Assembly (NCBI GenBank): GCA_018400755.1
Contig: JAGYLU010000015.1
Location: 1 to 39,732 of the forward strand
Source: Acholeplasmataceae bacterium
GTDB taxonomy: Bacteria > Bacillota_I > Bacilli_A > Acholeplasmatales > Acholeplasmataceae
Direction of reading: 5' to 3'
DNA length: 39,732 bases
The translations under genes and the position numbers were made by a program. Below the pieces are notes generated by a model, which had not been told where the DNA came from, made no database searches, and saw nothing but the letters and a program-made list of their open reading frames with translations. Positions 1 through 39,732 of the stretch are shown in pieces. Each line of letters begins with the position of its first letter. The stretch's first letter is position 1.

Positions 1-321
1 GCGCTCTGGCATATCAAGAAGGAGAACATCGGCCTGATTGAGGTGATGGGCCTCGCCATCCTTCCTGGTCGTCTGAAAGAAGAACTCGCCCAGATCAAAG
101 TGGCTTTGAACGAGGGCGTTGAAACCCTTGCTTCTGATCTCGCGGTTCACCAAACCTGGTTTGACGACTTGAGGACCCGCTATCAGAGCATCACTGATCA
201 GGAGATTTTTAACGAAGTCGGACTGATCTTTGAACAGGTCCTCTTGGATGCCGGTGTCTTCAAACATGACAAGGATGGCCGACAAGCGCTTCATGCGTTT
301 ATCAATGACGCCATCCGCTAA
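1..321 (+). CDS. galT: UDP-glucose--hexose-1-phosphate uridylyltransferase, C-terminal part
   Basis: This is the 3' end of a gene that begins before the window. The open frame runs from base 1 with no start needed and ends at TAA 319-321. The visible 106 residues include KENIGLIEVMGLAILPGRLK, which I recognise as a conserved C-terminal segment of the class II (Firmicutes-type) GalT family. GalT exchanges UDP between UDP-glucose and galactose 1-phosphate in the Leloir pathway, in the cytoplasm. The catalytic HxH region of the family lies upstream and is not visible. The internal ATG at 43 is not the start, because the family match continues upstream of it. A bidirectional terminator follows, shared with ispG on the other strand. 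The call rests on one motif block plus general fit. Confidence 0.82.
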   Translation, partial: ALWHIKKENIGLIEVMGLAILPGRLKEELAQIKVALNEGVETLASDLAVHQTWFDDLRTRYQSITDQEIFNEVGLIFEQVLLDAGVFKHDKDGRQALHAFINDAIR

Positions 322-327
322 TCAATA

Positions 328-365
328 AGAAACCCCGATTCCAGATGGCTGGACGCGGGGTTTCT
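328..365 (+). terminator. Bidirectional terminator between galT and ispG
   Basis: AGAAACCCC (328-336) pairs with GGGGTTTCT (357-365) around a 20-base loop. The T-rich arm ends (TTTCT on plus, TTTCTTATT on minus) suit both convergent genes, galT and ispG. Confidence 0.75.
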
Positions 366-375
366 CATATGTCAT

Positions 376-1410
376 TTAGAAGTCATCAATCATCTTGACC
401 AATGTCTCATAAACCAGGGACTCATCGATCTTCTTGATCACTTTGCCCTTTTTGAAAATCAACGCCTCCCCTTTGCCTCCAGCCACACCGATGTCGGCGT
501 GACGGGCTTCGCCAGGGCCATTGACAGCACATCCCATGATGGCGACATTGATGTGCTTGTTCACGGAAAGCAGATAGGTCTCGATCTTTTTGGCAATCTC
601 AATCATATCGTATTGCAGACGTCCGCAGGTCGGACATGAGATCAGATTCGGGATATCATCCCTGAGTCCGGCATTTTTGAGGATTTCCTTGGCGGCTCTG
701 ATCTCTAGGACCGGATTGTCCGTCAGAGAGACCCGGATGGTGTTTCCGATCCCTTCAAGCAACAACGTCCCAATCCCCATCGCGCTTTTGATTGCGCCGG
801 AGAAAGCCGTACCGGCTTCGGTCACGCCTAAGTGAAGCGGATAAGGAAATGTCTTGGCAGCCAACCGGTTGGCCTCAATCATCAATCGCATATCGGTTGC
901 CTTAAGGGAAAGACAGATGTCATAGAAGCCCAATGACTCAAGGATTGAAACATGTGATGCCGCAGCTTCGATCATCTGTTTGGCAGTCGGTGTCCCAGGT
1001 GTTGGAAGCGATCCGCTGTTGACCCCAATCCGGATGGGAATGCCCTTGGCTTTGGCTTTCAAAACGACTTCTTCAACATACGCCCGTTTTTTGATATTTC
1101 CGGGATTGAGACGGATTTTGTCAACGCCGGCATCCATCGCCTCCAAGGCCAACCGATGATCAAAGTGAATATCGGCGACCAAAGGAATCGTGATGTTTTC
1201 CTTGATGGTCTTGATGGCTCTCGCATCCTCAAAATCGAGCACCGCAACCCTGACAATCTGGCAGCCGGCCGCTTCGAGGGCTTGGATTTGCTTAGTGGTC
1301 TTAAGAATATCTTTGGTCGTTGTGTTGGTCATGCTTTGAATCCAAACAGTGTCGTTTCCACCAAGTTCAAGGGGACCGACATGGATTTTTCTTGTCTGCA
1401 GTCTGTTCAT
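376..1410 (-). CDS. ispG: 4-hydroxy-3-methylbut-2-enyl-diphosphate synthase
   Basis: IspG (GcpE) converts 2-C-methyl-D-erythritol 2,4-cyclodiphosphate to HMBPP in the MEP isoprenoid pathway and uses a [4Fe-4S] cluster. The protein begins with a TIM-barrel part (IQSMTNT near residue 25). It ends with the cluster domain: Cys259 and Cys262 in SCPTCGR, and Cys294 in GCAVNGPGEA, where the following Glu is the expected fourth ligand. The length of 344 residues matches the short bacterial form. I chose the ATG at 1410 because GGGTGAG sits 5-8 bases upstream of it. The in-frame ATG at 1425 lies inside that leader and has no good ribosome site. A TATAAT lies at 1430-1435 on the minus strand. It is monocistronic, and its presence points to MEP rather than mevalonate isoprenoid synthesis. 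Confidence 0.96.
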   Translation of the reverse strand: MNRLQTRKIHVGPLELGGNDTVWIQSMTNTTTKDILKTTKQIQALEAAGCQIVRVAVLDFEDARAIKTIKENITIPLVADIHFDHRLALEAMDAGVDKIRLNPGNIKKRAYVEEVVLKAKAKGIPIRIGVNSGSLPTPGTPTAKQMIEAAASHVSILESLGFYDICLSLKATDMRLMIEANRLAAKTFPYPLHLGVTEAGTAFSGAIKSAMGIGTLLLEGIGNTIRVSLTDNPVLEIRAAKEILKNAGLRDDIPNLISCPTCGRLQYDMIEIAKKIETYLLSVNKHINVAIMGCAVNGPGEARHADIGVAGGKGEALIFKKGKVIKKIDESLVYETLVKMIDDF

Positions 1411-1429
1411 AATCTCACCCTTCAATCCT

Positions 1430-1435
1430 ATTATA
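1430..1435 (-). promoter_or_regulatory. Probable -10 box of ispG
   Basis: TATAAT on the minus strand, about 20 bases upstream of the chosen ispG start. No convincing -35 box is placed at 17 bases. Confidence 0.5.
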
Positions 1436-1565
1436 TCTTAGGTCAGTCACATTTCATAATGGTGTGTTTGACTGAGTAAAAGATCATTCAAAAGACTGTC
1501 AAGAGACTTCTTGACCAATGGGATCGAAGAAAGACCTTCAAAATCAAAGAAAACATCTAAAACAA

Positions 1566-1594
1566 TTGAAAAAGCAAAACCGTTTTGATATACT
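1566..1594 (+). promoter_or_regulatory. rpmG promoter
   Basis: TTGAAA (1566-1571), a 17-base spacer and TATACT (1589-1594) form a sigma-A-like promoter. The ribosome site GGAGGG is at 1609-1614 and ATG at 1621. Confidence 0.8.
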
Positions 1595-1620
1595 GTTTTT
1601 GTACGTTTGGAGGGATACAC

Positions 1621-1770
1621 ATGCGCGACCTAGTCAAACTGGTTTGCACCGAGTGCGGCGAAGAAAATTATCATACAACCAAAAACAAGAAACTGACACC
1701 GAGCCGTCTCGAAATGAAGAAGTATTGCCCGCGCGAAAGAAAATACACCGTGCACAGGGAGAAAAAATAA
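1621..1770 (+). CDS. rpmG: 50S ribosomal protein L33
   Basis: A 49-residue basic protein of the large ribosomal subunit. Typical L33 features are CTECGEENY at residues 9-17 and [17 protein letters not shown] at the C-terminus. Only three cysteines are present (9, 12 and 36). The second half of the zinc ribbon has one Cys followed by PRE, so the four-Cys zinc site is incomplete and metal binding is uncertain. The ATG at 1621 is chosen for GGAGGG six bases upstream; the frame stays open to 1585, but that stretch contains the promoter. It is monocistronic with its own promoter and a terminator that begins inside the stop codon. Confidence 0.93.
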
Positions 1771-1796
1771 ACTATTTCACGCAAATAGTTTTTTTT
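1769..1796 (+). terminator. rpmG terminator overlapping its stop codon
   Basis: AAACTATTT (1769-1777), loop CACGC and AAATAGTTT (1783-1791) are followed by more T residues. The left arm uses the last two bases of the rpmG TAA. Confidence 0.88.
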
Positions 1797-1806
1797 CTAT
1801 CAGACC

Positions 1807-2424
1807 ATGGACATCTTCAAAGGTGATGACGACCGCGCGCACGGGTATTTGATTTGCCGCTTCGACAAGTGTTTTCTAATCGATCCTGCCCACAGTTATG
1901 ACGACATCATCAAGGCCTTGGATGGTCGTCTTCTCGAAGGGATTCTTTTGACACACGCCCATCAGGACCACGTGGAACTGATCGGCCGTTTTCCTGTTCC
2001 TGTCTATGTTCATGCTGATGATGCCCATCTGCTTTTTGATGATGCCAAAAATGGCTACCATCCCAAAAAGCATCCTTATCACCGGAAAGACCTTGACTTA
2101 AGACTGATGCACGGACAAACAGCACTTTTTCTAGCCGACCAGAAAGTGATGGTCATTCCAACGCCTGGCCATACAAAAGGGGGCGTCACCTATCAGTTTC
2201 AAAACCGTTTGTTTACTGGCGATACGCTCTTCAAGGAAAGTGTTGGTCGCCATGACCTTTACTCTGGGTCTCTGCCAGAACTCAAGCGCAGTGTGCTCGG
2301 ATTGCTTTCAATGCCTAGTGATCTGAAGATCCATCCCGGACATGATGACCCGACGAGTATCCGTCATGAGCAGAAGCACAACCCCTTCTATCTGAAGTGG
2401 AAGAAGCAAATCAAAACCAACTAG
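1807..2424 (+). CDS. Metallo-beta-lactamase-fold hydrolase (glyoxalase II-like)
   Basis: A 205-residue single-domain hydrolase of the MBL fold. The metal-binding motif HAHQDH is at residues 50-55, His122 lies in PGHTKGG, Asp139 in FTGDTLF, and a late His in HPGHDDPT. This set matches the short YcbL/glyoxalase II-like group, which usually hydrolyses thioesters such as S-lactoylglutathione or related substrates; the actual substrate cannot be read here. The start is fixed to a narrow interval because an in-frame TAG lies at 1786-1788 and ATG 1807 is the only normal start before the conserved region. No Shine-Dalgarno sequence is visible before it, which is unusual in this window. A terminator directly follows the stop. 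An MBL of this type could act with the methylglyoxal synthase in this window, but that is only inference. Confidence 0.85.
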   Translation: MDIFKGDDDRAHGYLICRFDKCFLIDPAHSYDDIIKALDGRLLEGILLTHAHQDHVELIGRFPVPVYVHADDAHLLFDDAKNGYHPKKHPYHRKDLDLRLMHGQTALFLADQKVMVIPTPGHTKGGVTYQFQNRLFTGDTLFKESVGRHDLYSGSLPELKRSVLGLLSMPSDLKIHPGHDDPTSIRHEQKHNPFYLKWKKQIKTN

Positions 2425-2445
2425 ACAAGGCTTGGCCTTGTTTTT
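2425..2445 (+). terminator. Terminator of the MBL hydrolase gene
   Basis: ACAAGGC (2425-2431), loop TTG and GCCTTGT (2435-2441) followed by T residues, starting at the base after the stop codon. Confidence 0.88.
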
Positions 2446-2465
2446 ATTTTGATGGCACATTCTCC

Positions 2466-2494
2466 TTGACAGTGCCAATGACATACGTTACAAT
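2466..2494 (+). promoter_or_regulatory. Heat-shock operon promoter
   Basis: TTGACA (2466-2471), exactly 17 bases, then TACAAT (2489-2494). The predicted start of transcription, near 2501, falls inside the CIRCE-like operator. Confidence 0.9.
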
Positions 2495-2498
2495 AGGA

Positions 2499-2525
2499 TT
2501 GGCACATCGTGATTTCGAGTGCTAA
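2499..2525 (+). promoter_or_regulatory. CIRCE-like operator for HrcA
   Basis: The right arm GAGTGCTAA (2517-2525) is a perfect CIRCE half. Exactly nine bases upstream the left arm TTGGCACAT (2499-2507) matches six of nine positions of TTAGCACTC. It lies directly after the promoter and before hrcA, as expected for autoregulation of the chaperone operon. A further half-like sequence is at 2470-2478. Confidence 0.88.
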
Positions 2526-2538
2526 ACGAGGTGGACCT

Positions 2539-3552
2539 GTGCTCAGCAGCAGACAAAAACTGATTTTGAAAGCCATCATCGAGGCCTATGTCAAAGATGC
2601 GCAACCGGTTGGATCAAAGCGTCTGACGGAAATGCCGTACTTGAGCTTTTCGAGTGCGACCTTGCGTTATGATATGGCCCGGTTGGAAGAACTAGGTTTC
2701 CTAGAGAAGACCCATACCTCCTCGGGACGTGTCCCTTCGGAATTGGGCTATCGCTACTATGTCGAACACTTGGTCACCAGGGATCAGGACGTCATCGAGA
2801 ATTTTCCCTTGATTGATGAGGTTTTTCAGAAGAACAAGCTTGCCAGGGAATCAGCCACCGAGGAAGCCATCAGGCTTTTGAGTGAGCTGACCAACTATGC
2901 CGCACTTGCCTTTGGTCCCGATTCTGATCAGAATCTGATCAAGAAGATTGATTTTATTCCCCTTTCCGAAAGCGAAGCGGTTATTCTGATCGTGACCGAT
3001 CGCGGTCACGTCCAGCACCAGAGTATCTCGGTGCCAGAAGGGCTTCTGATCAGTGATCTCAAAGCCGTCATCAAGACCCTTGATGATCTGCTTCGTAACC
3101 GCAAACTGAGTGAGGCTGTCAATATTTTGACACAGGCATTCGCGAAACGCGAGATTGCGAGCTTCGTTGAGTATCAGACCCAATTGATGCACTCATTTAT
3201 CAATGCATTCGCACGCTTCGCGACCGACAATTTTTATCTCTCTGGTGTCAGCAACGTCTTTTCCCAACCAGAGTTTGAAAGTGCTAAGCATATCAAGAAT
3301 TTTGTCGAGATGCTAGATCGCCGGGAACTGATCAAACTGATTGGTGATCAGGATGGACTCAAGGTGCGTTTTGGCAGTGACTTGCAGCTCGTTCCGATGG
3401 AGAACTGCACGGTGATCTCGATTCCCTACAGGATCAGTGACACCGAACAAGGCACCATTGCGGTTGTCGGGCCGACCAGGATGGAATATCGGAAAGTGAT
3501 TCCCTTGGTTGAATATATCGCGGTGAACCTCGGAAAATTATATCGAAAATGA
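2539..3552 (+). CDS. hrcA: Heat-inducible transcription repressor HrcA
   Basis: HrcA represses class I heat-shock genes by binding CIRCE and depends on chaperonin to stay active. The N-terminus SSRQKLILKAIIEAYVKDAQ followed by PVGSK is the family's winged-helix start. Next come TLRYDMARLEELGFLEKTH and SGRVPSELGYRYYV, both typical, and a GAF-like dimer domain follows. The 337-residue length is normal. I chose GTG 2539 because GAGGTGG at 2528-2534 precedes it and the N-terminus then fits the family; the frame is open to GTG 2509, but that start would put the CIRCE operator inside the coding region. It is the first gene of hrcA-grpE-dnaK-dnaJ, with 18 bases to grpE. Confidence 0.95.
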   Translation: MLSSRQKLILKAIIEAYVKDAQPVGSKRLTEMPYLSFSSATLRYDMARLEELGFLEKTHTSSGRVPSELGYRYYVEHLVTRDQDVIENFPLIDEVFQKNKLARESATEEAIRLLSELTNYAALAFGPDSDQNLIKKIDFIPLSESEAVILIVTDRGHVQHQSISVPEGLLISDLKAVIKTLDDLLRNRKLSEAVNILTQAFAKREIASFVEYQTQLMHSFINAFARFATDNFYLSGVSNVFSQPEFESAKHIKNFVEMLDRRELIKLIGDQDGLKVRFGSDLQLVPMENCTVISIPYRISDTEQGTIAVVGPTRMEYRKVIPLVEYIAVNLGKLYRK

Positions 3553-3570
3553 TGAAAAGGATAGGATAAC

Positions 3571-6010
<2,440 letters not shown>

Positions 6011-6015
6011 TCTTG

Positions 6016-6040
6016 ACGGGCGGCCCGGCCGCCTGTTTTG
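6016..6040 (+). terminator. Attenuator-like hairpin between dnaK and dnaJ
   Basis: ACGGGCGGC (6016-6024), loop CCG and GCCGCCTGT (6028-6036, one G-T pair) are followed by TTTG. The T tract is short, so it may be a leaky terminator or an mRNA-stabilising stem that lowers dnaJ expression relative to dnaK. Confidence 0.6.
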
Positions 6041-6055
6041 CAAGGAGTTGATCTG

Positions 6056-7171
6056 ATGGCTAGCAAACGCGACTATTACGAAGTGCTCGGTGTGGACAAA
6101 AGCGCTTCACAGGATGACATCAGAAAAGCATATCGGACATTGGCCAAGAAATTTCATCCCGATGTTTCAAAAGAACCCGATGCCGAAATCAAATTCAAGG
6201 AAGTTCAGGAAGCCTACGACACATTGGCTGACCAGGAGAAGAGAAAAACCTATGATGCCTATGGTCATCAGGGCAATCCTTTCGAGGGCTTCTCTGGTGG
6301 GGCAGGCTTTGATGGCTTCTCCGGTTTCTCAGACATCTTCAATCAGTTTTTTGGTGGTGGCGGACGCTCCCGCGGCCAACACCCAAGTGGGCCTCAGCGG
6401 GGCGAGGATCTCGAACGGGTCATGACCATTGACTTCATGGAAGCTGTGCTTGGCACGAAGAAGTCAATCAAAGTCGACATAGACGAAGAATGCCCGTCCT
6501 GTCATGGTACCGGGGCCGAAAGTGCTTCCGATGTCGAGACGTGTGACCGATGCCATGGCAGTGGCCACATCAATGTCGAACAACGGACCATGTTTGGCGC
6601 GATGCGCACCCAACAGGTGTGTCCGAAGTGTGGCGGAGCTGGCAAGGTCATCAAAAAACGATGCCGGGTCTGCAATGGGCAAGGCCATGTCAGAACCACC
6701 AAATCAGTCGATGTCAACATTCCCGCAGGGGTGGACAACAACATGTCTTTGAAAGTTGCCGGGTACGGCAACGGTGGGACCAAAGGTGGGCCTCCCGGAG
6801 ACTTGTTCCTGACCTTCAGGGTACGTCCGCACAAGGTGTTCAAGCGTCAAAACGATGACATTATCCTCGAGGTTCCGATCACCCTCACCGAGGCTGTTTT
6901 AGGAACGTCCATCGATGTGCCGACCATTTACGGGGATGTCAAACTGACTGTGCCACCTGGCACACAGCATGGCAAAGTCCTCAGAATGCGTGACAAAGGG
7001 ATTGCCAATGTCCGTACCAAACGCAAAGGACATCAGAATGTCGTGATTCAAATCACGATTCCAGAAAGCATCACACCAGCTGAGAAGAAACTCTACCAAC
7101 AATTATCCAAGCTTGAGCAAAGCGCCAAGGACTCAGCGTGGTCAAAGTTTAAAAATCTGTTCAAATCCTAA
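6056..7171 (+). CDS. dnaJ: Molecular chaperone DnaJ (Hsp40)
   Basis: Co-chaperone that stimulates the DnaK ATPase. It is a complete type I J-protein of 371 residues. The J domain has HPD at 34-36. A Gly/Phe-rich linker follows ([20 protein letters not shown]). The zinc centre has four CxxCxGxG repeats: [24 protein letters not shown] and CRVCNGQG. Two C-terminal substrate-binding domains complete it. ATG 6056 is set by AAGGAG at 6042-6047; the frame is open upstream to 6038, but that part would run into the hairpin. It is the last gene of the heat-shock operon and ends at a strong terminator. Confidence 0.97.
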
Positions 7172-7180
7172 AGATCAATG

Positions 7181-7204
7181 GCAGTTGCGGTGCAACTGCT
7201 TTTT
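7181..7204 (+). terminator. Terminator of the heat-shock operon
   Basis: GCAGTTGC (7181-7188), loop GGT and GCAACTGC (7192-7199) followed by TTTTT. Confidence 0.92.
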
Positions 7205-7261
7205 GACTTTTGAAAAGCCATGGTAAGATGGTATTGACGAAAATGAAATGGGGTGTAAGCC

Positions 7262-8254
7262 ATGATTTTGATCAGACATCACAATGAAGGGAATCTCAAA
7301 CCATATTTTTACTTTGCGTTGGAAGAGTATGTCATGAAGCATCTTTTGAAAGAGGGACAAACATACTTCTTTACCTGGGAAATCCACGGGGTTGTGATTG
7401 GCAAGAACCAAGTGATCGAAAACGAAGTCAACTTGCCGTATCTGAAAGAGCAAGGAATTGATGTCTATAGAAGACCGACCGGAGGTGGTTGTGTCTATGC
7501 CGACCATCGGAATACAATGTTCTCGATCATCACCAAGAAAGTCCAGAACAAGCAGTTCAGTTTCAAGGACTATTTGTCGTTGATCGTTGATTCGATGCGA
7601 AAAATCGATCTTGACATCGCCTTTTCCGGACGCAATGATCTGTTGTTCGAAGGCAAGAAGATCTCCGGAAACGCCTTTCTTCAAAATCGTCATGGCATGT
7701 TGATGCATGGCACCTTTCTCTATGATTGTGATCTTGAGACCATGGTGCGGGCGATTACCCCAAGTGATGAGAAACTGGTCTCAAAAGGGATTGACTCTGT
7801 CCGCTCACGGGTGACCAACCTGAAACCATACCTGCATGGGATGAGTCAGGCAGACCTGATCAGGCATTTCGAGCAAACCCTCACCGACGAGGTCTATGAA
7901 CTCACCGAAAAGGACATCCTCATGATCCATGAGATGGCCAAGGCCTATCAGTCACCGACATGGAACTATAAGAAGCACCCGCCCTTTACCAAGGTGCTCA
8001 AGAAACGGATCGGGGGCGGACTCTTTGAGATCCATCTCGACCTTGAGGAAGGTATCATCAAAAACATGACGGTCCAAGGCGATTTTTTCCATACCCGACC
8101 GATTGAAGGATTCGCCAAGCGTTTCCAAGGGGTTCCCTATGAGAGAAAAGACATTCGAAGTCTTTTGGACGACACACCAATCTCGAGCTATGTCCTTGAT
8201 GCTGATGATGAGGCCTTTCGAAGCCTCCTTGAGTCAGGTATTCTCTACGAATAG
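7262..8254 (+). CDS. lplA: Lipoate--protein ligase
   Basis: Attaches lipoate to lipoyl domains of 2-oxoacid dehydrogenases or the glycine cleavage H protein through lipoyl-AMP. Motifs typical of the LplA/LipL (BPL/LPL) catalytic fold are visible: RRPTGGGCVYADHRN around residue 75, SGRNDLL, and the catalytic-lysine region GKKISGNAFLQ. A C-terminal accessory domain follows, giving 330 residues, the usual length of two-domain LplA. ATG 7262 is preceded by GGGGTG. It appears monocistronic. No lipoylated target or lipoate synthase is in this window, so its partner is unknown. Octanoyl transfer is an alternative within the family. Confidence 0.92.
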   Translation: MILIRHHNEGNLKPYFYFALEEYVMKHLLKEGQTYFFTWEIHGVVIGKNQVIENEVNLPYLKEQGIDVYRRPTGGGCVYADHRNTMFSIITKKVQNKQFSFKDYLSLIVDSMRKIDLDIAFSGRNDLLFEGKKISGNAFLQNRHGMLMHGTFLYDCDLETMVRAITPSDEKLVSKGIDSVRSRVTNLKPYLHGMSQADLIRHFEQTLTDEVYELTEKDILMIHEMAKAYQSPTWNYKKHPPFTKVLKKRIGGGLFEIHLDLEEGIIKNMTVQGDFFHTRPIEGFAKRFQGVPYERKDIRSLLDDTPISSYVLDADDEAFRSLLESGILYE

Positions 8255-8306
8255 AGCGAATTTGGCATCAATCATGTCGTGAAAGACGACAAAAGACTGA
8301 TTTAAG

Positions 8307-8336
8307 TTGACTATGTTCCAATCATTTTGTTAAAAT
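8307..8336 (+). promoter_or_regulatory. Promoter of the unknown gene at 8367
   Basis: TTGACT (8307-8312), an 18-base spacer and TAAAAT (8331-8336). An 8-base inverted repeat, ATCATTTT (8321-8328) and AAAATGAT (8332-8339), covers the -10 box and could be an operator. Confidence 0.7.
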
Positions 8337-8366
8337 GATAGATAGAAGTGAAAGGTGGTAAGGACA

Positions 8367-8981
8367 TTGAGCAAAGAAAAGAAAATCAGAAACAGAGAGC
8401 GTTGGATGAAGAAGTACTTCAAGCGTTTCCAGGGTCGCGAGAAAACGAATTACGATGAAATGATTCAAGGCGACTACAACCGGGCCATCGAACGGGCACA
8501 TGACTTGTCCAGCATTTCCAAGGCGGATTATCAAAATGCCCAACCGATTCTGATCACCGTTCCTGACTCATATACGGACGCCGACAGGGTCGCTTACCGC
8601 CTCGACAAACTCCAAGACGGAACGATGACACTGAGATATGACCAGTCGCTTGTCACATCGCTTTTTTTCGGTGAGGATTCACTTTATTACCATCAATGCA
8701 ACATCGACCATCGTGATGGCAAAATTGGCTTTGATGTCGCCGGAGAATTCAACTATTTTGATGTTGTTCATATGGAAACCGCGATCAAGTATGACAAGCC
8801 CGAGCATCCCAAATACATCATTTTGGACCTCGAGCTGACCTTGATTGATGGCACCATTGTTCCCCTCCACTTAAGAAATCACCGTCTTCATGAGGGTTAT
8901 GAACTCCCGGGTTTGTTGACTGAGAAAGAAAAGCTTGTTCTTGACCAGATCAAGAGCCGGGTTCGCGGCAGACGCTCGTAA
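8367..8981 (+). CDS. Unrecognised protein, 204 residues
   Basis: I do not recognise the family. The protein has a strongly basic N-terminus (KEKKIRNRERWMKKYFKRF) and then a mixed alpha/beta sequence without membrane segments or a signal peptide. It ends in another basic patch (RVRGRRS). There is one cysteine and no visible catalytic motif, so a role with nucleic acid or the ribosome is conceivable but unproven. The start is TTG 8367, with AAAGGTGG at 8351-8358 eight bases upstream; the in-frame GTG 8355 would lie inside that ribosome site. It has its own promoter with a palindrome over the -10 box, and lies just upstream of the separately promoted yceD-rpmF pair. Confidence 0.75.
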   Translation: MSKEKKIRNRERWMKKYFKRFQGREKTNYDEMIQGDYNRAIERAHDLSSISKADYQNAQPILITVPDSYTDADRVAYRLDKLQDGTMTLRYDQSLVTSLFFGEDSLYYHQCNIDHRDGKIGFDVAGEFNYFDVVHMETAIKYDKPEHPKYIILDLELTLIDGTIVPLHLRNHRLHEGYELPGLLTEKEKLVLDQIKSRVRGRRS

Positions 8982-8990
8982 ACCAAACCA

Positions 8991-9020
8991 TTGACTTTTG
9001 GGGACTGAATGTCGTATAAT
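8991..9020 (+). promoter_or_regulatory. yceD-rpmF promoter
   Basis: TTGACT (8991-8996), an 18-base spacer and a perfect TATAAT (9015-9020), 22 bases before the yceD start codon. Confidence 0.88.
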
Positions 9021-9042
9021 ACGTCCGTTGGAGTGATGCACG

Positions 9043-9474
9043 ATGACATGGCGCTTACATGACCTGAAAGATCCGAAACCCATTGATGTGTCCTATGACT
9101 TTACCGATCACATTGCCCAAATTCCAGACATCATAGAGATCGGCCCAACCAAAGTCACAGGAGAGCTCCATCTTGCAGATGACGAGCTCCGCGCGCATCT
9201 TCACATCGAAGTCACACCCATCTTGGCCTGTGCCAAGACCCTTAAAGCTGTCTCCTATCCGATGTCGTTTGACGTTGACATGATCTTTGGAGACGGACCG
9301 GATGCTGACTTCACACTAGACGATCCTTTCGACCTCAAAGAGGTCGTCTTTGGATGCGTCATATCCGAAAAACCGTATGTCATCTATCATCCGGATGCTC
9401 GTGATGTGCATTTTGATAAGGAAAAAGCACCGCACCCGGCATTCGCTGATCTTGACAAGGCATCAAAAACATGA
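9043..9474 (+). CDS. yceD: YceD/DUF177 family protein
   Basis: A 143-residue protein of the DUF177 (YceD) family. In many bacteria this gene sits directly before rpmF and is thought to be linked to 23S rRNA processing or large-subunit assembly. Family hallmarks are the central CAKTLKAVSYPMSFDVD-like strand after a single Cys (residues 65-80) and the acidic C-terminal half. The CxxC pair of some members is reduced to one Cys here, in LACAKTL. ATG 9043 follows GGAGTGAT at 9030-9037. It lies 12 bases upstream of rpmF under one promoter and one terminator. The position supports the call as much as the sequence does. Confidence 0.82.
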   Translation: MTWRLHDLKDPKPIDVSYDFTDHIAQIPDIIEIGPTKVTGELHLADDELRAHLHIEVTPILACAKTLKAVSYPMSFDVDMIFGDGPDADFTLDDPFDLKEVVFGCVISEKPYVIYHPDARDVHFDKEKAPHPAFADLDKASKT

Positions 9475-9486
9475 GGAGGTGAACAG

Positions 9487-9678
9487 ATGGCTGTTCCATT
9501 TCGCAGAACCGGTAAGACCGCCAAGCGCAAACGCCGTACCCATTACAAACTTTCGGCACCCGCACTTGTCGTATGCCCGCAAACCGGTGAATTCACGCTA
9601 CCCCACCGCGTGACACCAAACAGTGGTTATTACAAAGGACAACTTGTGCTAACCAAAAAAGAATCCAAGAAGGATTGA
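9487..9678 (+). CDS. rpmF: 50S ribosomal protein L32, zinc-free type
   Basis: A 63-residue basic protein of the large ribosomal subunit. [20 protein letters not shown] is the standard bacterial L32 N-terminus. The ribbon region is [20 protein letters not shown] followed by YYKG. Only Cys30 remains; the other three positions of the usual two CxxC pairs are Thr and non-Cys residues. This should be a zinc-independent L32. ATG 9487 has the ideal site AGGAGGTGA ahead of it. It is cotranscribed with yceD and ends in a terminator. I cannot tell whether a second, zinc-binding copy exists elsewhere in the genome. Confidence 0.94.
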
Positions 9679-9680
9679 GG

Positions 9681-9703
9681 AAGGGCGCGATGCGCCTTTT
9701 TCT
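9681..9703 (+). terminator. yceD-rpmF terminator
   Basis: A GGCGC stem (9684-9688) with GCGCC (9692-9696), extended by A-T pairs on the outer side, then a run of T residues. Confidence 0.85.
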
Positions 9704-9711
9704 TCTGCCAA

Positions 9712-9738
9712 TTGACAAAGTCGCATCTTTCATATAAC
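9712..9738 (+). promoter_or_regulatory. Possible rsmH promoter
   Basis: TTGACA (9712-9717) and TATAAC (9733-9738) with only a 15-base spacer. The boxes look good but the spacing is short. Confidence 0.5.
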
Positions 9739-9769
9739 CTAAACTCAAATGGAAATCAGGTGATACCCC

Positions 9770-10675
9770 ATGTTCAAACACGAGACAGTCCTCTTAAATG
9801 AAGCGGTAGACATGCTAGACATTAAACCAGACGGACGTTATGTTGACGCCACCCTTGGTGGCGGTGGACATAGCCATTTGATCCTGTCAATGCTTGATCA
9901 CGGGCGTCTGTTCGCCTTTGATCGTGATTCCTATGCCATTCGCCGGGCAAAAGAGCGTCTTGATGGTCAGGAAAACGTCACGTTTATCAATGAGAATTTC
10001 GCCAAAATGACCGATGCCCTGAAAGCCATCCATGTCGATCAGGTTGATGGGATTCTCTTTGATCTGGGACTCTCATCCTTTCAGATTGATGATCCCACCC
10101 GTGGCTTTTCCTACATGAATGATGTCCGATTGGACATGCGGATGGACCAAGAAAGCCAGTTGAGTGCGGCTACCATCATCAACACCTATTCGGAAGCGGA
10201 CCTCACGAAGATTTTCTATCAGTATGGTGAGGAGAAGAACGCTCGCCGGATTGCCCGCGCGATTGTGTCTGAAAGACCAATGGAGACCACCTTTGACCTG
10301 GTCAGGCTGACAGACCGGATCAATCATGGGCAAAAAGGCCACAGTGCGAAACGGGTTTTCCAAGCCATCAGGATCGCCGTCAATGATGAGCTCAGAGCAC
10401 TAGAAACCGTCCTTGATGACGCTTTGGCATTGCTTAAACCGGGGGGGCGGATCGCAGTCATCACATTTCATTCCCTTGAGGATCGAATCGTCAAGCACTT
10501 CTTCAAAAGACATAGTGAGATCCAAGTACCTAAGAACATGCCATTGATCAATTTGCCAGTTCCCAAACTCAAACTGATCACCAGAAAACCGGTGTTGCCA
10601 AGAGAAGAGGAAATGCTTGCCAATCCCCGTAGCCGTTCCGCGAAATTACGGGTGGCAGAAAGGACTGACACATGA
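9770..10675 (+). CDS. rsmH: 16S rRNA (cytosine-1402-N4)-methyltransferase
   Basis: RsmH (MraW) methylates N4 of C1402 in the decoding centre of 16S rRNA. Motifs include [13 protein letters not shown] at the start and the SAM-binding block [16 protein letters not shown]. The family signature [37 protein letters not shown], and the late block [17 protein letters not shown] are also present. The 301-residue length is normal. ATG 9770 follows AGGTGAT. In walled bacteria this gene follows mraZ and precedes ftsL and pbp genes; here it has none of these and instead overlaps mgsA by ATGA at 10672. This agrees with a wall-less or reduced relative of Bacillota. Confidence 0.96.
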
Positions 10676-11034
10676 ACATTGCCTTGATCGCCCATGATCA
10701 GAAAAAGCCGGATATGATTGCCTTTGTCGGAAAACATAAGGCATTGTTGGCCCAACATACGTTATACGCGACCGGGACGACCGGTGGACTGATCATCCAA
10801 AATACCGGTTTGATGATCCATCTCAAAAAATCAGGTCCTCTTGGTGGTGATCAGGAAATCGGATCGATGGTCGCCAACGGCCTCTTGGACATGGTCTTCT
10901 TTTTCCGGGATCCGTTGACCGCCCAACCACATGAACCCGATGTCAGTGCGCTTTTGAGACTATGCGATGTCTATCGGGTACCTTTGGCCACAAACATCGA
11001 GACCGCCCATCTGTTCGTCCAGGCATTTGGGTAA
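10672..11034 (+). CDS. mgsA: Methylglyoxal synthase
   Basis: Converts dihydroxyacetone phosphate to methylglyoxal and phosphate, a bypass that relieves phosphate limitation or sugar-phosphate overload. The 120 residues cover the whole fold: [16 protein letters not shown] at the start, ATGTTGGLI, the phosphate-binding block [18 protein letters not shown] with its catalytic Asp, [18 protein letters not shown], and [19 protein letters not shown]. The start ATG overlaps the rsmH stop (ATGA), so translation is probably coupled. A strong terminator follows. The glycerol operon in this window feeds DHAP, the substrate, so a metabolic link is possible. Confidence 0.95.
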
Positions 11035-11035
11035 G

Positions 11036-11058
11036 AAAAAGCGAGGCAGGTGCCTCGC
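11036..11058 (-). terminator. Terminator of the Fur-family gene
   Basis: On the minus strand, GCGAGGCA, loop CC and TGCCTCGC (plus positions 11041-11058) are followed by TTTTTCTT. It lies beyond the convergent plus-strand terminator. Confidence 0.88.
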
Positions 11059-11060
11059 CA

Positions 11061-11091
11061 GACATCTGAGGTCAGATGTCTTTCTTTTTTT
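11061..11091 (+). terminator. Terminator of rsmH-mgsA
   Basis: GACATCTGA (11061-11069), loop GG and TCAGATGTC (11072-11080) are followed by TTTCTTTTTTT. The right arm overlaps the stop codon and last codons of the convergent Fur-family gene. Confidence 0.9.
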
Positions 11092-11497
11092 GGGCTGAGA
11101 TGGTGATCCGGATGTGATCGAGATCAAGATGTTTCATCGAAGGATGGTTGCTGATGTATTCGAAGATGTCGGGACTGTTCACTTCGGTGATCTCGTTGGT
11201 GTCACGGATCATGACGTGGATGTGACTGTCGGCGCTGTGCATGGGATTGCCCATGGCAAGGTCATAGTATTTCGTGTCATTGATGTATATTTCGACGACA
11301 ATTTTCTGCTTGATGAAGAAATCCAGGTTGTTGTATATGGTCGAAACATTGTAGAGACCACGCTTGGCGAGCGCACGCTGCAGTTCCTTAAACGTCAGGT
11401 GTTGGTTCTCAAGCACTTCGATCATGGCCTTACGGCTTCTGGTCAAGCGCATGTTTTCCGATCTCAGCTTGTTGAAGTATCTTTCTTTGATGTCCAA
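11072..11497 (-). CDS. Fur-family transcriptional regulator
   Basis: A Fur/PerR/Zur-family repressor of about 141 residues. The N-terminal winged helix has RLTRSRKAMIEVLENQHLTF, and its recognition helix region is NVSTIYNNLDFFIKQKIV. The dimerisation domain includes the metal-ligand pair SHIHV and a C-terminal helix with His residues (HPSMKHLDLDHI). There are no cysteines at all, so the structural zinc site of many Fur and PerR proteins is missing. Which metal or peroxide it senses cannot be told. I chose TTG 11497 because AAGGAG lies ten bases upstream; the frame is open to TTG 11521, which precedes that site. It diverges from nadD, and its promoter carries a dyad that could be its own operator. 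Confidence 0.88.
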   Translation of the reverse strand: MDIKERYFNKLRSENMRLTRSRKAMIEVLENQHLTFKELQRALAKRGLYNVSTIYNNLDFFIKQKIVVEIYINDTKYYDLAMGNPMHSADSHIHVMIRDTNEITEVNSPDIFEYISNHPSMKHLDLDHIRITISAQKKKDI

Positions 11498-11544
11498 TTC
11501 AATCAGGCTCCTTAAAATCAATTTAGTCTCATAAAGACAGTATG

Positions 11545-11572
11545 ATTATATCAATGTTTATAATTGTTTCAA
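11545..11572 (-). promoter_or_regulatory. Promoter and candidate operator of the Fur-family gene
   Basis: On the minus strand, TTGAAA (11567-11572), a 16-base spacer and TATAAT (11545-11550). The -10 box is one arm of a dyad, ATTATA (11545-11550) and TATAAT (11559-11564) on plus with eight bases between. Its AT-rich form recalls Fur/PerR boxes. Confidence 0.65.
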
Positions 11573-11671
11573 AGTATTATGCTTCAAATCACACACTCAA
11601 GTGACGAATTAATTCTTTTGTAAGAAGAATGGCACCTAAACACCCAGTGACAAGTTCAAACCTTCAAATCG

Positions 11672-11680
11672 TGGTATAAT
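11672..11680 (+). promoter_or_regulatory. Extended -10 promoter of nadD-nadE-mnmA
   Basis: TGG directly followed by TATAAT (11675-11680) forms an extended -10 element, 16 bases before the nadD start. No clear -35 box is needed or seen. Confidence 0.7.
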
Positions 11681-11696
11681 AAATCAGGGTGATGTT

Positions 11697-12263
11697 GTGA
11701 CTTTGGTCTTTGGGGGATCATTCAATCCACCGACACGCGCACATCTTGACATCATAAAAACATTGCTGAACACATACCCGGACGGCTTGGTCATTTTGTT
11801 GCCGGTGCCGGATGACTATGATAAAAAAGGTCTTGTGCCTTTGTTTCATCGTGAGCATATGCTCAAACTGATGACTGACGGACTCGAAAGGGTTCGTCTT
11901 TCAACCCTTGAGGCGAGCAAACACTATCAAGGGACACTTTCAACGCTCAAAGAGATCTCAAAGACACATCACGATGTCAGGTTTGTCATCGGTTCCGACC
12001 AACTTCCAACGCTGATGAGATGGATTGCTGCCGAAGAACTTCTTAGGACTTATCCGTTTGTGGTGATCAACCGATCAGGTGGTATGGATCAGGAAACAGC
12101 AAAGAGGATGTTCAAAGACATTGACCATCACTTCACATTTATTCCGTTTTCATCTGACATCTCATCAACCATAGCCCGAAAGCAGAAAGACCTTCGCGAT
12201 CAAGTCGTGACCAAAGCGGTTGATTGTTATATCAAGACACATCATTTATACGAGGAGACATGA
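11697..12263 (+). CDS. nadD: Nicotinate-nucleotide adenylyltransferase
   Basis: Transfers AMP from ATP to nicotinate mononucleotide to form deamido-NAD, the substrate of NadE encoded next. The nucleotidyltransferase signature GGSFNPPTRAHLDI is at residues 6-19 and the late motif SSDISSTIARK corresponds to the family's ISSTxIR region. RFVIGSDQLPTLMRWIAAEE carries the substrate-binding GSDxL. With 188 residues it has the usual length and lacks the C-terminal HD domain found in some Mollicute NadD proteins. GTG 11697 follows AGGGTGAT. Its TGA overlaps an ATG at 12260, just before the nadE start. Confidence 0.94.
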   Translation: MTLVFGGSFNPPTRAHLDIIKTLLNTYPDGLVILLPVPDDYDKKGLVPLFHREHMLKLMTDGLERVRLSTLEASKHYQGTLSTLKEISKTHHDVRFVIGSDQLPTLMRWIAAEELLRTYPFVVINRSGGMDQETAKRMFKDIDHHFTFIPFSSDISSTIARKQKDLRDQVVTKAVDCYIKTHHLYEET

Positions 12264-12265
12264 GT

Positions 12266-13843
12266 ATGTATCATCAGGGATTTTTGAAAGTCGCAGCTGC
12301 GACACCAGCCATCACAGCCGGCGATATCAGCGGTAATCTTGATGTGATCAGGGATGTTCTTTCAACCACGGATGCCGCGATCGTTGTTTTTCCGGAGCTT
12401 TCCATCACGGGCTATACAGCAAGCGATCTCTTCTATCAGGCATCGTTTGTCCGTCAGGCCAAAGATGCCTTGAAAACCCTTGTTGAGACAACCGCTTATC
12501 AAGGTGTTTTCATTGTCGGATTACCGCTTGATGTTGATGGAATCCTATACAATGTCGCTGCGGTCTGCATGAAGGATAGGATTCTAGGACTTGTTCCGAA
12601 ACATTATTTGCCCAACAATCATGAATTTTATGAGATGCGATGGTTCACCTCAGCCAATCAGGCGACCTTCGATACCGTTTCCATGTTTGGTCAGGAAATT
12701 CCATTTGGCCATCTGATTTTTGAAGACGAGGACAAAGACATCCGCGTCGCGGTTGAGATCTGTCAGGATTTGTGGATTGCCTATTCTCCGGCTGATGACA
12801 TGTCTTTGGCTGGTGCGAATGTTGTCTTCAACCTCTCGGCATCGACCGAACACATTGGTAAACCCATGCAGAGGAGACACGTTGTCTTAGACCACTCAAG
12901 AAAACAGATGGGGGCGTATGTCTACACCAGTTCCGGTCAGTTTGAGTCGACCTCGGAGATTGTTTTCTCAGCCCATAAGATCATTGCCGTACAAGGCGAG
13001 TTGATGCGTGAGTCTTTGGATTTCCATCAGACGTCCGCACTTGTCGTCGCGGATCTTGATATGGACATGATCAATTTTCAAAAACGTCAGGACACGACCT
13101 ACCGAAGTATGAAAGGGATGCAAAGACAGACATACAGACGCGTTTCAATGACCATCAAAGAGACCCCGCAATACGCCTTTGAGTCTGTTTTGGACAAGTA
13201 TCCGTTTGTCCCGAAGAAGACATCCGATCTTGAGTATGCGGCTACCCTGCAAGCCCAGGCACTCGCTCGGCGGATCATGACCATGCCAACGTCATCTCGC
13301 AACATCATCATCGGGATTTCTGGGGGATTGGATTCGACGCTGGCCTTGTTGGTGGCGGTGATGGCGGTCGATCTATTGGGACACAAACGGACTTCGGTCA
13401 TTGGTGTCACCATGCCCTCAAAGCCAACCACCGATCAGAGTCTTGCCCGGGCTCAGGATATGATGGCTGCTCTTGGTGTGACGGCAATGACGATTCCCAT
13501 CCAGGCATCCGTGGATGTTCATCTTGATGACATCGGTCACAAGGCCAAGGATGTGACCTATGAGAACGCCCAGGCAAGGATGAGGACGATGATCCTGATG
13601 GATCTTTCAAACAAACATCATGGGTTCGTTTTGGGCACCGGGGACATGTCTGAGATCGCCCTTGGATGGATGACCTACAATGGTGATCAGATGAGCATGT
13701 ATGGTATCAATGCCGGTGTGCCCAAGACCTTGGTCAAAGCGCTCATCAGACATCATGCCGCTCATGGATTCAAAGCGCTTCAAGCTCTCTTGAATGCGGT
13801 CTTGGATGCACCAATCTCGCCCGAACTCTTGGAAACCAAGTGA
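12266..13843 (+). CDS. nadE: Glutamine-dependent NAD+ synthetase, truncated open frame
   Basis: NadE amidates deamido-NAD to NAD+, the last step of NAD synthesis. The N-terminal nitrilase-type glutaminase domain shows its catalytic triad: Glu44 (VFPELSITGY), Lys112 (VPKHYLP) and Cys166 (VEICQDLW). The synthetase domain has the ATP loop GISGGLDST at 350-358 and HGFVLGTGDMSEIALGWMTY later. The open frame ends after 525 residues in PISPELLETK, where intact members continue for about 90 more. The missing part lies downstream in mixed frames (separate entry). ATG 12266 is chosen because GGAG is eight bases upstream; ATG 12260 is only two bases from it. Whether the gene is truly broken or mis-sequenced is open. 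All catalytic residues of the first domain are intact. Confidence 0.9.
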   Translation: MYHQGFLKVAAATPAITAGDISGNLDVIRDVLSTTDAAIVVFPELSITGYTASDLFYQASFVRQAKDALKTLVETTAYQGVFIVGLPLDVDGILYNVAAVCMKDRILGLVPKHYLPNNHEFYEMRWFTSANQATFDTVSMFGQEIPFGHLIFEDEDKDIRVAVEICQDLWIAYSPADDMSLAGANVVFNLSASTEHIGKPMQRRHVVLDHSRKQMGAYVYTSSGQFESTSEIVFSAHKIIAVQGELMRESLDFHQTSALVVADLDMDMINFQKRQDTTYRSMKGMQRQTYRRVSMTIKETPQYAFESVLDKYPFVPKKTSDLEYAATLQAQALARRIMTMPTSSRNIIIGISGGLDSTLALLVAVMAVDLLGHKRTSVIGVTMPSKPTTDQSLARAQDMMAALGVTAMTIPIQASVDVHLDDIGHKAKDVTYENAQARMRTMILMDLSNKHHGFVLGTGDMSEIALGWMTYNGDQMSMYGINAGVPKTLVKALIRHHAAHGFKALQALLNAVLDAPISPELLETK

Positions 13844-14120
13844 CCGAACCGGTGTGATTGACCCTATGACCGTAATGATTTCATCATGTACCACCATCTT
13901 CAGGGCGGGGGCGTCTGAGGCAAAGTGTGTCGATGTTGCTCAAATATGCATTTCAATTGGATGATGAGATAAGGCCAAAGCTCGTACCGCGCTCTTTTTC
14001 AAACGCTTTTATACCCAACAATACAAACGGGCAACGCTTCCTGAAGGTCCGAAGATTGTTTCTTTTGGACTCTCTCCCAGAAGTGATTTCAGATTGCCCT
14101 CAGATGTGAAGAGAACGTGA
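13844..14120 (+). pseudogene. nadE: Frameshifted 3' remainder of nadE
   Basis: This stretch still encodes the NadE C-terminus, but in changing frames. SDRTGVID-like codons run to about 13862. Then PYDRNDFIMYHHLQGG follows in the original frame (from 13862), ASEAK (13911-13925), VSMLLKYAFQLDDEI (from 13927), and finally LFFKRFYTQQYKRATLPEGP and FGLSPRSDFRLPSDV, ending at TGA 14118-14120. Inferred changes are an extra base before 13842, a lost base near 13862, an extra G in the G run 13907-13911, an extra T at 13926 and a lost base near 13990. Conserved residues are kept, so the decay is very recent or the indels are sequence errors. The reconstructed end lies five bases before mnmA. Confidence 0.87.
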
Positions 14121-14124
14121 TATC

Positions 14125-15252
14125 GTGAAGAAAAAAGTGATTCTTGGCTTATCCGGAGGCGTTGATTCAAGCGTCGCCGCGTATGTGCTCAAAACAAAAG
14201 GATATGATGTCGAAGGTGTCTTCATGCGTAATTGGGACTCAGCCGCAAACAGTGACATCAGCGGCAATCCCACGCTCAATGATGAGGTTTGTGCCCAGGA
14301 ACAGGATTACCGGGATGCCCAAGCGGTCGCCCGTCATCTGGGGATTCCTTTGCATCGGGTTGATTTCGTCGAAGCGTATTGGAACGACGTTTTTTCCTAT
14401 TTTCTCGATGAGTACAAACGAGGCAGAACCCCGAATCCGGATGTCCTTTGCAACAACAACATCAAGTTCAAAGCGTTCGTGACCTATGCGAAGACGCTTG
14501 ATTATGATTATATCGCGATGGGACACTATGCCCGGATAGAACACCACCCAGAAGGTCCAAGGCTCCTCAGGGCTGTTGACCAAAGCAAAGACCAGACCTA
14601 TTTCCTTTCTCAGCTCACCGAAGACCAGCTGAAGGATGTCATGTTTCCAATTGGCGACCTTTTGAAACGTGATGTCAGGAAAATCGCGATTGAGAACAAG
14701 ATTCCAACCGCTCATAAAAAGGATTCGACCGGCATTTGCTTCATTGGCGAACGCGACTTTCAGGCGTTTCTCTCAAACTATCTTCCCGCCCAGAAAGGAT
14801 CCATGAGACGTCTCGACGGGACCTTCCTTAAGAATCATTCAGGGCTGATGAACTATACCATTGGACAAAGAAGGGGACTCGGGATTGGTGGTGCCCAGGA
14901 TGCCGATGGCGCATGGTATGTGGTCGGGAAAGACTTATCGACCAATACCCTTTATGTCGAGCCCGACAGCATGCATCCCAATCTTTATGCGGACCAGGCA
15001 TTGATCACATCGGTGGTGTGGCGCAAAGAGAAGCTTGATGGGAAGATGACAGCGAAGTTCAGATACCGGCAACAAGACCTCCCGGTCTCAATCCGTTGGC
15101 TGTCGGAAACCTCTCTTATGGTTGACATTCCCGAGCTCGCCCGAGCCGTGACACCGGGTCAGGTGGCAGCCTTTTATCAAGGTGAGGTCTGTGTCGGCAG
15201 TGGTACGATTGAGACCGTGTACAGGGATGGAATCAGGCGTCAGTACGTCTAG
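14125..15252 (+). CDS. mnmA: tRNA-specific 2-thiouridylase MnmA
   Basis: Adds sulfur to U34 of the wobble position in tRNAs for Lys, Glu and Gln. The PP-loop GLSGGVDSSVAAY is at residues 8-20. Catalytic cysteines are Cys109 in NPDVLCNNNIKF and Cys205 in STGICFIGER. The lines GHYARIE, DQSKDQTYFLSQL, NYTIGQRRGLGIGG and the C-terminal beta barrel are all normal. The 375-residue length is standard. GTG 14125 has only a weak ribosome site (AAGAGAACGTGAT), and the reconstructed nadE frame would end five bases before it. mnmA may therefore depend on translation from nadE, so the nadE frameshifts could affect it. Confidence 0.96.
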   Translation: MKKKVILGLSGGVDSSVAAYVLKTKGYDVEGVFMRNWDSAANSDISGNPTLNDEVCAQEQDYRDAQAVARHLGIPLHRVDFVEAYWNDVFSYFLDEYKRGRTPNPDVLCNNNIKFKAFVTYAKTLDYDYIAMGHYARIEHHPEGPRLLRAVDQSKDQTYFLSQLTEDQLKDVMFPIGDLLKRDVRKIAIENKIPTAHKKDSTGICFIGERDFQAFLSNYLPAQKGSMRRLDGTFLKNHSGLMNYTIGQRRGLGIGGAQDADGAWYVVGKDLSTNTLYVEPDSMHPNLYADQALITSVVWRKEKLDGKMTAKFRYRQQDLPVSIRWLSETSLMVDIPELARAVTPGQVAAFYQGEVCVGSGTIETVYRDGIRRQYV

Positions 15253-15331
15253 TTTGGAAAGCGATTGACTGAGAGATAGGGACCATAATCAAACGCGAAA
15301 TGCTTAAAACCGTCACAAAAAGGATGTTTTC

Positions 15332-17536
15332 ATGGACACATTGACCGGACGCTTCAAAAATACCGTCTATCGCAACCCCGACAATGGGTATCAGATCGCC
15401 AGAATCATCACTGAAACGGGCGACACTGAAACCATCGTCGGGTATTTTCCTCTTTTTGCCGAGGACTCGGATTACGAGTTCATCGGCAACTGGACGACAC
15501 ATCCGACCTATGGGTCACAGTTCAAGGTTGAGACATTCAAAAAGATGAAGACGCAAAGCGAGCATGGGCTTGTGAATTATCTGTCGAGTTCATTTTTCTC
15601 TGGTATCGGACCGAAAACAGCCCAAAAAATTGTCGATGGCCTCGGACTTGATGCCATCGACCAGATTTTAAAAGACATGAGTGTCTTGAAAAAGGTGGGG
15701 TTCTCACCCGTCAAGATCAAACGCTTCCATCAGGAACTCCTTGACCACCAGGCCAATGAGCACATCTTGGTCTCACTCTATGGCTATGACATCTCGGGCA
15801 AACTGGCGATGAAACTCATTGAGCGATACGGCATGTCAACCCTTGAGACCATCGAGGAGAATCCGTATCGTCTGATTGAGGATATCGAAGGCATCGGCTT
15901 TCTAAAAGCCGATCAGATCGCTTTGAAACTAGGGTTCTCAGAAACGGATCCAAGACGTATCAAGGCGGCCATTCTCTTTGTGGTCGAAGGCATGGTCTAT
16001 CAAAATGGTGACACATCTTTCTCCAGGGAAGGCATCATCACATCGGTTCAGGATCAAACCAGGATCAGTGAGGATGTCGAGCCCATGATTGATGTCCTTG
16101 TCGAGGAAGGCAAACTGATCGTTGAAGGCGATCTGTACACGTTGTTCATCTCTCATCAGGCTGAGACGTTGCTCTCAAAAAGCATTCAGAGAATCAGTGG
16201 GAAAGACATCGATCCGGTTGATGATGAGTATGTCAAAACGCTCATCGACGCGGTTGAAATTCAAAAGAACATCACCTATACCACCATCCAAAAAGAGGCC
16301 ATCATCACCGCGATGAGACATCCTTTGACGGTCATCACCGGTGGTCCGGGCACCGGGAAGACCACCATCATCGAAGGGTTGATTGATGTCTACCGGATGG
16401 TGAACAAGCTCAGTGCACGACAGATCAAGGAAACCGTGGGACTGATGGCGCCGACAGGACGCGCTGCCAAACGGATGAAAGAACTGTTGGGCATGGAGGC
16501 GAAAACGATTCATCGCCACCTAGGTTTCACCTTTGAGGGACATTTCGCGTTTGACGTATCGAATCCCTTGCCGTATCAGCTGATCGTGATCGATGAGGCA
16601 TCGATGATTGACTTGTTTCTTGCCCGTCGTCTCTTTGATGCGATTTTGACGGAGACCAAAGTTGTCATTGTCGGAGACGTCGACCAGCTGCCTTCGGTCG
16701 GACCAGGCATGGTGCTCGCGGATCTGATTGATTCTAATATTTTGCCGGTGGTCAGACTCTCTGAGATCCATCGTCAGGCACAGAATTCACACATTGTGAG
16801 ACTTGCCCGAGCAGTCAATCAGCAGATGGTTTCAGCCGATGATCTTCAAACCAGCAATGATGTTTATCTCTATCGGTGTTCCCCCGAACGATTGAAACAC
16901 GTGCTTGCCTCACAGATCAAAGGGGCCATGAACCGGGGACATCAGATCATTGAAGACATCCAGGTGTTGGCACCAATGTATAAAGGCGATCTTGGGATTG
17001 ATGCCCTGAACGCGTTTCTTAAGGAAACCTTCAATCCGGGACGCGGTCGTGAGATGCGTTATGGTGATCGGATCTATCACGTCGGTGACAAGGTGATCCA
17101 ACTCGCCAATGATCTTGAACGCAACATCATGAATGGGGACATTGGGGTCGTCAAGACAATTGGTGAGGATGGAGAGGGGACGGCGTATATGACCGTTGAT
17201 TATGACGATAACAGTGTGCTCTATCGGAAGGTTGATCTTGAGAATATCAGCCTTGCCTACTGTGTCAGCATCCATAAAGCCCAAGGCTCGGAATACAAGA
17301 TTGTGATGATGCCGATGGTCAGGGCATATGCCCATATGCTCAGGAAAGAACTGATTTATACGGCCATTACCAGGGCGAAGGAGATGTTGATCGTCTTTGG
17401 AGATATCGGATTGCTGTCTTATGCCGCCAATCGGTTGATGGATCAACGGATGACGACATTAGACAAAAGGCTCAGAAACGAGATTGATGGTGCTGAGGAT
17501 CTGACAGAAGACCTGTCCCCCTATGATTTCATGTAA
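15332..17536 (+). CDS. recD2: ATP-dependent RecD2-like DNA helicase
   Basis: A superfamily 1B 5'-3' helicase of the RecD2/YrrC type, found in bacteria without RecBC and linked to DNA damage tolerance. The N-terminal OB-like and helix-hairpin-helix part includes FFSGIGPKTAQKIV (88-101) and IEGIGFLKADQIALKLG. The helicase core has Walker A GGPGTGKTTI (337-346), Walker B VIDEASMID (419-427), GDVDQLPSVGPG, and the C-terminal motifs SIHKAQGSEY and YTAITRAKEMLIVFG. The 734-residue length is typical. ATG 15332 follows AAAAGGATG. It is not overlapped by its neighbours and I see no clear promoter or terminator around it. Confidence 0.96.
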   Translation: MDTLTGRFKNTVYRNPDNGYQIARIITETGDTETIVGYFPLFAEDSDYEFIGNWTTHPTYGSQFKVETFKKMKTQSEHGLVNYLSSSFFSGIGPKTAQKIVDGLGLDAIDQILKDMSVLKKVGFSPVKIKRFHQELLDHQANEHILVSLYGYDISGKLAMKLIERYGMSTLETIEENPYRLIEDIEGIGFLKADQIALKLGFSETDPRRIKAAILFVVEGMVYQNGDTSFSREGIITSVQDQTRISEDVEPMIDVLVEEGKLIVEGDLYTLFISHQAETLLSKSIQRISGKDIDPVDDEYVKTLIDAVEIQKNITYTTIQKEAIITAMRHPLTVITGGPGTGKTTIIEGLIDVYRMVNKLSARQIKETVGLMAPTGRAAKRMKELLGMEAKTIHRHLGFTFEGHFAFDVSNPLPYQLIVIDEASMIDLFLARRLFDAILTETKVVIVGDVDQLPSVGPGMVLADLIDSNILPVVRLSEIHRQAQNSHIVRLARAVNQQMVSADDLQTSNDVYLYRCSPERLKHVLASQIKGAMNRGHQIIEDIQVLAPMYKGDLGIDALNAFLKETFNPGRGREMRYGDRIYHVGDKVIQLANDLERNIMNGDIGVVKTIGEDGEGTAYMTVDYDDNSVLYRKVDLENISLAYCVSIHKAQGSEYKIVMMPMVRAYAHMLRKELIYTAITRAKEMLIVFGDIGLLSYAANRLMDQRMTTLDKRLRNEIDGAEDLTEDLSPYDFM

Positions 17537-17606
17537 AATAGAGGATACGTTTTTTAGATGATGTGGTAAAATAATCGAGTAAATCAAACGCTATGAGGTG
17601 ACCGAT

Positions 17607-18425
17607 ATGGAGTTTCTAAACCCATTGATGGAATTTTTGAATGGACAAATGACCCGTCCGAGTTATTTCACATCGCTTAGTGAAAGTTGGTTTCACTACT
17701 TGTCGCTCGTCTTGATGGTCATTGGATTCGTTTTGATCATCACCAGACTCAAAGGGGCATCCGACGCAAAAGTCAGGAAGACGGTCTTGGGCTTCGCGAT
17801 CGTCTTGATTCTTTTTGAGATCTATAAACAACTGAATTACAGTTACAGCAATGATTGGAACTATCGTTGGTATGCTTTCCCGTTCCAGTTCTGTTCGACA
17901 CCGATGTATGTCGCGCTCTTGGCCGGCATCATCAAAAAAGGAAAACTTCAGGATGCCCTGTTCGCTTTTTTGGCGACCTTCGGATTCTTTGCCGGTTTTG
18001 CGGTCATGCTCTATCCTGCGACAGTGTTCGTGGGAACAATTGGGATCAACATTCAGACCATGGTCCATCATGGCGGTATGGCGGTTCTAGGTATTGGCTT
18101 GCTTGCTAACAGAGTCAAACTTCAAAGCAAGACGATTCTTGCGGCGATGGCGGTCTTCACGGTCCTTGTTGTGATCGCGATGGGCTTGAATTTGTGGCAT
18201 AACGCCTACATCCAAGACGGTACCTTCAACATGTTCTTCATCAATCCGATTTATGACAATGATTTACCGATCCTTTCCATGGTCCAGCCGCTTGTGCCTT
18301 ATCCGGTCTTCCTGATGACCTATGTTCTTGGCTTCACATTTGTCTCATATCTGATGTTGGTGTTTGCGATAGGTATCAAAAAGGTCTTCAAGGGACGGAC
18401 TCAGGAAGCATTGCAAACCGCATAA
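17607..18425 (+). CDS. YwaF/TMEM164-like integral membrane protein
   Basis: A 272-residue protein with about seven membrane spans, for example LSLVLMVIGFVLIITRL near residue 35 and MLVFAIGIKKVF near the end. The segment WYAFPFQFCSTPMYVALLAGI and the spaced MVHHGGMAVLGIGLL resemble the YwaF (TIGR02206, TMEM164-like) family, whose function in bacteria is unknown. ATG 17607 is set by GAGGTG at 17595-17600; the in-frame GTG 17598 is part of that site. A strong terminator follows. The convergent gene at 18549 encodes another multi-span protein with similar spacing of motifs. The family assignment is moderate and I claim no function. Confidence 0.72.
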   Translation: MEFLNPLMEFLNGQMTRPSYFTSLSESWFHYLSLVLMVIGFVLIITRLKGASDAKVRKTVLGFAIVLILFEIYKQLNYSYSNDWNYRWYAFPFQFCSTPMYVALLAGIIKKGKLQDALFAFLATFGFFAGFAVMLYPATVFVGTIGINIQTMVHHGGMAVLGIGLLANRVKLQSKTILAAMAVFTVLVVIAMGLNLWHNAYIQDGTFNMFFINPIYDNDLPILSMVQPLVPYPVFLMTYVLGFTFVSYLMLVFAIGIKKVFKGRTQEALQTA

Positions 18426-18469
18426 TGGCATCGTGATTCTTTGCTTCAGTTCATCAAGTCAAACTGATC

Positions 18470-18496
18470 GGCGCTTGTCAAACAAGCGCCTTTTTC
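18470..18496 (+). terminator. Terminator of the YwaF-like gene
   Basis: GGCGCTTGT (18470-18478), loop CAA and ACAAGCGCC (18482-18490) followed by TTTTTCT. Confidence 0.93.
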
Positions 18497-18505
18497 TATA
18501 TGGAA

Positions 18506-18531
18506 ACCCCCATTGCATGAGCAATGGGGGT
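18506..18531 (-). terminator. Terminator of the glg operon
   Basis: ACCCCCATTGC (18506-18516), a four-base loop and GCAATGGGGGT (18521-18531). On the minus strand it is followed by TTTCC, so the T tract is short but the 11-base stem is perfect. Confidence 0.75.
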
Positions 18532-18548
18532 CAATGATCAAGTATTGA

Positions 18549-19409
18549 TCACACGTTTGACTGACAAGGCTCTTTCTTTTGGATGAAGAGCCCTTTGAGT
18601 AACGCTCTTGAGCGTGTGCCTTCAAAGAAGAAACAGACCATTGAGGCGAGCACAATGCCATACAAGTACAGGGGAATCATGACCCACAGGATGGGCCAGT
18701 GCAGGAAATCACCGGTGATCGGATGGGTCAAAAAGACTTTGGGGGTCAGGGCATACATGAAGGGTTTGAAGTCGGATAGGATCTCAGGTATTCCAAAGAC
18801 GAACGCGGTATTTCTGAATTCCGCACTCAGGTAATCCTGGAAAGTCGCGTTGACAAGACCGAGTGCGTTCAACACAAATTCATTGACCATGATCAGGGCC
18901 ATCACGCCATAGACATAAAAGGGAAGCACGAAGATTCTTCTAAGATCAATCCGATGCAGTTTCCACTTGGCCATCAGATATGGGACAACAAAGATGACGA
19001 AGTGGCTGTAGTAGAAGCGGAGGACACCGGCACTGAAGGGATCACGCCCAATACCTTCAGTAGGAATCAGGAACGCAGCAAGCCCTGAGAGGGTACCGAC
19101 AATCACCATGTAATCTCTGAGGCCCCGGTGACGGGAAAGAAAAATCCAGGGAAAAACAATCACACTCACGGCACAAATGTTTTCGAGCGAGGCGTAGGTG
19201 ACGGTGTATGGAAGACCACGGGCATAACGTTCAACTAGGATGAGTTTCAAGAAGTGCAAGCCAAACGCAGATAACAACAACAAGAAAAGCACAAGGGTTT
19301 TCACCCGCGTGCTTCGATTTTTGAAGAGAACATCAAAGAAGGCGGTCAGTGCCACCATGATGCCGATGTATAGAAAATAGGATGGTGTGCCGTAATCAAT
19401 ACTCGCCAT
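18549..19409 (-). CDS. Multi-span membrane protein, glg-operon neighbour
   Basis: A 286-residue protein with about seven hydrophobic spans, for example LVLFLLLLSAFGLHFLKLIL and WVMIPLYLYGIVLASMVCFF. The line LENICAVSVIVFPWIFLSR, then GTLSGLAAFLIPTEGIG and FYYSHFVIFVVPYLM, has the layout of the YwaF/TMEM164-like group (a polar residue in span three, His in a later span), so it may be a distant relative of the protein at 17607. ATG 19409 follows AAAGGAG five bases upstream. It starts 13 bases after glgC with no terminator between, so it is probably the last gene of the glgA-glgC operon. No function is known to me. A membrane protein is unexpected in a cytoplasmic glycogen operon. Confidence 0.72.
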   Translation of the reverse strand: MASIDYGTPSYFLYIGIMVALTAFFDVLFKNRSTRVKTLVLFLLLLSAFGLHFLKLILVERYARGLPYTVTYASLENICAVSVIVFPWIFLSRHRGLRDYMVIVGTLSGLAAFLIPTEGIGRDPFSAGVLRFYYSHFVIFVVPYLMAKWKLHRIDLRRIFVLPFYVYGVMALIMVNEFVLNALGLVNATFQDYLSAEFRNTAFVFGIPEILSDFKPFMYALTPKVFLTHPITGDFLHWPILWVMIPLYLYGIVLASMVCFFFEGTRSRALLKGLFIQKKEPCQSNV

Positions 19410-19422
19410 GAGGACTCCTTTG

Positions 19423-20649
19423 TTACTTCAGGGTCTCACCACTGTTGACAACCTTGGAATCAAAATGGGCGGTCCTGAAAATTCGGACATTCTTGCCAAT
19501 GGTCATATCGGATGGCACCATGGTGCCCTTGGCAATGACAGTGATGCCTGAGGAAAGCAGATCTGGTTTTTCCTTGTTGGGTGAGACATCATCGGAGACC
19601 CCAATGGTCGTGTTGTGTCCGACAACCACTCGTTTGTCAAGAATGGATTTATGGATGGTGACGTTCTGGCCGATGATGGCATTGTTCAGGATCACCGAAT
19701 CCTTGATCACCGCACCTTTGCCGACCAACACACCTGGGCTCAGGACCGAGTTGATGACAGTGCCTTCGACAATACACCCATTGGAGACAAGGCTGGTTTT
19801 GATCTGGGCATTTTCCCCGACCTTGACGGGCGGAAGATCCTCGCTCTTGGTAAAGACTTTCCAAGTCGGATCGTATAAGTCGAGGTCACAAAACCCATTG
19901 GCCAATGAGAGATTGGTCTCTAGATAGGAATCATAGGTTCCAACATCTTGCCAGTAGTCTTCGAAGGTATAGGCATAAACGGCTTTTGATGTCGATTCGA
20001 TCAGGTGGGGGATGATGTGATGACCAAAATCAAGGTCATCACGTTTGACGTTATGGAGGACTTCCTTCAAAAGGTCAAGATTGAACAGGTAGATACCCAT
20101 CGACGCGAGATTCGAGGTGGATGTCTTTGGTTTTTCCTCAAAGTCAATGATTTCCTGATTCTCGCCAACCCGCATGATGCCAAAACGATGCACCTCTTCG
20201 GGCGGAACCGGTTGGGTCGCGATTGTCAAACGGGCATTCGAAGCCTTATGGTCGGCGATCATCTTGCGGTAATCCATCTTGTAGATATGGTCACCAGAGA
20301 GAATCAGCACATACTTAGGGCTCCGTCGTTCGATGAACTCAAGGTTCTTCAAAACGGCATCCGCCGTTCCCAGATACCAATAGTTATGGGGTTGAAGCAA
20401 TGTCACACCGGAGTCGCGACGGTCTAAGTCCCATGGTTTTCCGCTGCCGATGTGTTCGTTTAAGGACAAAGGGAGATACTGGGTCAGAATTCCGATGTCA
20501 TAAAGATGGGATTGGGCACAATTGCTCAATGTGAAATCGATGATTCTGAATTTGCCGGCGAAGGGCATGGCCGGTTTGCTGCGGCGCTGGGACAGAATGT
20601 CGAGACGGCTTCCTTTTCCGCCTGCCAAAATCAATGCCAAAGTTTCCAT
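19423..20649 (-). CDS. glgC: Glucose-1-phosphate adenylyltransferase
   Basis: Makes ADP-glucose from glucose 1-phosphate and ATP, the committed step of bacterial glycogen synthesis. The nucleotidyltransferase signature ALILAGGKGSRLDILSQRRS is at residues 5-24. LSGDHIYKMDY (about 119-129), the sugar-binding region IIDFEEKP, and the YWQDVGT block follow. The C-terminal part is a left-handed beta helix of hexapeptide repeats. The 408-residue length is normal. ATG 20649 follows GGAGTG, which lies in the 3' end of glgA; only three bases separate the two. No branching enzyme (glgB) is in the window. Confidence 0.96.
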   Translation of the reverse strand: METLALILAGGKGSRLDILSQRRSKPAMPFAGKFRIIDFTLSNCAQSHLYDIGILTQYLPLSLNEHIGSGKPWDLDRRDSGVTLLQPHNYWYLGTADAVLKNLEFIERRSPKYVLILSGDHIYKMDYRKMIADHKASNARLTIATQPVPPEEVHRFGIMRVGENQEIIDFEEKPKTSTSNLASMGIYLFNLDLLKEVLHNVKRDDLDFGHHIIPHLIESTSKAVYAYTFEDYWQDVGTYDSYLETNLSLANGFCDLDLYDPTWKVFTKSEDLPPVKVGENAQIKTSLVSNGCIVEGTVINSVLSPGVLVGKGAVIKDSVILNNAIIGQNVTIHKSILDKRVVVGHNTTIGVSDDVSPNKEKPDLLSSGITVIAKGTMVPSDMTIGKNVRIFRTAHFDSKVVNSGETLK

Positions 20650-20652
20650 ACG

Positions 20653-22080
20653 TCACACTCCAAGAATGATTTGGTAGAGACTCACGTAGGCCTCTGCCAT
20701 CTTTTTTTGTGAAAAATCCGTTTTCATCGCATTGCGGACGAGTCCATCCCACATGTCTTTGTCACTGTGGTAAAGGTTGATGGCTTCAAAGAGTTTTTCC
20801 TTGAAGTCGTTGGCGTCGTAATGCGAGAAGGAGAACCCGGTTCCCTGACCGGTGAATTTGTTATAGGGCGTGACGGTGTCTTTGAGACCGCCGGTTTCGC
20901 GAACGACCGGTAAGGTGCCGTAACGCATGGCAATCATTTGGCCAAGTCCACAAGGTTCAAACCTTGATGGCATCATGAAGATATCGGAGGCGGCATAAAG
21001 GCGATGGGCAATGGATTCATTGAATCCGATGTAATTCGCGACTTTCCCAGGAAATTTCTCGGCAAGATATCGGAAATAGTCTTCATAGGAATCATTGCCT
21101 GAACCCATCAAAATGAATCTGGCTTCGGAATACATGATGACTTCTTCGAGTGACCTCGTCATCAGATTGATCCCTTTTTGGGAGGCCAGCCTGCCAATGT
21201 ATGAGACCAAAGGGGTGTCTAGGTCAACATCAAGGTCAAATTGGTGCAAAAGTGATTCCTTGTTCAATCGTTTGCCTTTCTTGACATCCTTGATTCCGTA
21301 TTGGGTCTCTAACATGGGGTCATTACGAGGGTCAAAAAGATCGGTGTCGATTCCGTTTAGGATTCCAACCAAGTCATCTTGACGCCGCATGAGTGCGCCA
21401 TCGAGTGAAAACCCACCATCACCGGTCATGATCTCATCCCGGTAGGTCGGACTGACGGTGTTGATCTTGGTTGCCCGTTCGATGCCAGCTTTGAGAAAGT
21501 TCACCCGATCAAAATGAATATAGGCATAGTCAAAGTCAGTGTTGAAGAAACGGCTGACGTAGGTGTCAAAGGATCCCTGATACTCAAGATTATGGATGGA
21601 AAGCAAAGTGTGAATCGAGAAATAGTGACCGTTTCTTGGTCGGTAGTGCTGATCCAGCAAATAAGGAACCATCCCGGTCTGCCAGTCGTTTAGGTGCAGG
21701 ATATGAGGGAAGAAGTCAAAGGTTTCCATGCCTTCCAAGATGGCGTATGAGAAACATGAGAAACGCTCGGCATCATCGTTGTAACCATAGAGTTTGTCGC
21801 GTTCGAAATAGTGCATGTTCTGGACGAAGATATAAGACATCCCGTCTTCCTTAAGGGTGAAGTAGTTGACTTCGGTTGTTGTCCCCCCCATGTTGACTGA
21901 GCTTTTTCCTAAAAAGGCCATCCGATGATGGTGCTTTGAAATGGTTTGATAGTAAGGCGTGATGATTCTGACGTCATGTCCGAGTTTGGAAAGAGCCTTC
22001 GGTAGGGCATAGGCCATGTCGGCAAGGCCGCCGGTTTTGGAGAAGGGATACGCCTCGGAGCTTGCAAAGAGGATTTTCAC
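20653..22080 (-). CDS. glgA: Glycogen synthase (ADP-glucose)
   Basis: A GT5 glycosyltransferase that extends alpha-1,4-glucan from ADP-glucose. VKILFASSEAYPFSKTGGLA at the N-terminus carries the KTGGL ADP-glucose site (15-19). LHLNDWQTGMVPYLL, YIGRLASQKGI, and the C-terminal block MMPSRFEPCGLGQMIAMRYG with its catalytic Glu follow. The 475-residue length is typical. I chose GTG 22080 because AGAAAGGCGG lies seven bases upstream and the family starts exactly there. The frame is open to 22161, which would include the -10 box. It leads the operon glgA, glgC and a membrane protein. Confidence 0.96.
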   Translation of the reverse strand: MKILFASSEAYPFSKTGGLADMAYALPKALSKLGHDVRIITPYYQTISKHHHRMAFLGKSSVNMGGTTTEVNYFTLKEDGMSYIFVQNMHYFERDKLYGYNDDAERFSCFSYAILEGMETFDFFPHILHLNDWQTGMVPYLLDQHYRPRNGHYFSIHTLLSIHNLEYQGSFDTYVSRFFNTDFDYAYIHFDRVNFLKAGIERATKINTVSPTYRDEIMTGDGGFSLDGALMRRQDDLVGILNGIDTDLFDPRNDPMLETQYGIKDVKKGKRLNKESLLHQFDLDVDLDTPLVSYIGRLASQKGINLMTRSLEEVIMYSEARFILMGSGNDSYEDYFRYLAEKFPGKVANYIGFNESIAHRLYAASDIFMMPSRFEPCGLGQMIAMRYGTLPVVRETGGLKDTVTPYNKFTGQGTGFSFSHYDANDFKEKLFEAINLYHSDKDMWDGLVRNAMKTDFSQKKMAEAYVSLYQIILGV

Positions 22081-22132
22081 TGTTCGTCCGCCTTTCTGGG
22101 CATGCCGGTGTTTGGCGTGTGCCACCATGTAT

Positions 22133-22161
22133 ATTATACATGATGAAAGCGCTTCAGGCAA
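22133..22161 (-). promoter_or_regulatory. glgA operon promoter
   Basis: On the minus strand, TTGCCT (22156-22161), a 17-base spacer and TATAAT (22133-22138), about 53 bases upstream of the glgA GTG. Confidence 0.82.
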
Positions 22162-22200
22162 ATGGAGAACGGGAAAAAGAATACCAAAATGACCAGTCTG

Positions 22201-22209
22201 TGCTATACT
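22201..22209 (+). promoter_or_regulatory. Extended -10 promoter of the NUDIX-HD pair
   Basis: TGC directly before TATACT (22204-22209). It diverges from the glgA promoter. Confidence 0.65.
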
Positions 22210-22237
22210 GATGGCAAATATGAAAGGGGGACTTCAC

Positions 22238-22660
22238 ATGATTCATGAAACGTCATGCGGAGCAGTCGTCTTTCGCCAGGATCAAGGGGCCTTGAAGTTT
22301 GTTTTGATCAGGCAAATCAATGGACGTCATTACGGTTTTCCCAAGGGTCATATGGAAGTTGGTGAAACCGAGCTGCAAACAGCTTATCGTGAGATCAAGG
22401 AGGAAACAGGCCTTGATGTCCAATTGATTCCCAATGCGAGAGCCGAGACAAATTACGCACCACGATTCCGGGTAAGGAAAAAAGTGATCTATTTCTTGGC
22501 TCGGGCCGCCGATGACCACGTGACTGCCCAACCGGAAGAAGTGTCTGATATTCTATGGCTTGATGAGGATGAGGTGTTGGATAAGCTGACCTACAACAAC
22601 GACAAAGAGGTGTTCAGGTTGCTTCTTGACCATTTGAAACACGGATTGGACATGATGTGA
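22238..22660 (+). CDS. NUDIX hydrolase, Ap4A-hydrolase-like
   Basis: A 140-residue NUDIX protein. The Nudix box GHMEVGETELQTAYREIKEE with TGL after it is complete, with Arg-Glu and Glu-Glu metal ligands. HETSCGAVVFR at the N-terminus and HYGFPKGHMEVGE resemble asymmetric diadenosine tetraphosphate hydrolases (MutT/Ap4A group), but NUDIX substrates cannot be fixed from sequence. ATG 22238 follows AAAGGGGG eight bases upstream; the frame is open to 22211. Its TGA overlaps the GTG of the HD-domain gene (GTGA at 22657-22660), so the two are translated together. Confidence 0.9.
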   Translation: MIHETSCGAVVFRQDQGALKFVLIRQINGRHYGFPKGHMEVGETELQTAYREIKEETGLDVQLIPNARAETNYAPRFRVRKKVIYFLARAADDHVTAQPEEVSDILWLDEDEVLDKLTYNNDKEVFRLLLDHLKHGLDMM

Positions 22661-23280
22661 ACAAGGACTTGAGAGATTATTTGGATCACGTGATTCTAAA
22701 CGTCTATCGTGGTTTTGATCAGGCCCATCAACCCGATCATGTACTTGGTGTCATCAAGGAATCGCTTGAGATCGCGAAAGCTTATGATCTGAACAACGAT
22801 ATGGTTGAGACCATTGCCTATTATCATGACATCGGCATGCTTGAAGGGCGAAAGACCCATCATCTGACTGGGGCGAAGAGACTCTTTGATGATCCCTTTT
22901 TGAAGCCTCACTTCGAAACCGATGAGATCATCGTCATGAAAGAAGCGATTGAAGATCACCGGGCCTCTCTTGAGGCCCCGCCCAGAAGCATTTATGGAAA
23001 GATCATCGCCGAGGCTGACCGTGATCTTTTCGCGGATCATGTGATCAAGCGGACCGTTCAGTTCGGATTGCATCAATATCCTCTTCTGTCCCTTTCTGAG
23101 CATGTGAACCGGGCCTATGAACACATCCGGGACAAGTATGGTCCTGATGGGTATCTGACCCTGTGGCTTGAGACCAAAACCAATCTTGAACAGCTTCTGA
23201 TCCTGCGTCACTTAGTCCTTGACAAAGAGAAACTCATCACAATCATCACCGGTTGGTATCAACGCCTGAAAAAGAGATGA
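22657..23280 (+). CDS. HD-domain phosphohydrolase
   Basis: A 207-residue HD-superfamily protein. The likely metal ligands are His28 (QPDHV), His57-Asp58 (AYYHDIGML) and Asp121 (EADRDLF). IEDHRASLEAPPR is a further conserved segment. Such small HD proteins hydrolyse nucleotides or alarmone-type substrates; the true substrate is unknown here. The start is the GTG overlapping the NUDIX stop, with only weak ribosome-site similarity, so coupling to the NUDIX gene is likely. The terminator begins inside its last codons and stop. Confidence 0.85.
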   Translation: MNKDLRDYLDHVILNVYRGFDQAHQPDHVLGVIKESLEIAKAYDLNNDMVETIAYYHDIGMLEGRKTHHLTGAKRLFDDPFLKPHFETDEIIVMKEAIEDHRASLEAPPRSIYGKIIAEADRDLFADHVIKRTVQFGLHQYPLLSLSEHVNRAYEHIRDKYGPDGYLTLWLETKTNLEQLLILRHLVLDKEKLITIITGWYQRLKKR

Positions 23281-23294
23281 ATTTCTCTTTTTTT
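23269..23294 (+). terminator. Terminator of the NUDIX-HD pair
   Basis: AAAAAGAGA (23269-23277), a six-base loop and TCTCTTTTT (23284-23292) with more T after. The loop contains the HD gene's stop codon. Confidence 0.85.
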
Positions 23295-23317
23295 CTATGG
23301 AAGCGCATACATAAATG

Positions 23318-23326
23318 TGTTACAAT
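23318..23326 (+). promoter_or_regulatory. Extended -10 promoter of ald
   Basis: TGT followed by TACAAT (23321-23326), 33 bases before the ald start. The -35 region is poor. Confidence 0.6.
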
Positions 23327-23359
23327 AAACATGTAAAAAACGATCCAAAGGAGAACATC

Positions 23360-24463
23360 ATGATTGTCGGAACTGTCAAGGAAATCAAGAACAATGAATT
23401 CAGGGTTGGATTGACCCCGTCATCAGCACGGGAGTATGTACATCATGGTCATCACGTCCTGATTGAAGCTGGTGCTGGTCTTAATTCCGGCTTTGAAGAC
23501 ATGCTTTATGAAGACGTTGGAGCGACCATTGTCAAGACTGCCAAAGAAGTATGGACGCGCGCGGACATGGTTGTCAAAGTCAAGGAACCACTTGAGGCGG
23601 AATTTCCCTTTTTACGTGAAGATCTGATTGTCTATACCTATTTGCATCTGGCAGCCAATCGGCCTCTTACCGACGCTTTGCTGGCCTCTGGCTGCAAAGG
23701 CGTCGCTTATGAGACGATTATGCTTGATGACCACTCATTGCCATGTCTCAAACCAATGAGTGAGGTTGCTGGCCGGATTGGTGCGATCGAAGGTGCGAAA
23801 TTTCTAGAGAAACCTTTTGGTGGCAGCGGCCTCTTGGTCAGTGGTGTTCCTGGTACGGAACAGGCCAATGTATCAATCATCGGTGCTGGTGTCGTTGGTG
23901 AGAATGCCCTCAAGATGCTTGTTGGTATGGGTGCACGGGTGACGGTCTTGGATGTTGATCTGAAGAAACTCACGTATCTTGATGAGCTTTATAACAACCG
24001 GATTCAAACCCTTTATAGCAGTGCGGACAACATCGAGATGGCGGTCAAGAGATCTGATCTTGTCATCAGTGCTGTGCTCCTGCCAGGCGGTGCAGCAGCG
24101 CCAAAACTGATCAAACGCGCGTTCTACAAGGACATGCGTCCGGGCAGTGTCATTGTCGATGTCGCCATCGACCAAGGCGGGTCGACCGAGGTCTCAAAAC
24201 CCACCTATCATGACAACCCGACCTTTGTTGTCGACGGGGTCACGCATTATTGTGTCGCCAACATGCCAGGCGCAGTGCCAAGGACATCAACGGTCGCATT
24301 GAACAACGCGACGTTGACCTATGGACTGATGATTGCGGATCTTGGACTTGAGGAAGCTGTCAAACGGTCTCACCCACTCAAACTTGGGGTGAATACCTAT
24401 CATGGCAAATGCACCTGTGAAGGCGTCTGTTTGGCCTTCGATATCCCGCTTCAGTCCATGTGA
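23360..24463 (+). CDS. ald: Alanine dehydrogenase
   Basis: NAD-dependent interconversion of L-alanine with pyruvate and ammonia. The N-terminus MIVGTVKEIKNNEFRVGLTP is typical of the AlaDH/PNT family. VVKVKEPLEAEFPFLRE carries the substrate-binding Lys. YTYLHLAANRPLT holds the catalytic His. KPMSEVAGRIGAIEGAKFLE is the next block, and the NAD fold has IIGAGVVGENALKMLVGMGA. DVAIDQGGSTEVSKPTYHD and CVANMPGAVPRTSTVALNNA are near the end. The 367-residue length is normal. ATG 23360 follows AAAGGAG; an upstream in-frame start at 23315 would cover the promoter. It is monocistronic and ends at a strong terminator. Confidence 0.97.
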   Translation: MIVGTVKEIKNNEFRVGLTPSSAREYVHHGHHVLIEAGAGLNSGFEDMLYEDVGATIVKTAKEVWTRADMVVKVKEPLEAEFPFLREDLIVYTYLHLAANRPLTDALLASGCKGVAYETIMLDDHSLPCLKPMSEVAGRIGAIEGAKFLEKPFGGSGLLVSGVPGTEQANVSIIGAGVVGENALKMLVGMGARVTVLDVDLKKLTYLDELYNNRIQTLYSSADNIEMAVKRSDLVISAVLLPGGAAAPKLIKRAFYKDMRPGSVIVDVAIDQGGSTEVSKPTYHDNPTFVVDGVTHYCVANMPGAVPRTSTVALNNATLTYGLMIADLGLEEAVKRSHPLKLGVNTYHGKCTCEGVCLAFDIPLQSM

Positions 24464-24478
24464 AGAAAGAAACAAGTA

Positions 24479-24507
24479 GGGGAGGGGATTCATCCTTCCC
24501 CTTTTTT
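24479..24507 (+). terminator. ald terminator
   Basis: GGGGAGGG (24479-24486) pairs with CCTTCCCC (24494-24501, one G-T pair) around a seven-base loop, followed by six T residues. Confidence 0.93.
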
Positions 24508-24529
24508 CTTGAAATTGATGAACTAATAC

Positions 24530-24558
24530 TTAGCAATTCAAAGGATTTGCGATATAAT
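24530..24558 (+). promoter_or_regulatory. Promoter of the PlsC-like gene and gltS
   Basis: TTAGCA (24530-24535), a 17-base spacer and TATAAT (24553-24558), 20 bases before the start codon. Confidence 0.78.
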
Positions 24559-24578
24559 GGGGAAGAAGGAGCGACACC

Positions 24579-25709
24579 ATGAATCTAGCAATTGAGTTCG
24601 GACGCTTCATTGTCAAACGCATGTTTCACCGGCGTTATCGGTTTCGATTCGACTATGATAGATTTGATCCCAAAGGAAAGACATCCTTTTTCCTTGTGGC
24701 CAATCATCCATCAGCGCTCGATCCTCTTTACGTCGCCATGAATATCGTCCGTTATCCGTATCCGATAGCGAACATCTTTTTATATACGGATCCAAAACTT
24801 AAGTTTTTATTAACTAACGTGGTCAAAAGTATTCCCAAACGCAAAGGTCAAACTGATACCAGAACCATCAGGGCGATCCTCGAGGCTTATCAGAAGGATC
24901 ACCGAAGCATCATGGTCTTTCCCGAAGGCAACGCATCGTATTTTGGGAAAAGTACGCCTACCGATTATGCAAGCACAGCCAAAATCGCCAAGAAAGTCGG
25001 GGTTGATGTCATTGCCGCGAAGATCGATGGCGGGTTTCTCGCCGCCCCAAGATGGGGCAAGTACATCAAAGGAAGCAGAGTCGATGTCCATTACTCAATT
25101 CTTCTGACGTCTGAGAGGTTGAAGACAATGAGCATACAAGAGATTGCCTCGGTGATTGAAGAGGCGCTCACCTTTGATGATTTTGACTGGCGTGAAGCCC
25201 ATGACGTCATGTATCCAACCAAGCACCGGGCACAAGGCCTTGAACATGTCATCTATTGGTGCCCTAAATGTCAGGGGATTCAGACCATCCATACCAAAGG
25301 TAATGACATACACTGTCGGACATGTGGCCATATCGCCTCCTTTGATGAACGATCACTTCTGACGGGTCTTCCTTTTGCGAGACTCACAGAATGGGGCGAT
25401 CGACAAATGGATATGATTCCTGGTATCATCAAAGAAGGGTTTGAGACCAAAGGGGTTTTGAAAGAAATTGATTTCAAACGAATGAGACGCAGGCACATCG
25501 GCCTTGCGAGGGTCACATATCAGGCGCCTATAATCTGGATTGTGACCAAAACATTGACGCTAGAAATCAACCAAGAGGACATCACGGGCATTGTGATGAC
25601 CGAGAAGAATGACATTTCCTTCGATTGGAAGGGTCATACATACTTTATCACCATCGACGATCCGAAATTGCTTTTAGACGTCATCACTCACACAAAGGAG
25701 ATCAACTGA
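24579..25709 (+). CDS. PlsC-type acyltransferase with C-terminal zinc ribbon
   Basis: A 376-residue protein in two parts. Residues 1-215 are a PlsC/LPLAT fold with the catalytic NHPSALD (His43, Asp48) and FPEGN (114-118), as in 1-acyl-glycerol-3-phosphate acyltransferases. Residues 225-252 form a zinc ribbon (Cys228, Cys231, Cys246, Cys249 in CPKC and CRTC). The last 120 residues look like a small beta-rich domain (LTLEINQEDITGIVMTEKND). The ribbon and tail are not part of ordinary PlsC. The protein probably sits on the inner face of the membrane. Its acyl acceptor is unknown, and glycerophospholipid synthesis is only the default guess. ATG 24579 follows AAGGAG. It is followed two bases later by gltS, so the two form an operon. 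Confidence 0.85.
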   Translation: MNLAIEFGRFIVKRMFHRRYRFRFDYDRFDPKGKTSFFLVANHPSALDPLYVAMNIVRYPYPIANIFLYTDPKLKFLLTNVVKSIPKRKGQTDTRTIRAILEAYQKDHRSIMVFPEGNASYFGKSTPTDYASTAKIAKKVGVDVIAAKIDGGFLAAPRWGKYIKGSRVDVHYSILLTSERLKTMSIQEIASVIEEALTFDDFDWREAHDVMYPTKHRAQGLEHVIYWCPKCQGIQTIHTKGNDIHCRTCGHIASFDERSLLTGLPFARLTEWGDRQMDMIPGIIKEGFETKGVLKEIDFKRMRRRHIGLARVTYQAPIIWIVTKTLTLEINQEDITGIVMTEKNDISFDWKGHTYFITIDDPKLLLDVITHTKEIN

Positions 25710-25711
25710 CT

Positions 25712-27082
25712 ATGGAAAACTGGGGTATCATCTTGAATTTTCTTCTGATCGGCGGACTGATGTTCATCGCCAAAATCTTGAAGACCAAAGTTCCTGTTCT
25801 GAACAGAATCGTTATTCCCACAGCGTTGCTTGGGGGCTTTATCGGTCTTGTCATATCGCTTGTTTTCGCACCAATCATCATCGGCAAGGAAACGTTTTTC
25901 AATCTCGATGAACTCGAATCAATTGTCTATCATGCCCTCGCCATCGGCTTTATCGCTTTGGCGTTGAAACGGGAACCCTCAAAGATCAAAAAGAAGATCT
26001 GGTCAACTGGCATGCTTATCACAAGCACTTACGCATTGCAGGCTGTGATTGGGATTTTATTGTTCCTGGCATTTTTCGCCCAAGACAACTTCATTGGTTC
26101 TGGGATGCTTGTCGCGCTCGGATTCGGACAAGGTCCGGGGCTTGCGATGTCGATCGGAAACACATGGACCGATCAGCTCAAAGGCTTTGGTGGTGACCTT
26201 GGGGCCTCATACGCGTTTCTTGGATTCGTTTTCGGGGGCACTGTTGGGGTAACACTGATCAATATCATCAGCCGCCGCAAGGGCACTTTGAAACCGAAGT
26301 CCTATGATGAGGAGTCATCCTCAAAGGTGACCATTGAGGTTGACACCATCAAAGAGATCAGTCTCCTTGACGGGCTCACCACTCAGATGATCATCATTTC
26401 AATCATTTATGGATTGGTCTATCTGACCCTCTATGTTGCGGAAATCGGACTCGGTGCGCTAGCTGGGACCGGGGAACAGATTTTTGGTCTCCTCAAAGGC
26501 TTCAACTTCATCATTGGTATTCTTTATGCCTTGGTCTATAAGAACATCTTGAAGGCGTTTGAGAAAAGGGGACGGAATGTCCGCTTCATCACCAACAACT
26601 ACATGCTATCCAACATCGCGTCCATCGCCTTCAACATCATGATTGCCGGGGCTGTCCTTTCAATCACTTTGGAATTCCTAAATGACTATGGCATCCAGCT
26701 CTTTGTGACGGCGATTCTCGCCGGATTGGTCACGATGGTCTATCTCAGATACATGACCAAACGCGTCTATCCAGGGTATCAAGATGAGTATTTCATCGGC
26801 CTTTTCGGAATGCTCACCGGGGTCGCCTCGACCGGTCTTGCTCTTCTCAAGGGGATTGACCAAAATCTCGAGACACCGGTCGCGGAAGAGATGGTGCTCG
26901 GATCGGGAACCGCGATTTCGATGGCATTGCCCTTGTTTGTGATCCTGTTCTTACCGTCACTGACCCTAAACAGCGGACGAACCGCGATGTGGAATCTGAT
27001 CTCACTCTTTGGCTGTCTGCTCTATATCGGTATCTTAGTGACGATTTTGTTGATCAGAGGACGCCGCGGCGTCAACGTCTGA
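25712..27082 (+). CDS. gltS: Sodium/glutamate symporter, GltS-type
   Basis: A 456-residue integral membrane protein with about 10-12 spans that imports glutamate with sodium. Typical of the GltS family are the repeated pore-region motifs: LGFGQGPGLAMSIGNTW near residue 140 and FGMLTGVASTGLALLKGID near residue 375. The central hydrophilic loop (KSYDEESSSKVTIEVDTIKE) separates the two halves. ATG 25712 is chosen because the N-terminus MENWGIILNFLLIGGLMFIA starts the first span and AAAGGAG lies 11 bases upstream, inside the PlsC-like gene. The frame is open upstream to 25625, but that part would overlap the previous gene. A related transporter for another dicarboxylic amino acid is possible. Confidence 0.88.
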   Translation: MENWGIILNFLLIGGLMFIAKILKTKVPVLNRIVIPTALLGGFIGLVISLVFAPIIIGKETFFNLDELESIVYHALAIGFIALALKREPSKIKKKIWSTGMLITSTYALQAVIGILLFLAFFAQDNFIGSGMLVALGFGQGPGLAMSIGNTWTDQLKGFGGDLGASYAFLGFVFGGTVGVTLINIISRRKGTLKPKSYDEESSSKVTIEVDTIKEISLLDGLTTQMIIISIIYGLVYLTLYVAEIGLGALAGTGEQIFGLLKGFNFIIGILYALVYKNILKAFEKRGRNVRFITNNYMLSNIASIAFNIMIAGAVLSITLEFLNDYGIQLFVTAILAGLVTMVYLRYMTKRVYPGYQDEYFIGLFGMLTGVASTGLALLKGIDQNLETPVAEEMVLGSGTAISMALPLFVILFLPSLTLNSGRTAMWNLISLFGCLLYIGILVTILLIRGRRGVNV

Positions 27083-27132
27083 TCATAACGTGATGGTGAT
27101 GCTCTCTCATCATCAGGGTTTCTTCACTTTAG

Positions 27133-27167
27133 AAAAACGAAACAGCGGTTGCTGCTTCGTTTTTTTG
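27133..27167 (+). terminator. Bidirectional terminator between gltS and pheA
   Basis: AAACGAA and CAGC pair with GCTG and TTCGTTT across one A-C mismatch (27135-27162), loop GGTT. T7 follows on plus and T5 on minus, so both convergent genes can use it. Confidence 0.9.
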
Positions 27168-27177
27168 TTGTCATAGG

Positions 27178-27990
27178 TTACAAAGTGATGGATCCGTAGT
27201 AACCAAGTACGGTTACGGTCGCCGAGGCGGAAATCGTCTTGAGGGCGATCTCAATCTCCTGACGGTTATGCAAAGTGCCCTCCATCTCAAGAAAGAAGAT
27301 GTAGCGGCCCATCGTGGTCTTCATCGGTCGCGACATGATTGAGACAAGGTTGATGTCATGGGTTTTAAAGACGGACAGGATGTCATAGAGAAGTCCTGGC
27401 CGATCCGATTCGGGCTTGACAATCACCGAGACCTTGAGGGGACCTTCGGGGATCTGATGAACGCGCCTAGAAAGCAGGACGAACCGTGTCTCATTTAAGA
27501 CATTTGGGTCAGACAATGTTTTCCGATAAGGGAAATCCGGTGTCGAAATGTGTAGAGGGACAATGGCGGCATCGCCTTGTGAAAGGATATGATGATGTGA
27601 TACCATGTTGCTTTCAGTGACGATGACAGAGACGTTTTCAAGGGTGTTTAAAAACGATTGGGTCTGTGCTTTGGCAGCGAACTGGACGAAGATTCTCTGG
27701 ATATCCTCTGGACCATCGATCAATCCCACAAGCGCGTAATCAATGCTGATCTTGATGTCTGCATGGATGGACAATGTGTGTTCATAGATGCCATCCAGAG
27801 TTCGGTAGATGAAGCCATCCAGGGCGTTTTCAATCGGAACCAAGGCATGGGTTGCCTGGGTGCCAACGGTTTTGAGCACATCTTCGATGGTGTCACGGTA
27901 GATGATATGATCGTCATCTTTGGTGATCATCTTCGCAGCCAGATCCGAGAATGTGCCTTCTGGGCCCAAGACAGCGATGGTCTTTGTCAT
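27178..27990 (-). CDS. pheA: Prephenate dehydratase
   Basis: Converts prephenate to phenylpyruvate in phenylalanine synthesis. The catalytic domain has LGPEGTFSDLAAK (8-20), VPIENALDGFIYRTLD (51-66), and the NETRF motif (166-170) with the Thr-Arg-Phe dehydratase signature. A C-terminal ACT domain for feedback by phenylalanine follows (residues about 184-260, SDRPGLLYDILSVFKTHDIN). The usual SHPQ line is not clear, where FAAKAQTQSFL stands instead, so the protein is divergent. The 270-residue length is normal for the stand-alone enzyme. The ATG overlaps the preceding gene by ATGA. It is the last gene of a three-gene overlapping operon behind an acyltransferase and a membrane protein, an unusual context for pheA. 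Confidence 0.88.
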   Translation of the reverse strand: MTKTIAVLGPEGTFSDLAAKMITKDDDHIIYRDTIEDVLKTVGTQATHALVPIENALDGFIYRTLDGIYEHTLSIHADIKISIDYALVGLIDGPEDIQRIFVQFAAKAQTQSFLNTLENVSVIVTESNMVSHHHILSQGDAAIVPLHISTPDFPYRKTLSDPNVLNETRFVLLSRRVHQIPEGPLKVSVIVKPESDRPGLLYDILSVFKTHDINLVSIMSRPMKTTMGRYIFFLEMEGTLHNRQEIEIALKTISASATVTVLGYYGSITL

Positions 27991-28652
27991 ATGTGAAACC
28001 GCCGTTTGAATTCTTCTTTGGCTTCTTTGGTCGAAAGGGCGAACATGCCGACCAGAATGGTGGCTGATGCGATGAACGTGACCACGCTCGGCCAGACGAT
28101 TGAGAGGGCACCAAGCAGGTTCAAGAGGCCGGGAATGAGTCCGACCATGGCCAAGATGGCAAGATTGAACCCATAATCAAATGCGCGTTTGCGGTCGGCG
28201 AAGACCATGATGGAGAGCAAGATCAGATTGATCAGGATGCCAAGTGGGAAAACGATGTCAAGTGCCCATGCGTGGTCTCTGGTTGCGAGACCGACGAAGA
28301 TCAGACCACTCAAGGTGACCAACAGACTCTTTGTCAGTTTCGATGTCCATAAGGCTGGAACAAAGAGGATGAGATAGAGGATCACGGCATAGGCTGAGGA
28401 GGCAAGAACGATCAGTGACCAGGACAAGGGTGAGCCATCGATCAAGTCAAGATAAAGTGAGATGGCTGAACTTAGACCACTGACAAACAAGAATAGGCGT
28501 TGAAAGCGGCGGGGATTTCTGGTTTTGGTATACGGGGTAAACTTATAGACGGATTTGGTGGTGCCATCGATGTGATCGAGATTCCCTTCACAAAGCAAGC
28601 ATTTTGAGAGGTTGGTGTCGTATTTGACATGGCACGTCTTACAGTATTTCAT
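27987..28652 (-). CDS. Zinc-ribbon integral membrane protein (DUF6320-like)
   Basis: A 221-residue protein with an N-terminal zinc ribbon (Cys4, Cys7, Cys18, Cys21: CKTC and CLLC) and then about six membrane spans, such as LIVLASSAYAVILYLILFVP and FPLGILINLILLSIMVFA. The layout matches the DUF6320 family as I know it, which is often next to condensation-fold acyltransferases. I have no function for it. The second ATG of a pair, at 28652, is chosen because GGGAGG lies six bases before it. The start is inside the 3' end of the acyltransferase gene (14-base overlap) and the stop overlaps pheA by ATGA. The close overlaps suggest it works with the acyltransferase. Confidence 0.78.
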   Translation of the reverse strand: MKYCKTCHVKYDTNLSKCLLCEGNLDHIDGTTKSVYKFTPYTKTRNPRRFQRLFLFVSGLSSAISLYLDLIDGSPLSWSLIVLASSAYAVILYLILFVPALWTSKLTKSLLVTLSGLIFVGLATRDHAWALDIVFPLGILINLILLSIMVFADRKRAFDYGFNLAILAMVGLIPGLLNLLGALSIVWPSVVTFIASATILVGMFALSTKEAKEEFKRRFHI

Positions 28653-29919
28653 CATAGCCCTCCCGGTAGTTGGTATCAAGCGTCAGATCGAGACCTTCAC
28701 GGACCAAAAAGGACACGATGAAATTGATGATGGATGTGTCTTTCAAGGATGAGTTGATGATGATGTTGGTTTTGGATCCATAGGATGCCATCGTTGTGGT
28801 CAGACCGTATCCGCCGTTTGCGAAATCGACATCAAGGACCCTGTCCTTCATGCCCGAAGGCAAATCGATGATGCCCAGATTGGACAGACTAGATGTGCTG
28901 ATCGAATCGCCAAGGATGTTGTAGCCAATTTTGAAGGCGATGTTCTTCAAGAAGAGGGGTAGGATTCGGAGCATCAGTTTTTTCTCAAAACCAACATTTG
29001 AGCTCAGACGTTGTTGTAGCTTCTCTTTGTCAAGCTGATCCTTAAAAGACTCTTTGGCGATGGCCAACATGTCTTCAAACGTCCACGTTCTCTTGTCAGA
29101 GGGGTAAGTCGCCTTGATGAACAAAGAGAAATTCCTGAGCGTCACGGCATTGAAATAAGGTCTCAGATTGACAGGGATGAACATTTTGATCGGCTTTTTC
29201 TGATGAATGAAATCATCGGTCTCATTGACAATGGCAAAGGCAATCAGGGCACAGACGTATTGTGTCAAGGTTGCGTTGTAGGTGGATTTGACATGGGCAA
29301 GAAAAGACGGCGTCTCTAGCGAGATCTTGAGTAACAAATTCCAATGTCTGGAGAAACGTTCACCATTCAAGTGATAAGCGGTCTCCTCGCGTAAATTCTT
29401 GACGAGCGCTTTGTCATAATTGGCGACAAACATGTCCATGGATTCCTTCTTCGAATATGGAAGCTCAGAAAGTATTTTCTCCTCATGGTCAATCTCATGA
29501 CCTTGAAGACGAAAGTAGCGATAGACAATCGATTTGAGGAAATGAAGTGCTCCTGTCCCATCACTGATCGCGTGAAAGGTTTCAAGGGTCACCTTGTTTG
29601 CCAATGTGTAGACCTTGAACAGATAGCCATTGTTTTTGGCTGATTTGAAATAGCGACACGTCTGGGATGGTTCTTCCTCAACCGTGAAAGGGTGTTTGTT
29701 TTCAGCAAAATAGTTCCAGAACAGACCGCTTTTCATCTGCACAGCAAACACATCGAAACGTGGTAGCACTGAGTTGACAGCCGCTTCAAGCGTCTTGGGG
29801 TCGACAACATCATCAAGATAAAAAGACAGCCTGAAGACATTCGACCGTCCACTTGAGGAAATCGCAGGGAAAATCTTTCCGGCATTATCGATTTTGTACC
29901 AGTATGTTTTCTTTTTCAA
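28639..29919 (-). CDS. Condensation-fold acyltransferase (alcohol acetyltransferase-like)
   Basis: A 426-residue protein of the chloramphenicol-acetyltransferase/condensation superfamily, related to alcohol acetyltransferase (PF07247-like) proteins. The active-site motif is HAISDG (His116, Asp120, Gly121) in LETFHAISDGTGALHFL. The usual double His is Phe-His here. NLGIIDLP near residue 375 resembles the second conserved structural line. No carrier domain or signal peptide is visible. The acyl donor and acceptor are unknown. The start is taken as TTG 29919 because the upstream open frame from GTG 29970 overlaps a TATAAT. The gene leads an overlapping operon with a zinc-ribbon membrane protein and pheA, and diverges from a MarR regulator. 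Confidence 0.78.
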   Translation of the reverse strand: MKKKTYWYKIDNAGKIFPAISSSGRSNVFRLSFYLDDVVDPKTLEAAVNSVLPRFDVFAVQMKSGLFWNYFAENKHPFTVEEEPSQTCRYFKSAKNNGYLFKVYTLANKVTLETFHAISDGTGALHFLKSIVYRYFRLQGHEIDHEEKILSELPYSKKESMDMFVANYDKALVKNLREETAYHLNGERFSRHWNLLLKISLETPSFLAHVKSTYNATLTQYVCALIAFAIVNETDDFIHQKKPIKMFIPVNLRPYFNAVTLRNFSLFIKATYPSDKRTWTFEDMLAIAKESFKDQLDKEKLQQRLSSNVGFEKKLMLRILPLFLKNIAFKIGYNILGDSISTSSLSNLGIIDLPSGMKDRVLDVDFANGGYGLTTTMASYGSKTNIIINSSLKDTSIINFIVSFLVREGLDLTLDTNYREGYDEIL

Positions 29920-29961
29920 GTCATCACGTCCATTTGTCTTGTAGGTCCCCCCTACGGTCCT

Positions 29962-29967
29962 ATTATA
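29962..29967 (-). promoter_or_regulatory. Probable -10 box of the acyltransferase operon
   Basis: TATAAT on minus, 43 bases before the TTG start. GTGAATTTCAC (29979-29989), a near-palindrome, lies in the -35 zone and may bind a regulator. Confidence 0.55.
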
Positions 29968-30011
29968 CACGCGAACCGGTGAATTTCACGGATGATGATT
30001 GAAATCAGTCA

Positions 30012-30040
30012 CTTCAGACATGTATAGGGTTGTCTTGAAG
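30012..30040 (+). promoter_or_regulatory. Inverted repeat over the marR -35 box
   Basis: CTTCAGACA (30012-30020) mirrors TGTCTTGAAG (30031-30040) with one bulged base. It covers the -35 TTGTCT at 30030-30035 and could be a MarR operator. Confidence 0.5.
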
Positions 30041-30058
30041 GACGGATTGATGTAAAAT
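30030..30058 (+). promoter_or_regulatory. marR promoter
   Basis: TTGTCT (30030-30035), a 17-base spacer and TAAAAT (30053-30058). Confidence 0.65.
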
Positions 30059-30106
30059 GAATTGATTCGACATTGACGAAAAACGTCTTGAAAGGAACCA
30101 TTGTTC

Positions 30107-30565
30107 ATGAACCGAAGCGCAAAAAGTCTCAAACTGACCACGGTCATGTTTCGGGCATTCTCACAAGTTCAGACCGTGATCAAAAACGACATCGCCGATT
30201 ACGGGCTCAACACCAGTGAGTTTGGAACGCTCGAAGTGCTCTATCACAAGGGCGCGCTCCCGATCCAAGGTGTTGGCGAGTTGATCCTGATGGCAAACTC
30301 GAGTATGACCTATGTCGTTGACAAACTCGAAAAAAGACAGTTCATCAAACGATTTCAGCTCCCAAGCGACAGAAGATCCGTCATGATCGAATTGACAAAC
30401 GAAGGCAAAACCTTTTTTGAGACCATTTTTGAGTCTCACAAACAGACACTTGATATGCTTTATGGTGGCCTTTCAGATGCCCAGAAGGACCTAGTCATCG
30501 AATCCATGAAAACCATTGGTTTCAAAGCAGAGGAAACCAATCGGACGCGTAAGAAGAAAGGGTGA
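30107..30565 (+). CDS. MarR-family transcriptional regulator
   Basis: A 152-residue winged-helix protein. The core is ADYGLNTSEFGTLEVLYHKG, the recognition-helix region MANSSMTYVVDKLEKRQFIK, and the wing QLPSDRRSVMIELTNEGKTF with the usual Asp-Arg-Arg. Flanking helices give the dimer. MarR proteins often repress a divergent operon and respond to small phenolic or lipid ligands. Here the divergent unit is the acyltransferase, membrane protein and pheA operon, which fits but is not proven. ATG 30107 has AAAGGA ten bases upstream; TTG 30101 is possible but too close to that site. The DUF2087 gene follows four bases after the stop. Confidence 0.9.
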   Translation: MNRSAKSLKLTTVMFRAFSQVQTVIKNDIADYGLNTSEFGTLEVLYHKGALPIQGVGELILMANSSMTYVVDKLEKRQFIKRFQLPSDRRSVMIELTNEGKTFFETIFESHKQTLDMLYGGLSDAQKDLVIESMKTIGFKAEETNRTRKKKG

Positions 30566-30569
30566 GTGT

Positions 30570-30860
30570 ATGTTTGTCACGAGTGAAGCTGACATCAGAC
30601 ACGTTGAAATGACGTATCTAGAGTCAAAGGTGCCATTGGTCTTCAAGGATTGGCCAGGCAAAGAAAAAAGACGATACATTTTGGTGAGGATGGTTGCTGC
30701 AGAGTTTGAGAAAGGTCGGACTTACACGGAAATGGATGTCAATGAGACGATCAAGCCGATTTATCATGATTTTGTTTCCATCAGACGTTACCTGGTGGAC
30801 TATGGCTTTCTCTCACGTGAGAAGAACGGATCATCTTATTGGGTCAATGACAATGAATAA
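30570..30860 (+). CDS. DUF2087 domain protein
   Basis: A 96-residue protein that consists almost wholly of a DUF2087 domain. EKRRYILVRMVAAEFEKGRT is its start, and YTEMDVNETIKPIYHDFVSI then RRYLVDYGFLSREKNGSSYW complete the family pattern. The domain looks like a winged helix and is often fused or next to transcription regulators; its function is unknown. ATG 30570 follows AAAGGGTGA. It is likely cotranscribed with the MarR gene and ends in a stem-loop whose left arm includes the stop codon. Confidence 0.88.
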   Translation: MFVTSEADIRHVEMTYLESKVPLVFKDWPGKEKRRYILVRMVAAEFEKGRTYTEMDVNETIKPIYHDFVSIRRYLVDYGFLSREKNGSSYWVNDNE

Positions 30861-30879
30861 CCCCTCAAAAGAGGGGTTA
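30858..30879. terminator. Bidirectional stem between DUF2087 and pcp genes
   Basis: TAACCCCTC (30858-30866), loop AAAA and GAGGGGTTA (30871-30879). The stem is perfect and GC-rich, but neither side has a long T tract. It includes both genes' stop codons. Confidence 0.7.
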
Positions 30880-31488
30880 TGTTTGTCCTATGAGGACTTT
30901 GATGGCGATTTCAATCGCCTCAGTGATCATAGATAGTGACAACATCGGATGCTGCTCATTGCCAACGGCACCTTCAAGATGCCAAGGCACATGAATGAAG
31001 CCGGCTCGCACATTGGCGTTGTCTCTTGATTTGATCAGGTCAAGGGCATGATACATGACAGTGTTGCAGACAAACGTCCCAGCACTGTTGGAGATGGACG
31101 CGGGGATGTCCTTGTCTTTGATCTTGTTCAAGATCGTTTCAAGGGGCAAATCAGAGAAGTAAGCGGCCGGACCATGTTGATTGATCTTGTTTCCTGAGCG
31201 GATTATCTGATCATTATCAGGTGTTTGACTGTCCTGTATGTTGATAGCGATCCGTTCCAGGGTGATCCCTTTCCGTCCTTTGGCGACGCCAGTCATCAAA
31301 ATGACATCAGGATTGAAGGTCTCGATCAGATCAGTGAGCCTCATCATGGCTTTGTCATAAGAGACCGGAAGCACAACCGTCTTGAAGACATCGTTGGTTA
31401 AAAGTCCAGACAAACGGTTGAGGGCTTCAAGAGAAGGGTTGGTGGCGTCACCACCAAAAGGTTCAAAAGCGGTCAACAAGATGTTCAT
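30877..31488 (-). CDS. pcp: Pyroglutamyl-peptidase I
   Basis: Cysteine peptidase that removes N-terminal pyroglutamate from peptides. The catalytic triad is visible: Glu78 in ITLERIAINIQD, Cys141 in SNSAGTFVCNTV, and His166 in AGFIHVPW. The N-terminal ILLTAFEPFGGDATNPS is also typical. The 203-residue length is as in the family. The ATG overlaps the stop of the membrane-protein gene (ATGA at 31485-31488), so they form an operon. A role in peptide use is the natural guess, with no direct link to the partner. Confidence 0.95.
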   Translation of the reverse strand: MNILLTAFEPFGGDATNPSLEALNRLSGLLTNDVFKTVVLPVSYDKAMMRLTDLIETFNPDVILMTGVAKGRKGITLERIAINIQDSQTPDNDQIIRSGNKINQHGPAAYFSDLPLETILNKIKDKDIPASISNSAGTFVCNTVMYHALDLIKSRDNANVRAGFIHVPWHLEGAVGNEQHPMLSLSMITEAIEIAIKVLIGQT

Positions 31489-32045
31489 GTCTCTATGCTC
31501 CTCTCTATGGCCAGCATCAGCAACGCACCGGCAACTGGAATCAAGGCCAAAGGCCAGGTCTTGAAACGTTTTTTTGAGACAATCACCGACATGATGTATA
31601 AGATGATCCAGTCGATGGTCATGATATGGATGAATGAGTCACTTTGAAAGAGGTTGAGATAAGAAGAGATCGAGCCTTGTACAAACATCCATATAAGGAG
31701 TGCCAAGGCGACTGAAGCCAAAGTGAGCAACAAAACCCGAAATAGGGATCCCGGGTGGCGGGGTCTCTGTTTTTCAAAAGAGACGACCGGAAGCAGGGCG
31801 AATGCGCCAACCATGAACCCTAGGAGGTGCGAGACGATTCTTGGCCTTGAAGGCTTATGGGGCTCGCAAAAGAGAAAGGTGACGAAAACGACCGGAAAAA
31901 GTCCCATCAGATTGAACACCCCGACCGCCAAAGGTTCGCCTTGAAATGTCAGGAGTGTGCGTAGATTGACGCTCATGCTATAAAACCAGATCAGGTGGAT
32001 GAGGGTGTAGATCACAAGCAGACTCCAGATGATTTTCGCTTTCAT
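31485..32045 (-). CDS. Small integral membrane protein upstream of pcp
   Basis: I do not recognise the family. The 186-residue protein has five or six hydrophobic spans: IIWSLLVIYTLIHLIWFY at the start, FNLMGLFPVVFVTFLFC, LLGFMVGAFALLPVV, LLLTLASVALALLIWMFV, and a C-terminal LALIPVAGALLMLA. A short cytoplasmic loop, EPHKPSRPR, lies between spans two and three. ATG 32045 follows GCAGGAGGT. An upstream open frame (to 32213) is rejected because its N-terminus would cross the divergent GNAT promoter. It overlaps pcp by ATGA. A transporter or chaperone partner for peptide metabolism is possible, but no evidence supports it. Confidence 0.7.
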   Translation of the reverse strand: MKAKIIWSLLVIYTLIHLIWFYSMSVNLRTLLTFQGEPLAVGVFNLMGLFPVVFVTFLFCEPHKPSRPRIVSHLLGFMVGAFALLPVVSFEKQRPRHPGSLFRVLLLTLASVALALLIWMFVQGSISSYLNLFQSDSFIHIMTIDWIILYIMSVIVSKKRFKTWPLALIPVAGALLMLAIERSIET

Positions 32046-32075
32046 AAAGACCTCCTGCAAAGGGTCATGAGGGCT

Positions 32076-32104
32076 TTGAAAAATCGGGCATTCTGTGATA
32101 CACT
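32076..32104 (+). promoter_or_regulatory. Promoter of the GNAT gene
   Basis: TTGAAA (32076-32081), a 17-base spacer and TACACT (32099-32104). It is divergent from the membrane-protein gene. Confidence 0.72.
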
Positions 32105-32132
32105 GATGTCGACAATCAAAGCAGGTGGAATC

Positions 32133-32660
32133 ATGACAATCATTGAACTCAATCAAGACGATTACAAAGGACATCATATCGAGGATGTCACGTCGATCAA
32201 GAAGTATTATCACGTACGGGTCACATCAAAGAACGCCATCAGTTTCATCATCCGGAAAAAATCTTTTTTTAGGAAGCGTCCATTGACATTTGAAACCGAT
32301 TTGTTCGCTTCTTATATCGAACATCCCCACGCTTATGCCATTTTCCAGAAAAAAGAACTGGTCGCGGTCATTGAAGGTGAAATCCAGGCCTGGAACAATC
32401 GATATCGTATCTGGACATTGTTTGTCAGCCACAAGGCCAGACGGCGCGGATTTGGGAAAATGCTTTTGGCTCATGTCGAGAAAATCGCAAAAAAGGCTAA
32501 ATGCCGGGCCATCGTCCTAGAAGTCCGGTCGTTGAACCAACCAGCGATTGATTTCTATTTCGGTGAGGGTTACAAGATCATCGGTCTTGACACCATGGCC
32601 TATTCGAACAAGGATCTCAAAAAACACGATGTCAGATTAGAGATGGGAAAGATCCTCTAG
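32133..32660 (+). CDS. GNAT-family N-acetyltransferase
   Basis: A 175-residue acetyl-CoA-dependent acetyltransferase. The coenzyme A loop is RRRGFGKMLLAHVEKIAKK, after the strand YRIWTLFVSH. The line VLEVRSLNQPAIDFYFGEGY is motif B with the conserved Asn and Tyr. The substrate cannot be told; small amines, peptides or protein N-termini are all possible in this fold. The start ATG 32133 follows AGGTGG four bases upstream. It has its own promoter. Its TAG is shared with the stop of the convergent rlmI-type gene in CTAG (32657-32660). Confidence 0.87.
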   Translation: MTIIELNQDDYKGHHIEDVTSIKKYYHVRVTSKNAISFIIRKKSFFRKRPLTFETDLFASYIEHPHAYAIFQKKELVAVIEGEIQAWNNRYRIWTLFVSHKARRRGFGKMLLAHVEKIAKKAKCRAIVLEVRSLNQPAIDFYFGEGYKIIGLDTMAYSNKDLKKHDVRLEMGKIL

Positions 32661-33835
32661 TTGACTTCGATAAACGCACATTTCAGATAGACCGATGATG
32701 CGTCAGAAAGGATTGGCGCATGGTCTGGACTTTGAACCCTAAGCTCGAGCAGCCGGGTTCTTTTGTTTGCGTCCTGGGCAGCCGAACCGATCATTTCCAG
32801 AAACAACGGCAAGGTCATGAAACTTGAACATGAGCAGGTGACAAGAAGACCGCCATCATTGATGATGTCAAGGGCATGAAGATTGATGTCTTTATAGCCT
32901 CTGGTCGCTTTGTCGACATCTTGTTTCTTCTTCGCGAAAGCTGGGGGATCCAGAATGACAACATCAAATGTCCGGTTATTCTTTTTGTATGTCCGAAGGG
33001 CTTCAAAAACATTGTCTTTGAGCGCTTCGACGTCATTAAGACCGTTTAGGGCCTTGTGTGCGTTGATCTTGTTGATGGCGGTCTCGGAAATGTCCATGCA
33101 AGTGACTTCTTTCGCGCCATAATGGGCGGCATGCAGTCCGAATCCCCCCGTATGGGAGAAACAGTCAAGAACGGTTTTGTCTTTGACATAGGGTTTTAAC
33201 GCTTGCTGGTTTCTGACCTGATCCAGAAATGTGCCGGTTTTCTGACCGTTCTTGACATCAACGGTCATCATCACATCCCCAATCATCGTGGTGATATGAT
33301 CAGGGACGGTACCATAAAGCGTCCGTGAGATCTGATCCAGTCCCTCGAGGGCACGGGCATTCAGATCAGATCGCTCGTAGATACCTTTGGGAGCGAACAG
33401 TTTGACCAGAAGCGCGATGAGCCGATCTTTGATTTGTTCGAATCCGAGCGTGACGATCTGGAGAACGAGGATGTCTTGGTATTTGTCAATGGTGAGCCCG
33501 GGAAGGCCATCAGCCTCGCCAAAGACCATTCGGTAGGTGTCTTTGAAGCCAAGTCGGATCCTAGAAGCGTTGGCGTTTTCGATCAATCGGGTAAAAAACA
33601 CGTCATCGATGATGACGCTTGGATCGGTTGTGAGCAGTCTTACAAAAATCTTGGAAGAGGTGTTCAGGAATCCGCTTCCAAGCCACTGGCCCTGATAACT
33701 TTTGACATCGACAACGGCACCGCTTCGAATCGATCCTTCAAGGGCGTGGATCATGTTGCTCATGATGCGTTTCTCACCCAATTGGACGGCTTTCTCAGCA
33801 CCTTTGTTCAGCGTGACGATACAGGTAGGTGTCAT
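32657..33835 (-). CDS. rlmI: RlmI-type 23S rRNA methyltransferase
   Basis: A 392-residue class I SAM-dependent methyltransferase of the RlmI/YccW group, which modify 23S rRNA at m5C1962 in E. coli. It starts with a PUA-like domain (VVDVKSYQGQWLGSGFLN). EADGLPGLTIDKYQDILVLQ follows, then the SAM site KTVLDCFSHTGGFGLHAAHY, and DVVILDPPAFAKKKQDV with the catalytic-type DPPAF. The late Cys pair in LLVTCSCSSFM fits the cytosine-C5 group. The equivalent RlmK-like or MLLT-type enzyme is not excluded. ATG 33835 has GAGAGGA five bases upstream. The SDR gene ends a few bases upstream on the same strand, so they may be one transcript. It overlaps the GNAT gene by four bases. Confidence 0.9.
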   Translation of the reverse strand: MTPTCIVTLNKGAEKAVQLGEKRIMSNMIHALEGSIRSGAVVDVKSYQGQWLGSGFLNTSSKIFVRLLTTDPSVIIDDVFFTRLIENANASRIRLGFKDTYRMVFGEADGLPGLTIDKYQDILVLQIVTLGFEQIKDRLIALLVKLFAPKGIYERSDLNARALEGLDQISRTLYGTVPDHITTMIGDVMMTVDVKNGQKTGTFLDQVRNQQALKPYVKDKTVLDCFSHTGGFGLHAAHYGAKEVTCMDISETAINKINAHKALNGLNDVEALKDNVFEALRTYKKNNRTFDVVILDPPAFAKKKQDVDKATRGYKDINLHALDIINDGGLLVTCSCSSFMTLPLFLEMIGSAAQDANKRTRLLELRVQSPDHAPILSDASSVYLKCAFIEVN

Positions 33836-33850
33836 AGGGGTCCTCTCCAT

Positions 33851-34693
33851 CTAATCGGAAAAAGTGATGTCTAGTAGCGTTAAAGTCTCTTTCCAAAGAT
33901 GATCACGATGGGTGTCGTCCATGGCTGCTTTGGAGAGTTTTCCTTCCTTGGATTCACTGACATAGAAGATATCTTGGTCCATGCCATGATCAATCAGATG
34001 CAGATAACTTTTGATCGCTTCATCCGTTTCAATGCCTTTCAGTTTCATGAAAAACCGGAAACTGAACTTATAGAATGTGCTTGACTCTTTGTTCGCGATG
34101 TCCGTCCTGACCAGTCCGGGATGGACCGCATAGGCACGGACATCGGTGTCTTTTAGGACATGCTCATTCAGTCCGCGGGTAAAGAGCACATTGTAGAGTT
34201 TCGTCCGGCAATAGGATCTCAAGGGGCTATATGACTTTGTCGCTTGCAGGTCATCTGGGTCGTACTTGGCTTTGCGATGGGCGTTGCTCGCAGTCGTGAT
34301 GACGATACCATTGGTCATTTTGAGCAATGGCAAAAGGGCATGGGTCAAGACGACCGGGGCGAGGTGGTTGACTTGAAACTGGGTTTCGAATCCATCATTG
34401 GTTGTGGCATTCACTTTAGTCATCTGGGCGGCGTTGTTGATCAGAACATCGATGCCTTGGGTAAAGTTTTTCCTGATGGACTCGCCGGCGTCTTTGATTT
34501 CTTTCAGGGATTGAAAATCGGCTTTGATCAGACGGTAGGATCGGTATCCTTTGGCTTTGAAGTCCTCATCAAGTGCAAACAGCCGTGATCGGCTGCGTCC
34601 GATGCCGACGACTTTGTCGCCTCTTTCGAGTAGTGCCATCATGAGTGTTTTTCCAATCCCACTCGTGACACCGGTGATGACAATGGTTTTCAT
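33851..34693 (-). CDS. Short-chain dehydrogenase/reductase
   Basis: A 280-residue Rossmann-fold NAD(P)-dependent oxidoreductase. Motifs are TGVTSGIG (7-14) for the cofactor, NNAA (86-89), Ser136, and the catalytic YCRTK (Tyr161, Lys165). The Arg residues after the first strand (GRSRSR) favour NADP. This is the retinol-dehydrogenase-like SDR subgroup, and the substrate is unknown. ATG 34693 follows GGGAGGG. It lies 27 bases after glpK with no terminator, so it may be transcribed with the glycerol operon. It ends 15 bases upstream of the rlmI-type start. Confidence 0.9.
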   Translation of the reverse strand: MKTIVITGVTSGIGKTLMMALLERGDKVVGIGRSRSRLFALDEDFKAKGYRSYRLIKADFQSLKEIKDAGESIRKNFTQGIDVLINNAAQMTKVNATTNDGFETQFQVNHLAPVVLTHALLPLLKMTNGIVITTASNAHRKAKYDPDDLQATKSYSPLRSYCRTKLYNVLFTRGLNEHVLKDTDVRAYAVHPGLVRTDIANKESSTFYKFSFRFFMKLKGIETDEAIKSYLHLIDHGMDQDIFYVSESKEGKLSKAAMDDTHRDHLWKETLTLLDITFSD

Positions 34694-34720
34694 GTGTTTC
34701 CCTCCCGGTCGTTGATTCGT

Positions 34721-36614
<1,894 letters not shown>

Positions 36615-36618
<4 letters not shown>

Positions 36619-37877
36619 GGTTTGAGAACCTCCATATCGAGTGTCAGCGCCTGATCACTTTTCAAGAGATCAGCACTGATGGTGATTTTTTCCATTTCCG
36701 CGGGGGCGACAAACGTCGCTTTTTGTTCTTTGATGACAACCCCGTCCTGACGGAGCACGAATCTGGCTGCTTTCGCCTTGGTGGTGGTGCGAAACGACAA
36801 TTCGACAGGTTCAACCATGTCGCTTAGGTCAATCCTTTGGGGAACGATATGATGGATCATGGTGCCAGGTTGGACATCCATCGAAGAGGCTTGCCGTTTG
36901 ACAGGTTTTTTGGCGTAATAAGCGGCACTTTGTCCCGCTTTCGCCCCTTCAAGACTGACAAAATCCACTAGGTCATGGACGTGAAGGGCATTACCACATG
37001 CAAACAGTCCTGGGACCGATGTCTCTAGGTGTTGGTTCACGATAGCGCTACCTGTCATGATTGAAAGGTCAAGATTCAGATGATCGAAGAGCTGAATGTC
37101 GGGGATCAGACCAACGGATAACAAAAGGGTATCAACGTCAAAATGTTTCTCAGTGCCCGGGATCGGCCGGTAGTGGTTGTCAACCGCGCTGATGGTGATC
37201 CTTTTCAAGACATCTTTCCCTTCGATTGCTGTGACCGTATGTGAGAGATAAAGTGGTATATCAAAGTCATCAAGACATTGCACGATGTTTCTGGTGAGCC
37301 CATTTGAATAAGGCATCAGTTCCGCAACCCCTAAAACTTTCGCCCCTTCGAGGGTCATCCGGCGGGCCATGATCAGACCGATATCACCGCTCCCGAGAAT
37401 GAAGATGCGTTCGCCCACAAGGTAGCCATCCATGTTCAGATAACGTTGTGCTGATCCGGCGGGCATGATGCCTTTGGGTCGTTCACCGGGAATCCTGATC
37501 GCCCCGCGGGTCCGTTCATAACAGCCTGCGCTCAAAACGACTGATTTTCCAAAGAGATGAATGTATCCAACGGTGGTGCCACTCACGGTCAAGTCAAAGA
37601 CGTCGCCAGTCTTTTTGATGTCGATGACGGTGGTATCGACCATCGTTTCGATGGGTGTGTCTTCAAGTGCTTTGATGAAGCGATCGGCGTATTCTGGACC
37701 GGTGAGTTCCTCTTTGAAGACCGTCAATCCGAATCCGTTATGGATACACTGATTCAAGATACCACCCATGATATGATCACGTTCGATCAACAGGACCGAG
37801 GCATGTTCTTTTTGTGCTTCCAAGGCCGCGGCCATACCGGCCGCGCCGGCGCCAATCACAATGACGTCGTAGGTCAT
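36615..37877 (-). CDS. FAD/NAD(P)-dependent oxidoreductase of the glp operon
   Basis: A 420-residue two-dinucleotide-fold flavoprotein. The first GxGxxG fold is VIVIGAGAAGMAAALEAQKE at residues 5-24, and a second (IFILGSGDIGLIMARRMTLE) comes near residue 158. The end motif VPGLFACGNALHVHDLVDFV holds the flavin. A C-terminal domain of about 80 residues is extra. There is a cysteine in SAGCYERTRGA. It is the B-type partner of the GlpA-like protein in this operon type. The complex probably passes electrons from glycerol 3-phosphate to an acceptor. The ATG overlaps the previous stop (ATGA) after GAAGGTGA. Confidence 0.9.
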
Positions 37878-39316
37878 GATGTCACCTTCGTCTCACGCCA
37901 CAAGATAGGCGTGTCTTTCTCATAGTAGTCGATCTTGGTCAGTGGTTTTCCGGTCTCGGTGGCGATTATTTTCAAGACTTTGCTCTCACAGTATCCGCCT
38001 TGACATAGACCAGCACCCGCCCGAACCCGTTTCTTGATGCCTTTGATGGTGTCGCTACCCATGGGTCCATGGATGGCATCGATGATTTCCTTCTCAGTGA
38101 TCTGCTCGCATTTGCAAATGACATTGGCATAGCGGTTGTCTTTCTTGACAAGCACTTGCTTGTGAGCCTCATCAAGATCGCGGAATAGATGAGGCTTTTC
38201 TCTGATCGGATTGAAATCGGTTTTCTTGGGATAGGGATAGGCGTTGATGACCATCTCAGTGACATGGGCCGCGATGGCGGGAGCGGCGGTCAGACCAGGT
38301 GAATCAATACCGGCAACGTGAAAGAGACCAGGGGTTTTCTTTGACTCATGGATGTAGAAGTCCCCGTAGGTCGAAGATGCCCGAATCCCTGCAAACGTCC
38401 GAATGGTCTTCTTGAAGGGGATGTCTTTGGCAATCCGTTTGGCATGGGTGACGACATAACTCAGTCCATCGGCGGTGGTCTTCAGATTGTCTTTCTCCGA
38501 CACATAGGCACTCGAGGGTCCAACCAGGATATTGCCATGGACCTGAGGAATCAAAAGTACGCCTTTGCCTTTGTCATCAGGCATGGGGTAAAGGACATGA
38601 TCGACAAATCCTTTGCAGTTGGCATCAAGGACCAGATACTCACCTTTGCGGGCTTTGATGGCAAAAGGGGCATCATCATCGGTCATTGTCTTGATCTCAT
38701 CGGAAAAGACCCCAGCGGCATTGATGATGTGTTTTGTCATCAAGGTCTCCTGATGATTGATGGTCACGACAAACCCATCGTCCTGTCTTTCAATCGCGGT
38801 CACCAGATGGTTTTTTTTGAATTCAGCACCATTTTGAATGGCGTTTTCCATGGCAGCGAAAGCGACTTCCCAAGGATAGGTCACCTTGGTCGTCGGCAAA
38901 GACAACGCCATGATCACGTCATCTTGGATGTTGGGCTCAAGTTTGATGAGGGCCTCGCGGCCAATCACGCCAACCTCAGGCACACCGTTTGTTTCTGCCC
39001 GGTCTTTGAGCATGTTGAGCATGTTGATATCCTCATCAGTTGTTGCGAGGACGAGTGCACCAGTTCTGAGCAAGGGGATATGAAGTTCTTTTTCGAGGGT
39101 GTCATACATGGCGTTGCCACGGACACAAAGTGTTGCTTTGAGTGTCCCCGGTTCGGGATCATGACCGGAGTGGATCACCGCGCTGTTGGCGATGGTCTGT
39201 CCGTTTGCGACATCGGATGAGCGATCAAGAACGAGAATTTTGGCTTCATATCTTGAAAGTTCCCGGGCGATGGTGGTGCCGATGATGCCAGCACCGATGA
39301 TGATGAAATCGTACAT
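37874..39316 (-). CDS. GlpA-like FAD oxidoreductase with C-terminal [2Fe-2S]-type domain
   Basis: A 480-residue DAO-fold flavoprotein, the probable glycerol 3-phosphate dehydrogenase large subunit. The FAD fold is MYDFIIIGAGIIGTTIAREL at the start, with SAVIHSGHDPEPGTLKA next. A GIRASSTYGDFYIHE-type segment and GIDSPGLTAAPAIA lead to a C-terminal BFD-like domain. Its ligands are Cys401, Cys403, Cys438 and Cys443 (CKCEQ and CQGGYC). The product of the reaction would be DHAP. An L-2-hydroxyglutarate-type oxidase is a related alternative. ATG 39316 follows AGCAGGTGA; the upstream open frame to 39376 lies in the leader terminator. A terminator separates it from glpP. Confidence 0.9.
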   Translation of the reverse strand: MYDFIIIGAGIIGTTIARELSRYEAKILVLDRSSDVANGQTIANSAVIHSGHDPEPGTLKATLCVRGNAMYDTLEKELHIPLLRTGALVLATTDEDINMLNMLKDRAETNGVPEVGVIGREALIKLEPNIQDDVIMALSLPTTKVTYPWEVAFAAMENAIQNGAEFKKNHLVTAIERQDDGFVVTINHQETLMTKHIINAAGVFSDEIKTMTDDDAPFAIKARKGEYLVLDANCKGFVDHVLYPMPDDKGKGVLLIPQVHGNILVGPSSAYVSEKDNLKTTADGLSYVVTHAKRIAKDIPFKKTIRTFAGIRASSTYGDFYIHESKKTPGLFHVAGIDSPGLTAAPAIAAHVTEMVINAYPYPKKTDFNPIREKPHLFRDLDEAHKQVLVKKDNRYANVICKCEQITEKEIIDAIHGPMGSDTIKGIKKRVRAGAGLCQGGYCESKVLKIIATETGKPLTKIDYYEKDTPILWRETKVTS

Positions 39317-39345
39317 GAGGTCACCTGCTTCTTTGATTGATTGAC

Positions 39346-39387
39346 AAAAAAGAGAAAAAACGGATGGGTGGATCACGTTTTTTCTCT
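39346..39387 (-). terminator. Leader terminator between glpP and the glp operon
   Basis: On minus, AGAGAAAAAACG and CGTTTTTTCTCT (plus 39376-39387 and 39351-39362) form a 12-base stem with a 13-base loop, followed by T residues. Its place just after glpP makes it the probable target of GlpP antitermination. Confidence 0.85.
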
Positions 39388-39418
39388 ATCGTCTCTGGTT
39401 TGGATTAACTTGGAATGG

Positions 39419-39732
39419 TTATGGCCACAAATCCTTGTTGCTGGTTGTGATCGCTATCGCGCCGGCTTTGATGCACGACTCGGCGAAGGCTTTTGATGGA
39501 ATGAGTCCACCAAGGAGGATCTTCGCTTCGGTATGTTTCTTGATCTCATCGATCAGATGCACCCCGTAGGCCGGTAGAACCTCAATGAACTCTGGCCTGA
39601 GTTTGCTAGCGATCTCGAGGCTTTGCCGAAGGGAGATGCCATCCTTCAGAAAGAAGCGGAAGATACCGGTCACGCCTCGTTTCTTGCACGTCTCGATGAC
39701 TTTGGGTTTGCTTGAGATGATACCATCCACCT
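39419..39732 (-). CDS. glpP: Glycerol-3-phosphate-responsive antiterminator, C-terminal part
   Basis: GlpP binds glycerol 3-phosphate and lets transcription read through a leader terminator of glycerol genes. Only the C-terminal 104 residues are in the window and the frame stays open to the right edge, so the start is missing. Family lines are DGIISSKPKVIETCKKRG, FRFFLKDGISL, IEVLPAYGVHLIDEI, and the phosphate-binding end LLGGLIPSKAFAESCIKAGA followed by ITTSNKDLW. The fold is a TIM-barrel-like antiterminator, not a DNA-binding protein. Its gene lies first in the glp cluster and is followed by the strong stem-loop at 39346-39387. Confidence 0.92.
   Translation of the reverse strand, partial: VDGIISSKPKVIETCKKRGVTGIFRFFLKDGISLRQSLEIASKLRPEFIEVLPAYGVHLIDEIKKHTEAKILLGGLIPSKAFAESCIKAGAIAITTSNKDLWP

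Follow-up and report, generated by a model that had tools for sequence, protein, structure and literature searches.

A prephenate dehydratase gene behind an acyltransferase–DUF6320 pair in an Acholeplasmataceae genome: probably an inherited gene order rather than a pathway

Why should a gene for prephenate dehydratase (PheA, a PDT) stand third in an overlapping operon whose first two genes encode an acyltransferase and a membrane protein, and does the MarR-type regulator divergent from that operon control it? The window, which is the whole stretch of DNA analysed here (39,732 nucleotides), is contig C57 of G000, a metagenome-assembled genome (MAG) of 2.23 Mb in 239 contigs from a wall-less bacterium. 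Its relevant features are as follows.

25712-27082, plus strand: sodium/glutamate-symporter-like gene (gltS), convergent with PheA and part of a conserved block ald-plsC-gltS
27144-27156, plus strand: terminator-like hairpin with a T-run, lying between PheA and the transporter gene that converges on it
27178-27990, minus strand: PheA, prephenate dehydratase with ACT domain (PF00800 + PF01842)
27987-28652 (ATG 28652) or 27987-28655 (ATG 28655), minus strand: DUF6320 membrane protein with an N-terminal CxxC-CxxC zinc ribbon (PF19845)
28639-29919, minus strand: acyltransferase (AT), probably of the HxxxDG superfamily (AATase/PapA/condensation-like), 426 aa, probable TTG start
29920-30106, no strand: region shared by MarR and AT, lacking the palindrome TTCGAATTCGAA of relatives and holding a promoter-like site for AT
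30107-30565, plus strand, divergent from AT: MarR-family regulator, MhqR ortholog by synteny (PF01047, 1.4e-13)
30570-30860, plus strand: DUF2087 protein (PF09860, 9e-25), syntenic in relatives, the last gene left of the mhq cluster

The initial annotation had described three genes overlapping in turn, by 14 and 4 bases, opposite a divergent MarR gene, and these frames are found as described, with those of the trio intact on the minus strand. The overlap between AT and DUF6320 amounts to 14 bases if the latter starts at ATG 28652 and to 17 bases if it starts at ATG 28655, and DUF6320 overlaps PheA by 4 bases (ATGA). The promoter-like site for AT reads GTGAAA-16-TATAAT (29989-29962, minus strand). 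On balance, the locus is probably best explained as two modules, the AT–DUF6320 pair and an ordinary PheA, placed on one probable transcript by inherited gene order, with an orphan MhqR acting elsewhere. The catalytic activity of every protein is a prediction.

The AT–DUF6320 pair

AT carries the motif HAISDG, as had been read from the sequence, and in an alignment with 32 relatives H116 and D120 are invariant and G121 nearly so. Its orthologs are 63–67% identical over 426 columns. The window protein has no significant match in Pfam; its relatives match AATase (8.6e-10), PapA_C, and Condensation. A profile of 32 ATs found nothing significant among PDB sequences, and a fold search with the AlphaFold model of AT (pLDDT 44; that of DUF6320, 53) had condensation/epimerisation domains as its best matches, at an E value of only 0.009, which is no more than suggestive. 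The membrane protein with CxxC pairs proved to be DUF6320 (PF19845, 4.9e-29, 101.9 bits against a cut-off of 29.9), present as a single copy in G000, and the zinc-ribbon cysteines C5, C8, C19, and C22 are invariant in 23 relatives. A literature search for DUF6320 found no paper naming the family.

That the two genes form a recurrent pair, as the initial annotation also held, is borne out across the class: AT adjoins DUF6320 in all 20 of the loci examined, and at L090:3782-5698 both are naturally fused in one protein of 638 aa, whose gene overlaps an Abhydrolase_3 gene upstream. An Abhydrolase_3 gene is likewise added at some other AT–DUF6320 loci. The pair is thus a widespread module of its own. 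Compared with the AT–DUF6320 pairs of Bacilli (AATase/PapA-like plus PF19845), the locus studied here has the same gene order, overlap, and HxxxDG and CxxC residues; it differs in having PheA as the third gene, whereas elsewhere the neighbours are unrelated or Abhydrolase_3. AT would act as an HxxxDG acyl-CoA- or acyl-ACP-dependent O-acyltransferase with the zinc-ribbon membrane protein DUF6320 as its partner, and the target of the two would be a lipid or lipophilic alcohol. This widespread and uncharacterised pair is one of the leads that the locus leaves.

PheA and its ACT domain

The third gene had been called a prephenate dehydratase, and Pfam agrees: the protein matches PF00800 at 7.3e-24 (85 bits against a cut-off of 25.2) and, at its C terminus, the ACT domain PF01842 at 6.6e-8 (32.6 bits against 27). 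It also matches the Staphylococcus aureus PDT 2qmw at 3e-25, with which it shares domain order (PF00800 + ACT), length, and the TRF motif (intact, as NETRF); it differs from such enzymes in its ACT motif, MSRP rather than ESRP, and in the position of its gene behind DUF6320. DAHP synthase, tyrA, aroB, aroA, chorismate mutase, aroE, and aroC lie together on another contig, C24, that carries no PDT (chorismate mutase and aroC were named by Pfam, the others by reading translations; no aroK was recognised on C24). The genes for prephenate supply, chorismate synthase and chorismate mutase, are therefore present in G000, both on C24. Since PheA is the only PDT in G000 and the shikimate/tyrA cluster lies elsewhere, it is most simply taken as the ordinary phenylalanine enzyme of this genome: homology and pathway context suggest that it would turn prephenate, made by the cluster on the other contig, into phenylpyruvate for phenylalanine. 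Literature on Acholeplasma with prephenate dehydratase yielded incidental mentions only. Five genomes, G015, G027, G032, G041, and G043 (99% complete), have chorismate synthase and chorismate mutase and no recognisable prephenate dehydratase; they may be phenylalanine auxotrophs or users of another dehydratase.

The ESRP motif of the ACT domain is tied to phenylalanine binding in the Escherichia coli P-protein. In its place, M/I/L-SRP occurs in 25 of 25 family PheAs compared (that of the window and 24 others), and ESRP is kept in all six outgroup PDT sequences. The window PheA hence falls outside the phenylalanine-feedback-regulated subtype as marked by ESRP, a motif that is not required for prephenate dehydratase, and the substitution suggests that phenylalanine feedback may be lost or altered across the PheAs of the family. 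Because the variant does not depend on where the PheA gene is located, it is no mark of the trio; among the motifs inspected, no residue pattern separates trio PheAs from other family PheAs. The family-wide loss of the ESRP glutamate is a further lead.

Gene order around the join

Gene order was surveyed in 88 genomes of the family and 247 of the class, most of them fragmented MAGs. Within the family, 27 of 88 genomes have a PDT and 49 have DUF6320. In seven genomes of two genera, PheA directly follows DUF6320 on the same strand: G000 and G077 (genus g1), and G081-G085, which make up the five genomes of genus g14. Six of the seven, G077 being the exception, have a 4-base overlap of the two frames; in G077 a 16-base gap separates them. 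Outside the family, none of the six genomes having both DUF6320 and a PDT in the class-wide sample links them. The initial annotation had thought the pheA link unusual, which it is across the class, though it is not unique to G000: the join recurs within the family and is absent outside it in the class sample. In a MAG of so many contigs, the join might have been suspected of being accidental and peculiar to G000, or of resulting from misassembly, but the same arrangement in six other genomes and the intact frames rule this out, and its likelihood is put next to nil.

The block order common to several genera is ald-plsC-gltS, (PheA), (CBS), DUF6320-AT, mhq cluster, with the genes in brackets present in some. 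The gene at 25712-27082, which has no Pfam match and which we take to be a sodium/glutamate symporter (gltS), neighbours PheA in g1, g14, g15, and G038. In G038, a gene on the other strand, presumably of the CBS-domain type, separates PheA from DUF6320, with PheA in the same block; in G086 and G087, PheA lies next to these gltS and CBS genes with no AT–DUF6320 pair adjoining. These three genomes add two genera in which PheA occupies the block. The block PheAs are compatible with one clade (AU p 0.31), which would fit their having been inherited where they stand. The PheA tree requires no fewer than two changes to account for direct adjacency; in the AT tree, g14 branches at the base and g1 groups with g15, g10, g11, and g13. 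Two histories fit these data: an ancestral join that the CBS gene later split or that was lost, or two separate origins of the join, each by loss of the CBS gene.

From this gene order, PheA is probably third because it has long resided in the block ald-plsC-gltS / pheA / DUF6320-AT / mhq. With no gene between PheA and DUF6320 in g1 and g14, PheA would be read together with the pair, the frames overlapping by 4 bases in G000 and in g14. What counts against this explanation, besides the fragmentation of most of the genomes, is the overlap itself: the PheAs of g1 and g14 are only about 35% identical, yet the 4-base overlap is found in both genera, which is more than a passenger gene needs, unless the overlap arose twice.

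The same overlap, kept in six genomes of two genera, speaks for a functional trio, in which PheA provides phenylpyruvate or a derived acid or alcohol, AT and DUF6320 esterify it, and the overlaps keep the three in step; so do the position of all three genes on one strand without a gap and the presence of PheA next to the mhq (quinone-detoxification) cluster in g2, g14, g15, and G038. However, AT–DUF6320 occurs without any PDT in 25 of the 49 family genomes that have it, including G076 (97% complete), which belongs to g1 as G000 does; the six class genomes noted above have both families unlinked; and the inspected motifs do not set trio PheAs apart. Across 59 non-reduced family genomes, DUF6320 and PDT occur together no more often than chance would give (24/25/3/7, Fisher p 0.32). 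As AT–DUF6320 is its own module, with no such co-occurrence, a substrate of AT derived from phenylpyruvate has no comparative support. The earlier suggestion that phenylpyruvate or one of its derivatives may give or accept the acyl group is accordingly not upheld: in most genomes the pair does not depend on PheA, whose context is that of ordinary biosynthesis. A functional trio is thus held to be improbable, and we give still less credence to a version in which the AT–DUF6320 ester contains a phenylpyruvate-derived part and the join, common to two distant genera, marks a phenylalanine-insensitive PheA (MSRP) that partly serves this ester beside protein synthesis. An overlapping operon, however striking, can stem from long-standing synteny instead of reflecting a pathway.

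Further along the block, window positions 24579-25709 encode a PlsC-like acyltransferase whose C terminus carries a CxxC...CxxC zinc ribbon; the symporter-like gene directly follows it, and this order is kept in relatives.

The divergent MarR regulator and the mhq genes

In relatives, the cluster divergent from AT comprises genes for a dioxygenase (mhqO-like), MarR, a carboxylesterase (mhqD-like), and DUF2087. The window MarR is 47–54% identical to the MarR proteins of these mhqO-marR-mhqD-DUF2087 clusters and is predicted to be an ortholog of the quinone sensor MhqR. In S. aureus mhqRED, the operator recognised by the repressor is a 9-9 bp repeat, TATCTCGAA-aTCGAaATA, and methylhydroquinone inactivates the repressor (PMC6798810). 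The relatives share with mhqRED the genes for MarR, dioxygenase, and carboxylesterase as well as a palindrome whose core, TCGAATTCGA, is that of the 9-9 bp operator; G000 differs, its dioxygenase and esterase genes lying on C79 and C214, with no operator-like site beside MarR. The operator-like palindrome of the relatives, TTCGAATTCGAA, lies between mhqO and AT. It does not occur in the window, from which mhqO and mhqD are also gone, and G000 has a single exact copy of it, located at C79:15081, where it precedes the relocated mhqO by 87 bp on the upstream side.

The mhqO-mhqD genes of G000 are kept on C79 (L140) and C214 (L141), in similar regions with the same neighbours, and both genes are frame-shifted on C79. 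The similarity may reflect a recent duplication, strain mixture, or an assembly error.

The initial annotation had taken the divergent MarR, with inverted repeats at 29979-30040, to fit control by an aromatic or lipid ligand. These repeats are at chance level: 68% of 200 shuffled sequences contained one as good as or better than the best in 29920-30106. An aromatic ligand stays plausible, as the window MarR is syntenic with MhqR-type quinone regulators; control of the trio is contradicted by the placement of the conserved operator-like palindrome, which is absent here and lies at the relocated mhqO. Control through the conserved operator was therefore rejected for G000. On the simplest reading, suggested by the operator-like sites, the orphaned MhqR would control the moved mhqO-mhqD genes in trans and not the trio operon; alternatively, the window MarR may have changed its binding specificity. 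Divergent placement beside a promoter does not by itself make a regulator act there.

Selection might also keep PheA and the pair together with no shared chemistry: if one growth condition, e.g., aromatic or quinone stress, calls for both, PheA would stay under control of the AT promoter. PheA is indeed divergent from mhqO and/or MarR in the six g2 genomes examined (G001, G002, G004, G005, G006, and G008), and in five of these an MhqR-like palindrome lies within the shared promoter region, so that a regulated PheA is conceivable there. The AT promoter, though, has no exact palindrome in G000, in G077, or in those g14 genomes that were examined, and in g10 and G035/G046 PheA lies elsewhere in the genome without linkage to mhq. 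Such a shared condition is judged unlikely, albeit less so than shared chemistry, and inherited gene order with MhqR acting elsewhere is preferred for G000.

At the g2 loci L062, L063, L111, L142, and L143, PheA is followed by an alpha/beta-hydrolase-like gene. An mhqO-like gene runs divergently from PheA, and the region between these two holds the MhqR-like palindrome; in g2, PheA could thus be under MhqR control.
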